Source: Alphaproteobacteria bacterium (lineage in GTDB: Bacteria; Planctomycetota; Phycisphaerae; UBA1845). Taken from it: DNA of 64,000 bases. Shown in pieces: positions 1-64,000 of the stretch. The notes below the pieces were generated by a model that made no database searches, had not been told where the DNA came from, and was given only the letters and a program-made list of their open reading frames with translations. The DNA is taken from contig JANQQE010000024.1 in the NCBI GenBank assembly GCA_028285105.1, positions 494,230 through 558,229 on the forward strand, written 5' to 3'. The position numbers and the translations under genes are program-made. Numbering within the stretch: position 1 is the first letter of the stretch; each line of letters opens with the position of its first letter.

Positions 1-1
1 A

Positions 2-169
2 ATTGGCCGCCCCATCCTTCCGTTCGATCTGTACGTGGACGAATCCACGGCCGCCAACGAGCGCATCGCCTTCAACGCTGGTAGTCTCACCGATTCGATC
101 ATCATGAACGTGGACGACTATCTCCGCATCGCAGCGCCGCAAGTGTTCGCTTTTTCAAATGAACCATGA
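2..169 (+). CDS. C-terminal fragment of an unidentified protein (5' end outside window)
   Basis: Open frame from window edge: IGRPILPFDLYVDESTAANERIAFNAGSLTDSIIMNVDDYLRIAAPQVFAFSNEP*; no family recognised. Confidence 0.5.
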   Translation: MGRPILPFDLYVDESTAANERIAFNAGSLTDSIIMNVDDYLRIAAPQVFAFSNEP

Positions 170-275
170 TTGCTCGACAGCCAACCCAATGCCGCATTGC
201 GATACCGCATTGATGAAGTTAGTCTGCTCCACCATCGAAACGCTACCAAGACAAATTCGCAATCGGAACTGACTT

Positions 276-1484
276 ATGCAAATACGCCACGTCGTTTGGC
301 TATTCACGCTTGGACTGATAACGGCAATGTTCTGCGCATTGGCCCCTCGTGCAGCCTGGCATCAGACGTTGGTCGAGCGCTATCGTCCGCTCCTTCACGC
401 CAACACTCTGATCGAAAATCATTACGTCAGCCAAGTGACCCCGCGCCAGCTCACCGATGGAGCATTACGCGGATTGATGAGTGCCCTCGATCCCTACAGC
501 GGTTACCTGACGCCCGAGCAACTGACGACTTACAAAGATCACCTTGCTGGCAAAATCGTCGGCATCGGTGTCGAAGTTGCGGTGACGGCTGACGGTCGAA
601 TTGTGGTGTCGCCAAATCCGGGCAGCCCTTCCGAAACCGCAGGCATGCTTGCGGGCGATCGCTTGATTTCAATCGACGATGTCCCCACACGAGAACAGTC
701 CATTTTTGCCATCAATGCAGCCCTCGCAGGCAAACCAAATAGCCGCGTTTCACTCGTCGTCGAGCGCGACGGAGAATCGGAACCGCTTCTTTTTGAAATT
801 GAGCGGACCGGTTTCGAAAGCGAATCGGTGCGCGGTCATGCCCGAGTCGGGGACGGCTGGGAGTGGTTTGTTCCGAGCGACAAACGCATCGCCCACATTC
901 GCATTGCGGACTTCGGAGAATCGATGATCGAGCAATTCAACGCTGCATTCGAACAATGCATTCGATCCGGGGCAAATGGTCTGATACTCGACCTTCGCAA
1001 CAACCCGGGGGGCTTGGTTCCGCAGGCCATCGAATTGATCGACAGGTTCGTCGGCGAATCGACCCTGCCCGTTTTGACGACACAAGCACAAGAGGGCGCA
1101 TTGACGAAATTCAAAGCCCATGGCCCCGGCACAAACTCCGACATCGTCATGGTCGTTCTGACCAATCGGTACAGCGCAAGCGCCGCCGAAATCGTTGCCG
1201 GATCGCTTCAGGATCACGAACGGGCAACCGTCGTCGGTGAGCAGACTTTCGGAAAAGGAAGCGTGCAGTATCTGCGTGAACTTCAAGGCGGCGGAGCCGT
1301 TCGATTGACTTCGGCATACTACCGATTACCCAAGGGCCGCATCGTCCATCGAGAATTTCACGAATCCGACGACACCGAATGGGGCATCATCCCAGACATC
1401 CCTGTCAGCAACGATTCGCCAGACTCACAGGACAAACAATTGCAAACCGCAATCGATCTGCTGACCAAGAGGCTCGATTCATAG
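276..1484 (+). CDS. S41 family C-terminal processing peptidase (PDZ domain)
   Basis: N-terminal hydrophobic segment, PDZ region (GIGVEVAVTADGRIVVSPNPGSPSETAGMLAGDRLISIDD), catalytic region LDLRNNPGGL...NRYSASAAEIVAGSLQD...GEQTFGKGSVQ. Confidence 0.95.
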   Translation: MQIRHVVWLFTLGLITAMFCALAPRAAWHQTLVERYRPLLHANTLIENHYVSQVTPRQLTDGALRGLMSALDPYSGYLTPEQLTTYKDHLAGKIVGIGVEVAVTADGRIVVSPNPGSPSETAGMLAGDRLISIDDVPTREQSIFAINAALAGKPNSRVSLVVERDGESEPLLFEIERTGFESESVRGHARVGDGWEWFVPSDKRIAHIRIADFGESMIEQFNAAFEQCIRSGANGLILDLRNNPGGLVPQAIELIDRFVGESTLPVLTTQAQEGALTKFKAHGPGTNSDIVMVVLTNRYSASAAEIVAGSLQDHERATVVGEQTFGKGSVQYLRELQGGGAVRLTSAYYRLPKGRIVHREFHESDDTEWGIIPDIPVSNDSPDSQDKQLQTAIDLLTKRLDS

Positions 1485-1523
1485 GAGTGCAACTTTAAGC
1501 GATCGATTCGGGCACAAATGATA

Positions 1524-1558
1524 GGTGCCGATGCCTGCATGAAGCAGACACCGGCACC
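1524..1558. other. Long imperfect hairpin between the S41 peptidase and flgM genes
   Basis: GGTGCCGATGCCTGC-ATGAA-GCAGACACCGGCACC, 13/15 pairs; convergent intergenic position, but no clear T-tract. Confidence 0.5.
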
Positions 1559-1636
1559 GTCGATTCCGCGTTCGGCGCGGTCGAATATTGCGATTGAATC
1601 AAATAAATGATTCAGACGAGTCAATTGTACGGATGA

Positions 1637-1993
1637 TTACGAATTGGTGATGTCATCGATGAGGTCGTCAACGATGTATTCGAGACGCCCGTCGATGTCG
1701 TAGATGCCGTTTTGAATGTCGCTGCGGATCTTCGCGACTTTTTCGATTCGAACCGAGGCTTCCAACTCGGCGGCTTGTCGTTCGCTCGCTTCAGCCAGCG
1801 CTGCGCCAGCCGCAGACACTTCGACCTGGTCTTTGCCACGATCGACCGAGGTTGCCGAATTTTCGAAATGCACCGCGTCGCGTGCTTTGTCTTCGGTCGA
1901 TTCCGACTTCAACAGTTCGGACGGCTTCACAACCTGATCGGTCTTGATGAGCGACGATGCGTTTGCGATTTGAATCTGATTGATTTCGTTCAT
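1637..1993 (-). CDS. flgM: Anti-sigma-28 factor FlgM-like
   Basis: MNEINQIQ... with C-terminal VRIEKVAKIRSDIQNGIYDIDGRLEYIVDDLIDDI typical of FlgM; ORF-track start at 2140 trimmed to internal ATG. Confidence 0.75.
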   Translation of the reverse strand: MNEINQIQIANASSLIKTDQVVKPSELLKSESTEDKARDAVHFENSATSVDRGKDQVEVSAAGAALAEASERQAAELEASVRIEKVAKIRSDIQNGIYDIDGRLEYIVDDLIDDITNS

Positions 1994-2507
1994 GGCCACA
2001 CTTCCAGTCGCAACAGAGACAAGTTTTTCAGACGATTCACAAGACCGCGCCCAACTGAACTTTGGTACCGGACTGAAATCGGTCCACCGACGATCGGCGA
2101 ACAAGGTGCAACGGGTCCTGACGATTCGTCCGTGAATCACGCCCTGCCTGACTTCCTTGTCAAGATTTATATCGGCTGCTGCGGAATGGGACCTTTACTT
2201 ATTAGACCTGAAAACGCGGAAATTCTACAAAAATCTACCACATGTGGTCTGAGGCAAATTCCCTTGGGACTACATATTGCCCATCCATTCCAGTCTGGAT
2301 GGACAGGGTGCAACGGGCGAATTCGAGCCATTGAGGGGGATACCGAGATGCCATAAAGGAGGCTGGCTGGGCAAAGAGTCTGCTCAAGTGGCCCTCAAAT
2401 GTCATGTGTCATTGAACAGAGAAGGCGGGGGAATTATCGCCGACAAGCGCCCAAAAAACCTCGACCAGAATTGAAGTGCGAATTTGCTCTGGCTCAGCTG
2501 CACTTGC

Positions 2508-2768
2508 TCAGTTGCCCTTACTTTGTCGCTTGCCTTCGGAATCAGGCCGAAGCTTGACGATGCGCTGCTCAGCCGACGTGAGGATGTCCTGACATTGGGT
2601 CAGCAGTTTCACACCCTCTTCGTACTTGGTGATCGATTCTTCCAGACCGATCTCGCCCTTTTCGATGTCGTCGGCAATTGCGGTCAGCTTGGCGACGGCG
2701 TCCTCGAATGAAAGTTTTTTCTTACCCATGGGTGCCATCTTGCAGATTCTTGCTGACCCCGTCAACAA
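2508..2768 (-). CDS. xseB: Exodeoxyribonuclease VII small subunit
   Basis: KLSFEDAVAKLTAIADDIEKGEIGLEESITKYEEGVKLLTQCQDILTSAEQRI; adjacent to xseA. Confidence 0.93.
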   Translation of the reverse strand: MLTGSARICKMAPMGKKKLSFEDAVAKLTAIADDIEKGEIGLEESITKYEEGVKLLTQCQDILTSAEQRIVKLRPDSEGKRQSKGN

Positions 2769-2792
2769 ATGTGTCGAGGACGGTGAATTGAT

Positions 2793-4358
2793 TCAATCGA
2801 ATAACTCCGGTTGATCTGCATCCAGGACCCGCGAATCAATTTTGCCATCGAACAACTCCGTCACGATTCGTTCCCCGCCCTTGAGGTCGTCGAGGCTGCG
2901 TATCAGCTTTCGACCCTTCTTTAGACGTGTGATTGAAAACCCCCTGGCCAGCGTTGTCTTGTGACTCATGGCCACCAGGCGCCCTTTGACGGCTTCGCAT
3001 CGTTGCCGTCCGACGTCCAATCGCCCGTCCATCCCAAGCATGATTCGGCGACTCAATGTCGCAACGGTTTCGCGATGGCGACGTACCGCGTCTTTTGGCG
3101 AAATATAGGCCATCCGTTCAGCCAACCTCCTGACCCGATGCTGCGCCGATTGGCTCTGCTGATTTGCAAGATACTCCAATCGCTGACCGATGCGCAAAAG
3201 ACGCCCCCTCTGCGTCTCAAACAGAACCTCCGGACTGATTCGACGAAGCTGCGATTCGAGCGTGGCGACGGACTTTTGTGCCAAGTGCATGCGCGAAGTC
3301 AATCGGGATTCGATATCGCGAACCAATTCGCTGACCAACATGCGTCGCCCGTCGATGCCGGCCAATGGTTCTGCAAACGTCTTGCGCCGCGACTCTGCCG
3401 CCAAGGTCGATTGCCAAAGCTGCACACGGTGTCGAATTTGACGGTCGAGAAGATTGCCACGATGTTTGAGTTCGTCGAGAACGTCTTGCGTATTGGGGGC
3501 TGCAAGTTCCCCCGCAGCTGTCGGAGTAGCCGCTCGGACATCGGCGACCAGATCGGCAACGCTGATATCGGATTCGTGCCCGACAGCACTGATAACGGGG
3601 ATTTTGCTGGCAAAGATCGCCCGCGCGACCGCTTCATCGTTGAAGGCGGCCAAGTCCTCTGCCGACCCGCCGCCCCGCCCGACGATGAGTACGTCAAGCC
3701 CACCCAGTTCGGCTGACCGGCGGTTCATCGCCTTGACGGCTTCGGCGACAGACTTCGCTGCCCCGGGCCCCTGGACGATCGCGGGATACAGATAGACGGT
3801 CGCCGATGGGAAGCGCCGCTTCAGCGTATCGGTGATGTCCTCAATCGCAGCCCCGGTCGGACTCGTCACCACGCCGATGTGCTGCGGGTATCGCGGTAAG
3901 TTCTTTTTGTGGACGAGTTCAAAAAGTCCTTCGCGCTTGAGTTTTTCGCAAAGCTGACGAAACGCCAACTCCATCGCCCCAACGCCCAGCGGTTCAATCT
4001 TGCGGGCATATAGCTGGTAGCGCCCCGAGCGTTCGTACACACTGATCGTTCCGCTGACGCGAACATCAGCACCGTCTTCTGGTTTGAACGAAAGCTTGTC
4101 AGCTTGCGAACGCCACATCACGCAGCCGAGTTCGCTGTCTTCGTCTTTGAGCGTGAAGTACAGGTGACCGCTGGAATGTTGTTTGACGTTACTGAGTTGC
4201 CCGACAACATGCACCGTCGCCGGAAACGCCAACTCGATGGCGTCTTTGATCGATCGCGTGACCTGCGAAACGGTCAGGTCGGTGCGACCCGACACCTCGG
4301 CTGGCGATGGGTTAGCACCGCCAACGGCAAGGTCGGGATTGAACGGCTTGCGGGCCAT
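2793..4358 (-). CDS. xseA: Exodeoxyribonuclease VII large subunit
   Basis: OB-fold N-terminus (LTVSQVTRSIKDAIELAFPATVHVVGQLSNVKQHSSGHLYFTLKDEDSELGCVMWR), VVTSPTGAAIEDI, DVLIVGRGGGSAEDLAAFNDE, SAVGHESDISVADLVADVRAATPTAAGELAAP. Confidence 0.97.
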   Translation of the reverse strand: MARKPFNPDLAVGGANPSPAEVSGRTDLTVSQVTRSIKDAIELAFPATVHVVGQLSNVKQHSSGHLYFTLKDEDSELGCVMWRSQADKLSFKPEDGADVRVSGTISVYERSGRYQLYARKIEPLGVGAMELAFRQLCEKLKREGLFELVHKKNLPRYPQHIGVVTSPTGAAIEDITDTLKRRFPSATVYLYPAIVQGPGAAKSVAEAVKAMNRRSAELGGLDVLIVGRGGGSAEDLAAFNDEAVARAIFASKIPVISAVGHESDISVADLVADVRAATPTAAGELAAPNTQDVLDELKHRGNLLDRQIRHRVQLWQSTLAAESRRKTFAEPLAGIDGRRMLVSELVRDIESRLTSRMHLAQKSVATLESQLRRISPEVLFETQRGRLLRIGQRLEYLANQQSQSAQHRVRRLAERMAYISPKDAVRRHRETVATLSRRIMLGMDGRLDVGRQRCEAVKGRLVAMSHKTTLARGFSITRLKKGRKLIRSLDDLKGGERIVTELFDGKIDSRVLDADQPELFD

Positions 4359-4426
4359 CAGTTCTGCGCTGAAAGGTAAGATGTCGAAAAGTCAGTTTGC
4401 AACCGGCGTCAAAACGATTGCTCAAA

Positions 4427-5809
4427 CTACGATGCGTCCGACGCCCCGAAGTCATTCAAGCAAGCCCGCAGGATGCGCTTTTCCATTTCGATTTCCGTGT
4501 TGGTCAGCGCCATTTTGCAACGCGCGATCGCCTCATCAGTTCGACCCATTTGATCCAAGACACGAACAAGCGTATCAAGCACATCGATCGACGCGCCATT
4601 GGATGGCTTGAGCGCCTCTTCCGCTTGATCGACATTGACCTGCGTAGCCTTGCCGGAAAGATATGCCGACCAGGCGAGACCGTTGAGCGTGTTCGGGTTG
4701 TTATCGACCTTGAGAATCTTGTCGGCTAGTTCGCTTGCCCGCGCGTGGTCCGAAAGACCAACGTAGGCCTGATAGTATCCCATGAGTCGCTCGAAGGCTT
4801 CTGCTTTTCGGACGGCCATCCGTTGCGAATCGTCCGACGAAAAGATCGCCGTCAGTGCAGACGACTTGCCCGAAAGATCTTTAAGCCTCTTGGCGATGTC
4901 CTTTTCAATATCTTCGGCAGCGACAATGTTGCCATATCGTTTCGATGCGATACGCATGTCGAACAGGTGCGGTTCAAACGCCTTAACAATACTGGCATCG
5001 GCACCGCTTTTGACCAATGCATCATACGTACCCATCGTGCGCGAAGGGGCATCGATCAACCGATTCAACAGCACGAGATCATCGACATCGGCGTTCGTGC
5101 CATGACCCGACCGAAGTCGCGATTCAGCCGCCCCAGCCCGGTCGGCCAACGCCTTGATTGTTGGAGCGTGAAATTGTGCAAGATTCATCAACTCCATGAT
5201 CAGGTAAGAATTGCGGATGTCGGCGAAGTCGCGGTCGTTCTTGATGCCGTTGTCGAAACACCAGAGGTATTCGGTGAGCGCTTCGGCGTAGTCGCCACGC
5301 CCGGCAAGCGCCGATGCCAGTTGCATCCGCATTAGCGGATTGTTGATCTGGCTGCCCATCTCCTTGCGCATGCGATCGACTGAAGTCTCGCCCTTTTCAA
5401 CACCGCGGGCGAACTTCATGAAGTCATCGGGAGTGACATACCCTGCGATGCGATCGAATTCAGTTCCGTCGGGATTCAAGAACAATAGCGTCGGATACGA
5501 ATCAACGCGATACTTGTCCGCCAACGCGAACTCGCGCTCCGCATCGATCTTCAAGGCGATCGATTTCTCGGACAACCACTTTTGAACATTGGCGGCTGGG
5601 AATGTGTCGCGATCCATCATCTTGCAAGGCGCACACCAGGTTGTGTAGAAGTCGATGAAGATAAACTTCTTTTCCTTGGAGGCTTTCGCAACCGCATCAT
5701 TGAACGAAAGCGATTGGAACGCGCCAGCCGCTGCAATGGCGGGTGATGTGCAGATCAGCACTCCAAAAACGGCCACCAATTTCAAACGGTATTGACTTGT
5801 CATGTCCAC
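4427..5809 (-). CDS. Thioredoxin-fold protein with C-terminal TPR-like region, secreted
   Basis: Signal peptide; KFIFIDFYTTWCAPCKMMDRDTFP CxxC thioredoxin motif; TPR-like C-terminus (LDTLVRVLDQMGRTDEAIARCKMAL). Confidence 0.88.
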   Translation of the reverse strand: MDMTSQYRLKLVAVFGVLICTSPAIAAAGAFQSLSFNDAVAKASKEKKFIFIDFYTTWCAPCKMMDRDTFPAANVQKWLSEKSIALKIDAEREFALADKYRVDSYPTLLFLNPDGTEFDRIAGYVTPDDFMKFARGVEKGETSVDRMRKEMGSQINNPLMRMQLASALAGRGDYAEALTEYLWCFDNGIKNDRDFADIRNSYLIMELMNLAQFHAPTIKALADRAGAAESRLRSGHGTNADVDDLVLLNRLIDAPSRTMGTYDALVKSGADASIVKAFEPHLFDMRIASKRYGNIVAAEDIEKDIAKRLKDLSGKSSALTAIFSSDDSQRMAVRKAEAFERLMGYYQAYVGLSDHARASELADKILKVDNNPNTLNGLAWSAYLSGKATQVNVDQAEEALKPSNGASIDVLDTLVRVLDQMGRTDEAIARCKMALTNTEIEMEKRILRACLNDFGASDAS

Positions 5810-5884
5810 TGCACGGTCCCTTCAGTTTGATCGTCAGATTCACCCAACGGATGCCTGCAATGATCTCAACGTACCGAGCAGGAC

Positions 5885-6541
5885 TTACCCGACATCCGGC
5901 CCGACCACCTGTCGCGGTTGGGGCACGCCGTTACTTATATTATTCCCTGCAGCTTTTCGTTCCATGCCGCCTTTTTCGGTTTCGACAAGAATTGACGAAG
6001 CGGACTCCGGATCGCGATGGGCGGTGACTGTACCCATCAGCATGGTTTGTCCCACCGTGGTCCAATTCGTCAGGATATGAAAAACCTGTTTGCGGGCGAG
6101 GAATTTGAAGCGACCCTCAAGTATTCCAGCGGGCAGCAACTTGACGCTGACGACCCCATTGAGCGATGCGAAGCGTTCGTGATCGCGCCCTTGATGCCAA
6201 TAACCACGAAGGGCCCGCCGTTCAACGCGATACTCGCGTTCGTTACCCGTCGGTATGCCATCAAGAACGATCGACATCGTCAACCGATCGCCAGATTCTC
6301 CTTTGAAGTTGCCAGCGGATAATGCGATATGAATTTGATCGCCAACAATTGACCAAACGCATCGATCCGGACGAACATCAATGAGCAACTGCTCGTCGGC
6401 AGCCATTCGTTTGAAATTCAGATCGGCAAAGTGCAGCGTCGATTGCGCTGCACATCCGCCCCAAAGCAACAGCACCGCAAGATACAATGAAAAAATGAAC
6501 CGCAATGGACGGGTCGTATGACTTCTACCAACGCGATTCAT
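5885..6541 (-). CDS. Putative lipoprotein, unknown function
   Basis: MNRVGRSHTTRPLRFIFSLYLAVLLLWGGCAAQS: signal peptide with lipobox; start trimmed from ORF-track 6718. Confidence 0.6.
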   Translation of the reverse strand: MNRVGRSHTTRPLRFIFSLYLAVLLLWGGCAAQSTLHFADLNFKRMAADEQLLIDVRPDRCVWSIVGDQIHIALSAGNFKGESGDRLTMSIVLDGIPTGNEREYRVERRALRGYWHQGRDHERFASLNGVVSVKLLPAGILEGRFKFLARKQVFHILTNWTTVGQTMLMGTVTAHRDPESASSILVETEKGGMERKAAGNNISNGVPQPRQVVGPDVG

Positions 6542-6596
6542 CGCGTATTCCTCAAGGGCGCAAAATGCGACGCAACGATTCATTGATTCTTCATGA

Positions 6597-7874
6597 TTAG
6601 GGCAATGGGAATTGATCGCAGAGCGAACCCACTTCCGTCGCGACGCCTTCGAGTACACTTTGATCACCGCCGCTTCGCAACACGCGATCGAGCATCGACG
6701 CAATTGCGTCCATTTCATTTGAACCCATGCCGCGCGTCGTGGTTGCAGGTGTCCCGATGCGCAATCCGCTGGTATGGATCGGCTTGCGTTCGTCGAAGGG
6801 GATCATGTTTTTGTTGACAATAATACCAGCGCGTTCGAGCCACCCCTCGGCATCACTCCCTGTCACGTCCGGATAGTTGTTTCGCAAGTCGAGCAGCATC
6901 AGATGATTGTCCGTCCCGCCGGAAACGATGCGGTTGCCCAGCGACGTTAACGCTTGAGCGAGGTGTTTGGCGTTGTCGAGTACCTTCTGCTGGTAGTCGG
7001 TGAATGTCGGCTGAAGCGCCTCATGAAAGGCGATGGCTTTCCCCAGAACCGCATGCATTAAAGGCCCACCCTGAATTCCTGGGAAAATGCGTGAATCGAT
7101 TTTCTTCGCGTAATCCTCCTTACACATGATCAGACCCCCGCGCGGGCCGCGAAGGGTTTTGTGCGTCGTGGTCGTCACGAACTCAGCCGTCGAAACAGGT
7201 GAGGGATGGAGATTGGTGGCAACCAGCCCTGCGATGTGAGCAATGTCAGCCAGGTGGAGCGCACCGACCTCTTGAGCAATTTCAGAAAAGCGATCAAAGT
7301 CGATCGTACGCGGATATGCCGACGCACCGGAGATAATCAACTTCGGTTTGTACTCCTTGGCCAACCGATGAATCTCGTCAAGGTCGAACTGCTCTGTCTC
7401 GCGATTGACTCCATACGAAACGATGTTGTAAAGCATCCCACTGACATTCACTTTCATCCCGTGCGAAAGATGTCCACCGTGCGACAAGTCGAGAGACAAC
7501 ACGGTGTCGCCCGGCGACAGATGCGCAAGAAAAACCGCGAAATTCGCCTGGCTTCCCGAGTGCGGTTGAACGTTGGCATGATCGCAGCCGAACAATTCCT
7601 TCACGCGATCGCGAGCAAGATTCTCGGCGGCGTCCATGTTGTCACAGCCACCGTAATACCGCTTTCCCGGATAGCCTTCCGCATACTTATTCGTAAACAC
7701 AGAACCCACGGCTTCGCGTACCGCGGGCGACACGTGATTCTCTGAAGCAATCAACTCGATTGTGCTGTGCTGCCGAGCCTCTTCAGCCTCGAGAATTCGC
7801 ATCGCGTCTGGATCGGTGGCTGCGATGGATGAAGAATATGATTCAGTTGAAGTTGTCATGAACATTCCCTTCAT
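6597..7874 (-). CDS. glyA: Serine hydroxymethyltransferase
   Basis: [60 protein letters not shown] (PLP Lys). Confidence 0.98.
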
Positions 7875-8074
7875 TTGCGATCACCCGATTCGAATGTGCC
7901 AGCCAAGGGGCGTTCGAACCGTTTGATGTATGAATAGACGATACGTATATCGACGATTTCGACGAGTGACGTATAGCCGTACGGTATTCAATTTTCAATA
8001 TCAATCGGTGGATCGTTCATTTGTTCCTACGCCACATCGGTCGAATAGGGTCCCAATCAAAAGGGTTTGGGTAA

Positions 8075-8114
8075 AAGAAAGACCGCCCGCCCCGGTCGAA
8101 ACCGAGGCGGGCGG
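8075..8114 (-). terminator. Rho-independent terminator downstream of the giant secreted protein gene
   Basis: Hairpin CCGCCCGCC..CGG-TCGAAA-CCG..GGCGGGCGG (8083-8114) followed on the minus strand by a T-rich run (TCTTTCTTTTAC). Confidence 0.75.
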
Positions 8115-8175
8115 AACAAATCAAACTGCTGTCAATCGATGATCTTCCCGAAGGGACATCACCTTAGAATGACAG

Positions 8176-11100
8176 TTACGGACCGGTGACTGCGTTCTGG
8201 AACGACTGCATATCGCACTCGTCGATGATGCCATCGCCATTGAAGTCACCACAACCGCAGGCGTAGAAGCCCGGGAGTCCACCAAACGAACCAGCCACAA
8301 CACCAGTACCAGTACCGTTCGGTCCCGGCAGACCACCCGTGAGCGGGTTGTCGGTGGCATTTGACGGATCCTGACTACCACATTCCTGCATCAACTGGTA
8401 GTCGGTTGCATCGACATCGCCGTCACCGTCGAGGTCACCAGCGAGCTGACCAGCTGGGCAGCATTCGTCCGGCGTACCGTCGGTCGGGAACAAGTCGATA
8501 CTGTTACCGCCATTGGGCTGAACGTCATCACTGTCCAGACGTCCGTTGTTGTTGCAGTCGCCTTCGCACTCGTCCGGAATGGTGTTGGCGTTGTCGTCAG
8601 CAGCGGTACCGCCGGCGATTTCACCAAGGTCAACCAATCCGTTCTCGTTGCAGTCGGCCGCACCACCAGTGATCTGGCACTCGTCCGGAACGCCATCCGC
8701 ATCGGCATCGCCGCTTCCACCACCTGAGCGGTAGAACTGGCAACCGAATTGATTGGACGGATCGCCGAATGCAACACAAGTCGCACCCGAATCGTACCAG
8801 CCGATGTGCAGGAATCCGTCGTCCGGATCACCATTGTCGACCAGACCACCAAAGGCAGTGTCGCAATTGTCCGGTACGCCGTTGGCGTTGCAGTCGGCGG
8901 CAGTATCGCCACCTGTACAACCGGCGGCTCCACTGTCGATCTCGCACGGATCGAGACAGCTGGTATCGACGCCGGTGAGGCGGGCAATGTCACCCAGCAC
9001 CGTTGCAACCGTATCAAACGTACAGTCTTCGTCGCAGTCCTGACAACGGTCCGGAATGTCGTCACCGTTCTTGTCGTTGTCGACACTGGCTCCCGGGACA
9101 GCAGCGGTGTTCTCGACCCACAAGAGGTCGTTCAAACCGTCGAAGTCGCAATCCGGGAACGTCTGATACGTGAAGTTATCGAACCAGTACGCTGCGTCAT
9201 TACCGGTTCCGTACTGACCATTGTTCTCGTCATCCGAGATTCGGATCAGAATCTGCGAGTCTCCACCACTCGTGCGCTGGTTGGTACCAACTTGAGCGAT
9301 CGAGGTCACCGTCTGAGTTTCAGCATGTTCACCTTCACTGTGAATGCTTGGATTCACGAGGAAGTCGAACGCCGACTGATCAGTTTCCGAGTAGCCGCGG
9401 ACACGGCCGGTGCGATTCAGAATCTCAATACCGGCAGACAAACCAGCAGCGCTTTGATAGCCGGTCTGAACATTGACAGCCGAGGTTGAACTGTACTGAC
9501 GCGCACCACTGGTGATACCGAGCATTTCGATATCGATCGTTCCGTCCGCGGTGACGTCCGGACGCATTCGCAGTCCAACGTTACCGTTACCGGCTCCGAG
9601 GAACGGTGCGGCATTCAATGCTGTACTCGTACCAATGACAGCCGGGCCGTCAAGGCAGAGGTCGAGGATTTCAACCTGGACGAAACCAATGTCACCTGAG
9701 GTGGTGACCTGTCCACGCCAATCCCAACCCCAGAGTTCAATGTCAGCATCGGGGATGGCCACTTGGCGAGGACCGACGATGAGGCCGTCCGGTCCAACCG
9801 TTCCAGCACCACGATCCTGAACAATCAGGAATTGGTTACCTGTTTTGAAGCCTGCGGCAGCGTCATCTGAAATGACACCATCGGCATCAAGGAATGCACG
9901 CCAACCCTCCTGACCTTCAATCAGACCGGTCGCAAAGCCTTCAAAGCTCTGATCATGGTCGGCGAGTTCACATACATCGAGCGTACCGTTGGCGTTCAAG
10001 TCGAGGCCGTTGCTGTTGGCGATTTCGAACGAATCGGGCAAACCGTTGTGGTTGCAATCGCCACAATAACCTTCGCAGTGGTCCAAAACGCCGTTGGTGT
10101 TCAAGTCTTCACTCGGATCGAATCCGATCTGGAGACTGTCGCAAACGCCATCCAAGTCACAATCGACATCGTTCGAGCCGTCAGCAAGCTTGTAAGCGCT
10201 GCAAGGCACTTGCTCTTCAGACGACTTGTACGTGATGCAATCAAGTGTCACGGTTCCACCAGCAGGCGCGCCTAGACCACTTGTGTTGGCGTCATTCTGC
10301 AATGTAAAGCGGTGCATGAACGCGAACGCACCAGCACCCTGAACACGTGGGCTGAACGTGGCAATTGGAGCGCCGTCCCAATAAAGGGTACCGGCATCTT
10401 CAAGATCAAAATTCGTCGACAGGTAGTCAATTTCAAGGCGAACATTGTGTGAAACACCTGCACCTGTGAACCAATCGACGCCTGTATTCTCGGTTCCAGT
10501 ACCGTGGAACAGATTGATCTCACGACTTCCATCTGCACGGGTTTCAAACTGCAGGAATGCTCTCCATGAGTTGGTCGCCGTGTCAAAGATGTTGTCGAAG
10601 AAGAAGTCCCAATCGACTTGATAGTTGTCGTCCGAGAAGGCAATGTCGAACGAAATTGAGTGGATCGACGGAACAAAGTTGACAACTGTTCCAACATCCG
10701 GTGATGAGAACGGAATCGCTGGTGACTGATAACCGAGCGAGCGGGCAAAGTCTTCTGTGACGACCAGTGTTTTGGCGCCACCGCAAGTGCCAATGCCACC
10801 CGCAGTCACGTCTGCAACACCGACTTCACCTGTAAACGCTGCAGCATCGAAGTCGATCGAAGCCCAATCAGCATTGACCACGCCTGTCGGATCCGGCGTC
10901 GGCGTATCGTCACCATCGAATGGCTGATCGTGAACCGGGGCGATTGCATAATCTGCATCTGCGTCACCAGTGTCTTCAAAGTCCATAATGGCGCAAAGAC
11001 CTGCGCACGCATCCGGGATACCGTTGGTGTCGAAGTCGTTGGCATCGTTAAACAGGATGTCACAGAAGTCATCTTCACCGTTCGCATTACAGTCGCGAAT

Positions 11101-12684
11101 AACACGTTCGCAAATATCGATGACGGCATTCTGATCGCAGTCAATCGAAATGAGGCCATCGCCATCCGGATCGGTCACATCGAGATCGCAAGCATCCGGA
11201 ATTCCGTTGTTTTGGCAGTCTGTCTCAAGTCCCGAAGCAATGTCACAATCGTCCGGAATACCGTTGGAGTTGCAATCGTTAAATTCTACCTGACAATCGT
11301 CAGGAATGTTGTCATTGTTGCAGTCTTCTGCCGAACCTGCGGCAATTTCTTCAACGTCAAACAAGCCGTTGAAGTTACAGTCGAGGCATTCGCAATCGTC
11401 GATGATATCGTTGCCCGCGATAGCCGCTGAACACAGCGTTCCGTCGTCATCACTCGGTGAAATATCGAGCTGGATCTCGTCAACGATACCATTGGTATCG
11501 CAGTCCGTATCGCTTGAACCTCTGGCCACAAAATTCATCGACAATTGATTAACGGTCGAAACAAACTGGAATGCTTCGTTGCAGTTAAACACGCCGTTTT
11601 GCGAATCGAAATCTCCCCATGCGAAAGTGTTTCCAAAGCTGATGGGCGTATCATTACCAAACGTCAACCAACCGCCCGGGAAACCGCTTCCAGCGCCTAG
11701 CAGTGCATCACTGCAAGCATCGACCGGAGCTGTATCAAGACCGTTGCTACCCGCGTTGGCAATACCAAGACGGACCGAAACCAGCGTCTGATTCTGCAAT
11801 TGACGAAGCGCCAAGCCAGTCGCTGAACTGCCAGAACTCAAGTCACCGACGCCAAACGGAATTCCACGACCCAGGTTATTGAACGCACCTGCGCCGACGG
11901 TATTCACCTTGACACCGTTTGCATCGATAACACGTTCAGCGGCATCCCCAAAACCGGTGACCACGCCGGTCAAGAGATTGACGCGACGAACAGCGCTTCC
12001 CGCGATTGAAAGGTTACATGCTGGCGAAGCAGCGTCACGTCCAAGGTTCGCAACGACGCGACCGTAGATTTCGCCCTCGATCGGAACGTCATCGCTGACG
12101 TTTGCACAGGCGGCTACGACATTTTCGTCCAAGTCGAAAAACGTAATTTCGGCCCAAGTATCGACTTCAGGAGTCGTCGCAATCAGCAGCGTGACAAGAT
12201 CAAATTCCTCGATCACAAAGGCTTGGCCTTTGTTACCGAACGGAATCGAAATCATGTCGTCTGCCACAAAGTTATTCGTGAAGCTGGCGATCGCGTTGAA
12301 ACCAGATGCGTCATAGAGGTCAATATCGTTGTCGCCCAACGCACGATTGTTATCCATGCCAAACTGATGCACAGGGTGCTGGGTGTTTGAACCCGGCTGA
12401 TCGACAACGCGGCCCTTCATCTGAACGGCAACGCCATGTTCCGGAATGTCATACTGCATCATGACTACGTTGCCGTTTTTCTCGACCACCGTAGCATCGG
12501 TCCACTTCAAGTCTTTGAAGTCAACCGTTTTTTCGGCCTCGCGGTGGGGCGATGCAGGCGCTGAGCCATTCTTCATCCCGGCCGCAGCCTGATCTTCCGC
12601 GTGGGCGAAAGACGGTATGCCGAGGAGCGCACCGACGGCGATGGCCGCGGCTGTCCTCATCAGATCCGATCTTAATCTTACCAC
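8176..12684 (-). CDS. Giant (1502 aa) secreted protein with many thrombospondin-3/EF-hand-like Ca-binding repeats and a C-terminal dockerin-type segment
   Basis: Signal peptide (RTAAAIAVGALLGIPSFAHA); repeated DCNxNGIPDxC motifs; C-terminal GDLDGDGDVDATDYQLMQECG...GDFNGDGIIDECDMQSFQNAVTGP; GTG start with AGGAGG upstream. Confidence 0.88.
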   Translation of the reverse strand: MVRLRSDLMRTAAAIAVGALLGIPSFAHAEDQAAAGMKNGSAPASPHREAEKTVDFKDLKWTDATVVEKNGNVVMMQYDIPEHGVAVQMKGRVVDQPGSNTQHPVHQFGMDNNRALGDNDIDLYDASGFNAIASFTNNFVADDMISIPFGNKGQAFVIEEFDLVTLLIATTPEVDTWAEITFFDLDENVVAACANVSDDVPIEGEIYGRVVANLGRDAASPACNLSIAGSAVRRVNLLTGVVTGFGDAAERVIDANGVKVNTVGAGAFNNLGRGIPFGVGDLSSGSSATGLALRQLQNQTLVSVRLGIANAGSNGLDTAPVDACSDALLGAGSGFPGGWLTFGNDTPISFGNTFAWGDFDSQNGVFNCNEAFQFVSTVNQLSMNFVARGSSDTDCDTNGIVDEIQLDISPSDDDGTLCSAAIAGNDIIDDCECLDCNFNGLFDVEEIAAGSAEDCNNDNIPDDCQVEFNDCNSNGIPDDCDIASGLETDCQNNGIPDACDLDVTDPDGDGLISIDCDQNAVIDICERVIRDCNANGEDDFCDILFNDANDFDTNGIPDACAGLCAIMDFEDTGDADADYAIAPVHDQPFDGDDTPTPDPTGVVNADWASIDFDAAAFTGEVGVADVTAGGIGTCGGAKTLVVTEDFARSLGYQSPAIPFSSPDVGTVVNFVPSIHSISFDIAFSDDNYQVDWDFFFDNIFDTATNSWRAFLQFETRADGSREINLFHGTGTENTGVDWFTGAGVSHNVRLEIDYLSTNFDLEDAGTLYWDGAPIATFSPRVQGAGAFAFMHRFTLQNDANTSGLGAPAGGTVTLDCITYKSSEEQVPCSAYKLADGSNDVDCDLDGVCDSLQIGFDPSEDLNTNGVLDHCEGYCGDCNHNGLPDSFEIANSNGLDLNANGTLDVCELADHDQSFEGFATGLIEGQEGWRAFLDADGVISDDAAAGFKTGNQFLIVQDRGAGTVGPDGLIVGPRQVAIPDADIELWGWDWRGQVTTSGDIGFVQVEILDLCLDGPAVIGTSTALNAAPFLGAGNGNVGLRMRPDVTADGTIDIEMLGITSGARQYSSTSAVNVQTGYQSAAGLSAGIEILNRTGRVRGYSETDQSAFDFLVNPSIHSEGEHAETQTVTSIAQVGTNQRTSGGDSQILIRISDDENNGQYGTGNDAAYWFDNFTYQTFPDCDFDGLNDLLWVENTAAVPGASVDNDKNGDDIPDRCQDCDEDCTFDTVATVLGDIARLTGVDTSCLDPCEIDSGAAGCTGGDTAADCNANGVPDNCDTAFGGLVDNGDPDDGFLHIGWYDSGATCVAFGDPSNQFGCQFYRSGGGSGDADADGVPDECQITGGAADCNENGLVDLGEIAGGTAADDNANTIPDECEGDCNNNGRLDSDDVQPNGGNSIDLFPTDGTPDECCPAGQLAGDLDGDGDVDATDYQLMQECGSQDPSNATDNPLTGGLPGPNGTGTGVVAGSFGGLPGFYACGCGDFNGDGIIDECDMQSFQNAVTGP

Positions 12685-14069
12685 TTGTGTTCCTCCTAAT
12701 GTGATTAGATACCGATACCCCTCGCGCGGCGCGCGGGGAGCGTCATTAACTTTGTTACGCTTGATTCTTACTTAGTCCTGATTCGATGCTTCGCTCTGAT
12801 TCGGTTGTTCCTGCATCAATTCTTTGCGAGATGAAAGACCGAGCCGCTTCAAGCCGGCCACTGTGAGATGTGCCGCTCCTTTTCCTTCCCGCTTCTTTTT
12901 GACCAGGCAACGTCGTTCGACGCAAACGACGCTCTTCGCCTGAATGGTTCGTCTTCAAACGGATCTCGCAAACCGCCGGTGGTGAAGGGTTCACCAAAGA
13001 CAAACCGTTATTGCATTGCGCTTCAGATCGCCTGCTCTGAATCTCGCCGAATTCTTCAGACCCTCTACCCGAACGACGACGCATTCCTTCTTGAATCCAT
13101 TTTCTGGTGCCATCATGAATCGCACCGAAACAAATCAAGGAACGGCTGGCAAAGAACCGGCAGCGATCGAACCTGTTGATGTGTGCAATTCGTTCAAACG
13201 GCAACCACAAATACCGAATGCGACAGTGCGCGACAGCAACAACTGAATTCCCCGCAACGGATTCCATCATGAAATGGATTCCTTATCTTGCAGGCACTGC
13301 CGCAGATGCCAAGATTGCGCACACACCCCGATTTCACCTTCTATTGCAAGACGCATTCTAACCTTTCACGCTCCCTTAAATCAACCCTGCGTAGCGTTAC
13401 ATTTCCGACACAAATTCACTGAAATGAATCAATTCCGAAATGCCAAGCACATTAAGGTTTTCGGCGCAATTGAAGCACTTCTTCGCCTTCTTGGCGTGAA
13501 AAAGCCGGATACGTGTCTCAAACATCATTATTGGACGAGGCGACCGAATTGTGCCGTCAAGCCCGTCAACCAAATGGAAAACCCTGCAATGATGCCTGGC
13601 TGTCGTTGACGCCAGGGTGGCATCAGCTCCGAATGAGGTTCATCCTCTCGATCCACAATGACCGTTGAGCCCCACCAACCCAGTTCACCTATTCATCTCC
13701 GGAGCAATAAAGCGGCAGGTCCGATACGGTTGACGACCTCTTTGGGCGTCCTTATAAATGCCTGCGACTGCTACGTCAGCCGGCGGAAACTGATTTCAGA
13801 GAATTATGCTTGAAACGAATTTGGTCCTTCCAGAGCTTCAAAGATAGCCAGCTAACGGACTTAGCTTTACGAACCCAGATTTCGACATATTTGGGTTAAG
13901 CCGCACCGAGCGAACTTGGAATTTCGAAGTGCTGGGGTTTCGGGCGGACCCAATTGCGTGCGTACTGGGAGTATGCGTGCAACGAATAGCTGCAAGATCA
14001 ACGGCGCTTGGCGGACTCATCGCAGACCGACATGCAGCCTACTTTATCCAACAGACCGGAGTTTCGCAG

Positions 14070-17000
14070 ATGAGATTAATGGGGAATGCGTCACCATCGA
14101 AGTCAACTTGGAAACACATTCGGCGATGTGGCACATCTGCCTTAACTATAGCAATTGCAATAATTTGCGCTGGATGTCCCGTCGCCGATCCCGGTGACGG
14201 TAGCGGTGGCGACAATGGCGACTTGAGCGCATCCATCGCGTTCTTCAGCAATATCCGGCTTTCGGGCGAGCAAAACGTCACGATCGTCTATACGACCAGC
14301 GCCTCTGCAACAACCATTTCTGCCTTCTACGTTCCTGTTTCCAGCACCGCGATCGATGCTCCAGCGACAGGAGCCGAGGTTATCTTTGCCAATAATCTGA
14401 CGGCGGGGACAAATCAAACCACGACTCTGAACACGTTGAACATACCGTCCGGTCTGTATCGAATCGGTTTGAATGTCGGTAATGCTACAGGAACCATCAA
14501 GGTATTCAGCCAAGGCACGGTTGAATTGACCGAATTGCCAACTCCAGTCTTTGAGGAGCCAGACCGCGACCTTCAAATCGTCGCAGGCACGCCGGTGGAT
14601 ATTCGTATTGACGTTGGTGATGACGAGAATGCCGTGCAATGGCGACTCTTCTTTGTCGAAGCCAACACCTCAACTGAAGGGCTGCCCGCCAATCAAATCG
14701 GCGATGTGATTGCAACGGGGGCAGCCAGCCAGATCATCACCATCTGGAACACAACCGGACTGGCCAACGGCACGTATCGAATTGGAATTTCCGTCACCGA
14801 TACCGGTCAGTCGATTGACTCGGCAGTCAACAATGGCGAGACCATTCCGGCACCGACATTCAATGCGTTTTCGGTAACCATTGTCGACGAGGTGCCTGAG
14901 CGCACTCCGCCCACGGTTGTCGTTAATCAGCCCTCGTCGGATATTGAGATCCTCGGTTCGGAGACAACGCTGATTCAGTTTGAAGTGTCGCGATTCGAAG
15001 CGGCGACACAATTCGAAAAAGTGACACCATTCTACGATCCCGACGACATTGCAACAAATGGTAACGAAGTTCCGATTGGTCAGCCGTTCGAACCGTTCCC
15101 GCTTGAAACATCCAATGTCGTATTTGCAGGCGACATGATCGATCTGGGCGAGACCGTATTCATTGGCGTTCGTGCGGAAGACGGAGTTGGAGACCCGGTG
15201 ACGGCTTACGCCTCAGGAACGATTACACGTCTCGACCCCGATGCCGCACGTTTGACGGTCACGCAACCGACCAACGCGCTCGCGCAAAAACCCAACAGTA
15301 TCATCAACGTGGCTTGGCAGATCGATAACCTGCCAACCACCGCCAATGCAGAAGTCGACATTTTCGTGAGGCGTATCGGTGCTGACGGTAATCCAATCAA
15401 TGCAACGCTTATCGACAGCGACAAGAGCAACGATGCTCCGATTCCGCTGACTCAGAACTCGGCGAGTTTCCCGGCGCCATTGCCTGGTAAATTCCGAATC
15501 ACGGTACGTCTTACATTCACGGATAATTCAGCCGACGATCTCGTCGATGATGCACCGGTCGATATTCAGATTTCGACCCTGCCCACGATTTTCTGGCTCG
15601 GTTCACTCCTCAATGCCAACCCGCAAATCAAAGGGGCAATCTTCGAAGGGGTTCAATTCGAAGACAATGCAGGTTCTGCTTTTGAAGGCGGGGAGGACTT
15701 TGACGGCGACGGGTTGGACGAGACGATTATTGTCAGTCGCTACGGCAAGCCGGAATTTGTGAACCCGAACGGAGTTGGAGCGGGCGAAGCTTACATGCTG
15801 CGAGGCACGCAAAACCGATATTCCGGACGATTAAATCTTAACTCAGTGGCCAACACGATCCCCGGTTTCGTATTCACAGGAGTTGCTCCAGATCCGGCAC
15901 TCTTCCCGACAGAGACCGACGGTATCGCCAGCGTTTTCATTTCGGGCGATGCGGATGACGACCAGATTGGCGAATTGGTATTCGGATTCCCATACGTCTT
16001 TTCTGGTGATTCGACATTTCTGCAAGACCCGTTGGCTGGCCCTGCATTGACGACCAGCAACGGATTCATCGAGAATTTTTGCCCACTGGGCGTAAACTGG
16101 CCTCAGTTTACCAGAGGCGGCGTCGTGATTGTCAGCAGCCGCAATACTCAACTCATGTCACAGGAAGACGATAACGCCAACCGGCAGTGCCCGCTGGAGC
16201 GTGTCGGCCAACTGTTTGAATCCAATGATGGCACTGCTTTCAACACACGGGTTCGACCCGAACCAGGCGAGGGAACTCTCTGTACCGGAAACTGGATGGC
16301 AGATCAGTTGTCGTTTATCGACTCTGAAGGCAATTGCCCCAACGACGACCCGCCTGGAGGACCGCCCAACTTCATTGGCTGCTCCGATGATCTGGGCGGT
16401 GACGGAGAGAGAGAAACGCTGGTTCACCCGAAGTTCGGCTTTGATCCGAGACTTGCGGACCCCTATCCTTGCAGATTCATTACTGGTGCGCCTTGGCCAT
16501 GCAGTTCTCAGGATACTAGCGGTAGTCTGTCGATGGGTTGTCCTACATTCGACCTTACTCAAACAGGCTGCGATCCGTTTCAGGCTTTGATTTTTGGTGC
16601 GACTCTATGTAGCCAAACGATCGATATTGACGTTGCTGTTCCTCCTGGCGATCCGCTCGCCGATCCGACTTGCGAAGCTGGCAAGAATTTGGTCCGGCCA
16701 ATTCTCGAAGCGGGTTTTCAGGAATTGGCGCTATTGGAGCCACCCCTGTTTGAGTTTTTGAGCGGGTTCCATCCGCAGCGCCTCGATGGGGTCGCTACGG
16801 ACTTGAATCCAAACTGGAACGACATCAGGCGGTCACCGGGAGACGCAAGTTTCTCAGTTGAGCAATCGCTTATCGGGTGCCGCATCATTGGGGAACGGGT
16901 TTACGATGGATTCGGAACATCCATTGCTCAACGTGACGACAACCTGATCATTTCTGCACCGTTCAGCAACGACGTCGCACTTGACGGTGGGATTGCATTT

Positions 17001-18416
17001 TCAGTCAACGACTTCGAAACGTTCGGGACTGGATCAACTCGGTTACCAAGCCTCTGGCAATTGCCCGATGGGTTCAATCCACGTGAATATCAGAACGCAG
17101 CCCCACCTCCGCAACCGCATATGTACCTTGCGAACGGTTCCAGTCACTTTGGCGGTGCGACGCGACCTGGCGCAATACCCGGCAGCGGAGGTTTCACGGA
17201 TGTCAGCGGATTCGATATCTTTGGGGATACCAACGAGCGCATTCAGAATTTGAAGGGAATCCCGGACTTTAACCAGGACGCTCGAGCAGACGTGGCGATG
17301 GGAGCGCCATTTGCTGACATCGACGACAACGGTACACCTGACGGGGCTGTCTACATTGTCTTCAGCCGCGCCGAATCTCTGGAAGAAGACATTTCGGTAT
17401 CTGACCTCAAGCGTGCCCCATCTGATCCGGAGAGACTTTCAGGTACATTGATTCGCGAAGCCTTCGACAGTGAGCAGCGTTTCGGTGAATCGCTGGATGG
17501 CGATTTCGACTTCAACAAAGACGGCGTTGCCGACATTGTCGTTGGCAACCCTGATGGCAACGGCGGAACGGGCGAAGTGATCATCGTTTTTGGCGACTCC
17601 GATCTCATCAGCCCTGAAAATGGGATTCCGATCGAAACCGAAGGGGGCAATCTCGGTTTGCTCGATCGACGCGAGGGCGCTCGCATTCGTGGGATCGAGA
17701 TCGGCAGCGAGTTTGGTTTCAACATTCGAAACATCGGCGACATCGACGGAGACGGCGGAAACGATTTGGCCATCGCCGCGCCCAACGCCACACCCATGTT
17801 TGACGGCAATCCCAATGACTCGGTCGATGTACTTGACACACCGGGTCTCGATGGCAACCTCGATGGAATTCGCGACGACGTCTCCGGTCCAACAGGCGTT
17901 CGAGATTTCGCAATCGACAAGAACGATGAACTTGCCCACGCCGGATTGGTTTACATCATCTTGAGTTCAAACAACACCGCCAACTTCCCGGACGTATTCG
18001 GCGGAGTGATGGACATCTCCATTTCGGCACTCGGTTCGGACAAGCTCGAAGGATCGATTATCGTCGGTCATCGCGGCGATCGCTTTGCACCAAATGGTAC
18101 GCAGCTTTACGAAGGCGACTTCCTTGCTGGTGGCGATGCGGGGCAGGACATGACCGTGACCATCCACGGTGTTGACATCAACTATGGCGGCAACCCGAGC
18201 AAAGCACCTGAACTATTCCCCGCGCTTGGCGGTGGCACGTTGGAGCGTCCTCGCGGTCGCGGGTTTGGTATTGGACGGTTGGGCGACATCGACGGTGATG
18301 GTTTGGGAGACTTCGCCCTGGGTTCGCAACTTGCCGACCCGCGTGTCAATTCGGTCACCGGCCAAGGCACCAAGAACGGTGGAGAAGCCTACATCCTTTA
18401 TGGTTTCACGCCGTAA
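14070..18416 (+). CDS. FG-GAP/integrin-alpha-like repeat lipoprotein (~1448 aa)
   Basis: Signal and lipobox (TALTIAIAIICAGCPVAD); repeated GDxDGDGxxDLAIGAP / FNKDGVADIVVGNPDGNGG-type blades; start trimmed to internal ATG. Confidence 0.85.
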   Translation: MRLMGNASPSKSTWKHIRRCGTSALTIAIAIICAGCPVADPGDGSGGDNGDLSASIAFFSNIRLSGEQNVTIVYTTSASATTISAFYVPVSSTAIDAPATGAEVIFANNLTAGTNQTTTLNTLNIPSGLYRIGLNVGNATGTIKVFSQGTVELTELPTPVFEEPDRDLQIVAGTPVDIRIDVGDDENAVQWRLFFVEANTSTEGLPANQIGDVIATGAASQIITIWNTTGLANGTYRIGISVTDTGQSIDSAVNNGETIPAPTFNAFSVTIVDEVPERTPPTVVVNQPSSDIEILGSETTLIQFEVSRFEAATQFEKVTPFYDPDDIATNGNEVPIGQPFEPFPLETSNVVFAGDMIDLGETVFIGVRAEDGVGDPVTAYASGTITRLDPDAARLTVTQPTNALAQKPNSIINVAWQIDNLPTTANAEVDIFVRRIGADGNPINATLIDSDKSNDAPIPLTQNSASFPAPLPGKFRITVRLTFTDNSADDLVDDAPVDIQISTLPTIFWLGSLLNANPQIKGAIFEGVQFEDNAGSAFEGGEDFDGDGLDETIIVSRYGKPEFVNPNGVGAGEAYMLRGTQNRYSGRLNLNSVANTIPGFVFTGVAPDPALFPTETDGIASVFISGDADDDQIGELVFGFPYVFSGDSTFLQDPLAGPALTTSNGFIENFCPLGVNWPQFTRGGVVIVSSRNTQLMSQEDDNANRQCPLERVGQLFESNDGTAFNTRVRPEPGEGTLCTGNWMADQLSFIDSEGNCPNDDPPGGPPNFIGCSDDLGGDGERETLVHPKFGFDPRLADPYPCRFITGAPWPCSSQDTSGSLSMGCPTFDLTQTGCDPFQALIFGATLCSQTIDIDVAVPPGDPLADPTCEAGKNLVRPILEAGFQELALLEPPLFEFLSGFHPQRLDGVATDLNPNWNDIRRSPGDASFSVEQSLIGCRIIGERVYDGFGTSIAQRDDNLIISAPFSNDVALDGGIAFSVNDFETFGTGSTRLPSLWQLPDGFNPREYQNAAPPPQPHMYLANGSSHFGGATRPGAIPGSGGFTDVSGFDIFGDTNERIQNLKGIPDFNQDARADVAMGAPFADIDDNGTPDGAVYIVFSRAESLEEDISVSDLKRAPSDPERLSGTLIREAFDSEQRFGESLDGDFDFNKDGVADIVVGNPDGNGGTGEVIIVFGDSDLISPENGIPIETEGGNLGLLDRREGARIRGIEIGSEFGFNIRNIGDIDGDGGNDLAIAAPNATPMFDGNPNDSVDVLDTPGLDGNLDGIRDDVSGPTGVRDFAIDKNDELAHAGLVYIILSSNNTANFPDVFGGVMDISISALGSDKLEGSIIVGHRGDRFAPNGTQLYEGDFLAGGDAGQDMTVTIHGVDINYGGNPSKAPELFPALGGGTLERPRGRGFGIGRLGDIDGDGLGDFALGSQLADPRVNSVTGQGTKNGGEAYILYGFTP

Positions 18417-18441
18417 CCTGCGCAACTTCCCAGATTCCTTT

Positions 18442-18472
18442 AAGCCGTCAGGTTCTTCCTGGCGGCTTTTTT
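18442..18472 (+). terminator. Rho-independent terminator after the FG-GAP gene
   Basis: AAGCCGTCAGG-TTCTT-CCTGGCGGCTT followed by TTTT; 11-bp stem with one G-T wobble. Confidence 0.88.
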
Positions 18473-18560
18473 CGTGGGTTTGCGGGTATCGCGACGCCGA
18501 TGACGTGCAGGGATCGGGGTTGGCTTGTATACTCCCGAGGCAATGCTACAAAGGAATGTG

Positions 18561-18917
18561 ATGTCTCTGAAGAACATGCCAAAAAACTGCCATTTAGCTC
18601 GCACCTGCCAAAGTCTGGGCAAGTGGAACTTGGCGTGTGCATCCACCACAGTCGTCGTTGCGATGCTGTGTGCCACGCCTGCGGCCAATGCCCTCGCGCG
18701 TTCGCAAGGCGAACTCTCTGAAGGAGCAGTACTGACTCGATTGGCGGCTGCCCCGAGCGTACCGGCAGATTGCACGATCCCTCAGGCATCCAATCATCAG
18801 CAGGATGGTCTCGCCAAAGCGCTGCCATCTGTTTGCGCTACGCGAACTTCACCACCCTCCATCAAGACCGCACTTCTTGCCGCACGCACGCGTGTTGGCG
18901 GATTGTATGGACCTTAG
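18561..18917 (+). CDS. Small exported protein of unknown function
   Basis: MSLKNMPKNCHLARTCQSLGKWNLACASTTVVVAMLCATPAANALA signal-peptide-like N-terminus; lies between a terminator and secA; start inferred. Confidence 0.45.
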   Translation: MSLKNMPKNCHLARTCQSLGKWNLACASTTVVVAMLCATPAANALARSQGELSEGAVLTRLAAAPSVPADCTIPQASNHQQDGLAKALPSVCATRTSPPSIKTALLAARTRVGGLYGP

Positions 18918-19056
18918 ATTTGTAAGGTCATCGGGTGCCCCGCGCACCTTCCGGGTACGCTGCAAAAGCGAAAAACCCACCCATGCAAATCGTTCGCCGG
19001 TAACACATCGTCCGGTATGGTCAAACACAACGCTCACCGATTGAAGGAGTCCAGCC

Positions 19057-22000
19057 GTGGGCATGCAAGAAGCATTATCGAACACGTTTAAGAAGATATT
19101 CGGTTCGCGCAACGATCGCTTTCTCAAAAAACTGTCACGATTTGCGGACAGCGTCGAAGCGATGGAACCGCAGGTGCTGGAATTGTCCGACGAAGCGCTC
19201 AAAGCCAAAACGGCGGAGTTTAAGGAGCGCCTGGCAAACGGCGAAAACAAAGAAGCCGTCATGCCCGAAATCTTTGCGGTCATTCGCGAAGCCTCACGCC
19301 GGGCAAAGAACCACCGCCATTTCCATTGCCAACTCATCGGCGGTCGTGTGCTTTATGAAGGCAACGTCGCGGAAATGCGCACGGGCGAAGGAAAGACCAT
19401 CGTCTGTCACCTCGCGGCATACATGCGCATCTGCGAAGGCATGAAGGTCCACATCGTCACGGTCAACGATTACCTTGTCGAACGCGATGCCGAATTTGCC
19501 CGGCCCATCTTCGAAATGCTCGGCGTCTCTGTCGGGTTTATTCAATCGCAGATCGATCCCGGCGGTCAACAGGGCGTTCGCCAGCAAGCCTATGGATGCG
19601 ACATCACCTACGGTACGAACAGCGAATTCGGATTCGACTACCTGCGCGACAACATGAAGATGAACCTGCGGGCGCAGGTGCAGGGGCCGCTCGATTACGT
19701 CATCATCGACGAGGTGGATTCGATCCTCATCGACGAGGCCCGCACACCCCTCATCATCTCTGGTCCCGCACACGACGACGTCAGCAAATACAAGTGGGCT
19801 GACAACATCGCCCGCGTCCTCGTTCGCGCTCAGGAACAAATTACCCGCGAGACGGCAGAACGGATCAAGGGCTGGGGCGACAATCCACCGGAAGAGTACA
19901 AGCTCAATCCGAAATTCGAGGATGCAATGGGTCGCTTCAAGATCGATCCGCGCATGCTCACCGAAGAAGAATCCGAAGCACTTGGTCATAAGATTCTGTA
20001 CGTCGCGCAGCTCGAGCGCAAGAACGTCGGACTCACCCACGACGGTGTGCAAGCCGCCCAGGACGAAGCCCAGATCGGTAGCTTCTACGTCGGGGCCAAC
20101 ATGGATCGGCCGCACATCATCGAGCAATCGCTTCGCGCCCACGTCATCTACGAACGCGACAAAGACTACGTCGTACAAGATCGCGAAGTCATCATCGTCG
20201 ACGAGTTTACCGGTCGATTGATGGTCGGTCGTCAATGGTCGGACGGACTCCACCAAGCCGTCGAAGCCAAGGAAAACGTCCCCGTCAAGGAAGAGACGCA
20301 GACCATGGCCACCATCACCATTCAGAATTTCTTCAAACTTTACACGACCCGGGCAGGCATGACCGGAACCGCACTGACCGAAGCCGACGAGTTCATGAAG
20401 ATTTACAAACTCGACGTCGTCAGCATCCCGACGAACCGCCCGATCAATCGCCTCGACCACAACGACAAAATGTTTCGCCATGTGGGCGAGAAATACAAAT
20501 CGATCGTCGAAGAGATTCACGACGTCCATACCAAAGGCCGGCCCGCAGATCCCTTTGTGCTGGCTGACGTTTTCAAAGCGCTCAAACCGATCAAGCAAGA
20601 ACTCGGCGAAGACACGTCGCGCATCGATGAGGCGATGAATCAGTTCAACAATGCGGAATACGGCGACAAAAAAGTTATTCAATTCATGGCCGAAGTGTAC
20701 GACGAAGCGATGGGCGACCTGGCCACCGGACGGCCCGTACTCGTCGGAACCACCAGCGTTGAAAACTCCGAGAAGATTTCCCGGTTGCTCGATCAGACTT
20801 ATGGCACCGAACACGAAGTTCTAAACGCCAAGAACCACTCCCGCGAAGCCGACATTGTCGCGAAAGCGGGCCACCGTACGGTTCCCTCACGCGGTGCAGA
20901 AAAGAACCCGCAGGGTAACGTGACCATCGCCACCAACATGGCTGGTCGCGGTACCGACATCAAACTCGAACTCAACGTCGTCTACCCCAAGTGCAAAGTC
21001 CCGGAAACTGGCAGCACGGTCGACGGCACAGACAGTCCGCTTTACCCAGCGGGAACAACCAAGTGCTGCATCAGTTGCGACGAATACGACCCTGCGACGA
21101 ATTGCGCCCATTGCTATAAACCGAAACTCGACCCGCGCTTCCCCGAGATTGGTCGAAAGGTCTGCTCGCTGAATTCGCCGTGCGGTCTGCACATTGTCGG
21201 TACCGAACGTCACGAATCGCGACGTATCGACAACCAGCTTCGCGGACGGGCTGGCCGTCAGGGTGACCCCGGTTCCAGTCGCTTTTTCTTGTCGCTCGAC
21301 GACGTACTGCTCAAGCACTTCATGCCCGACTGGATGATCAAGATGATGGAGCGCTTCGGATTCACCGAAGGCACCAGCCTCGAAGACAAACGCCTCAGCA
21401 AGGGCATCGAACGGGCTCAGAAAAAGGTCGAGGAAATCAACTTCGGTCGTCGCAAAAGTCTCATCGAATGGGACGAACCGATGGACTATCAGCGCAAGCT
21501 TTTCTACAAAGCGCGCCAGGATGTCCTTGAAGGCATCGACATTCGCGAGACCGTCCTGCGCGTGCTGCGCGATTCAGTCGAAGCAAACGTCGAACGTTTT
21601 GCCTCTGCCGAGTACCCCGTCAAGTGCGTCAGCGAATGGTGTCGGTCCACCCTCGACATTCCGATCGAACCCGACCGCATTCGAGGTGACGATCTCGAAG
21701 AGATTCAGGAGTCCATTCGCAACCGTGCGATCAGTGAGTCGCGCGAGCAGATTCAAACGTCGCTGGGCGAATACATCATCGAAGACGCCCCGCCAGCAGA
21801 GTGGGACGTGCGCGGGTTGGCAGATTGGGCGCAGCGGACATTCAAGGTCAAAACCACGCAAAACCAACTGCGCAAGATGGACCCTGAAGACATTTCCGAT
21901 TTGCTGACCGAGTCGGCGCAGAAGTATTTTGAGTCGGTCGATCTCGAAGGTATCGCCCCATATCTGGAAGATTCGTATCCAAGGCGGATGCTGGCTGAGT

Positions 22001-22992
22001 GGTGTCGTTCGACGTTCGGTATTGAGCTTTCCAGCGACGAACTCAAAGACAAAGCCGCCGGCGAAATGGTCGATGCGATCATGGATCGCATTGTCGAAAC
22101 CTATGAAGAACGCGAAGTGACCTATCCGGTCGAAATCGCGATGGAACGCAGCGGTATCGGTGTCGAAGGTGCGGACAGTGCGTATGCGGCACAAGCAATT
22201 GCCAACTGGTCAAACGCGAAGTTCCAACTTAACCGCACGGAGTCCGACTTTCAGGGCAAATCGCCGAAGGCAATCTATGACGACTTGGTCGCGGTCAACA
22301 AGGAGTTTTTGACCAACGGAAAACTCGGAGCCCAGATCGACGAAGCGATTGCCGGTAAGACAGAAGAAGAAGTGATCGAATGGGCCAAGCAGCGCTTCGG
22401 ACCCGGCTGGCATGAAGAGCGATTCAATACCGGCGAAGGCGAACTGCGCGAGCGGCTTATCGAGCAGGGGCAGGAGATGCTCCGCTACGAATTATCGCGC
22501 ACCGAGCAGGTGGTACTGCTGCGCATTCACGATCAGTGCTGGAAGGATCACCTGTTGGAGATGGACCATCTAAAAACCGCGATCATGCAGCGGCCCATGG
22601 GCGGTGACCAAACGCACCCTCAATCGCAGTACGCCATCGAAGGTCGCGAGTACTTCGACGAAATGTGGTCGCGCATTCGCGAGCGCGTGGTCGATGTGAT
22701 CTTAAAGGTCAAGATGGGTGGCGGCCCGCAGCAGCCTCCCGGTGCCCCACCGGCAATGTCCACGACGAGTCCGGGACCGACAGCCCCGACGCCGCAGTTC
22801 CAGACAACGCACGCCGACGCAACCAACGCTGCATTCGCCGGCGCAGACGCCGATCAGAAAGCCGCAATGAAAGCCCAAGGCAGCGACGGAAAAGCCGAAA
22901 CCATCCGCCGCGAACAACCCAAGGTGGGAAGAAACGATCCATGCCCCTGCGGCAGCGGCAAAAAATACAAGCAATGCCACGGCCGCAAGTAG
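19057..22992 (+). CDS. secA: Preprotein translocase ATPase SecA, expanded (1311 aa)
   Basis: [111 protein letters not shown]-terminal [21 protein letters not shown] zinc motif. Confidence 0.98.
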
Positions 22993-23041
22993 AAGATTTT
23001 TTTGATCAACCCGTAGGTGAATCGTCCCACCCGACGGGCGA

Positions 23042-24031
23042 TCACGCGACCGGCAAGTTTAGCAATTTCATTTCGTGATGCAGCGTTTCTTTGAAGCCTT
23101 CCTGCAGCGGACGCGGGTCGAAGCCGAGTTCGCGTTTGGCTTTGCTGTTGTCGCCTAGGTAGGTTGCGCCGGCGATGACTCTTAAGGTCTCGGGGTGGTA
23201 GTCTTCTGGTTGCGGTATCACTGCTCCAATGACTCGCATGATCTTTGACATGAATCGCAGCGTACCGGGAGATACCCTTCGTTTGGGGGCTGGTATTCCG
23301 GTGATGGATTCGGCGATCTTTAGGGCTTCTTCAAACGAATGCTTCTCGCCGGCGATGATGTATGTCTCGCCTGGTTTGCCTTTTTCCATCGCTTGGACGT
23401 GGCCGTGGGCGGTATCCTCGACATGAGCCCAGCAATATGCGGCTCCCTTCGGCACGACGGGCAGTTTCTGCTGCAAATACTGGACGAGCGAGCGGCGGAC
23501 GGAACTGTGATCGCCTGGTCCATATACGAGTCCCGGCTGCACAATGACCAGCGGTAGCCCCTTTTCGATCATCGGCAGCGCGACTTCGTAGTGCGCCAGC
23601 CACTTGGTGCGGTCGTATTCGCTAAGGTGCTTGCCGTCGAAGCGATAGGTTTCGTCGACGAGTTTTCCGTGCGTATCGGAAAACACTGCAACGGTGCTGG
23701 TATAGACGCCTTTGGGAATTTCCAATTCGCGCATCAACTCCAATACGTTGTGTGTCCCTTCGACGTTGATGCGTTCGGCGACTTTGGCATCCTTCGCGCC
23801 AACTTTGTACCACGCGGCGATATGAAACACGCCGTCCGCACCGCGCATCGGTTCGCGCATGCCTTCGCGTTCGGTGATGTCGCCCTCAGCCAATTGTGCG
23901 CCGGTGCTTGCCAAATCGGTCGCCCGATTGGCATCGCGCACAAGCGCGACGACTTCATGCCCACCGGCAAGCAACTGCCGGACAACGTGGCCGCCGATGA
24001 AACCGGTTCCGCCTGTTACGAAGTAACGCAT
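23042..24031 (-). CDS. NAD-dependent epimerase/dehydratase (dihydroflavonol-4-reductase-like)
   Basis: MRYFVTGGTGFIGGHVVRQLLAGGHEV Rossmann fold; VFHIAAWYK; extended SDR pattern. Confidence 0.92.
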   Translation of the reverse strand: MRYFVTGGTGFIGGHVVRQLLAGGHEVVALVRDANRATDLASTGAQLAEGDITEREGMREPMRGADGVFHIAAWYKVGAKDAKVAERINVEGTHNVLELMRELEIPKGVYTSTVAVFSDTHGKLVDETYRFDGKHLSEYDRTKWLAHYEVALPMIEKGLPLVIVQPGLVYGPGDHSSVRRSLVQYLQQKLPVVPKGAAYCWAHVEDTAHGHVQAMEKGKPGETYIIAGEKHSFEEALKIAESITGIPAPKRRVSPGTLRFMSKIMRVIGAVIPQPEDYHPETLRVIAGATYLGDNSKAKRELGFDPRPLQEGFKETLHHEMKLLNLPVA

Positions 24032-24059
24032 TTGGTCACCAAAGTGTAGCGCGCATTGT

Positions 24060-24125
24060 GTAGGTTCCGCTGCGCGGACCGAATCCTTCCCATTTCAACA
24101 CAATGGTCCGCACAGCGGACCCTAC
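24060..24125. repeat. REP-like inverted repeat pair
   Basis: GTAGGTTCCGCTGCGCGGACC (24060-24080) and GGTCCGCACAGCGGACCCTAC (24105-24125): 19/21 inverted match, 24-nt spacer. Confidence 0.8.
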
Positions 24126-24152
24126 CAATGCTACAGATCGCGAACGGCGAAG

Positions 24153-25280
24153 CTAGTGGCGGGGTAGCAATTCGACGAGTTGCTGCACTTCGTCTTCGGT
24201 GGTGTAGAAATGCGGCGACGAGCGCAACCGCCCGCTGCGATGGGCGACGACCAATCGGTGCTCGTTTTGCAGGTGTTTTTGAATCTTGCTCAGATTTTGA
24301 AAATCCGACGTGAACGCGATGATCCCACTGGTTTCGCCGCGTCCTCGGGGGCTCACTATGTGATAACCCTTGGACTGTGCGCCCTCCGCGATGATGTGCG
24401 TCAAGTGCGACAAGCGCGACGCAATCGCTTCGATACCGATTTCCGAAAGCAGTTCCAGCGCAGCCCCTAACGCATAGATACCCATCAGATTGTACGAACC
24501 GCTGTCGTAACGCTTCGCCGAATCCTGAAATTCAAACTTGGCGTGATCGAAGTCGAGCGGGTTCTTCATCGACAACCATCCCACGCACGACGGTTTTAGG
24601 AAGCCCTGCACTTCTTTGCGAACATAGAAAATCCCCAGACCTTCCGGCCCGCACATCCACTTGTGAGCGTCAGCCGCCAGAAAGTCGATCTTCATCGAAC
24701 GGACATCAATCGGAACCGCCCCGACGGCTTGGATTGCATCGACGCAAAGCAGCACGCCTTTCGATTGGCAATACTCACCCAAAGCCGCAAGGTCCACGCG
24801 AAACCCGCTGGCATACTGCACGGCGGAAATCGCCACCAAGCGCGTGCGACTGTTGATGGCCGACAGGATGCTATCGATCGGAATCGCCCCGTCTTCTTCC
24901 AGCACCATCTGCACTTCGACGCCGCGACTTCGCAGGGCCTGCCAGCAGAACACATTCGAAGGAAACTCGACGTTGGTCGTGACGATGTTGTCGCCCGTCT
25001 GCCAGTTGATGCCATTGGCGACGAAGTTCAAACCTTCGCTGGTGTTCTTGATGAAGCAGATTTCGTCCGGGTTGGCGTTGATAAACTTTGCGGCGAGGCG
25101 GCGGACCTCTTCTGCATGCTTGAAGAACCCGCCTTCCAAATACGCCGAGTCGCGGGTCTGCTCCAGAAAGCGCTGCGCAGCCGCCACCGAACGTCTGCAC
25201 ATCGGTGCGACGGCTGCGTGGTTTTGAAAATTGTAATTCCGCGTGATCGGAAACTCTTCGCGGATGGCTTCCCAATCCAT
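24153..25280 (-). CDS. Aminotransferase class V (cysteine desulfurase/isopenicillin epimerase-like)
   Basis: MDWEAIREEFPITRNYNFQNHAAVAPM; CVDAIQAVGAVPIDVRSMKIDFLAADAHKWMCGPEGLGIFYVRK. Confidence 0.92.
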   Translation of the reverse strand: MDWEAIREEFPITRNYNFQNHAAVAPMCRRSVAAAQRFLEQTRDSAYLEGGFFKHAEEVRRLAAKFINANPDEICFIKNTSEGLNFVANGINWQTGDNIVTTNVEFPSNVFCWQALRSRGVEVQMVLEEDGAIPIDSILSAINSRTRLVAISAVQYASGFRVDLAALGEYCQSKGVLLCVDAIQAVGAVPIDVRSMKIDFLAADAHKWMCGPEGLGIFYVRKEVQGFLKPSCVGWLSMKNPLDFDHAKFEFQDSAKRYDSGSYNLMGIYALGAALELLSEIGIEAIASRLSHLTHIIAEGAQSKGYHIVSPRGRGETSGIIAFTSDFQNLSKIQKHLQNEHRLVVAHRSGRLRSSPHFYTTEDEVQQLVELLPRH

Positions 25281-25547
25281 GTTTATCGAATCCCCCAGAT
25301 TCGGAAGTATACCATTGGCCAATGCGGCGCGGCGGGTCGGTTCACGTCCGTGAACTTGGGCGGTTGAAGCGATTCAACCCCATGCCAGCGCCTCAACGGC
25401 TGATCTCAACGCCTCGCCATTAGACTTTATCGGTCGCCAAGTGGTCTTTCCACCGGTAGTCGGCTAGAACACCCGAATCGCTTGATCGTAATCGATTGGC
25501 CACCTGCGACGATTGGGGCTATTGACTCTTGTAGCCACTAAACGACG

Positions 25548-27239
25548 ATGTGCGCGATGAAGCACAAAACCGAGTACAACACGAAAATCTTAGCGCAGCT
25601 GATCCCGGTGATCTACACGGATGAGTATTATCTAGCCGTCGCCAAACCGCCCCGCATCGACCTTGAATCCACCGCATGGCGACGCGGACCTCGCTTTATC
25701 GATTTGGTGGATGCCTCTGCCAGCAAAAAATCGAAAGCTGCGAAAAACGATTCAGACGATACCTTAAGGCCGCTCATTCTCCCGGAGCGCTATGCCACCG
25801 GGGTCGCCCTGTTCGCCCGAACCGAAGACGCTCAACGCCGCTTCGCAGGGATGGCGCGAACCGGAAAGCTTCGCTTCGGCCATGTCGCAGTGGCCAACGG
25901 CAAACCGCCAAGAACACGCATCGCCCTCAAACCGAATCGGTCGGCGACCAAAACGAAAGCAGCCAAACCGCTTCAGCAGGCCGCTAAGATCGAGATACTC
26001 GATTCGACGAAGGACCGGCATGTCGCACGATGCAATACTGCGGCGGCTTCCTTCGAACAACTTCGCAAGGCGTTTCGACTTAGCGGGCTTTCCATCGAAG
26101 GCGATCAGTTCATCTCGCCCAAGAAAGCTGAAAAGCCCAAGCAGATGCAACCGCGCCCCCTTGTACACTTGGAACAATTGACATTTCCGCATCCATTCGA
26201 AAAAAACCGCGAAATCAACATGCGGGCAGCCATACCGGGACCGTTCCTGGAAGTGGTGCGCACCGGAAAACTTCGCAATGTGCATTTGTATTCGGCGCTA
26301 TCGATTCGGTTGTCGGTGCTTGTTGAGAAAGACACCGATTGCCTGCGGTTGTTCTGCGGAAAGTTTGAAGGCGTCAGCGGGCTCATCGTCGATCAGTACA
26401 AAGACGTTCTTGAAATGGAAGTCCAGCAGGGCAAGTTTCAAGGCGATGATTCGGAAATTGGCGAGATCGCCGATTGGTACACAACCCACGTCAAAGCCAA
26501 AACGGTCTACGTCAAACGAACCGCCCGCACCGGTTCAACCAAGAAATACCCGATCGAACTGCTTCGTGGCAAAGATGCCGGCGAAGTCACGGTGCAATCC
26601 AAGGGAACCAAGTTCATCGTCACCCCAGGGCAGGGTTTATCAAGCGGACTGTTTCTCGATCACCGCGAAAACAGAGCCTACATCGCCAAACTCGCGCAAA
26701 ACCAATCGCTGCTCAATCTGTTCTGCTATACATGCGGTTTCAGCGTCGCTGCCGCACGCGAAGGCGCGAAGACGACCAACGTGGACCTTTCGGTATCGAG
26801 TCTGGAATGGGGCAAGCGCAACTTTGGGATCAATGGCCTCCCACTCGACGACCACATGTTCATCAAGAGCGACGCCTTCGATTATTTCAAACGGGCTGAG
26901 CGTCAGAAAAAAAGCTTCGACGTCATCGTCATCGACCCGCCGAGTTTTGCGCGGACGAAGAAACCCAAGCGTACGTTCGAGGTCAAAAAGAATATGATCG
27001 ACCTGATCGTCGGGGCGATGCCGCTTTTGAAGGGAGGCGGCCACATGTTGCTGGCGACCAACCATCGGCAGCTACCGCTCGCGTGGCTGATCGAACAGGT
27101 GGACGATGCCGTCGATCGAGACGCGATGAAGAACAAGCGCGGACCGCGTTCATTTCAAATCGTTGCAAAACCCAAGCTACCCATCGACTTCGTCGCCGAC
27201 CGGGCCTACCAAAAAACCATCGTCGTCCGCTTCGATTAG
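25548..27239 (+). CDS. Fusion: degenerate RluA-like pseudouridine synthase domain plus RlmI-like class I SAM-dependent rRNA methyltransferase
   Basis: N-term IPVIYTDEYYLAVAKPPRIDLES / LPERYATGVALFARTEDAQRRFAGMARTGKLRFGHVAVANG resembles RluA; C-term GLFLDHRENRAYIAKLAQNQSLLNLFCYTCGFSVAAAREGAKTTNVDLS...FDVIVIDPPSFAR is RlmI/YccW-type. Confidence 0.85.
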   Translation: MCAMKHKTEYNTKILAQLIPVIYTDEYYLAVAKPPRIDLESTAWRRGPRFIDLVDASASKKSKAAKNDSDDTLRPLILPERYATGVALFARTEDAQRRFAGMARTGKLRFGHVAVANGKPPRTRIALKPNRSATKTKAAKPLQQAAKIEILDSTKDRHVARCNTAAASFEQLRKAFRLSGLSIEGDQFISPKKAEKPKQMQPRPLVHLEQLTFPHPFEKNREINMRAAIPGPFLEVVRTGKLRNVHLYSALSIRLSVLVEKDTDCLRLFCGKFEGVSGLIVDQYKDVLEMEVQQGKFQGDDSEIGEIADWYTTHVKAKTVYVKRTARTGSTKKYPIELLRGKDAGEVTVQSKGTKFIVTPGQGLSSGLFLDHRENRAYIAKLAQNQSLLNLFCYTCGFSVAAAREGAKTTNVDLSVSSLEWGKRNFGINGLPLDDHMFIKSDAFDYFKRAERQKKSFDVIVIDPPSFARTKKPKRTFEVKKNMIDLIVGAMPLLKGGGHMLLATNHRQLPLAWLIEQVDDAVDRDAMKNKRGPRSFQIVAKPKLPIDFVADRAYQKTIVVRFD

Positions 27240-27262
27240 CAAGGTGGGCCGTACGCCCCGCC

Positions 27263-27414
27263 GTCATTCCCGCGCAAGCGGGAATCCAGACGCATGCGTC
27301 ACCCTTGCGGTAGAAGCGTTACCCACCGTACGAAATCCGTTGCAACCACTTGCGATGAAAAGAACAGGGAAGCCTTCTATTACGATTCTGGATTCCCGCT
27401 TGCGCGGGAATGAC
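27263..27414. repeat. Pair of inverted REP-like palindromic repeats
   Basis: GTCATTCCCGCGCAAGCGGGAATCCAGA (27263-27290) and its exact reverse complement TCTGGATTCCCGCTTGCGCGGGAATGAC (27387-27414). Confidence 0.88.
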
Positions 27415-27444
27415 AACAAGACGGTCAGCGGCACTGATTGGGTT

Positions 27445-27912
27445 TCAGGCCGTGGGCCAAACGACTTCGTACAAATTGTAACCGGCATCGACCATCCCAA
27501 GCGATTCGTATGTCGCGATCGCTGGCGTGTTTTCGCGCTCGACGTACAACCGCAAACCACACACGTCGTTAGTCCGTTTCGCCTCGTCGCGTAGGTATTC
27601 GTACAACTGCCGATATACGCCCTTGCGTCGAAAGTCCCTGGCGACGTACACGCTTTGAATCCACCAGAACCAGCCGTCGCGCCAATCGCTCCATTCCTGC
27701 GTGACCATCAGCTGACCGATCAAACGGTCCTCGCATTCGGCGACGAGGTAGCGTCCGCGCATAGGATCATCCAACGCCCGTTGCACGCCGCGCGTCAGGA
27801 TGGTTTGATCCAATTGCTTGCCTTCGGACTCGTCGGCCATCATGCTGTTGCCTTCGACCAATACACCGAGATCGGATGCATTGGCGCTGCGGACAATAAT
27901 TGACGAATTCAC
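27445..27912 (-). CDS. GNAT family N-acetyltransferase
   Basis: IIVRSANASDLGVLVEGNSMMA...WIQSVYVARDFRRKGVYRQLYEYLRDEAKRTNDVCGLRLYVERENTPAIATYESLGM; GTG start inferred. Confidence 0.9.
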   Translation of the reverse strand: MNSSIIVRSANASDLGVLVEGNSMMADESEGKQLDQTILTRGVQRALDDPMRGRYLVAECEDRLIGQLMVTQEWSDWRDGWFWWIQSVYVARDFRRKGVYRQLYEYLRDEAKRTNDVCGLRLYVERENTPAIATYESLGMVDAGYNLYEVVWPTA

Positions 27913-28151
27913 GTGAAACCTTTCAAGATGGATTGTCAGGAATCGGTCTGTCACTCGAAGAATAACGGGAAATAGCACAGAGTCCCAATGAGTGCCACAG
28001 TCCCAATGCAACGTAGGACGGTGGATAAATCTCTGAATGATGCGGTAGCCGAGCGATAACATGAGAATTGAAATTCAGGCGATTCAACGAATCCAATAGA
28101 TGCAAACATGCGAAGCTTTGTATATCAGAGTCGCATCAGCAATCGGAGCAA

Positions 28152-29177
28152 ATGATGGCCGCCAAACGTCGAAGCAAAATCTGGGATGTCGATCGCAACG
28201 AAGTCACACCGGAATCGATCTACCTCAACCGTCGCCGATTCCTCAAATCCGTCGGAGCAATCGGCAGTGCGGTGGCCATCAACGGCTTCGCATGCAAACC
28301 AGCAGACGAAGAAAAAGCAGACACCGCGACGACCGACGATTCCTCAAGCAAACCGACTCCGAAGATTTCCGAAGAGATCGTCATACCCAATACACCAACG
28401 TCAGACCTATACCCCGCCAAACGCAACGATGCATTCACGCTCGATCGTCCAATCACCGACGAAGTCGTCGCCGCGACGCACAATAACTTCTACGAATTCA
28501 CCACCGCAAAGAACCGCGTTTGGAAATTGGTGTCAAGTTTGAAGACGCGCCCCTGGACCGTCGAAGCAACGGGCTTGGTTAAGGAACCGAAGCGTTACGA
28601 CATTGACGATCTCATCCGCAAAATGCCGCTGGAAGAACGCCTCTATCGTTTCCGTTGCGTCGAGACCTGGGCGATGGCCGTCCCGTGGACCGGGTTCCCC
28701 TTACGCGAACTTATCAAACTCGTCGAACCGAAATCGAACGCCAAATACATCCGATTCACGTCGTTCAATCGCCCCGATGAAGTCACCACGCAGCGCTTCG
28801 GTTCATACAAGTGGCCGTACTACGAAGGCCTCAGCATGGAAGAAGCCAACAACGATCTGGCGATGCTGGTGACGGGTATCTACGGCCACGAACTTCCGAC
28901 GCAACACGGCGCTCCCATTCGCCTGATTGTCCCCTGGAAGTATGGTTTCAAAAGCATCAAGTCGATCGAACGGATTGAATTCGTAGAAGACCAACCCGGT
29001 ACGTTCTGGAACGACCTTCAGCCGCTCGAATATTCCTTCCACGCCAACGTAGAACCGAAAGTCCCCCACCCGCGATGGTCGCAAGCCAACGAATGGCTCA
29101 TCCCCAACCGCAGCGACTCAAGGCCCACGCAGCTCTACAACGGGTACGAAGAGCAAGTCGCCAAGCTATACGGATAA
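28152..29177 (+). CDS. msrP: MsrP/YedY-type molybdopterin-dependent protein-methionine-sulfoxide reductase catalytic subunit
   Basis: Tat-like RRRFLKSVGAIGSAVAINGFAC; YRFRCVETWAMAVPWTGFPLRELIKLVEP; HGAPIRLIVPWKYGFKSIKSIERIEFVE. Confidence 0.93.
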   Translation: MMAAKRRSKIWDVDRNEVTPESIYLNRRRFLKSVGAIGSAVAINGFACKPADEEKADTATTDDSSSKPTPKISEEIVIPNTPTSDLYPAKRNDAFTLDRPITDEVVAATHNNFYEFTTAKNRVWKLVSSLKTRPWTVEATGLVKEPKRYDIDDLIRKMPLEERLYRFRCVETWAMAVPWTGFPLRELIKLVEPKSNAKYIRFTSFNRPDEVTTQRFGSYKWPYYEGLSMEEANNDLAMLVTGIYGHELPTQHGAPIRLIVPWKYGFKSIKSIERIEFVEDQPGTFWNDLQPLEYSFHANVEPKVPHPRWSQANEWLIPNRSDSRPTQLYNGYEEQVAKLYG

Positions 29178-29402
29178 ACCGCAACGTCGGGTGTGGCTCG
29201 CCGCATCTGCTAAATGAATGCGATAAACGCCGACGGTTTCGATTGATGCCCACGGATTAACAGGTGCGGTCACCCTACATTTCCGACCTCCTTAAGCCGT
29301 GCCATTGCTCAATCCCATTTGGCGCAACCAACCCAAGCGCTGTATCCTTAAACCGGACGCGCAAATTCAACCAACCTCACCACCAAACGTGGAGCAATCA
29401 TC

Positions 29403-30062
29403 ATGTCAAAAGTAGGCGTTTGTCTTTCCGGCTGCGGTTTTCTCGACGGTTCCGAGATTCAGGAAGCCGTTTTCACCTTACTCGCCCTCGACCAAGCCGG
29501 CGCAACCGCGGTCTGCTGCGCACCGGAAATGCCCCAGGCGCAGGTCGTCAACCACGCCACGCAGGACCGCGTCGGCGAACAACGCGACGCATTGGTAGAA
29601 GCCGCCCGAATCGCCCGTGGCAACATCATCCCGCTGTCGCGGATGGACGCCCGCAGCATCGACGCGCTGATCTTTCCGGGCGGATACGGTGCGGCCCAAA
29701 ACCTATGCACGTTCGCGGTGGACGGCCCCGATTGCAGCGTCAACTACGAAGTCGAGACGCTGGTGGCTGACATGCTCGAAATGAAAAAACCCATCGGCGT
29801 CATCTGCATCGCCCCGGCCATGATGGCCCGCCTAGTAGGCAAGCGAAACATCGCGGCTAAGCTGACCATAGGCAACGACCCCGGCACCGCAGAAGCCATA
29901 ACCAAAATGGGAGCCACCCACTGCGACTGCCCCGTCACCGAAATGGTAGTAGACGAAGAAAACAAAATAGTAAGCACACCGGCATACATGTACGACGCGA
30001 CACCGGCGCAGGTGTTCGAAGGCGTGAAGAAGTGTGTGGATGAAGTTGTGCGGTTGATTTGA
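29403..30062 (+). CDS. elbB: Isoprenoid biosynthesis glyoxalase ElbB (DJ-1/PfpI superfamily)
   Basis: KVGVCLSGCGFLDGSEIQEAVFTLLALDQAGA; SMDARSIDALIFPGGYGAAQNL region; KPIGVICIAPAMMA. Confidence 0.95.
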   Translation: MSKVGVCLSGCGFLDGSEIQEAVFTLLALDQAGATAVCCAPEMPQAQVVNHATQDRVGEQRDALVEAARIARGNIIPLSRMDARSIDALIFPGGYGAAQNLCTFAVDGPDCSVNYEVETLVADMLEMKKPIGVICIAPAMMARLVGKRNIAAKLTIGNDPGTAEAITKMGATHCDCPVTEMVVDEENKIVSTPAYMYDATPAQVFEGVKKCVDEVVRLI

Positions 30063-30067
30063 ATTCT

Positions 30068-30883
30068 ATGGAGAATCGTGATTCGCGCGTGAACTTGGTG
30101 AACGTCTCCGCCCTCAAATGCCCCAAATGTTCGTACAACCTCACCGGTCTCACGCGTGAAATTTGCCCCGAGTGTGGTTCAGCATTCAATTTGGAATTAA
30201 TGCGAGATGATCCCGAGCGACATCGCCTCGGTTCGCCGGTCTATCGCACTCGGCGTCTTGCAATTGTCTCAGGAACACTCAAGACAATTCTGTTGATGCT
30301 GTTTCGCCCGATATCGTTTGCACAACGCCTCCGCTTAGACGAATCACTCTTCCCTCCGTTGGCGGTTTTCTTGCTCGTTGTCATTTCAGTTTTTCTTCGA
30401 CTGTATGGATTCTCTTTCGCCAACACTCCGAGCTTGTTCTTCGCGCGGGTCGCACCAAGAATGGCGGTTTGGGTCGCAGAATCTTCTTTGCTTATTCTAG
30501 TATTTGCGTTTGTTCTTGCGGCAGTTGCAAAACGAGGCAATTCATTTCTATGGACGTTTCTGCGACGATTCCGGTTCTGGATCATTGTCGGGCTTTATTC
30601 GACGGTGTTCTTACCCTTTTGGCCGCGGTTTTGCGCCGGCGCATGGCCACTTCCCTGGCGGAAATACACCACCGATTGGCCCTTCGTCCATCTGCATTTC
30701 AGCAACAATGCGTACGCTGCATCCATCGTGCTGCTTTGGTGGACAACAATCATCTGCATCGTCCTTTGGTATCGCAATCGACCGCGTTGGCTTGCGATCA
30801 TCATGATGCTGGGAGCCTTCCTATTCGCCCGCGCTGCCATTCAGATTGTCGATGATGTGATTCCCCGGTTGTCCCGTTCCTAA
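30068..30883 (+). CDS. Membrane protein with N-terminal zinc ribbon, unknown function
   Basis: LKCPKCSYNLTGLTREICPECGSAFN followed by several TM segments; ATG at 30068 (ORF track uses upstream TTG). Confidence 0.75.
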   Translation: MENRDSRVNLVNVSALKCPKCSYNLTGLTREICPECGSAFNLELMRDDPERHRLGSPVYRTRRLAIVSGTLKTILLMLFRPISFAQRLRLDESLFPPLAVFLLVVISVFLRLYGFSFANTPSLFFARVAPRMAVWVAESSLLILVFAFVLAAVAKRGNSFLWTFLRRFRFWIIVGLYSTVFLPFWPRFCAGAWPLPWRKYTTDWPFVHLHFSNNAYAASIVLLWWTTIICIVLWYRNRPRWLAIIMMLGAFLFARAAIQIVDDVIPRLSRS

Positions 30884-31102
30884 TACCCATCAAGAGCTCA
30901 AACAACGGAGTTAACCGCAATCAAACCTCACTGCCCCGAAATGGAAATCAGGGAATTCAATTGCCATGTAACAAGAATGGCCGAACGCCCAGTCACTTCT
31001 GAGCCCCTCTCCACATACCCCAGAATCACATCGCATGTACAGTAATAGTACTGGCATCGCAGAACTCAGATTAAATCACAACTACGCTTGATTTTCGTTT
31101 TC

Positions 31103-31127
31103 TGTTAGGGTATGCTTTACCCGAACA
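31103..31127. promoter_or_regulatory. Operator-like palindrome far upstream of lexA
   Basis: TGTTAGGGTA-TGCTT-TACCCGAACA, 9/10 arm match, extended to C..G; in AT-rich intergenic DNA. Confidence 0.4.
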
Positions 31128-31348
31128 GGAAGCGAACTTCTGCTTGGGGCTTGTCCCTGGCTGGGGTTTGCCTTGCGACAGCTTTGCAGAACGACAAGGA
31201 GGTCGGCTGATGGGTGCTTTTGGGAATGACATTGGTGGCGATGGGGCTTTGCAGTCGCCGCTTTGCTTATTCGGGCCGGGTGGATCTTATCGTGTTGGGC
31301 TGGTTGCGCCGGCTGTGGTTTCGGATGGCGCACACCCTTTGGATTGTG

Positions 31349-31423
31349 ATTCTGCGGACGGGGTTCCTGAGCAATCGGATTCTGCGGGCTGGGCTTCTGC
31401 GGAATACCGTGCTTCGGACGCAG
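31349..31423 (+). repeat. Degenerate 15-bp tandem repeat, 5 units
   Basis: ATTCTGCGGACGGGG/TTCCTGAGCAATCGG/ATTCTGCGGGCTGGG/CTTCTGCGGAATACC/GTGCTTCGGACGCAG. Confidence 0.6.
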
Positions 31424-31892
31424 ACTCGGCTGTCGCTGATAGCGGTAGATCGCCTCGTTCGGTGGCTGATGGAAGTCGTCGCGGCGTGCGGGGTTGCCGA
31501 CCTGCGGGCCAGCGGGCGCGGGTTGTTGCTTATCCGGGGCGCGGGTTGATTCATGTGGCTACGCGGTCTGATGCAGTTGGCCCGACGCGTGGACATGCCC
31601 GCAATCCAGCACAATCTCGTGAGGCGGTTAGCCCCACTTATGCAATGGGTGCGAATGCCTTGGGCGTTTCGCTTTCGATGGATTGGTGGTTGCATCAATG
31701 CGTTGAAGATGTTCGCGTTTGGGCGTCGTCCGTTGCGTCCTGGGTTTCTGCAGCTTGCAATAGCGTTGCGCGATTTGGTCGGGCGATGCTTCCGCACTTT
31801 GCGCGTAATGATTGCGACGGTTGCGTGTCAACGCGACTGGTGGCAGTTCCGATTGCGGACATTCGTCCTCGACCGGCGACGGCTGACGAGGT

Positions 31893-31946
31893 GATTCAAT
31901 CGGGCGAATTGATTCGTCCGGGCGATACGGTTCGTCCGGGACTTTC
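31893..31946 (+). repeat. Degenerate 18-bp tandem repeat, 3 units
   Basis: GATTCAATCGGGCGAATT/GATTCGTCCGGGCGATAC/GGTTCGTCCGGGACTTTC. Confidence 0.6.
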
Positions 31947-32212
31947 AAATCGATTGTCAACAACCCATCGCACCATGGAGGCAACGCTACCGCCAGTTGT
32001 TCTTGGGCCGGAAGGTATCTCAGCCGTTGCGTCACATCGAGACGTGGCGAATCGCACGAGCGCAGATCCGACGAACGTAGATCGCACAGTAACGTCAGTC
32101 ATCGCAAATGATGAAACACGAAACGGGATTCTCGACGAAAATGGATGTTCACAGCCATCGGGTTCAAACGACGCGGGTGCGTGTGTTGGCCTCGTGGAAC
32201 TGGAGGTAGGTA

Positions 32213-32872
32213 ATGGCCCCCGGAAAGAAAAGCACGGCCAGGTCAGGCCAACTCAAATCGGGACGGGACAAGAGGCGGCTGACACCGCGGCAGCTTCAGA
32301 TTCTGACGCGCATACGGGACTATCGGCGCAGTCATGGCTATTCCCCGTCGATGCAGGAGTTAGCCGACGATCTGCAAATCTCAAAGGTCACGGTGTTCGA
32401 GCACGTCGACACGCTCGTCGCAAAAGGCCAACTGTATCGGAATCCGCACAAGGCACGCTCTTTGGAACTGACATCGCAGGCTCAGCTGCCTGACGAGCGG
32501 CCGACGCTGCTGCCTTTGATGGGACGGATCGCAGCCGGCTTACCGATCGAAGCCATCGAGAATGCCGAAGCGCTCGACCTCGAATCAGTCTTCGCGTCGC
32601 GCGCCGATACATTCGTATTGCGAGTCACGGGCAACAGTATGATCGACGAGCAGATTCGCGACGGCGATTACGTCGTGGTTGAAAAACGCGACACGGCCCG
32701 TGACGGCGAAACGGTGGTCGCATTGATCGACGATGGCGAGGCGACTTTGAAGAAGTTCTACAAAGAGAAAAACCGCATCCGCCTGCAACCCGCCAATGCC
32801 GACTTTGAACCGATCTACGTAGACAACGTCAACATTCAGGGCGTTGTGATCGGCGTGCTGCGAAGGTTGTAG
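32213..32872 (+). CDS. lexA: Transcriptional repressor LexA
   Basis: LTPRQLQILTRIRDYRRSHGYSPSMQELADDLQISKVTVFEHVDTL; MGRIAAGLPIEAIE; VTGNSMIDEQIRDGDYVVVEKRDTARDGETVVALIDDGEATLKKFYKE; GGAGG upstream of ATG. Confidence 0.97.
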   Translation: MAPGKKSTARSGQLKSGRDKRRLTPRQLQILTRIRDYRRSHGYSPSMQELADDLQISKVTVFEHVDTLVAKGQLYRNPHKARSLELTSQAQLPDERPTLLPLMGRIAAGLPIEAIENAEALDLESVFASRADTFVLRVTGNSMIDEQIRDGDYVVVEKRDTARDGETVVALIDDGEATLKKFYKEKNRIRLQPANADFEPIYVDNVNIQGVVIGVLRRL

Positions 32873-32981
32873 GAAATGCGTTCATTGCGACGCCCGTAGC
32901 AATACACCGTGCGTTTTCGTTCGGATGGCGCAATTGGCGCGTTCTATGGTGCGTGTCATTCAACACCACGTGTAACGAATG

Positions 32982-33512
32982 CTAATAGAGAAGATCGAGA
33001 ACAGTACCGGTCAGGTTGGGGTCGTTGGCTTGCTGTAATTCTCGAACGTAGACGGTGACCACCTTTTCAGGAATCTTGTGCGGCCAATCCAGTTCAAGCT
33101 CGGGAAGATTGCGCATGCTCGATGGCGATTGGGCCACCGCAAATGGAATCGCGCCATCTCCCGCGACTGCGGCTGCGCTTTGGATGTTGCCGATTGAATC
33201 TGTAGCCTGGCATGTGTGTTTTGCGGCATCGAGGCAGGTAGAATCCATCGACGCGAGGTCGATCAATGGAGGGACGAGTAGCGGTTGAAGCCTGGCACGA
33301 CGCATGTGGATGTAGTGCAGAAATGCCTGCGCACCGAGAATGCGAACCACATTGGGATTATTGCGCATGGATCGATAAGAGAACTGCGCCGATTGTAGAG
33401 CGATGGGATGTATGCGCAGTGGGTCCACGTGGTGACTCCATTGGTTGCACACGGACCTTGCAATCCGCTGCCAAAATGCGGCTTCGGTTTCGGTCGATGC
33501 GCACCGATTCAA
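32982..33512 (-). CDS. Hypothetical protein
   Basis: 176-aa ORF downstream of lexA, no family recognised; plausible acidic/hydrophobic C-terminus only. Confidence 0.35.
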   Translation of the reverse strand: MNRCASTETEAAFWQRIARSVCNQWSHHVDPLRIHPIALQSAQFSYRSMRNNPNVVRILGAQAFLHYIHMRRARLQPLLVPPLIDLASMDSTCLDAAKHTCQATDSIGNIQSAAAVAGDGAIPFAVAQSPSSMRNLPELELDWPHKIPEKVVTVYVRELQQANDPNLTGTVLDLLY

Positions 33513-33684
33513 TCAGGTTCCAGCAAGATGCAGACCGTCCGGTTCAGCGACAGGCGGTTTGCAAGAGACTCGCTGCTAACTTCTTATTGGAGCTGCAATT
33601 GCGCCGTGGCAGCGCTTGCCGGCATCGCTCGCTCCATTTTACCCGCGTTGATTCCGGGCCACATTTTGATTCTTGTAGGCAACC

Positions 33685-34854
33685 ATGGGTTTAACCGGCG
33701 ACCAATCTCTGGATGGGCAATCTCTGGAAGGGCAATCTCTGGGTGGGCCATCTGCTGGCTGCCAATCCGGTCGCCGGCCCGATTTTGACATTGCGGAGTT
33801 GGATTACGACTTGCCGGAAGAATTAATCGCCCAGCACCCACCCGAGGTGCGCGGGAGTTCGCGACTCTTGGTGGTCGATCGCGCCGTCCAATCGATTGTG
33901 GACGATGTTGTCGAGAACCTGCCGGATCACTTGAATGCGGGCGACGCGCTGGTGATGAACAACACCCGCGTGGTGCCAGCAAAGTTTCAGTTGCGGAGAT
34001 CGACAGGCGGCATCATTGACGCACTGTTTCTCAGCGAACCGCAAACCGGTAAATGGGACGTGCTGTTGAAGGGCGCTCAGCGCGTATCGTTGGGTGAAGA
34101 ATTGTCGCTGGATGGCGCTTCGTCTGATCGCGGTGCACATGACTACACTCTGATTGCAAAATCACGCGGAGAGCGAGGCAAATGGGTGTTGGAACTCTGC
34201 GCAGATCATTCGGTGTCCGCTGCTGAGATTCTCGAATCGTATGGACGCATGCCGCTGCCACCCTACATCAAACGGGTGAAGGGCGCTGATGTGAGCGATG
34301 CCGACGATGCGAAGCGCTATCAAACCATTTTCGCCGAGAAACCGGGTGCAGTCGCAGCACCGACGGCTGGCTTGCACTTTACGGACTCGCTGCTTGCGCG
34401 AATACGCGATGCAAATATCGCAACACATTTTGTTACGCTGCATGTTGGCTATGGGACTTTCGCTCCCGTAGAAGTGACCAATCTCGCCGACCACGCAATG
34501 CATCACGAGCGTTTCGACATCGGCCAGAGAACCTGCGACGCTATCAATCAAACGCGGTCAATCAAGGGTCGAGTCGTGGCTGTGGGCACGACATCGGCAC
34601 GGGTGCTTGAATCGGCTTGGCAGATCCACGGCTTGTCTGAGGGTATCAGCGGATCAACGGATCTATTCTGTTATCCACCGTATGCGTTTGGCGGCTTCGA
34701 CGCTTTGATGACGAATTTTCATTTGCCCAAGAGTACATTGATGGCGATGGTGATGGCCTTTGGCGGAATCGACCTCATCCGCCGCGCCTACGAACATGCC
34801 GTCGCCGAGGAATATCGATTCTTCAGTTATGGCGATGCCATGCTTATTGTCTGA
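33685..34854 (+). CDS. queA: S-adenosylmethionine:tRNA ribosyltransferase-isomerase
   Basis: FDIAELDYDLPEELIAQHPPEVRGSSRLLVVDR; NNTRVVPAKF; GAVAAPTAGLHFT; LHVGYGTFAPV; NFHLPKSTLMAMVMAFGG. Confidence 0.97.
   Translation: MGLTGDQSLDGQSLEGQSLGGPSAGCQSGRRPDFDIAELDYDLPEELIAQHPPEVRGSSRLLVVDRAVQSIVDDVVENLPDHLNAGDALVMNNTRVVPAKFQLRRSTGGIIDALFLSEPQTGKWDVLLKGAQRVSLGEELSLDGASSDRGAHDYTLIAKSRGERGKWVLELCADHSVSAAEILESYGRMPLPPYIKRVKGADVSDADDAKRYQTIFAEKPGAVAAPTAGLHFTDSLLARIRDANIATHFVTLHVGYGTFAPVEVTNLADHAMHHERFDIGQRTCDAINQTRSIKGRVVAVGTTSARVLESAWQIHGLSEGISGSTDLFCYPPYAFGGFDALMTNFHLPKSTLMAMVMAFGGIDLIRRAYEHAVAEEYRFFSYGDAMLIV
33697..33748 (+). repeat. 15-bp tandem repeat at the queA 5' end
   Basis: GACCAATCTCTGGATGGGCAATCTCTGGAAGGGCAATCTCTGGGTGGGCCATCT; encodes QSLDG-QSLEG-QSLGG. 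Confidence 0.8.
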
Positions 34855-34856
34855 AA

Positions 34857-37007
34857 GTGTTGCTCTCGATGCCAAAAGATGGCACTTCAAATGACCAATG
34901 GCTTGTTGAACTCAACGAGCAACAGCGACGGGCAGTCACCCACGGCGATGGGCCGCTGCTGGTGATTGCGGGGGCGGGTACGGGCAAAACCAAGACGCTG
35001 GCCTGTCGGGTGGCGCATCTGATCGCGAGCGGCGTGCCGGCAGAGCGGATTCTGCTGCTGACCTTCACCCGGCGGGCAGCGGCTGAGATGATCAACCGGG
35101 CCCGTCACATCACCGATCGACCCGATGCCGCGTCGGTCTGGGGCGGCACTTTTCACGCGATCGCCAACCGCATCCTTCGAATTTACCACTCAGCCGTCGG
35201 ACTGCCGAACGACTTTACGATCATGGATCAATCCGATGCGGCTGACCTGATGAACGTGCTGCGAACGGATCTGGGTCTCGGCAAAGGCGACCGCCGTTTC
35301 CCCCGCAAGGAAACGCTGATCAAGATTTACTCGCGAACGATCGCCGCCCAAGAAGGCCTTCGCGATGTCGTCAAACGGTTCTACCCCTGGTGCGACGACG
35401 ACACCGACGCGATCGCCGAATTGTTTGAAGCTTTTGTCGAACGCAAGCGCAAGCATGGCCTGCTCGATTACGACGATCTGCTGCTATTCTGGAATGTTCT
35501 GGCGCACGTGTCGGCTGCGGCTGACGTGGTTGCGGACCGGTTCGATCACATCCTGGTAGATGAATATCAAGACACAAACGCGCTGCAATGTGCCATCTTG
35601 CAACACTTATGCGAGCGCAACAAGAACCTCTGCGTGGTTGGCGACGACGCCCAGTCGATCTACTCGTTCCGAGCGGCGACGGTGCGCAACATCCTCGATT
35701 TTCCCAAACAGTACGCCAATACAACCGTCGTCAAGCTCGAGCAGAACTACCGTTCGCGCAAGCCAATCCTGAATGCCTCGAACGCAGTGATGGCCGAAGC
35801 GCGCGAACGCTACACCAAGGAATTGTGGTCCAATCTTGAGGGCGACCAGAAACCGCTGCTGATTCATTGCGTTGACGAGCAGGGGCAATGCAACGAAGTG
35901 TGCAGTCGCATTCTCAAGCATCTGGAAGAAGGCATACCGCTCATGAAGCAAGCGGTGCTGTTCCGCACTGGGCACCACAGCGACATGCTTGAAGTCGAAC
36001 TCGCAAAGCGCAACATCCCGTTCCATAAATTCGGTGGATTGAAGTTCATCGAGTCGTCGCACATCAAAGACGTGTTAGCCCTGCTTCGCGTTCTCGAAAA
36101 CCCACGCGACGAGATCAGTTGGTTTCGGATATTACTGATGCTCAACGGCATCGGTTCGGCGATCGCACGAAACATCGTTGACGCCTTACTCGCGGAAGAC
36201 GAAGGCACGGAACGCACGGTCACCGATGAGATGGAAACTGAAAGCGTTCGCTTCAGTATAGCCATCAAACGGTTGGCCGAGAATCCGCCATCCGTACCTG
36301 CCGGTGCCCGTGAGGGTTTCGAAAAACTTCGCGATTTGCTGCTGACGTGCAGCGGAATCGGTCAAAATACAGCCGAAAACAGTAGCGAAACCTCGATGAA
36401 CATCCCGCCGATTTCGCAGCAAATCGAACTGATCCGCGAATTCTACGAGCCGCTCCTCGAACGCCGTTTCGACAATGCGGCCATGCGAACGCGCGATCTC
36501 GAACAGTTGGAACACATCGCCACCAGTTACCGTTCGCGGCGAAGTTTCATCAGCGACTTGACGCTCGACCCGCCTGCATCGACGTCCGACCTGGCTGGTC
36601 CACCGTTTCTCGAAGAAGACTATCTGATTCTCAGCACGATTCATTCGGCGAAGGGTTGCGAGTGGGATGTCGTGCATATTCTGCACTGCGCCGATGGCAT
36701 GATTCCATCAGACATGGCCGTCGGTGACGACGAAGGTATTGAGGAGGAAAGGCGGCTGCTCTACGTGGCGATGACACGGGCGAAAGATCATTTGTATGCG
36801 TATTTCCCACTACGGTATTACCATCGGCCGAACAGTTCGACCGACGCCCATTCGTACGCACAATTGTCGCGTTTTATTTCAAGAGATATTTTGCCCACGT
36901 TTGAGCAACACACGATTGAAACGCCGCAAGTACAAGACGATCCGGTCAAGACCAAGGCGTCGATTGAGAGCGTCGACAATTATCTCAAGACGCTATGGCG
37001 CAACTAA
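34857..37007 (+). CDS. UvrD/Rep-like superfamily 1 DNA helicase
   Basis: LNEQQRRAVTHGDGPLLVIAGAGTGKTKTLACRVAHLI; HILVDEYQDTNALQ; VVGDDAQSIYSFRAA; LSTIHSAKGCEWDVVHI; EEERRLLYVAMTRAKDHL. Confidence 0.97.
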   Translation: MLLSMPKDGTSNDQWLVELNEQQRRAVTHGDGPLLVIAGAGTGKTKTLACRVAHLIASGVPAERILLLTFTRRAAAEMINRARHITDRPDAASVWGGTFHAIANRILRIYHSAVGLPNDFTIMDQSDAADLMNVLRTDLGLGKGDRRFPRKETLIKIYSRTIAAQEGLRDVVKRFYPWCDDDTDAIAELFEAFVERKRKHGLLDYDDLLLFWNVLAHVSAAADVVADRFDHILVDEYQDTNALQCAILQHLCERNKNLCVVGDDAQSIYSFRAATVRNILDFPKQYANTTVVKLEQNYRSRKPILNASNAVMAEARERYTKELWSNLEGDQKPLLIHCVDEQGQCNEVCSRILKHLEEGIPLMKQAVLFRTGHHSDMLEVELAKRNIPFHKFGGLKFIESSHIKDVLALLRVLENPRDEISWFRILLMLNGIGSAIARNIVDALLAEDEGTERTVTDEMETESVRFSIAIKRLAENPPSVPAGAREGFEKLRDLLLTCSGIGQNTAENSSETSMNIPPISQQIELIREFYEPLLERRFDNAAMRTRDLEQLEHIATSYRSRRSFISDLTLDPPASTSDLAGPPFLEEDYLILSTIHSAKGCEWDVVHILHCADGMIPSDMAVGDDEGIEEERRLLYVAMTRAKDHLYAYFPLRYYHRPNSSTDAHSYAQLSRFISRDILPTFEQHTIETPQVQDDPVKTKASIESVDNYLKTLWRN

Positions 37008-37018
37008 CGCATCGGTGC

Positions 37019-37726
37019 ATGACGATGGGAAAAAAGAAAACCCCGACTCGAAATAAATCGAAAACAACGACGAACAACTACTGGTGCGGCAGAGAAAATT
37101 CAAATTCGATGCAAGCGAACCATGGGACAGCCGTCGCTGCATTACGCAAGAAGGACAAGCGACTTCGCAACATCATCAACGCATGCGGCCCATGCACGTT
37201 GAAGCCGAAGCGCGGATACTTCGAAGCGCTTTGTCGGGCCATCGTGGGACAGCAGTTGGCCGTCAAGGCGGCTGCGACGATTTACGAGCGTTTCAGAAAA
37301 CTCTTTGCCAACGGTCGCCCCAACCCTGATGAACTGCTGCGAATCCCCAAACGAAAGCTCAGGGCGGCAGGCTTATCCAATCAGAAAATGAGCTATCTGC
37401 TCGACCTGGCCATCCATTTTACAGAGGGAACCATTCCGCATCGCCGCCTGAGTCGAATGACCGACGATGACGTGATCGAGACGTTGACAATTGTAAAAGG
37501 GATCGGCGTCTGGACGGCTCAGATGTTCTTGATGTTCGTGCTTGCCCGCCCGGACGTTTGGCCGACCGGCGACCTGGGCATTCGGCGGGCATTGGAGCGT
37601 TCGTTTGAAGTTTCGACGGAAGCAAGCCTGGACGATTTGGAGCAGATGGGCGAACCCTGGCGCCCCTATAGAAGCTACGCAGCATGGTATCTGTGGCGAA
37701 GCCTGGATGCAGTGCCTGTGAAATAG
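37019..37726 (+). CDS. DNA-3-methyladenine glycosylase 2 (AlkA-like, HhH-GPD)
   Basis: ALCRAIVGQQLAVKAAATIYERF; GLSNQKMSYLLDLA; VKGIGVWTAQMFLMFVLARPDVWPTGDLGIRRAL. Confidence 0.93.
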   Translation: MTMGKKKTPTRNKSKTTTNNYWCGRENSNSMQANHGTAVAALRKKDKRLRNIINACGPCTLKPKRGYFEALCRAIVGQQLAVKAAATIYERFRKLFANGRPNPDELLRIPKRKLRAAGLSNQKMSYLLDLAIHFTEGTIPHRRLSRMTDDDVIETLTIVKGIGVWTAQMFLMFVLARPDVWPTGDLGIRRALERSFEVSTEASLDDLEQMGEPWRPYRSYAAWYLWRSLDAVPVK

Positions 37727-38123
37727 TGCGGTTTCAAAATTCATTTGAGCCTTCACGGTCGCATCTCAGCACGTCAAGATGTGTCAAGTTGTAACAATGA
37801 AATCTGTATATTCGGCCTGCGAAAGCAAGGAAGTTGACGCAATTAATTTGTAGCCAAAAACCATAACAAAACTTTTACGTTCGTTGGTTTACTGTATCAT
37901 TTGAGACCCTAAACTATACACTTGAAAATAGGCCGAGGACTCAATTGCGAGGATAATGGTTTGAAACCAAGACTGAGCCTTGACGAGTAATCGTGATAAG
38001 TGTCAGATGTTTGTCACTTTAACCAAGCGATCCAAGGGTGTTAATGAAAGGATGCCTGTCGGCATGCTTGCTGCACGCTGGGCCAAGAACGAAAACTGAG
38101 CCGTAAAATCATCAGGGTTGATC

Positions 38124-38477
38124 ATGAGCGATTCTGCCAAGAAAGGTATCAAGATAGGCGCTTCAATCGTGGTGCTGATTATAGCCTTTTTCATGATTCG
38201 CGGATCCGTTCGTGACGAACTGGTTGATTCCGTGAATACCCGCGTGTTCAAGGACAAGGATTCCGGCGAATTGTTCAGAGTCTCGATTGGCCCAGGCAAG
38301 AAATACTTCCCGGCGGAGAATCCAAATACAGGTCAGATGACACTCTTCCCGACAGAAGTCTGTTTCAAAAATGAATGTGGTGATAATGAAGGAACTCGCG
38401 TTATTCTTAACACCCTGTTAGATAAGCCGGGGCCAACCTTTTGCCCGAAATGCGGCGCGCTGGTTTCTTCGCGTTAA
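38124..38477 (+). CDS. Small membrane-anchored protein with C-terminal zinc-ribbon-like cysteines
   Basis: One TM (IKIGASIVVLIIAFFMI) and CFKNECG...FCPKCGALV. Confidence 0.65.
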   Translation: MSDSAKKGIKIGASIVVLIIAFFMIRGSVRDELVDSVNTRVFKDKDSGELFRVSIGPGKKYFPAENPNTGQMTLFPTEVCFKNECGDNEGTRVILNTLLDKPGPTFCPKCGALVSSR

Positions 38478-38698
38478 AACGTTTCAAATCAATCAAGAAT
38501 GTTGCTCAGAATCGGTCTAGAGAGGCAAAAATCGCTGATTCGTATCGAATCGCCAAACCCATTTGAGCGATGCATTGGATTTTGCTGAATGCAAAAAACG
38601 GGAAGCACGACGGCATATAATTGGCAATCTGACGGCGAATTCTGATAAAATGTTATCAAATGCTGGAATCAATTGGTCTGCCTGATGGGATCGAGGTC

Positions 38699-39793
38699 AT
38701 GAAACATAGACATAGAAAAGTCATTGCATTTACGTTGGTGGAGTTGTTAGTGGTCGTTTCGATCATCGCACTGCTGATTTCAATATTGCTCCCCTCTCTT
38801 CAAAGGGCCCGTGATCAAGCCAAGCAAGTTAAATGCCTTGCCCACCAAAGCGGGTTGGCCAAGGCTGCTATTTCATACACAACAGAAGAAAACGATTGGA
38901 TTCCAGGGTCGCCTGGAACATCAGGTTCTATGCTTCTTGGCAAGGACTGGGGAGCAGCCAATGTGGTCGATCTGCCACGGAATGCTGTTCAAGTTTACGA
39001 TTGGATGGGCGCGTTGGCTGGCGTCCAAATGTCATTCAGCATGCCAGCCAATCGCGTTCAACGATGGAAAATACTGGTTGAAGGAATATTTGAATGCCCC
39101 TCCAATCGATTTACCGCCCCGTCTTGGGGAGGAACCGATCCTGAGCAATTGTTCCCAAACCAAAAGCTCGTCAGCTATAACATGATGCGAAACATGTTGT
39201 GGTGGGAAAATGCAGATGATACGCCTTCTTTTCCAAACAACACAGACGTTGTCATGCACCGAACCATACCGGATGGCTCGTTGCTCCCACCGGGCTATGC
39301 CCCAAAAATCAATCAAGTGGGCCAACCAAGTGAGAAAGTCTTCATTTCGGATGGTTCCCGGTTTACAAAGCTTGAGAATGAAAGCGATCTCAACAGCCCA
39401 GTGATTCTCGATTACGATTCCGACTGGAAAGCTGGGTTTGGCGGGGCGTTTGCAGATGGAGGTCCGACCGTTCAATCAAGATATACGCGATCGTTCCGAC
39501 TCAATGAACCTTCAAAGTTTTTCGCATACCGTCACAGAAAAGGTCGAAAAACCGGCGCACAGTCCCAAGGCGCTTTGGACAAATCGAACGGACTTGTCGC
39601 CGCATTTTGGGATGGGCATGGCGAGTGGATGACAGCAGCCAAGTCTCGCTTACCAGATCGTTGGTGGCCCAAGGGAACCAAGATTGGGCTGGGCGACTTC
39701 AATGCGCGAACCAGGGATGCTCTTATCGATAGCGTTGGAGTAGGTTATCTCTCGCTATTTGACAGCAACAATCAATACAATGTCCGCAGATAA
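38699..39793 (+). CDS. Type II secretion/prepilin-like protein with N-terminal methylation motif
   Basis: IAFTLVELLVVVSIIALLISILLPSLQRARDQAKQVKCLAHQ; C-terminal region with FWDGHGEWM. Confidence 0.9.
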   Translation: MKHRHRKVIAFTLVELLVVVSIIALLISILLPSLQRARDQAKQVKCLAHQSGLAKAAISYTTEENDWIPGSPGTSGSMLLGKDWGAANVVDLPRNAVQVYDWMGALAGVQMSFSMPANRVQRWKILVEGIFECPSNRFTAPSWGGTDPEQLFPNQKLVSYNMMRNMLWWENADDTPSFPNNTDVVMHRTIPDGSLLPPGYAPKINQVGQPSEKVFISDGSRFTKLENESDLNSPVILDYDSDWKAGFGGAFADGGPTVQSRYTRSFRLNEPSKFFAYRHRKGRKTGAQSQGALDKSNGLVAAFWDGHGEWMTAAKSRLPDRWWPKGTKIGLGDFNARTRDALIDSVGVGYLSLFDSNNQYNVRR

Positions 39794-39889
39794 AAGGGGA
39801 GTATTTCAAAGACTTTTCTGGCCTTTGCCATCGTTGTTCTTGGGGCTGGCCATCTCCGAATTGAGCGGCTACCCGATCAACCAATCAAC

Positions 39890-39925
39890 AACAGCCCGCG
39901 TACCGTTTGGTGCCGGGCTGTTTTC
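39890..39925 (+). terminator. Rho-independent terminator
   Basis: AACAGCCCG-CGTACCGTTTGGTGC-CGGGCTGTT followed by TTCG. Confidence 0.75.
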
Positions 39926-39959
39926 GTTTGGGTGAATTTCGACAGGTGAGGAATGGGCG

Positions 39960-40463
39960 ATGAGCAACGTTCTTCGACGTGGCAAACGATGGGTGGCTGG
40001 ATTTGCCTTCGTGTTCTTGCTGACGGCACTGGTGGTATTTGCTTCTGACGCTTTTCGCCAAACGCGAGACTTGAACAATCGCCTGATCTGCGGCACTCGA
40101 ATGAAAGGATTTGGGACGGCGGTCAGAATCTATTCGACTGAGAGCGAACTTTCGGTCGATAACGCACTTCAGTCTCTGCATCCGCATGGCGACGAATTGA
40201 ACATTTGCCCTTCAAGCGGCAAGCCGTTCTTGCTCGCACCGATTTCAGATGTGGACGCCATTGACGGTTTTCCTCAGACTGTCGTGATGTACGAGCCTCT
40301 GTCTTACCACGGCGGAGAGGGTGCAAACATTCTCTACGGTGACGGACACGCCTCGTTTGCGAATCCACAAGACTATCGAGAGGCCATTGCAAAGTCATGG
40401 TCGAGCGGCGTTTGGGATGTGGAGTCCAATGGGCAGGAACCACCGAAAGTGAATTCAGATTGA
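39960..40463 (+). CDS. Prepilin-like protein with H-X9-DG-type C-terminus
   Basis: N-terminal TM (WVAGFAFVFLLTALVVFA); YHGGEGANILYGDGHASF. Confidence 0.75.
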   Translation: MSNVLRRGKRWVAGFAFVFLLTALVVFASDAFRQTRDLNNRLICGTRMKGFGTAVRIYSTESELSVDNALQSLHPHGDELNICPSSGKPFLLAPISDVDAIDGFPQTVVMYEPLSYHGGEGANILYGDGHASFANPQDYREAIAKSWSSGVWDVESNGQEPPKVNSD

Positions 40464-40511
40464 GATTAGCTTGCGATCTTTCCGTACAGAAATGTCGTCT
40501 GACCCGAAAGC

Positions 40512-40546
40512 GAAAAAAGGCGGCCAGGTTTCCCTAACCGCCTTTC
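40512..40546 (-). terminator. Terminator downstream of tRNA-Leu
   Basis: Minus strand: AAAGGCGGTTAGGGAAACCTGGCCGCCTTTTTTCG hairpin plus T-tract. Confidence 0.85.
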
Positions 40547-40557
40547 ATTGCTTGACT

Positions 40558-40641
40558 TGCGGATGAGAGGATTCGAACCTCCACTGGGTTGCCCCAACTG
40601 GCACCTGAAGCCAGCGCGTCTGCCAATTCCGCCACATCCGC
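40558..40641 (-). tRNA. tRNA-Leu (anticodon CAG)
   Basis: Minus strand GCGGATGTGGCGGAATTGGCAGACGCGCTGGCTTCAGGTGCCAG...GGTTCGAATCCTCTCATCCGCA: matched acceptor stem, anticodon loop TTCAGGT, T-loop GTTCGAATC, long variable arm. Confidence 0.95.
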
Positions 40642-41119
40642 TCACGTTCTTTGCGATCAACCTTCACGCTCGATTGCGTGCCAAAGCTTACTGTCGCCTG
40701 TCAATGCGTCAAGATACGCAGGCCGGCGGCTGACAGCCGATGTTTGACAACCCGCGGTTCTAGTGGGCAGATTCCATGGAGGCAACCGAAACCGCGATTC
40801 GACCATTAAGGCCATACTGCACGGACACCACCGATTTCAGTCTGGCTAAAGTTCTCGCCGATTTTGACCCCTTAAGGGCCGATCCCTGCCAGGTTAGACG
40901 ACGCAACAGGCTTGACCGGTCAATTGATTCCGCAATAATCGATTGCCTGACCGATATCCTGCGTGAGAGAATCGGGCGCACTCATGGTGCCCCATTCAAA
41001 TCGAACAGGCTTTGCCCGCTCACGAAGCGCTGCCCCGGGAGGATAAATCCTTGCATTCACTTGAGATCAATGACCCTGTATCCACCGGAGGTTGCCAGCA
41101 TTCCGCAGGTGCCATTCAG

Positions 41120-41986
41120 ATGGACAGCGCTCAAAACGTAAGTCATCGCCATCTCCAATTGCGGTGCAGACTGGTCGCACTGCTCGCCATTTGCAGCAGC
41201 ATTTCGACGATGACAGGTTGCGCCAGCGTGTTCAACCCTTCATTCCTGAGTTTGGTCACAACACCGACGCCGGATTCATCCGGCATCGTAAACGATGTCA
41301 CGCTCGCCAACGCACCGGGGCATGTCCCGGTCTTTTTGATTAACAACACGCGATTCGACTCCGCGTTGATCGATTACATGCAAAGCATCGGTATCGATAC
41401 GAGTGACCCGAATTTGCGACCGCGCGTTCGCGTGCGTACGACCATCAACTACGTCAACGGTAATTCCAACACGATCGAGTTCCTCGACGGATCGGACATC
41501 GTTCAAGGCACGGTGCTAACGGACGACGGCATTCAGGAGAACCCGCTGGTTCCCCGTCAACTCACCGAGAATACACTCACCAGCGTCGTCGGAGTTTGCA
41601 ATGTTGGCAACATCCAACCCGATGCAAGTATAGAAGTTTTTGTGCCTGTGTTCCTGAAGGTGATCGGCTTCGAAAACACGAACTTAATCGTCCAAGTGCG
41701 GGTATTGAACGAAACCATTCCGCCCCGCTTTACGATTCTTCAGCGGGACGATGTCGATGCGAACTTCAATGTCACGCTTCAGCGTAACTTCGATATTCGC
41801 GACGTTCCGGTACCAGCCAACGGCGTGCAATGCGGAAGCGTCGTCGCGTTTATTCTTACGGGAACGTTGCGGGTACCGTTCACCGTGGACGAGTTGGGAC
41901 AAACTGCTCCCGGTTACCTCGACTTTGACGATGCGGCTGAGGCGTCCAATCCGGGTCGCTTCGAATTCCAAACAACGGTGCGATAG
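41120..41986 (+). CDS. Putative lipoprotein, unknown function
   Basis: Signal and lipobox ISTMTGCASVFNPSFLS; start trimmed from 41012. Confidence 0.75.
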   Translation: MDSAQNVSHRHLQLRCRLVALLAICSSISTMTGCASVFNPSFLSLVTTPTPDSSGIVNDVTLANAPGHVPVFLINNTRFDSALIDYMQSIGIDTSDPNLRPRVRVRTTINYVNGNSNTIEFLDGSDIVQGTVLTDDGIQENPLVPRQLTENTLTSVVGVCNVGNIQPDASIEVFVPVFLKVIGFENTNLIVQVRVLNETIPPRFTILQRDDVDANFNVTLQRNFDIRDVPVPANGVQCGSVVAFILTGTLRVPFTVDELGQTAPGYLDFDDAAEASNPGRFEFQTTVR

Positions 41987-42015
41987 GAACAACGGTGCGA
42001 CAGATGGAAACACAC

Positions 42016-42666
42016 ATGATTAAGCCAATGAAGTACCGCGGATTGCCCGGATTGATGCTGCTGGTGATGTCGATGGTTGGTTGCAACCCGGCACTGCTTC
42101 TCAATCCGAGTTTTCTGAATCAGCAGACGGGTGAAGTCTTCCCGCTGGTCCCTGGCGATCGCACCGGATTCATTCTGGTCCGGGCAAATAACTCGTCATC
42201 GGCACCGATCGAATTTGTCATTACCGCCGAACAACGAATTCCATCGGATGACGACCCATCGGGTTTTACGATTGAAAAGCAAACATTCCGAGTGCTGACC
42301 CAGCCCCAGCAAGCCGCAAATGACCTGGGCGTTCTCATTGAATGTCCCGTGTTTCGACTTGGACTCGGAGAAGATCTGGACCGACCCGGTTCCGAGCCGG
42401 GTCTCTTTGTCGGGGCGACAGCCGTCGGTGCCGGCGGGTTTGGTGTGCCTTCCAACGTCAACCCGCTCAACAGCGACACGTCGAATTTCGATTGCGGCGA
42501 TACGGTTGTGTTCCAGGCAAGGGAAGCGCCCAATACTGCCGGTGGCGTGGTGGCTGCTTCGTTTGTACTTGACGACGAAGGATTCAGCGGCGATATCATC
42601 GGCCTGGATACTTTCGGAAATGCGCGGGCGCTGTTGGAAGAACAACGCCTGACTGAAGATCAGTAA
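42016..42666 (+). CDS. Putative lipoprotein, unknown function
   Basis: MIKPMKYRGLPGLMLLVMSMVGCNPALLLNPSFLNQQTG; adjacent gene with related N-terminal signature. Confidence 0.8.
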   Translation: MIKPMKYRGLPGLMLLVMSMVGCNPALLLNPSFLNQQTGEVFPLVPGDRTGFILVRANNSSSAPIEFVITAEQRIPSDDDPSGFTIEKQTFRVLTQPQQAANDLGVLIECPVFRLGLGEDLDRPGSEPGLFVGATAVGAGGFGVPSNVNPLNSDTSNFDCGDTVVFQAREAPNTAGGVVAASFVLDDEGFSGDIIGLDTFGNARALLEEQRLTEDQ

Positions 42667-42681
42667 AAACCTTTCAAGCGA

Positions 42682-42891
42682 TTGCAAATCATGAAGCCTT
42701 CCCAACAAAAACACCGCCAGTCGATCTGGGCGGCAATGATGATCGTCGGCACCTGTTTCGCAGGAACGTGCCAAGTTCGCGTTCGCGACTCAGTCGTGTT
42801 CGGTACGCAGAACTTTATTCTCAATACGCTACTCAACCCGGCGAACTTCATCGTCACCGCCGACGATATTGCCGGAAACACAACGCCATGA
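42682..42891 (+). CDS. Small exported protein
   Basis: MQIMKPSQQKHRQSIWAAMMIVGTCFAGTCQVRVRDSVVFGTQNFILNTLLNPANFIV; 16 nt after the preceding gene. Confidence 0.6.
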   Translation: MQIMKPSQQKHRQSIWAAMMIVGTCFAGTCQVRVRDSVVFGTQNFILNTLLNPANFIVTADDIAGNTTP

Positions 42892-42975
42892 CCCAATTCT
42901 CTTGTTCGAATTGACGTGCCATCTGGCATAGTTGCCACGTTCGACACACACCGTCCCCACCCTTACGATGTTGTC

Positions 42976-43833
42976 ATGCCCGACTCATCCAAATCGAAGG
43001 TCATCTTGATCACCGGTTGCAGTAGCGGAATCGGTTTCGCCGCTGCCAACTTGCTCGCGGAATCCGGACACCTTGTTTACGCCACTGCCCGCCGCAACGA
43101 GTCGGTCGCAAAACTTGACGAATGGTCGAAGGCGTTTTCGGGTCGGGCAGTCGCCGATCAGCTTGATGTTACCGACGCTTCCAGCATCGATCAGGTTGTC
43201 TCGCGAATCGAAAGCGAACGAGGGCAGATCGATTGCGTCGTGAACAATGCCGGGTATGGACAGGCCGGTCCGGTTGAAGAAGTCTCGATTGACGCTTGGC
43301 GCGAGCAGTTTGAAACCAACGTATTCGGTGTAGCGGCCATTAATCAATGCGTGTTGCCGATGATGCGAAAGCAACGTAGCGGGCGGGTCATCAACATATC
43401 CAGCGTCGTCGCCCATCTGTCGCTTCCGATGATGGGGCCCTATTGTGCGAGCAAGCATGCCGTCGATGCGATGTCGCTGGCACTTCGCATTGAACTCGCT
43501 CCCTTCGGAATCGATGTCATACTCATCGAGCCCGGCCCGATCGAAACGGAGTTTCGCTCCAACGTCGATCAAAACCTTGAAACCCAAACAGACGAAAACA
43601 GTCCCTACAAGAAGCTCGGTGATGCGATGAACAGTTACTGGAATCGCAGCTTTGGAAAAACAGCGGCCAAACCGATTGCGGTGGCTCGTGCGATCAAGAA
43701 AGCCGTCGAGTCAAAGCACCCCAAGACGCGCTACCGAATTACCGCACCCGCGAAGTTCGCTCCCCATCTCGTCTCGCATCTACCCGATCGCCTGCTGGAC
43801 CGAATCATTCACTGGCAACTCAAACTCAAATAG
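42976..43833 (+). CDS. SDR family oxidoreductase
   Basis: KVILITGCSSGIGFAAANLLAESGH; VVNNAGYGQAGPVEE; INISSVVAH...PYCASKHAVDAM. Confidence 0.95.
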   Translation: MPDSSKSKVILITGCSSGIGFAAANLLAESGHLVYATARRNESVAKLDEWSKAFSGRAVADQLDVTDASSIDQVVSRIESERGQIDCVVNNAGYGQAGPVEEVSIDAWREQFETNVFGVAAINQCVLPMMRKQRSGRVINISSVVAHLSLPMMGPYCASKHAVDAMSLALRIELAPFGIDVILIEPGPIETEFRSNVDQNLETQTDENSPYKKLGDAMNSYWNRSFGKTAAKPIAVARAIKKAVESKHPKTRYRITAPAKFAPHLVSHLPDRLLDRIIHWQLKLK

Positions 43834-43859
43834 AAGTATCTGCCATTGCGGGCTGCGTT

Positions 43860-44153
43860 TTATTGATCGTTCGACATGCGCGCTTCGATTGATGCCGCGA
43901 TCGATTCAGCGGCATTGGGGGACAGGGACGACGTGCTTGATTTTGGAAAGTCGCTCGTTTTGTCGCGCCCCAACCTGAGTGCCTCGCGCATCAGTTTGGC
44001 ATCTCGTCGAAATTTGCGACATGCACGGCAGTACAACAAATGCAGCTTCACCGCACTTCGCTGCGAGAATGACAGCGACTCATCCATCGACAGCGAAATC
44101 AGCCGGGCGTGATCCTCGCATTTGGCATTAAGAAGTTTGAAGAATTCAATCAT
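43860..44153 (-). CDS. zf-HC2 anti-sigma factor-like protein
   Basis: CEDHARLISLSMDESLSFSQRSAVKLHLLYCRACRKFRRDAKLMREAL; directly downstream of the sigma factor gene. Confidence 0.8.
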   Translation of the reverse strand: MIEFFKLLNAKCEDHARLISLSMDESLSFSQRSAVKLHLLYCRACRKFRRDAKLMREALRLGRDKTSDFPKSSTSSLSPNAAESIAASIEARMSNDQ

Positions 44154-44199
44154 GACAATGCCTGACTCTTAACACTCCGGCATACTGCGGTGACCAAGG

Positions 44200-44808
44200 C
44201 TATTTTGAAAACCACTTCGACTCGAGACATCGGCGCAAACTCAACCGCGCCCGATGGATTCTCGCCCACATATTGGTCGAAGTAATTCCCAATATCGTAC
44301 AAACTTCCTGACTTTCAATTCCATCAATCTCACGAAGAATAAATGTGGTGGCGAGTTTATCGGGCAGGGATTCGATGCAAGACGCCAGCACCGCTTGGAA
44401 CTCCTGATCCTCTATGACTTTACCGGGGTCCTGATTCCAACGGACAAAACGCCCCGTCCAATGTCCCTTCCGATCAAAATGCACGTCTTCCGCGAACGTC
44501 TCCGACTGCGCTTCGGCAGATTTTTGACGTGACCGCTTGCGAAGATGGTCGATGATTTTGTGCTTTAATATCCCCACCAACCAGGTGCGTTCTGCGGCTT
44601 CTCCGGTGAATCGATGACGCGCCTCGTACGCCCCCATCAGGCAATCCTGCACCAAGTCCTCGGCGATTTCGCGATCGCGCACCCGCAGCATCGCGTAGCC
44701 GAACAACGCATCTCCATGAAGGCGCACCCATCTCGTCGGGTCCAATCCTTCGGGCGAACCGTGCCTGTGCGTCGCGGCTGAATTCGGCGTGGTCGTCATT
44801 AAATCCAT
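44200..44808 (-). CDS. ECF-type RNA polymerase sigma factor
   Basis: LHGDALFGYAMLRVRDREIAEDLVQDCLMGAYEARHRFTGEAAERTWLVGILKHKIIDHLRKRSR; SLPDKLATTFILREIDGIESQEVCTILGITSTNMWARIHRARLSLRRCL. Confidence 0.95.
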   Translation of the reverse strand: MDLMTTTPNSAATHRHGSPEGLDPTRWVRLHGDALFGYAMLRVRDREIAEDLVQDCLMGAYEARHRFTGEAAERTWLVGILKHKIIDHLRKRSRQKSAEAQSETFAEDVHFDRKGHWTGRFVRWNQDPGKVIEDQEFQAVLASCIESLPDKLATTFILREIDGIESQEVCTILGITSTNMWARIHRARLSLRRCLESKWFSK

Positions 44809-44981
44809 TAAACCAACCCGTTACGAAAAAATATAGTCGTACGGAAAATTACTCTGTAAGGATATTCGCAGACGCACGACCAATCATGCAAATCAAGCTT
44901 AGTCGAAATGTGGTTGGGGTTGGCCCGGCCATCGAGAGAAATCGACGAATTTCGCAAACTGAACCTGGGAGGAGATCAAAG

Positions 44982-45803
44982 ATGAGAGGGAATTCTGCGC
45001 GCATTTTGCCGCTGCTGGCCGCCACACTCGCAATCACCACGTCAAACGCCAATACGAATGCCGACATTCTGCAAGTCCAAATCGAAAACACCCAATCGAC
45101 GGGGCAATTTTTCTTCACGCCTTTTTGGATTGCAGCCCACAATGGACAATTCGATTCTTACGACGGCGGAGCGTTGGCACCTGCGTTCCTTACGCCACTT
45201 GCAGAACTTGGCGATACGCAAGACATCAGCGATGCGTTTTCGATGAGTCCGGCATCGGGCGGCGCGCAGGCGACGGTAACTGCCGTCTCAGGTGTGGGCG
45301 ATGCGCCGGTCTATAGTCCCGGCGAGTCAACGACATTTGCACTGGACGTGCCCAATCCAGCGCAAAATCGTTATTTCAGCTATGCATCAATGGTGATTCC
45401 AAGCAACGACCTTTTCGTTGCAAACGGGAACCCGACCGCCCATGAAGTTTTCGACAACAGTGGCGACTTTGCCGGACCCGTGGTCATCGAGATCTTCGGA
45501 AACAACGTCAACGACAACGGATCGGAAGTCAATGACGCATTCGGTGGGGCAGCGTTCTCGGCCAATGGCGGCGCGTCAGCCGACGAGACGGTTGTCATTC
45601 GAAATTTGTTCACCGATCCAGGTGACGCCAACTATCTAAGCAGCTTCATCGGATCACAAACCGGAAACGGCGCGACAATCGGCAGTTTGTTCGGAGCAAA
45701 TGACCTGATTGCCCGCATCACCATTACACCCGAGCCTGCCAGCGCAATGCTGCTCGGCATCGGAGGTGTTGCGATCCTGCGTCGCCGCAAAAAAACCACA
45801 TAA
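44982..45803 (+). CDS. Spondin-domain PEP-CTERM sorting-signal protein
   Basis: Signal peptide; QVQIENTQSTGQFFFTPFWIAAHNGQFDSYDGG...; C-terminal ITPEPASAMLLGIGGVAILRRRKKTT. Confidence 0.88.
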   Translation: MRGNSARILPLLAATLAITTSNANTNADILQVQIENTQSTGQFFFTPFWIAAHNGQFDSYDGGALAPAFLTPLAELGDTQDISDAFSMSPASGGAQATVTAVSGVGDAPVYSPGESTTFALDVPNPAQNRYFSYASMVIPSNDLFVANGNPTAHEVFDNSGDFAGPVVIEIFGNNVNDNGSEVNDAFGGAAFSANGGASADETVVIRNLFTDPGDANYLSSFIGSQTGNGATIGSLFGANDLIARITITPEPASAMLLGIGGVAILRRRKKTT

Positions 45804-45898
45804 TTCTACTCCTTTTGAATCGGTGGGGTGTGTACTGGGGAGTGCGCGTTCGATGCGTACTCCCCTCATTTTGTCCATTGCAAGGTGCTGACTACTGC

Positions 45899-47167
45899 TT
45901 AGTCGAGAAGTTCAGCAATTGTGAAACGCTTTAGCGGTTGCGTACATGCGTGATCTTGTGGCGTGGCGAATTTGAGTTCGAGCGATCCCTGATTCGGGAG
46001 TGCAACCATCGAATGAATCGTGCCCCCCATCGCCACCTCTTTCATGATCTTCCACGCTGCTTCTGAGTTGATCGATGTGTTCGGTGCGCTTAGTGCCTTG
46101 ACGATGCCGCTGTATCGCTGACACGAGTTGTCGCCATTGGCACGCGAGCGGTAGTGATTGGTGCAGGCGATGAATGTTGCCGTCTTCTCCGTCTGCGACT
46201 CCGGCCGGCGGACTGTGACGCCGTTCGAGGAATTCGCGTTACCGTCGTACTCAAACACAACTGCCGCTTGACGCCCTTTGACGGCTGGCGTGGCGACGAG
46301 AAAGTTGTTACCGCGTGTGCCCGGACATGCGAGCAGGATTCTCTTTGCCACTTCGATTGCGTTCGAAGCATCGGTGGATTCGACGATTTGCCGAAGTGCG
46401 AGACTACGCGGGCGGCGGCGAGATGTCGGCTGGGTTGGTGCGACCTCCACATCATGCATCGCAACAACCACACCATGTTCATTGATCGCAGTGTAAGCGC
46501 CGATCAACCCCGGCCAGGCAATTGAAATCCAGCCGCTGGCATCTTCGCCGCCGACATCGCGAACGATAATCAGGTGCAGTTCTTTCAAGCCCGGCAAATC
46601 GAAGTAATCGAGATTCCTCCCGACAACCGTCCCCCCATCCGCAGTCATGTCGCCCCACGCGACAAAACTTGAGCATCCGCCTGGAATCCAGTCCGCCAAT
46701 GTGTTGATCGCGATCAGGTCTGTTTCATCCATCTTGCGACCCAGACGCTCGAATTTTAACCCATCGTCACCGACCGTTTCGCGAATACCGGCTAACATGC
46801 CGGTGATTTCAGCTTGCTCTGAGGCAGTCAGCTCAAACGTTTTGAGCAGGCCTTGACGGATATCCACTTCGTACTGCTTTGGATCTTTGAAGATCATGGG
46901 ACTGTCGAACAGGAGTCGGAGGACTTCGGCGATCTGGCGTCCAAACAATTTTCCCTGCGCGTGCCCTTGCTGTCTTGGTGTCCCCCAGAGGCGCAGAACG
47001 GATACGCCTTTTTCCTGACTGAGCGACCCTGTCTGTGCAGGTGCGGACTGCTTGACAACCGGAAACTCTGCGCGGGTCGCAGATGTAGAAACCAGCAGCA
47101 GGAATGCGATTGCTGCGTGGAAGATTCTGCGATTGCACGGGGTAGTGAGTGTCACACGTGAATTCAT
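45899..47167 (-). CDS. Secreted C45-family peptidase/acyltransferase-like (Ntn hydrolase)
   Basis: GGCSSFVAWGDMTADGGTVVGRNLDYFD...AWPGLIGAYTAINEHGVVVAMHDV. Confidence 0.85.
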   Translation of the reverse strand: MNSRVTLTTPCNRRIFHAAIAFLLLVSTSATRAEFPVVKQSAPAQTGSLSQEKGVSVLRLWGTPRQQGHAQGKLFGRQIAEVLRLLFDSPMIFKDPKQYEVDIRQGLLKTFELTASEQAEITGMLAGIRETVGDDGLKFERLGRKMDETDLIAINTLADWIPGGCSSFVAWGDMTADGGTVVGRNLDYFDLPGLKELHLIIVRDVGGEDASGWISIAWPGLIGAYTAINEHGVVVAMHDVEVAPTQPTSRRRPRSLALRQIVESTDASNAIEVAKRILLACPGTRGNNFLVATPAVKGRQAAVVFEYDGNANSSNGVTVRRPESQTEKTATFIACTNHYRSRANGDNSCQRYSGIVKALSAPNTSINSEAAWKIMKEVAMGGTIHSMVALPNQGSLELKFATPQDHACTQPLKRFTIAELLD

Positions 47168-47517
47168 AATCGAAACTTTCCGTAGTATTTGTCTGCCGGG
47201 TATTTTTTGGCGTTCTTGACCATCTTATCGCGAAGTGCTTCGGACAGATCGATGTTCATGATGGTTGCGAACGAGAGCAAGTAGGCAAAAACGTCGGCAA
47301 CTTCTTCGGTGACTTCGCCCATTTTGGCGGCATCGCTTTTGATTTCGCCCAGCGCGTCGGAATGGGTCCATTGGAAGTGTTCCATCAGTTCCGCCGCTTC
47401 GATCGCAATGCAGGCGCTGAGGTTTTTGGGATCGTGGAATTGCTCCCAGTTGCGCTCAGCGACAAAGTCGGCCATCAGCTTTTTCATCTCCGATAATGTG
47501 GTCTGACCGTCGGCCAT
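47164..47517 (-). CDS. MazG-like nucleotide pyrophosphohydrolase
   Basis: FVAERNWEQFHDPKNLSACIAIEAAELMEHFQWTHSD...EVTEEVADVFAYLLSFATIMNIDL. Confidence 0.93.
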   Translation of the reverse strand: MADGQTTLSEMKKLMADFVAERNWEQFHDPKNLSACIAIEAAELMEHFQWTHSDALGEIKSDAAKMGEVTEEVADVFAYLLSFATIMNIDLSEALRDKMVKNAKKYPADKYYGKFRL

Positions 47518-47705
47518 GCTGGGCTCCCTCGCGCAGAAACAGTACCCTTGAAGTGTCGATTTTCGTCACGATTTTGGCAGAAACGAGGCGATATTGCCAG
47601 AATCGTGGAAGTTTGTCGGACTGGCGAACCGATGTGCCCGATGGCGCGTAGAATCTGCGGACTACAATCGACAGGAGACAACGCTTTTTTGAACGGCGAG
47701 AACAA

Positions 47706-48446
47706 ATGACAGAGAAAGTAACCGATACGATCGAGACAACCGAAAACCGCAAGCGAACGGCGAAAGACCGACTTATCCAACTATGGCGCGAATGGATTCG
47801 ACCGTTGGCGATCATCATCATTGTATGCACGAGTTTTCGTTCGGCGATTGCGGATTGGAACGACGTGCCGACCGGATCAATGAAACCCACCATCCTCGAA
47901 GGCGACCGCATCCTGGTGAATCGACTCGCATACGGTCTGAAGGTTCCGTACACCACTTGGCATCTGCTCGAATGGTCGCAGCCCAAACCCGGCGAAATTG
48001 TTGTTTGCTACTCGCCCGCCAACGGCGATCGATTGGTCAAGCGCGTCGTCGGCGTTCCCGGTGATGTCATTGAGATGCGCAACAACGTTCTGACCATCAA
48101 CGGAGAAGTACTCGAGTACGATCGCCTTGAAGCGAGTTTGATCGACCAAATCGAAAAGGACGAACAATATCGCTATCGGTTTGCCGCCGAAACCCTGGGC
48201 GAACACAAGCATGCGACGATGATTACGCCAAACGTTCGCGCGCCCCGCTCGTTCCAACCCATTGTTGTTCCCGAAGATCAGTTCTTCATGATGGGCGACA
48301 ACCGCGATAACAGTGCCGACTCGCGCGCGTTCGGTTTTGTCGAGCGCAGTCAGATACTCGGGCGATCAAGCCGCGTTGCACTATCATTCGATCCCGATTG
48401 TTGGTATTGGCCGCGTTGGGACCGCACACTCCGAGAACTCGAATAG
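47706..48446 (+). CDS. lepB: Signal peptidase I
   Basis: VPTGSMKPTILEGDRILVNRLAYG; GDRLVKRVVGVPGDVIEMRNN; FFMMGDNRDNSADSRAFGFV. Confidence 0.96.
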   Translation: MTEKVTDTIETTENRKRTAKDRLIQLWREWIRPLAIIIIVCTSFRSAIADWNDVPTGSMKPTILEGDRILVNRLAYGLKVPYTTWHLLEWSQPKPGEIVVCYSPANGDRLVKRVVGVPGDVIEMRNNVLTINGEVLEYDRLEASLIDQIEKDEQYRYRFAAETLGEHKHATMITPNVRAPRSFQPIVVPEDQFFMMGDNRDNSADSRAFGFVERSQILGRSSRVALSFDPDCWYWPRWDRTLRELE

Positions 48447-48455
48447 GGGTCGGCG

Positions 48456-49745
48456 CTACGATTTTGAAAAACATGAATTACATCGCCGCTTGCCAGAACC
48501 GACGGCGGCGTCTTCATTTTCGTATTCGACGCGATTCTTCGCGCTGATGCGCTTGACATGTGTGCATGTCGGTAGGTGGAAGACTTTTGAATTCTTACTG
48601 GCGATGCGAGTGACGGTTAGAAGTTTCTCTTCCGAAGATGTCGCCGCAGATTTTGTCGATTCACCTGCATTCGCTTGATTATCGATTTGAGGATCCGGAT
48701 CGGGCGTATCACTCATTGCTGCCAACGTCATCGGTTTGGATTGCAACAGACTGGGTTCACCGGCTTGTTGATAGGCTTGGTATATCAATGCAATCGCCAA
48801 TCGCGTGCCACGCCGAAGCATCTCGACGGCCCGCTCTCCCTGCGCCTCGTCGAGGAGTTCGTAGTATTCATCCTCATGATTCAGGAATTCAGCCGCTTGG
48901 GTAATCTGCATCCGACCTAAGATTTTTTGGTCTGCGTCGCAAAGAATGCCCAGATCATCGAGCGACAAGAGCATGGTCTTGAAGATCAGTTGACCGGCGT
49001 CCTGCCCAAGCGGATACCTGAATTGGCCCACATCGATCATGCCCTGGTAGCGGTGTTGATACCGTCGCACCAATTCCCAACCGAATCGCTGCGACGCATT
49101 CTGATGGGCGTACAATGGATCGCCCATCTCTGCCAGCCCGAATTGCGCATTTCCGGTTTCGTCGCCTGTGCGATTGCGAGTCACCCGAAACGGGTCTGCC
49201 GCATACGCACACAATCCGATCAGGTGACCGGTATGGATTGCGACGCTTTCGCGATCGCCAGACTCGAAAGCACCGGCCAGGTCCGCCGTCAAATTCTGTA
49301 ATGCCCAGGGCAATTCGCCCCCGCGCTTGATTTTGTGCTTTCGCATTAATCCACGGGCTTTGACCTGATCGATCGGGAAAACTTCAGCCGCCTCGACGCG
49401 CGCCGTTTGCTCAATGGAGTCAGACGCGGCATCGAGATAGACGTAGGTCCATTGGTCACGATTCTTGTATTTGGGTTCGCGCTGCCACAAGCCACCCGGT
49501 TCAACTGCCCGTTCGAGCAGGGCATCGCGCATCGTTGCAAAATAATCCGACAGAGGTTCTGGGAGGGCTTCGATGGTTTTGCCAACAACGACTCGCTGCG
49601 CCGCAAACCCGCCAGCGTAACTCTTTGGGGCATGGGCCATCGTGAAGAGGACAAGTACAGAAGCCGACGAAAACAACGGCAATCTCAAGTCACTTCCGGT
49701 CCATCGATGCCAGCTTTGGGCGTAACAGAACATACGAGTGATCAT
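48456..49745 (-). CDS. Secreted protein, zinc-dependent nuclease/phospholipase C-like core with Ada-type C-terminal metal-binding motif
   Basis: ELPWALQNLTADLAGAFESGDRESVAIHTGHLIGLCAYAADPFRV; C-term KVFHLPTCTHVKRISAKNRVEY...RRCNSCF. Confidence 0.7.
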   Translation of the reverse strand: MITRMFCYAQSWHRWTGSDLRLPLFSSASVLVLFTMAHAPKSYAGGFAAQRVVVGKTIEALPEPLSDYFATMRDALLERAVEPGGLWQREPKYKNRDQWTYVYLDAASDSIEQTARVEAAEVFPIDQVKARGLMRKHKIKRGGELPWALQNLTADLAGAFESGDRESVAIHTGHLIGLCAYAADPFRVTRNRTGDETGNAQFGLAEMGDPLYAHQNASQRFGWELVRRYQHRYQGMIDVGQFRYPLGQDAGQLIFKTMLLSLDDLGILCDADQKILGRMQITQAAEFLNHEDEYYELLDEAQGERAVEMLRRGTRLAIALIYQAYQQAGEPSLLQSKPMTLAAMSDTPDPDPQIDNQANAGESTKSAATSSEEKLLTVTRIASKNSKVFHLPTCTHVKRISAKNRVEYENEDAAVGSGKRRCNSCFSKS

Positions 49746-49966
49746 TGGCGGCTCTCCGGTCCGAGAGAATGGCTATAAGCTTTTCCAACAGTGATATATG
49801 AAGCGTGCATTGTACCGACTGATCGAATTCGGGTCACGTTGCGGAGTCATTGCATCGCTACCGAAGCCGATCTTTGACGACGTTCAACAAATTGCAATCT
49901 TTGAACCAATGAATACCATCAATGCGGGCACAACATGTAGCGTTTGAAGCGAGGATAACGTCATCC

Positions 49967-50458
49967 ATGTCGAGGCGAAGGTACAAAACAGGCGATTCGC
50001 TCGCCCCACTGTTCATCACGTTTGGATTGCTTGTCGTCATCGCAATCGGGTTGACGGCTTGGCTGTACTACGGTGGCAGCTTCAGGACTTCGCCGGAAGC
50101 TGGCGGTGTGGTGATCGATCTGAACACACAGTACGCTGAAGACAACGAACGCAATGCCGAAATTGCTCGCCGCGTGGTCGGTGCCGGCGGTATTTTCGAC
50201 CTCGGAGTTGATCGATTTCAGATGGGGATGAATCGCTATCCCGCAAACCTCGACGAAATGCAGCAAGAACCCCCTCACCTGAAACGCGGCGAACGATGGA
50301 GCGGTCCCTACATCAACAACCCCGATCTATTGATCGACCCCTGGGGAAATCCATATCAATACAGGGTACCAGGCGTGCATAACCTGGAGGGGTACGATTT
50401 CTGGAGCAACGGTGCCGACGGTGTTGCGGAAACTGCCGACGATGTTGGTAACTGGTGA
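49967..50458 (+). CDS. GspG-like (type II secretion pseudopilin C-terminal) protein
   Basis: N-terminal TM; MGMNRYPANLDEMQQEPPHLKRGERWSGPYINNPDLLIDPWGNPYQYRVPGVHNLEGYDFWSNGADG. Confidence 0.82.
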   Translation: MSRRRYKTGDSLAPLFITFGLLVVIAIGLTAWLYYGGSFRTSPEAGGVVIDLNTQYAEDNERNAEIARRVVGAGGIFDLGVDRFQMGMNRYPANLDEMQQEPPHLKRGERWSGPYINNPDLLIDPWGNPYQYRVPGVHNLEGYDFWSNGADGVAETADDVGNW

Positions 50459-50479
50459 TCTGGGTTGGTAACTGGTGAT
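50444..50479 (+). repeat. Direct repeat of 16 bp spanning the gspG-like stop codon
   Basis: GTTGGTAACTGGTGAT at 50444-50459 and 50464-50479 (20-bp period). Confidence 0.85.
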
Positions 50480-50545
50480 TGGGGCGCGTGGCTTGTTTTG
50501 GAAGTATACAACGGGCGATATGTCGCGCGCTTCGAGCGAATGAAT

Positions 50546-51121
50546 CTATCCAGCTTGGGCGCTGATTTTGTTGATGAGCAATTCCTCCAGTGCCAAGTCG
50601 CGTCCGTCTTCAATCCACTCCGAGTCAGCCCGGGTCACCCGTTCGCCGGTTGTTGCCGAAGGCAGCGTGTCTCCATAAAACTGAAACGCGGCATTGGAAT
50701 TGTTGAACTGCCGATCCGGTGACGAAAACCTTTCGCGCTTCACCGTTAGAGTCATCCGCGCTTCGCCCCTGATCAGATCTGGCTCGGTCTGAATTTCGAC
50801 GGTTCGACGGATCGTGTTAAAAGTCGCCTCCCAGAGGTCGTACCGGGTTGCGACATCCTTTCGCCAGACTTCAAAGAAATGCTTGGACGTTTCGGGATGC
50901 GTCGTGACCACGCCCGCCCGACGATCGAGTCGATCGATTCGAAAACCTTGATCACGAAGTACGTTCTCGCAGGTTTCGAGCAGCTCGTTCAGTTGCGACT
51001 GATCGGCGACGGAAAAGTCCTGCACCATGGGATCGCCATCTCGCTGAACCGGCGTGCAACCGCCCGCCAAACCCATTGCGACCACGGTCACGAAACATCG
51101 AATGTGTGGGAGTCTTTTCAT
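50546..51121 (-). CDS. Putative lipoprotein, unknown function
   Basis: MKRLPHIRCFVTVVAMGLAGGCTPVQRDG; start trimmed from ORF-track 51286, which overlaps pyk. Confidence 0.75.
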   Translation of the reverse strand: MKRLPHIRCFVTVVAMGLAGGCTPVQRDGDPMVQDFSVADQSQLNELLETCENVLRDQGFRIDRLDRRAGVVTTHPETSKHFFEVWRKDVATRYDLWEATFNTIRRTVEIQTEPDLIRGEARMTLTVKRERFSSPDRQFNNSNAAFQFYGDTLPSATTGERVTRADSEWIEDGRDLALEELLINKISAQAG

Positions 51122-51177
51122 GACGGCAATCTTAGATTGCGATATGGTTCGGTCAAGAATGCGTTTGCAAACATCGA

Positions 51178-52698
51178 TCAAGGCCGCCTCGCCCCCAAAC
51201 GGTGGATGGTGATCGAACCGGTGTCGCCCCACTCCATGCTGGCCGGTCCAAAACCCATCACGATCGGATCGCCATCTTTCGCCCAACTCTCACGGGCCAG
51301 CACTTCGTCGGCTTTTTGAAGGCAATCGTGCGTTTCGCGCGGTTTGGTCACCGCAGCCGAAGTCACTCCATAATAAAGCGCCAAACGTCGTCGGATCGTA
51401 TCGCTGGGCGTCAACGCGAGAATGGGCTGATCGATTCGGTGGCGACTCAACAGACGAGCCAACACTCCCTTTTCGGTCCAGATCGCAACCGCAACGGCGT
51501 CTACATGATCGGCGACCGACTGGATACTGTGAGCGACGGCGGCTGTCACGCCTCGGCAAAACTCGTTGGCAGGGACCGCTCGACTCAGGTGTTCGTCATA
51601 TCGGTCGGCTTCCGAGGCGATGCGATTCATGATGCGGACCGCAGCGATCGGATGCTCGCCGACGGCTGTCTCGGCTGACAACATCACTGCGTCGGCACCA
51701 TCGACGATGGCATTGGCAACGTCGCTGACTTCGGCTCGCGTGGGGATCGCTTCGGTCACCATTGTTTGCAGCATCTGCGTTGCGATGATGACGGGCGTAC
51801 CATAGCGACGACAACGCGCGCAGATTTCTTTTTGCACGCGCGGCACATGCACGATGTCCATCTCGACACCGAGGTCACCGCGGGCCACGAGGATGGCGTC
51901 CGACGCTTCGATGATGTTGTCGATATCGCGAACCGCTTGCGGTGTTTCGATTTTTGAGACGATGTGAATGTCCACGCATTCGGCTTGGATCAAGTTGCGC
52001 AATTGACGAACATCGTCGGCAGTCCGCACGAACGATATCGCGAGATAGTCGAGATCGTTGTGGACTGCCCACCTCAAATCGGCGATGTCTTTTTCGGTCA
52101 GCGCATCGATCTGTAGATCACTGTCGGGCAAGTTAACGCCCTTGCGACTGCGAACGATTCCTCCGACTTCACACTTGCAAATCAGTCCGTCTTCGTTCGA
52201 CTCGGTGACGACGAATCGAATCATGCCATCATCGACCAGCACGCGATGACCGACTTTGATGTCGCCAAGCACCTCGGGCTGATTGGTGGATACACGATCT
52301 GCGTTGCCCATCACGTCGTCGGCGATGATGCGAAGCGTACCCCCCGTTTCGATCGTCACAGCGTCATCTTCAACCGGACCTAAGCGGATTTTTGGCCCGC
52401 ACAGGTCTCCCATGACAGCAACAGCCAACTGATGCCTCGTAGCAACTTCGCGAACGCGCTCGACGACCTTCTTGTGTTCGTCGAGCGTACCGTGTGAGAA
52501 GTTGATCCGAACAACGTGGACACCCGAAAGGAGCAATGGTTCGAGAACCTCCGGAGATGACGATCCCGGACCAAGCGTGGCGACCACCTTGGTTCCGAGC
52601 CAGGAGACGTTGGTTGGCGTTGAATGCTTCAGTGGCGTCTGGGTGGCGCCAGCCGAAGCACGACTTGAATGCGCCCGCATCGGGACTTCTCGATCCAT
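51178..52698 (-). CDS. pyk: Pyruvate kinase
   Basis: TKVVATLGPGSSSPEVLEPLLLSGVHVVRINFSHG; VSKIETPQAVRDIDNIIEASDAILVARGDLGVEM; IIATQMLQTMVTEAIPTRAEVSDVANAIVDGADAVMLSAETAVG. Confidence 0.97.
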   Translation of the reverse strand: MDREVPMRAHSSRASAGATQTPLKHSTPTNVSWLGTKVVATLGPGSSSPEVLEPLLLSGVHVVRINFSHGTLDEHKKVVERVREVATRHQLAVAVMGDLCGPKIRLGPVEDDAVTIETGGTLRIIADDVMGNADRVSTNQPEVLGDIKVGHRVLVDDGMIRFVVTESNEDGLICKCEVGGIVRSRKGVNLPDSDLQIDALTEKDIADLRWAVHNDLDYLAISFVRTADDVRQLRNLIQAECVDIHIVSKIETPQAVRDIDNIIEASDAILVARGDLGVEMDIVHVPRVQKEICARCRRYGTPVIIATQMLQTMVTEAIPTRAEVSDVANAIVDGADAVMLSAETAVGEHPIAAVRIMNRIASEADRYDEHLSRAVPANEFCRGVTAAVAHSIQSVADHVDAVAVAIWTEKGVLARLLSRHRIDQPILALTPSDTIRRRLALYYGVTSAAVTKPRETHDCLQKADEVLARESWAKDGDPIVMGFGPASMEWGDTGSITIHRLGARRP

Positions 52699-53013
52699 CG
52701 GTCCGCCTCCATTTCATCGCGAGACTTGGTGAATGCCTTCGCGTCTGCAACCCGTTGGACTGTGTTGTCTCCGATCCGATGCACATTCGCAAGCCGAATC
52801 ATTGTCGATCCATGCGTCATTGCGCCGATATGCTTAGAAAGAAGCCCGTCAATTGAGATCGCAGTCGCAAGCGTTTGCCGTTGAATGGACCGATTTCACA
52901 AACAAATTGGTTTAGCGCGGTTTGCATTCGGATGATCCATTGACTACAAAATTGATACCGGACACGCGTTGAAACCGAAGTGTTCGTCAACATCATCTTC
53001 GGTTTGAGTTTCC

Positions 53014-55257
53014 ATGGTCGAGGACGTCCCACATCTAGTTGGTCATCGCAGACGTGACACCCTATGTGCGCTGACGCGGATCGCAATGTTGTTCGCGCTC
53101 GCGCTGCCCATGTCGGCTGGGGGCAAAAACGTTGCGGCGCAACCGGCCCCCCTGGAAACGCCGGCACCGATCGACAGCCAACTTGAAGCCCAACGAACGA
53201 TTATTTTGAATCTGGAAGACTCGACCGAGACTCGCATCGGCCAAGCCATCGCAATGCTGTCGGTCAATTCCAAACAAGCCATCGACAACGCGGTGAATCT
53301 GCTCGGCACCGGTGACGAACCTTCGACGAAAATCGTCATGTGCCGCGCCATCGTGCGGATGGCGGACGACACGGGTCGCATTCCTGACGATCGACTTGTC
53401 GATCCGCTCCTGGCCATGTTGGATCATCCCAATGAAAATGTGCTTGAAGCGGCATCGGAAGCACTGGCCTGTTTCGACAGTTTGCACGTATTCAAATCGC
53501 TTCGATTGATCGTCGATCAAGCGGAAACCAAACTGCCCAAACGCAGAGCGGCTGTATCGGCGATGTCGAGCAATACCAATCGCCGAGATGTCATTTCGCT
53601 CCTGATTCAACTTCTCGACTCGACCGATGATGTTCGCCCGTTGGTCCTCGATGCATTAAGCCGAGTGGCATCGCCCGGTGACGGATCGGTCCAGGCATGG
53701 AAATCTTGGTGGCAGCAACAGAAATCGCTGAGTGAAACGGAGTGGTTGCAAAACCAGCTTCATCAGAAGTCGCAACGTTTGGGCGCAAACGAGCGTGCGT
53801 TTCGAGAATTCAGAAAATCGGCGCAGACCCAACAGTCTCAACTGGCAAACCGCCTGGGTGAAGCACTTTCGGCTCAGTATCGGTTGACCAATCCGAAAGA
53901 CAAAGATGCCCTGGTTCTGAACTGGCTTGAAGATGCAACTACAGCCACCCGCCTGGTCGCTTCCCGTTTGGTGGCTGAGCAAATTTCTGAAGGCAACATG
54001 CCTGCTGACACAATTCGAGAAGCCCTCCGCAAACGCTACAACGATCCATCGCCGGCGGTTCGAAAATCCGCAATTGAAGTCGTCGGCGCCCTTAACGACC
54101 CAGCCGATGCAGCTCCCATGCTCGCCCGTCTGCAAGCCGAAGAAGATTCGAGTGTGCGCGAGACGATCCTCAGCATGCTCGGAAAACTGCGAAATGCCGA
54201 CGCCATCGTGCCGCTCATCGACGAGATCACCGACAAGGACGCACCCGAACAATGTGTGGCAGCCGCTGCAGAATCGCTGGCGGCTTTGGCAAGTCGCAAC
54301 CTTCTCGACGACGAACACGTCAATCGCAGCATCGAACCGCTCCGCAAGCGCTATGCACTGGTGAATGATTCATCGAATCGGCTGAAGGTTTCGCTCTTGA
54401 AGGCGATGTCGGCGATCGGATCGTCCGAATTTGAACCTGAATTCGAAGCCAATCTGAGCGCTTCGGATCCCGAGTTGCTGCTACAGGCCATTCGTGGCGT
54501 GGCGATTGTCCGGCATGTTGGCCAACTGAGTCGGCTGAGTGAGTTGACAGCCCACCCCGACGCGCGGGTTCGACAAAGGGCGATTGCCGCTCTGGGGACG
54601 TTGGGCACAATTGCAGATATCAACACCGTCGCAGGCCGCTTGGACGGCAACGTCGAGAAGGTGGACGGACCTCGTCAACAGGCATGGCTGGCATTCGAAT
54701 CGATCAGTGCCAGGTGCTCGATCGCCGACCGAATCGAAATCGCGTCGAAGCTCGAAGCATTCCCCAATCTGCTGGCTGAATACCTCGCAGAGCTTGAGGA
54801 GGCGATGGCCAACGCAAATCCGCCCCATCCAAGACTTGCCGAGATTCAGGGCCAACTCGCCAAAACGTACGTCGGCTTGGGGCGCAATGTCGAAGCCCTG
54901 CCCTATTGGCGAAAGTATTACGCCAATTCCGCCGATCGCGACGAAAGCACTCGCATGACCATCGCATTCGGTTTGCTCCAATGTTCTTTGTCGTGCGACA
55001 AGACCGAGGGCATCAAGGAACTGTTCATGATGCTTTCAAAAGCGCCGGTAGACACCGTCGAGTTGGTACAGAAAGAAGCGATCAAACACCTTCTGTCGCT
55101 GGCAGAGGCCAAACGCATTGACGAATTGCAGGTGTTTTCAAACCTACTTCGCGACATGCCGCTGGAATCGTATCCACTGATTCGTTCTCATCTTGATGCT
55201 TCCGCCATTGTCGGCGCATCGACCAATGGCGTCCCTTCCAAAGTTTCCAACGGCTGA
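53014..55257 (+). CDS. Secreted HEAT-repeat protein
   Basis: Signal-like region IAMLFALALPMSAGG; repeated helical units such as VLEAASEALACFDSLHVFKSLRLIVDQ and VRETILSMLGKLRNADAIVPLIDEI. Confidence 0.82.
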   Translation: MVEDVPHLVGHRRRDTLCALTRIAMLFALALPMSAGGKNVAAQPAPLETPAPIDSQLEAQRTIILNLEDSTETRIGQAIAMLSVNSKQAIDNAVNLLGTGDEPSTKIVMCRAIVRMADDTGRIPDDRLVDPLLAMLDHPNENVLEAASEALACFDSLHVFKSLRLIVDQAETKLPKRRAAVSAMSSNTNRRDVISLLIQLLDSTDDVRPLVLDALSRVASPGDGSVQAWKSWWQQQKSLSETEWLQNQLHQKSQRLGANERAFREFRKSAQTQQSQLANRLGEALSAQYRLTNPKDKDALVLNWLEDATTATRLVASRLVAEQISEGNMPADTIREALRKRYNDPSPAVRKSAIEVVGALNDPADAAPMLARLQAEEDSSVRETILSMLGKLRNADAIVPLIDEITDKDAPEQCVAAAAESLAALASRNLLDDEHVNRSIEPLRKRYALVNDSSNRLKVSLLKAMSAIGSSEFEPEFEANLSASDPELLLQAIRGVAIVRHVGQLSRLSELTAHPDARVRQRAIAALGTLGTIADINTVAGRLDGNVEKVDGPRQQAWLAFESISARCSIADRIEIASKLEAFPNLLAEYLAELEEAMANANPPHPRLAEIQGQLAKTYVGLGRNVEALPYWRKYYANSADRDESTRMTIAFGLLQCSLSCDKTEGIKELFMMLSKAPVDTVELVQKEAIKHLLSLAEAKRIDELQVFSNLLRDMPLESYPLIRSHLDASAIVGASTNGVPSKVSNG

Positions 55258-55587
55258 CCTCCGCCCCCGCCTGTTCAACAAAGTAGCCAAGACCGATCCT
55301 TCTCAGGCTCAATTAAAGTGCCATTGCCGACAAATTCAACTGTCTCATTCATGACTCAATTCGGGTCCGTATTGTCAACGATGCTCCCTTATTGGATCAA
55401 CTCTTTTGAGACCTCAAATCGCGGGGTTACCCGAACCGTTGATCGACGTTTTCTCGGTCCAACGCATTCCGATAAGTCTGCGTTTCCCAATATCAATTCG
55501 CCAATCAAGGCCGCTTCGATGGCAACCGATACCGGCTTAGGAAACGATGAAAAAGTTTGTGCGTAACCATTTGTGAAAAGAACCTGA

Positions 55588-56391
55588 ATGAACAACCCAA
55601 CCCATCGAATCCCGCGAACAAACATACCGCCAAAAGAGGCGAGCGCCACACATCGCGCTCAAACTCAGGCGGGGTTGTTCTCTTCGGGTCCATCGAAGTC
55701 TTCGCAACGGCGACCCGACCCGCTCGAGGATCGATCTTTGCTCAACGACTCGCTGCACATGCTGGGCGAGCAGCTTCGAAGGTCGTACCTCGAATCGACG
55801 CGGGCATTGGTCGCTGCCGTTGAAGCGCGCGACCCCTACACGCATGACCATTCGCAGCGCGTCAGCCAATACGCCAAGACCATCGCCATTCGGATGAATC
55901 TCAACGATCGGGAGATCAATCGAATCGAGACGGCTGCCATCCTTCACGACATTGGCAAGATTGGCATTCCCGACAGCATCTTGCTCAAGACCGAGCAGTT
56001 GCTACCGGAAGAGTTCGCAGTCGTTCGCTGCCATCCGACCATTGGCGTAAAGATTCTCAGTCATACGACGTACCTGCGCCGCGAACTGCCCGTCATTTTG
56101 CACCACCATGAACGATACGATGGTCGCGGATACCCGGAAGGCCTGGCCGGCGAAGACATCCCCATAGGAGCCAGAGTCCTGGCTGCCGCCGACGCCCTTG
56201 ACGCAATGCTTTCGCGACGTGCTTACCGTGACGCACTTTCGATGGTTCAAGTTCGTCAGGAATTCAAGAAGCAGCACGGTCTGCAATTTGACCCCGTGGT
56301 GACCGATGTGGTCCTGGAATGGTTGGATGAATCGGGTGAGGCGTTGGTGGCGAAGTTAAACAACAAGATACCGGATGTGACCAGCGCATGA
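55588..56391 (+). CDS. HD-GYP domain phosphohydrolase
   Basis: ALVAAVEARDPYTHDHSQRVSQYAKTIA; AAILHDIGKIGIPD; HHHERYDGRGYPEGLAGEDIPIGARVLAAADALDAMLSRRAYRDALS. Confidence 0.95.
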   Translation: MNNPTHRIPRTNIPPKEASATHRAQTQAGLFSSGPSKSSQRRPDPLEDRSLLNDSLHMLGEQLRRSYLESTRALVAAVEARDPYTHDHSQRVSQYAKTIAIRMNLNDREINRIETAAILHDIGKIGIPDSILLKTEQLLPEEFAVVRCHPTIGVKILSHTTYLRRELPVILHHHERYDGRGYPEGLAGEDIPIGARVLAAADALDAMLSRRAYRDALSMVQVRQEFKKQHGLQFDPVVTDVVLEWLDESGEALVAKLNNKIPDVTSA

Positions 56392-56424
56392 GCCTTGCCA
56401 AGCACTTGTTCCGTTTCAAAACTC

Positions 56425-56622
56425 TTAATCTGTGCTGAGCATTCTATTCCAGAATTCCTCAGCCAGTCCCCTGGCAAACTTTCCGAACCCGACTCGAACC
56501 GTTGGAATCCGCCGCACCCGCTCCGGATGTCGCAGACTTTCCGACAGGAACGCTTCCGTCTCGGCGATCGCTCGTAAAGAAGCCGCCCGGCTTGGATCGA
56601 TTGGCTTGCGTTCCCAAATCAT
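56425..56622 (-). CDS. Small hypothetical protein
   Basis: MIWERKPIDPSRAASLRAIAETEAFLSESLRHPERVRRIPTVRVGFGKFARGLAEEFWNRMLSTD; tightly follows 56644..57681 on the same strand. Confidence 0.5.
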   Translation of the reverse strand: MIWERKPIDPSRAASLRAIAETEAFLSESLRHPERVRRIPTVRVGFGKFARGLAEEFWNRMLSTD

Positions 56623-56643
56623 GACGTCAGTTGGCCCTTCACG

Positions 56644-57681
56644 TTAGGTTCTTCGATGCAATGGTTTCTTCGATGGGGCAGATTTCCTGGTCGAGGCGTC
56701 CGGGTCAGCAATCATCCATCGGGCAATCAAGACCCCCATCGTGCCCGCCGCGATGAATGCAATCGGCGTCGCCCGTAGAAAATCGCTCATCGGCACGCTG
56801 GCGAGGTCGGCGTACTTACCACCCGTAGCGTTCGCAGACACTGCCCATGAGTAACCCATCACGGCTACGATGGGGACGGAAAGCAAACTCCAAAATGCCG
56901 TCCGACACGCGAACCACATTTTGGAAATCCACACGCCCAGCAAGAACGATGCGCTGACTGCAAAAATGACCTGACCATGTTTGATCGATTGCGGCAGACG
57001 TCCCGACACCAGGACATTGAATGCGAACAGCGCCACGACACCCGTCACGATTGTTGTCTTTAGACCAGCCAATCGAACCGAAAGCGGTTGGCTTGGATCG
57101 GTTCGCACGCCAAGACGCTTTCCCACACCGGGGCACTCCGTCGCTGACAATTCAGTAAGATGTACTGGCTGAAGCACCCCGGTTGCGCGCAATTGCCCAA
57201 GCTCGGAATTGTTTTCAGAATTCTGAAAATGCCGAGTGATCCAGCCACCGATCACCATGCTCAGGAAAATCACGCCCGTCCAGATCAGCGCTTCGCCAGC
57301 CAGTTGCCCGGCAAGCATGCGTTCTGCACCGCGATCGCCATCGGCCATCGTGATCAAAAGGTAGGTGGCTGTCCCACCGCGAATCGACGTCAGCGCCAAA
57401 CCCAGCGCCACTGCGAAGATACCAACATCCGGAAGTCGCGAACCCGCAATCAGCGTGGCCAGCGATGCGGTCACTGCCGCCAACGCCAGCGCCTCGACGA
57501 CCATCAACGCCGGGTTCTCATGCGTCAAGAGACTAACCGCACCCTGCGGATCGGACGGGGCGACGGCCATCCATCCGACCGACAGAAACAAAGTCGCCGC
57601 AACCGCAAACGCAGCCAACAAGACCAACTTGTCAACCAGTCGCAGATGACGCCTGATGCTCATGTGTTCGACGCTGTTCAT
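56644..57681 (-). CDS. Multi-TM membrane protein, unknown function
   Basis: Several hydrophobic helices (LVLLAAFAVAATLFLSVGWMAVA; LIWTGVIFLSMVIGGWI; VSASFLLGVWISKMWF). Confidence 0.75.
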   Translation of the reverse strand: MNSVEHMSIRRHLRLVDKLVLLAAFAVAATLFLSVGWMAVAPSDPQGAVSLLTHENPALMVVEALALAAVTASLATLIAGSRLPDVGIFAVALGLALTSIRGGTATYLLITMADGDRGAERMLAGQLAGEALIWTGVIFLSMVIGGWITRHFQNSENNSELGQLRATGVLQPVHLTELSATECPGVGKRLGVRTDPSQPLSVRLAGLKTTIVTGVVALFAFNVLVSGRLPQSIKHGQVIFAVSASFLLGVWISKMWFACRTAFWSLLSVPIVAVMGYSWAVSANATGGKYADLASVPMSDFLRATPIAFIAAGTMGVLIARWMIADPDASTRKSAPSKKPLHRRT

Positions 57682-57702
57682 TATCGATGCAGGGTCTGCT
57701 CG

Positions 57703-59007
57703 CTATTTACCGCCAGTTTTCTTGGTGGCTGGCTTCGTCGATCGTTTGGGGTTCGGGTTTCGTTTCGGGACAGGCATCGAAGCTCTTGGTGCCTTGGCGA
57801 TTTTTATGGAAGCATTGTAACGCGATGGCGTTCGATTTTCGATTTTTTGTGCTGCGATCATCAATTCCATGTCGGCTTGTTTGTACAGATCGTAGCCCTT
57901 CTTGAGTTCCGGTTCCGGTACTTCCCGCATCATGGTTTCGCGATATTTGGAGCACTGACCCAACTTCGTCCGAATGGCGTTGTGCAGAATCGCGATATGA
58001 TTGTTGCGTGCCAACGGACCGATCTGCGACATGTCTGCCCCAACCTCGAATTGCTGCTGAAGGAACGGTTTGCCACGTTTCCCGTCAGGAGACGAAACCA
58101 GCACGCCGCCTGGTGGCATGCCATTGATCTTGAAGATGAGTTTGCACCAATTGGAAAGGGGCCAACTTCGGTTCTGGATTTTTCCGCGGGCATTCATGTC
58201 GAGTGTGACCGGCACATCCGTCAGGTCGAACGTCATGCTGTTTTTGTCGTGGCTGGTAATCTTGGCGGTTCCCATCGTCGCGGTGGCTTTGTCGGAATTC
58301 CAGTCGGCTTCGACTTTGTACTGCAACGGTTCAGCCCCCAGGCGTTTCAGGATCAGATCGATGGCAACGGAGAGGCTGAGTCCCAGTGGCTGTACCCCAC
58401 GCTTGGTCCAGTGAACGTCGGGTCCATCCCCGAGTGTGGCTTTGTATTCGCTACCGGATTTGTGCCAGTCGAGAACCTCCGCATTTTTCGACTTTGCCAA
58501 TTCGCGGAGAGCATCGGCGTATCTTGCGATCACGTCTTCATACTTCGCAGCCGCCAACGATTTGTGCTTGCTGTCTTGCGGCGGGGGCGGGGTCAGCACC
58601 AATAGCTTTGCGCCTGTGGCATTGACCGCATCGATCATCTTCGACATTTCGTTCACATACGAATCGAGACGGGCTTGATTGAATGCCTGGCGATTGGGCG
58701 AATCCAATCCAAAACTCAATATCACCCACGTTGGTTTGAGCGGCGCAACTTCGACCGGAAAACGCTTGTTGCCGTCTGCCGCATCGCTTCGACTCTTGGA
58801 GAGGCAATAAAACTCGAGGTTCAAATCGGGATAGCGCGTTCGGATGAACTGGCAGAACCATTCCGGCGCAAACGAATGACCGAACGAAACGTCACCGAAT
58901 AAGACGATGCGGTCGTTGTCGTTCAGTTGGAATTCGGCTTTACCGATAGGCGCAAAACAAAACACAATCATCGCCACCACGAACGAATGTCGAATCCTGA
59001 TATTCAT
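57703..59007 (-). CDS. Secreted SGNH/GDSL-type hydrolase
   Basis: NDRIVLFGDVSFGHSF; PTWVILSFGLDSPNR; GDGPDVHWTKRGVQPLGLSLS; start trimmed to MNIRIRHSF. Confidence 0.8.
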   Translation of the reverse strand: MNIRIRHSFVVAMIVFCFAPIGKAEFQLNDNDRIVLFGDVSFGHSFAPEWFCQFIRTRYPDLNLEFYCLSKSRSDAADGNKRFPVEVAPLKPTWVILSFGLDSPNRQAFNQARLDSYVNEMSKMIDAVNATGAKLLVLTPPPPQDSKHKSLAAAKYEDVIARYADALRELAKSKNAEVLDWHKSGSEYKATLGDGPDVHWTKRGVQPLGLSLSVAIDLILKRLGAEPLQYKVEADWNSDKATATMGTAKITSHDKNSMTFDLTDVPVTLDMNARGKIQNRSWPLSNWCKLIFKINGMPPGGVLVSSPDGKRGKPFLQQQFEVGADMSQIGPLARNNHIAILHNAIRTKLGQCSKYRETMMREVPEPELKKGYDLYKQADMELMIAAQKIENRTPSRYNASIKIAKAPRASMPVPKRNPNPKRSTKPATKKTGGK

Positions 59008-59029
59008 GCAATTCTCTCCAAGCGAATGC

Positions 59030-59761
59030 TTAATTGTTCGATTCATTTTCCTTCAACAACCGAGCCATCTCCGCGACGGCGGACCGCATGCCCACGAACA
59101 TCGCCCGCGACACGATCGAATGGCCGATGTTAAATTCACTGAAACCGGCGACGGCTGCGATGGGCGCGACGTTTCGATACGTCAGACCGTGCCCGGCATG
59201 AACTTCCAGCCCATGCGATTTTGCAGCCCCGATCGACGCCTTCAACTTACCGAGGACCGCCTGCCCTTCTGTCGGCGTTTTTGCGTGGGCATATCCACCG
59301 GTCCACAATTCAACGGCGCGAAACCCGCATTCTTTCGACGCGGCGATTTGAGCATTGTCCGGTTCGATAAACGCGCTGACCACAATACCGCGATCCGTCA
59401 ATCGATTTACAACTTCTGCGATCGCCTTGGCATGCCGCACCACATCGAGTCCGCCTTCGGTGGTCAGTTCTTCTCGCCGTTCCGGAACCATCGTGCATTG
59501 ATCGGGCGCGAGCTCGCAGGCAATGTCGGCGATCTCCGTCGCAATCGCCATCTCCATGTTCAACTTCGTCGCCACCGTTTCCTTCAAGAGTCGCGCATCG
59601 CGATCATTGATGTGGCGCCGGTCTTCACGCAGGTGAAACGTGATGCATTGCGCCCCGCCAAGTTCGGCTTCGACAGCCGCCCAGACCGGATCGGGCTCAT
59701 CCGTCTTCCGCGCCTGCCGCACCGTCGCGACGTGATCGATATTGACTCCCAACCGGGCCAT
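59030..59761 (-). CDS. pdxJ: Pyridoxine 5'-phosphate synthase
   Basis: ARLGVNIDHVATVRQARKTDEPDPVWAAVEAELGGAQCITFHLREDRRHINDRD; LEVHAGHGLTYRNV; EFNIGHSIVSRAMFVGM. Confidence 0.97.
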   Translation of the reverse strand: MARLGVNIDHVATVRQARKTDEPDPVWAAVEAELGGAQCITFHLREDRRHINDRDARLLKETVATKLNMEMAIATEIADIACELAPDQCTMVPERREELTTEGGLDVVRHAKAIAEVVNRLTDRGIVVSAFIEPDNAQIAASKECGFRAVELWTGGYAHAKTPTEGQAVLGKLKASIGAAKSHGLEVHAGHGLTYRNVAPIAAVAGFSEFNIGHSIVSRAMFVGMRSAVAEMARLLKENESNN

Positions 59762-60270
59762 CTTCGCATGACTCCAAGTGAACTCACAACTGCGTCAGAT
59801 CCAATGAGACGTCCATTCTTTCGATGCGTTGCCATGTACGCAACATCACCCACGAAACTTGTAGGCGACCCAGTCCTTGGCAGATCTAGGTTTTGGTACA
59901 GCCGAGCTTATCCGGAAATTTTTCGGATGCAATTAAGATGCACGCGAGACGCAATTGGCGAGCGGCTCCTGCCGCCTCCATCCAAGTCGTCTCCTTCCAA
60001 ACTGGCAATTGAACCAGCAACGCATGATCGCTAACCTAGTTGGAGTGGTGGTCGATTGTGTGCCGGGGTCAATCAAGAGCCGTTTCGCGCGAGCCTCTCT
60101 GTCAACAAGTAGCGGCTTTTATGTAATTCTCTAAATGGTACCCGTTTCCGACCAACCCCATCTGAAACCGAATTCAACCGAGCGAGATTCCCGCTCAACA
60201 ATACGTGACGCCAATGCATCATTGGCACGCCATTGATCTGCGGATCACCATAGTCTGAACCGGAGGCACT

Positions 60271-63200
60271 ATGTCCATGAACACTCACTGTACCAAACTT
60301 TCGATTGCCTTAGCGATGCTCGTCGCGTCGCCATTGTTGGCACAAACGCAACCCGCTCAACGCGATAGAGCGCTATATAAGACACAACTGTCGCGGATCA
60401 AGTCCGGTTACACCAATCGGCCAACGGCTGAACTGCTTTCAGTCACGCCGCTCAATCGAATTGATGTCACTTACGCCGATCTTGACGACATCGATGTGTT
60501 GATCGCCGAAGACGAACTTCGCGAACGCGACGGTCTGCCACCTCGCTTTGCAGTTCCGCAGGCAACCCTGATCGCAACCGATACGCATGGCACGTGGGAG
60601 CAGATCGATGCCACAACGCGCCTCTGGCGTTTACGCATTGAGTCTCCCAAAGCCGCATCGATCAACCTCGGGTTTACGCGCTACGAACTGCCCGACAGCG
60701 CCCGACTTTCGATTTACTCTGCCGACTTCAAACACGTCATGCGACCCTTCACTTCGAAAGACAATCAAGCGCACGGCGAACTCTGGACGCCGCCGGTTTT
60801 GTCCGATTCGATCGTGGTCGAATTGACGGTCGATGCGGCAGAAATTGAAAATGTTGATCTTGAACTCGGTTCGATCAATGTCGGATATCGTGGCTTCGGT
60901 GCCGACAATGTACCGGTAGAAGCCGGCGCCCGCAGCGGTTCATGCAACGTCGATGTGGTCTGCCCCGAGGGCGACGATTGGCCCCTCGAAATTGCATCGG
61001 TCGCCGTCATCTCCACCGGTGGTAGCACCTTCTGCACAGGATTCATGGTCAACAACACTGCCGGCGACCTGACGCCCTTTTTCATGACAGCCGACCACTG
61101 CGGTATCGGTGCTGGAAACGCCGCATCATTGGTGGCTATCTGGAACTACGAAAACTCGACCTGTCGCCCGCCCGGAAGCGGCGCAAGCGGTGGACCTGGC
61201 GACGGCGTACAAACCGATTTCAACACCGGATCGACATTCCTCGCCGGTGGATCGGCAACCGACTACACACTGGTGCAGCTCAACACCGATCCCGACCCCA
61301 CGTGGGAAGTTGGTTTTGCCGGTTGGGACAATTCGGGAGCAGATGCCTCGCAGGCCATCGCCATCCACCACCCCGACACCGATGAAAAACGCATCAGCTT
61401 TGAATTCCAACCGACAACCGTTACCACGTACCTTCAAGAACCAGTGCCAGGCAATGGCACTCACGTTCGCGTCGAGGACTGGGACGTCGGCACCACCGAA
61501 CCCGGTTCGTCCGGCTCGCCCTTGTTCGACCAGAACCATCGCGTCATCGGACAATTGCACGGCGGATTCGCCTCATGCTCCAGCCAAACCTCTGACTGGT
61601 ACGGACGCTTTAGTGAATCGTGGACGGCAGGCCTGAGTACGCACCTCGACCCGGGCAATACCGGAGCGACGACCGTCGATTCGATCAGTGGCGCGGGACT
61701 GTCGGTGTCACCGAGTGGAAGCGTATTGCACATCGGATTGGCTGGCGGCCCATTTACCAATCCGTCCGTCGTCTACACACTATCGAATCCCAGTCCCGAT
61801 CCGGTCGACTATTCCGTATCGTTGACGTCATCGTTTGGCGTACTGCTCGACGGGCAGACCTCGCCGTTAACCGGCACGTTGGCTGCTGGTGGCAGTACGA
61901 CCAATGTCACCGTCACGCTTGGCGCAGCAATCGACGCTCTGGCAGCCGGCGTCTATATCGAAGACATTGTGTTTGAAGACGTCACCAACGTCCGCAGCAC
62001 GATCGTGACCCATACCGTTGAAATCGGCCAAACGTTGGTCTCGGTCACGCCCGAAGTCGATCTCGAAACTGGCGGACCGCTCAATGGCCCGTTCACTGGG
62101 ACGATAGACTACACCGTCACCAGCGAACGACCGACTCCGGTCGACGTGGAAGTCAGCTCAGACGTGCCCTGGATTTCGCTCAATGGAAGCGCCGGACCCG
62201 TCACGTTGAACCTGGGCGGAACGGGCGACTTCGACACGATGACCGTGGGCATCTCGTCGGCGGCCAGCACCTTGGATGCGGGTATTTACAACGGAACTGT
62301 TACGTTTACGAATTTGGCTGGCGGTGGCGGCAGCACGACCCGCGACGTAATGTTGGAAGTCGGGCGCGTCGTGTACAGTGCGATCGACGTACCGCAATCC
62401 ATCAACGACGACAGCACCATCACCAGTATCATTGGGGTGAAGGACGAATTCTGCGTTGGTGACGTTAACGTCGATCTCGACATCAATCATACCTATATCG
62501 GCGACCTCATCGTCGAATTGACGTCACCGGGCGGCGTCGTGGTTCGACTGCACGATCGTTCGGGCGGGTCATCCGAAGACATCGTCACGACGTATGATGA
62601 ACAAGGCGGAACCATTCCGGATGGACCGGGCTCGCTCGGCGATTTCAACTTGACCAATGGCAGTGGCGACTGGACGCTGACCGTTAGCGACAATGCCGGA
62701 GGAGACACCGGGTCACTCAATGCTTGGTCGCTGCGGATCGTACCGATCGAAGGGTCGTGTCCGGTTCCACAAGTGGTCCACAGTTTCGACCTCAATAGCG
62801 ATCCGGGCTGGACGATGGATGCGGGATGGGGATTCGGACAGCCCACGGGCAGCGGTGGTAGTTCCGGCTCGCCAGATCCGACGAGCGGATACACCGGTAA
62901 CAATGTGTATGGTTACAACCTCAACGGCGACTACGGCAACAACCTTTCGCCGATTCGCTACCTCACGACGACGGCCATCGACATGACGGGCGTGACCAAT
63001 TCACGGGTCAGTTTCCGCCGCTGGTTGGGCGTCGAGTCTGCGACATACGATCATGCCAATTTACAAGTCTCAAACAACAACACCAATTGGAACACCGTAT
63101 GGAACCATGTCGGCGGATCCAACAACGACGGCTCTTGGCAACTGGTGAGCTACGACATTTCCGCACATGCCGACAACGAGTCCACGGTGTACCTGCGCTG

Positions 63201-63468
63201 GGGCATGGGCCTGACGGACGGTTCGGTCACGTACTGCGGCTGGAACATCGACGACGTCGAATTGCAAGGCGTCGTGCCGAATAACCCCGGCGATTACGAC
63301 AACGATGGCGATGTCGATGCCCTGGACCACTTCGAATTCAGCAAGTGCTACACCGGACCCGAGAATGGCCCCGTCGGACCACAGTGCAACGTATTCAAAT
63401 TCGACCCGGACAGCGACATCGACCTAGCCGACTTCGCCGGCTTCATCCAGGTATTCACCGGCGAGTAA
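60271..63468 (+). CDS. Secreted trypsin-like (lysyl endopeptidase-like) serine protease with P-proprotein domain and C-terminal dockerin-type segment
   Basis: Signal peptide; CTGFMVNNTAGDLTPFFMTADHCGIG; TEPGSSGSPLFDQNHRVIGQLHGG; P-domain INDDSTITSIIGVKDEFCVGDVNVDLDINHTYIGDLIVELTSPGGVVVRLHDRSGG; GDYDNDGDVDALDHFEFSKCYTGP...DSDIDLADFAGFIQVFTGE. Confidence 0.93.
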   Translation: MSMNTHCTKLSIALAMLVASPLLAQTQPAQRDRALYKTQLSRIKSGYTNRPTAELLSVTPLNRIDVTYADLDDIDVLIAEDELRERDGLPPRFAVPQATLIATDTHGTWEQIDATTRLWRLRIESPKAASINLGFTRYELPDSARLSIYSADFKHVMRPFTSKDNQAHGELWTPPVLSDSIVVELTVDAAEIENVDLELGSINVGYRGFGADNVPVEAGARSGSCNVDVVCPEGDDWPLEIASVAVISTGGSTFCTGFMVNNTAGDLTPFFMTADHCGIGAGNAASLVAIWNYENSTCRPPGSGASGGPGDGVQTDFNTGSTFLAGGSATDYTLVQLNTDPDPTWEVGFAGWDNSGADASQAIAIHHPDTDEKRISFEFQPTTVTTYLQEPVPGNGTHVRVEDWDVGTTEPGSSGSPLFDQNHRVIGQLHGGFASCSSQTSDWYGRFSESWTAGLSTHLDPGNTGATTVDSISGAGLSVSPSGSVLHIGLAGGPFTNPSVVYTLSNPSPDPVDYSVSLTSSFGVLLDGQTSPLTGTLAAGGSTTNVTVTLGAAIDALAAGVYIEDIVFEDVTNVRSTIVTHTVEIGQTLVSVTPEVDLETGGPLNGPFTGTIDYTVTSERPTPVDVEVSSDVPWISLNGSAGPVTLNLGGTGDFDTMTVGISSAASTLDAGIYNGTVTFTNLAGGGGSTTRDVMLEVGRVVYSAIDVPQSINDDSTITSIIGVKDEFCVGDVNVDLDINHTYIGDLIVELTSPGGVVVRLHDRSGGSSEDIVTTYDEQGGTIPDGPGSLGDFNLTNGSGDWTLTVSDNAGGDTGSLNAWSLRIVPIEGSCPVPQVVHSFDLNSDPGWTMDAGWGFGQPTGSGGSSGSPDPTSGYTGNNVYGYNLNGDYGNNLSPIRYLTTTAIDMTGVTNSRVSFRRWLGVESATYDHANLQVSNNNTNWNTVWNHVGGSNNDGSWQLVSYDISAHADNESTVYLRWGMGLTDGSVTYCGWNIDDVELQGVVPNNPGDYDNDGDVDALDHFEFSKCYTGPENGPVGPQCNVFKFDPDSDIDLADFAGFIQVFTGE

Positions 63469-63637
63469 GCAGAATCAGCAACGGCGATAAGTTCAGGCGG
63501 GGGTCTCATTCGCGAGGCTCCCGCTTTCTTAAAGGGATTTGCGTCATCTACCCCCCAGGGTGACCTGACCCCCTTGATATCGATCCAAGCCAGGAGTGAG
63601 TATTCTGGTCGGGTCACGGATTTCGAGGAGGTCATTT

Positions 63638-63925
63638 GATGAGCAGGAAGCGGTTCACGACGGAGCAAACTGAAACGCGAAAGCGTTGAAGCACAAGCTG
63701 CGGCAAGCGGAGGTTGAGATTGCCAAGGGCAAGTTGGTTCCTGAGGCTTGCAAGCAGATCGGCGTTGTCGAGCAGACGTTCTATCGCTGGCGGAAGAAAT
63801 ACGGCGGACTCAAGCTGGATCAAGCCAGGCAATTCAAACATCTTGAACGAGAGAACGCCCGGCTCAAGAAGCTGGTGGCTGACCTCTCGCTGGACGATGC
63901 AATCTTGAAGGCTGAACGCGACTGA
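63638..63925 (+). pseudogene. IS3-family transposase orfA, N-terminus disrupted (MSRKRFTTEQ then frameshift); residual frame 63686-63925
   Basis: ATGAGCAGGAAGCGGTTCACGACGGAGCAA reads MSRKRFTTEQ but stops 6 codons later; KLRQAEVEIAKGKLVPEACKQIGVVEQTFYRWRKKYGGL continues in another frame. Confidence 0.75.
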
Positions 63926-64000
63926 GGAAGGAGCGTGAAGGCAAACCCAAACTTCTGAGCCCGGCGCGCAAACGTAAGACAATCGAGCATGTTCAGCAGG
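63926..64000 (+). CDS. IS3-family transposase orfB, 5' fragment
   Basis: Frame -1 relative to orfA: ...KEREGKPKLLSPARKRKTIEHVQQ, truncated by window end. Confidence 0.7.

Follow-up and report, generated by a model that had tools for sequence, protein, structure and literature searches.

The gene described here encodes a fusion of an RluA-family pseudouridine synthase (PSUS)-like domain with a methyltransferase of the RlmI/RlmK/RlmQ superfamily, and the fusion is spread over about 20 genera of a single family of uncultured Phycisphaerae. Sequence comparison and structural modelling point to the PSUS domain being a pseudoenzyme throughout this clade, given its fold, its lost catalytic residues and the purifying selection acting on it, and catalytic inactivity is predicted. 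The clade-wide fusion of a pseudoenzyme to a methyltransferase is real and is assembled from known kinds of parts. The inactivated domain probably serves as an rRNA-binding or assembly module of a 23S methyltransferase, most likely one of the N7-guanine type.

The fused gene and its neighbours

The window, i.e. the whole stretch of DNA that was analysed, comprises 64,000 nt (GCA_028285105.1, contig JANQQE010000024.1, positions 494,230-558,229, forward strand). The open reading frame of the fused gene (Table 1) corresponds to 563 aa, whilst the true start is probably the ATG of codon 4 (Met4), since the homologues begin there. It is a solitary gene, with a class V aminotransferase gene diverging from it on one side and a GNAT acetyltransferase gene converging on it from the other. 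Within the genus the aminotransferase occupies the same divergent place (88-96% identity), and elsewhere in the family it flanks another seven fusion loci (60-64% identity). The standalone methyltransferase loci that were searched, some with short flanks, showed no such neighbour. As judged from gene order, the aminotransferase-fusion pair is syntenic across the window's family, with no known functional link between the two.

Table 1. Features of the fused gene and its conserved neighbour, in window positions.
Feature	Position	Strand	Basis or remark
Fused gene	25548..27239	+	563 codons + stop; probable start ATG 25557
RluA-family PSUS-like domain, residues ~18-235, predicted to be catalytically degenerate	25599..26252	+	profile, AlphaFold2/Foldseek, alignment
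Former catalytic motif HRLDRxTSG, here ILPERYATG, residues 77-85	25776..25802	+	alignment
Codon at the catalytic-Asp column, GAG, Glu80	25785-25787	+	alignment
Former motif II active-site Tyr, here His112	25881..25883	+	alignment
Former motif III GRTHQxR, here ASFEQLR, residues 167-173; Gln171 and Arg173 remain	26046..26066	+	alignment
Methyltransferase half, residues 241-563, RlmI/RlmK/RlmQ superfamily, RlmK/RlmQ-like, PF10672	26268..27236	+	family, structure and tree comparisons
Methyltransferase motif IV DPPSF, residues 463-467	26934..26948	+	alignment
Methyltransferase motif VI T504-N505; the Asn column is Cys in RlmI and Asn in RlmK and Bacillota enzymes	27057..27062	+	alignment
Class V aminotransferase, divergent gene, syntenic with the fusion across the family	24153..25322	-	annotation, synteny

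A palindromic element, ATTCCCGC-N4-GCGGGAAT, occurs twice without mismatch just 3' of the fusion gene (27266-27285 and 27392-27411; 0.06 expected by chance), the longer flanks of one copy being an inverted version of those of the other; the two copies look like a REP-type repeat pair. Also in the window, SecA (19057-22992, + strand) is longer than usual at 1311 aa and has a Cys-rich insertion, with SecA domains recognised.

The N-terminal domain has a pseudouridine synthase fold

A Pfam scan of the window protein alone detected no PSUS domain and matched only methyltransferase families, in the C-terminal half, and other searches with the single protein gave weak matches, to TIGR00005 (residues 9-127, E = 0.038) and, using phmmer against structures, to E. 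coli RluA (2i82, E = 0.0041). Since Pfam saw no PSUS domain in the single protein, an N-terminal profile was built from 20 full-length homologues, all from the window's taxonomic family. When compared with solved structures this profile matched RluC best (1xpi, 1.7e-29), and also RluA (3.1e-24), RluD (7.7e-17) and RPUSD4 (1.3e-16), whilst PF00849 and TIGR00005 recognised 14 and 19 of the 20 N-terminal domains, respectively. AlphaFold2 models of the full protein and of the PSUS domain alone had pLDDT values of 83.9 and 79.6, and with these models Foldseek returned RluA, RluC, RluD and RPUSD4 at a probability of 1.00. By profile and predicted structure, residues ~18-235 thus have an RluA-family PSUS fold. 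The original prediction had read an RluA layout in the first ~200 aa, and the stretches it quoted occur in the protein and can be aligned with RluA-family motifs; the comparison with RluA and RluD that it proposed recovered the fold in this region.

Catalytic residues have been lost across the family

The 29 fused domains of the window's family were compared at the catalytic positions with 44 other RluA-family domains, i.e. E. coli RluA, RluC, RluD and TruC, 31 standalone relatives from the same order (including L031, discussed below) and nine fused domains from Verrucomicrobiota and Myxococcota. The catalytic Asp is present in 44/44 of the latter set and is missing from 27 of the 29 family fusions, in which the column holds Ser (11), Glu (9), Gly (3), Ala (2), Asp (2), Pro (1) or Asn (1). 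Both of the fusions that keep Asp, L007 (ERVDRFASG) and L127 (MGLDAHVSG), are without motif III, the GRTHQ of which is kept in none of the 29, its final Arg (of GRTHQxR) being Arg in 26 and Lys in three. At the motif II Tyr column there are 19 Tyr, six Phe, two Val and two His, the last in the window protein and its genus-mate, and the Lys of KPxG and the Gly of TSG are kept in all 29. Viewed as an enzyme, the window domain departs from the active family at the catalytic Asp, the motif II Tyr and motif III alike (Glu80, His112 and ASFEQLR). The original prediction had suspected Glu in place of Asp and had proposed to align orthologues at this position in case an intact HRLD would expose an alignment error; none was found within the family, and on these alignments a slip is ruled out as the cause of the missing Asp. 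When mapped onto the tree, the presence or absence of Asp requires at least three changes and the residue at the column eleven.

About half of the 29 fusions share a further conserved pattern, NRL(S/A/G)R(F/Y)(E/D)SG, which may make RNA contacts or form a domain interface. In L009, L012, L014, L016, L017, L020, L118, L124, L128 and L135, HRLDRxTSG is replaced by (N/S)RLSR(Y/F)ESG, with Ser in place of the catalytic Asp and Glu in place of Thr.

An acidic residue, either at the Asp column or three residues later at the Thr column, persists in 26/29 family fusions, which is not explained by loss alone. This would be expected if the domain were still an active synthase with a substituted or relocated acid (Glu at the Asp column, or Glu/Asp three residues on, as in NRLSRYESG), and the aromatic residue that most members keep in motif II (Tyr or Phe) and the basic residue that ends motif III (Arg or Lys in every member) also speak for such activity. 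We nevertheless consider it very unlikely. Asp-to-Glu mutants of TruA are inactive, the motif II position has changed to His or Val in four proteins including that of the window, and GRTHQ is gone throughout. RluC D144A is likewise catalytically inactive (PMC11194073). The unusual Glu catalysis that the original prediction offered as an option was set aside as unlikely, given that the same column holds Ser, Gly, Ala, Pro or Asn in relatives and that motif III has been lost as well.

Selection on the two halves

Pairwise dN/dS values were calculated for five members of the window's genus, with dS near saturation for most pairs, and were 0.075-0.29 for the PSUS domain and 0.060-0.156 for the methyltransferase. 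For the least saturated pair (L003/L004; dS 0.38 and 0.35) they were 0.075 and 0.060, respectively. On the stem branch of the genus the PSUS domain had accumulated 1.56 changes per site against 0.63 for the methyltransferase, and no internal stops were seen in the fusion reading frames across about 20 genera. These values place the PSUS domain under purifying selection, evolving faster than the methyltransferase yet not drifting freely, and the idea of a degenerate domain that lost its catalytic motif but was conserved as a domain is borne out.

The faster evolution of the PSUS domain would also fit a decaying remnant of a bifunctional enzyme, with no function of its own beyond keeping the methyltransferase soluble or folded, as would the occurrence of the same methyltransferase without a PSUS domain in sister families and of catalytically intact fusions in other groups. 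However, the dN/dS lies well under 1 and near the methyltransferase value, the reading frames are free of stops and a new conserved motif, NRLSRYESG, has arisen, all of which speaks against decay; we regard such a remnant as unlikely.

The methyltransferase half

From its sequence the C-terminal half (residues ~241-563) is a class I methyltransferase, presumably acting on rRNA, with intact SAM and DPPSF motifs. It scores below the curated cut-off of every named NCBIfam subfamily; the best match is the RlmK part of RlmKL at 165.6 bits, against a cut-off of 466 for a model that covers the whole RlmKL fusion. The best structure and sequence matches are 3vse and 2b78/3ldf (SMU.776). Motif VI has Asn in 32/33 fused family members and 16/16 standalone relatives, as in RlmK and the Bacillota enzymes, whereas RlmI and its clade have Cys (SCS).

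In a methyltransferase tree of 108 rows, including E. coli RlmI and RlmK, both the RlmI clade and the RlmK clade (100/100) are separate from the fusion-family methyltransferases. The Bacillota homologues in this tree form the nearest outside clade, not firmly joined (86/82), and this clade is putatively RlmQ, as is 3vse. RlmQ is a paralogue of RlmI. In S. aureus RlmQ makes m7G2601, equivalent to m7G2574 in E. coli numbering and located in helix 90 (PMC12149560; PMC11651297), and the B. subtilis RlmQ is ywbD (PMC12805891). Since the fusion-family methyltransferase lies outside the RlmI clade, has Asn at motif VI and resembles RlmK and RlmQ, N7-guanine methylation appears a likelier chemistry than m5C.

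The original prediction had described this half as a full RlmI/YccW-type enzyme. That it is an RlmI-type m5C1962 methyltransferase, with a PSUS domain in place of PUA, draws on its membership of the same superfamily, on significant matches to the E. coli RlmI model NF011707 (88 bits, against a 712 cut-off) and the RlmI structure 3c0k (E = 1.6e-22), and on the window's genome, in which the fusion itself is the one PF10672 protein. The assignment is rejected by the tree and by the missing motif VI Cys, and the protein scores better against RlmK than against RlmI. The separate RlmI clade moreover takes in a second, PUA-sized methyltransferase of the same family's genomes, L184 (G006) and L186 (G165), with G006 carrying a fusion (L009) besides L184, and we give an RlmI identity scarcely any credence. 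As the methyltransferase is not RlmI-type, the m5C mapping proposed earlier would seek the wrong mark. The claim that the PSUS domain replaces the usual PUA domain holds as far as position is concerned, the PSUS-like domain lying where RlmI has its N-terminal PUA, but the nearest relatives are standalone and have neither PUA nor PSUS.

Distribution and origin of the fusion

A survey of 248 genomes of the class placed the fusion in the window's family alone, where 21/22 genomes gave a strong match; the PSUS part is visible in 20 of these 21, and in the other (G012) the contig begins inside the gene. The homologue collection covered 23 family genomes, two of which (G005 and G014) gave no match, so that either the protein is dispensable or the two assemblies have gaps. 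In sister families f4, f5 and f8 the same methyltransferase occurs on its own, mostly with a length of about 340-390 aa, and other families of the class have RlmKL-sized or RlmI-sized proteins instead. A scan of the phylum outside the class for the degenerate domain returned only ordinary RluA proteins (best 127 bits, versus 254 for the window protein), with the motifs intact in 9/9 loci read.

Catalytically intact RluA-methyltransferase fusions are present in Verrucomicrobiota, including Akkermansia and Limisphaera (L049, L055, L084, L088, L089 and L094), and in Myxococcota (L050, L070 and L112), and judging from their motifs they are apparently truly bifunctional. A literature search of partial coverage found no description of RluA-methyltransferase fusions. 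The methyltransferase tree keeps the window's family apart from these fusions, but a forced grouping was not rejected (p-AU 0.232), and in the PSUS tree the branch that has every fused domain to one side of it is supported at only 80/27. Either an ancestral bifunctional enzyme died in this family and the domain was lost in the sister families, or the fusions arose separately.

The window's genome has a single recognisable RluA-family protein (PF00849), the RluD-type L031, with an intact motif. With one PF00849 protein in a 4.8 Mb genome, the organism may make few RluA-type pseudouridines.

Proposed function

In the reading we favour, the methyltransferase half would methylate 23S rRNA, most likely at N7 of a guanine as RlmK and RlmQ do, whilst the PSUS domain has most likely kept the ability to dock on an rRNA element. 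Docking is proposed because the domain keeps its fold, KPxG, the catalytic-loop SG and the motif III Arg, and it would involve the cleft that the domain retains together with this basic residue. Once docked it would hold the methyltransferase in place or assist the rRNA to fold locally, instead of isomerising a uridine. The original prediction of an rRNA-targeting module built from an inactivated enzyme thus stands as regards the lost motif and the conserved domain, with rRNA binding probable; rRNA as the substrate, the N7-guanine chemistry and the targeting role of the dead domain are all inferred. By analogy, a role without catalysis gains support from RlmKL and RlmB, which aid 50S assembly without their catalysis (PMC11194073), and from mt-LAF3, which remains functional when its catalysis is lost (PMC11469412). 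In E. coli, RluC(D144A) failed to rescue assembly (PMC11194073), and a dead PSUS domain is therefore not automatically useful.

A narrower version, which we consider improbable, is that the dead RluC-like domain acts as an rRNA address label, docking in 23S helix 90 close to the site it once modified and handing guanine 2574 to the methyltransferase. RluC makes pseudouridine 2580, in the same helix, and the closeness of this site to the RlmQ site at 2574 suggests a specific test but is no evidence. If this were true, one modification enzyme, once inactivated, would have come to supply the specificity of another.

Bacterial rRNA-modification enzymes are increasingly viewed as assembly factors in which the chemistry is sometimes dispensable (PMC11194073), and here evolution itself may have split the chemistry from the other role, leaving a family-wide pseudoenzyme beside an apparently active methyltransferase. 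The intact fusions built in the same way in Verrucomicrobiota and Myxococcota provide a comparison set for PSUS roles beyond chemistry and make the question directly testable. As a caution for annotation, such fusions may be named RlmI or RluA, neither activity being supported.

Comparison with known systems

The N-terminal domain shares its fold and the order of conserved elements with the RluC/RluA family (PF00849, TIGR00005), RluC 1xpi being the best profile match, but in the window's family it is not standalone and lacks the catalytic Asp in 27/29 members and GRTHQ in all. The trypanosome mitoribosome assembly factor mt-LAF3 is similar in being a PSUS orthologue for which catalysis is dispensable (PMC11469412), and differs as a separate eukaryotic mitochondrial protein without a methyltransferase fusion.

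With RlmI/YccW (m5C1962) the methyltransferase half has the PF10672 superfamily in common, whereas it lacks the RlmI Cys motif and a PUA domain and belongs to a separate clade. RlmQ (m7G2574, Gram-positives) is a putative relative: the uncharacterised structures 3vse and 2b78 give the best structure and sequence matches, and Bacillota homologues form the nearest outside clade. The window protein, for its part, has no PUA domain. The RlmK half of RlmKL (m7G2069) is the best NCBIfam match and shares the motif VI Asn, and RlmKL likewise joins an rRNA methyltransferase to an N-terminal partner other than PUA; this partner is, however, another methyltransferase (RlmL), and the RlmK clade excludes the window enzyme with full support. 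The Verrucomicrobiota and Myxococcota fusions (e.g. Akkermansia L049 and Sandaracinaceae L050) have the same domain order, but unlike the window's family their PSUS domain keeps (H/Q)RLDxxTSG, the Tyr and GRTHQxR in 9/9.
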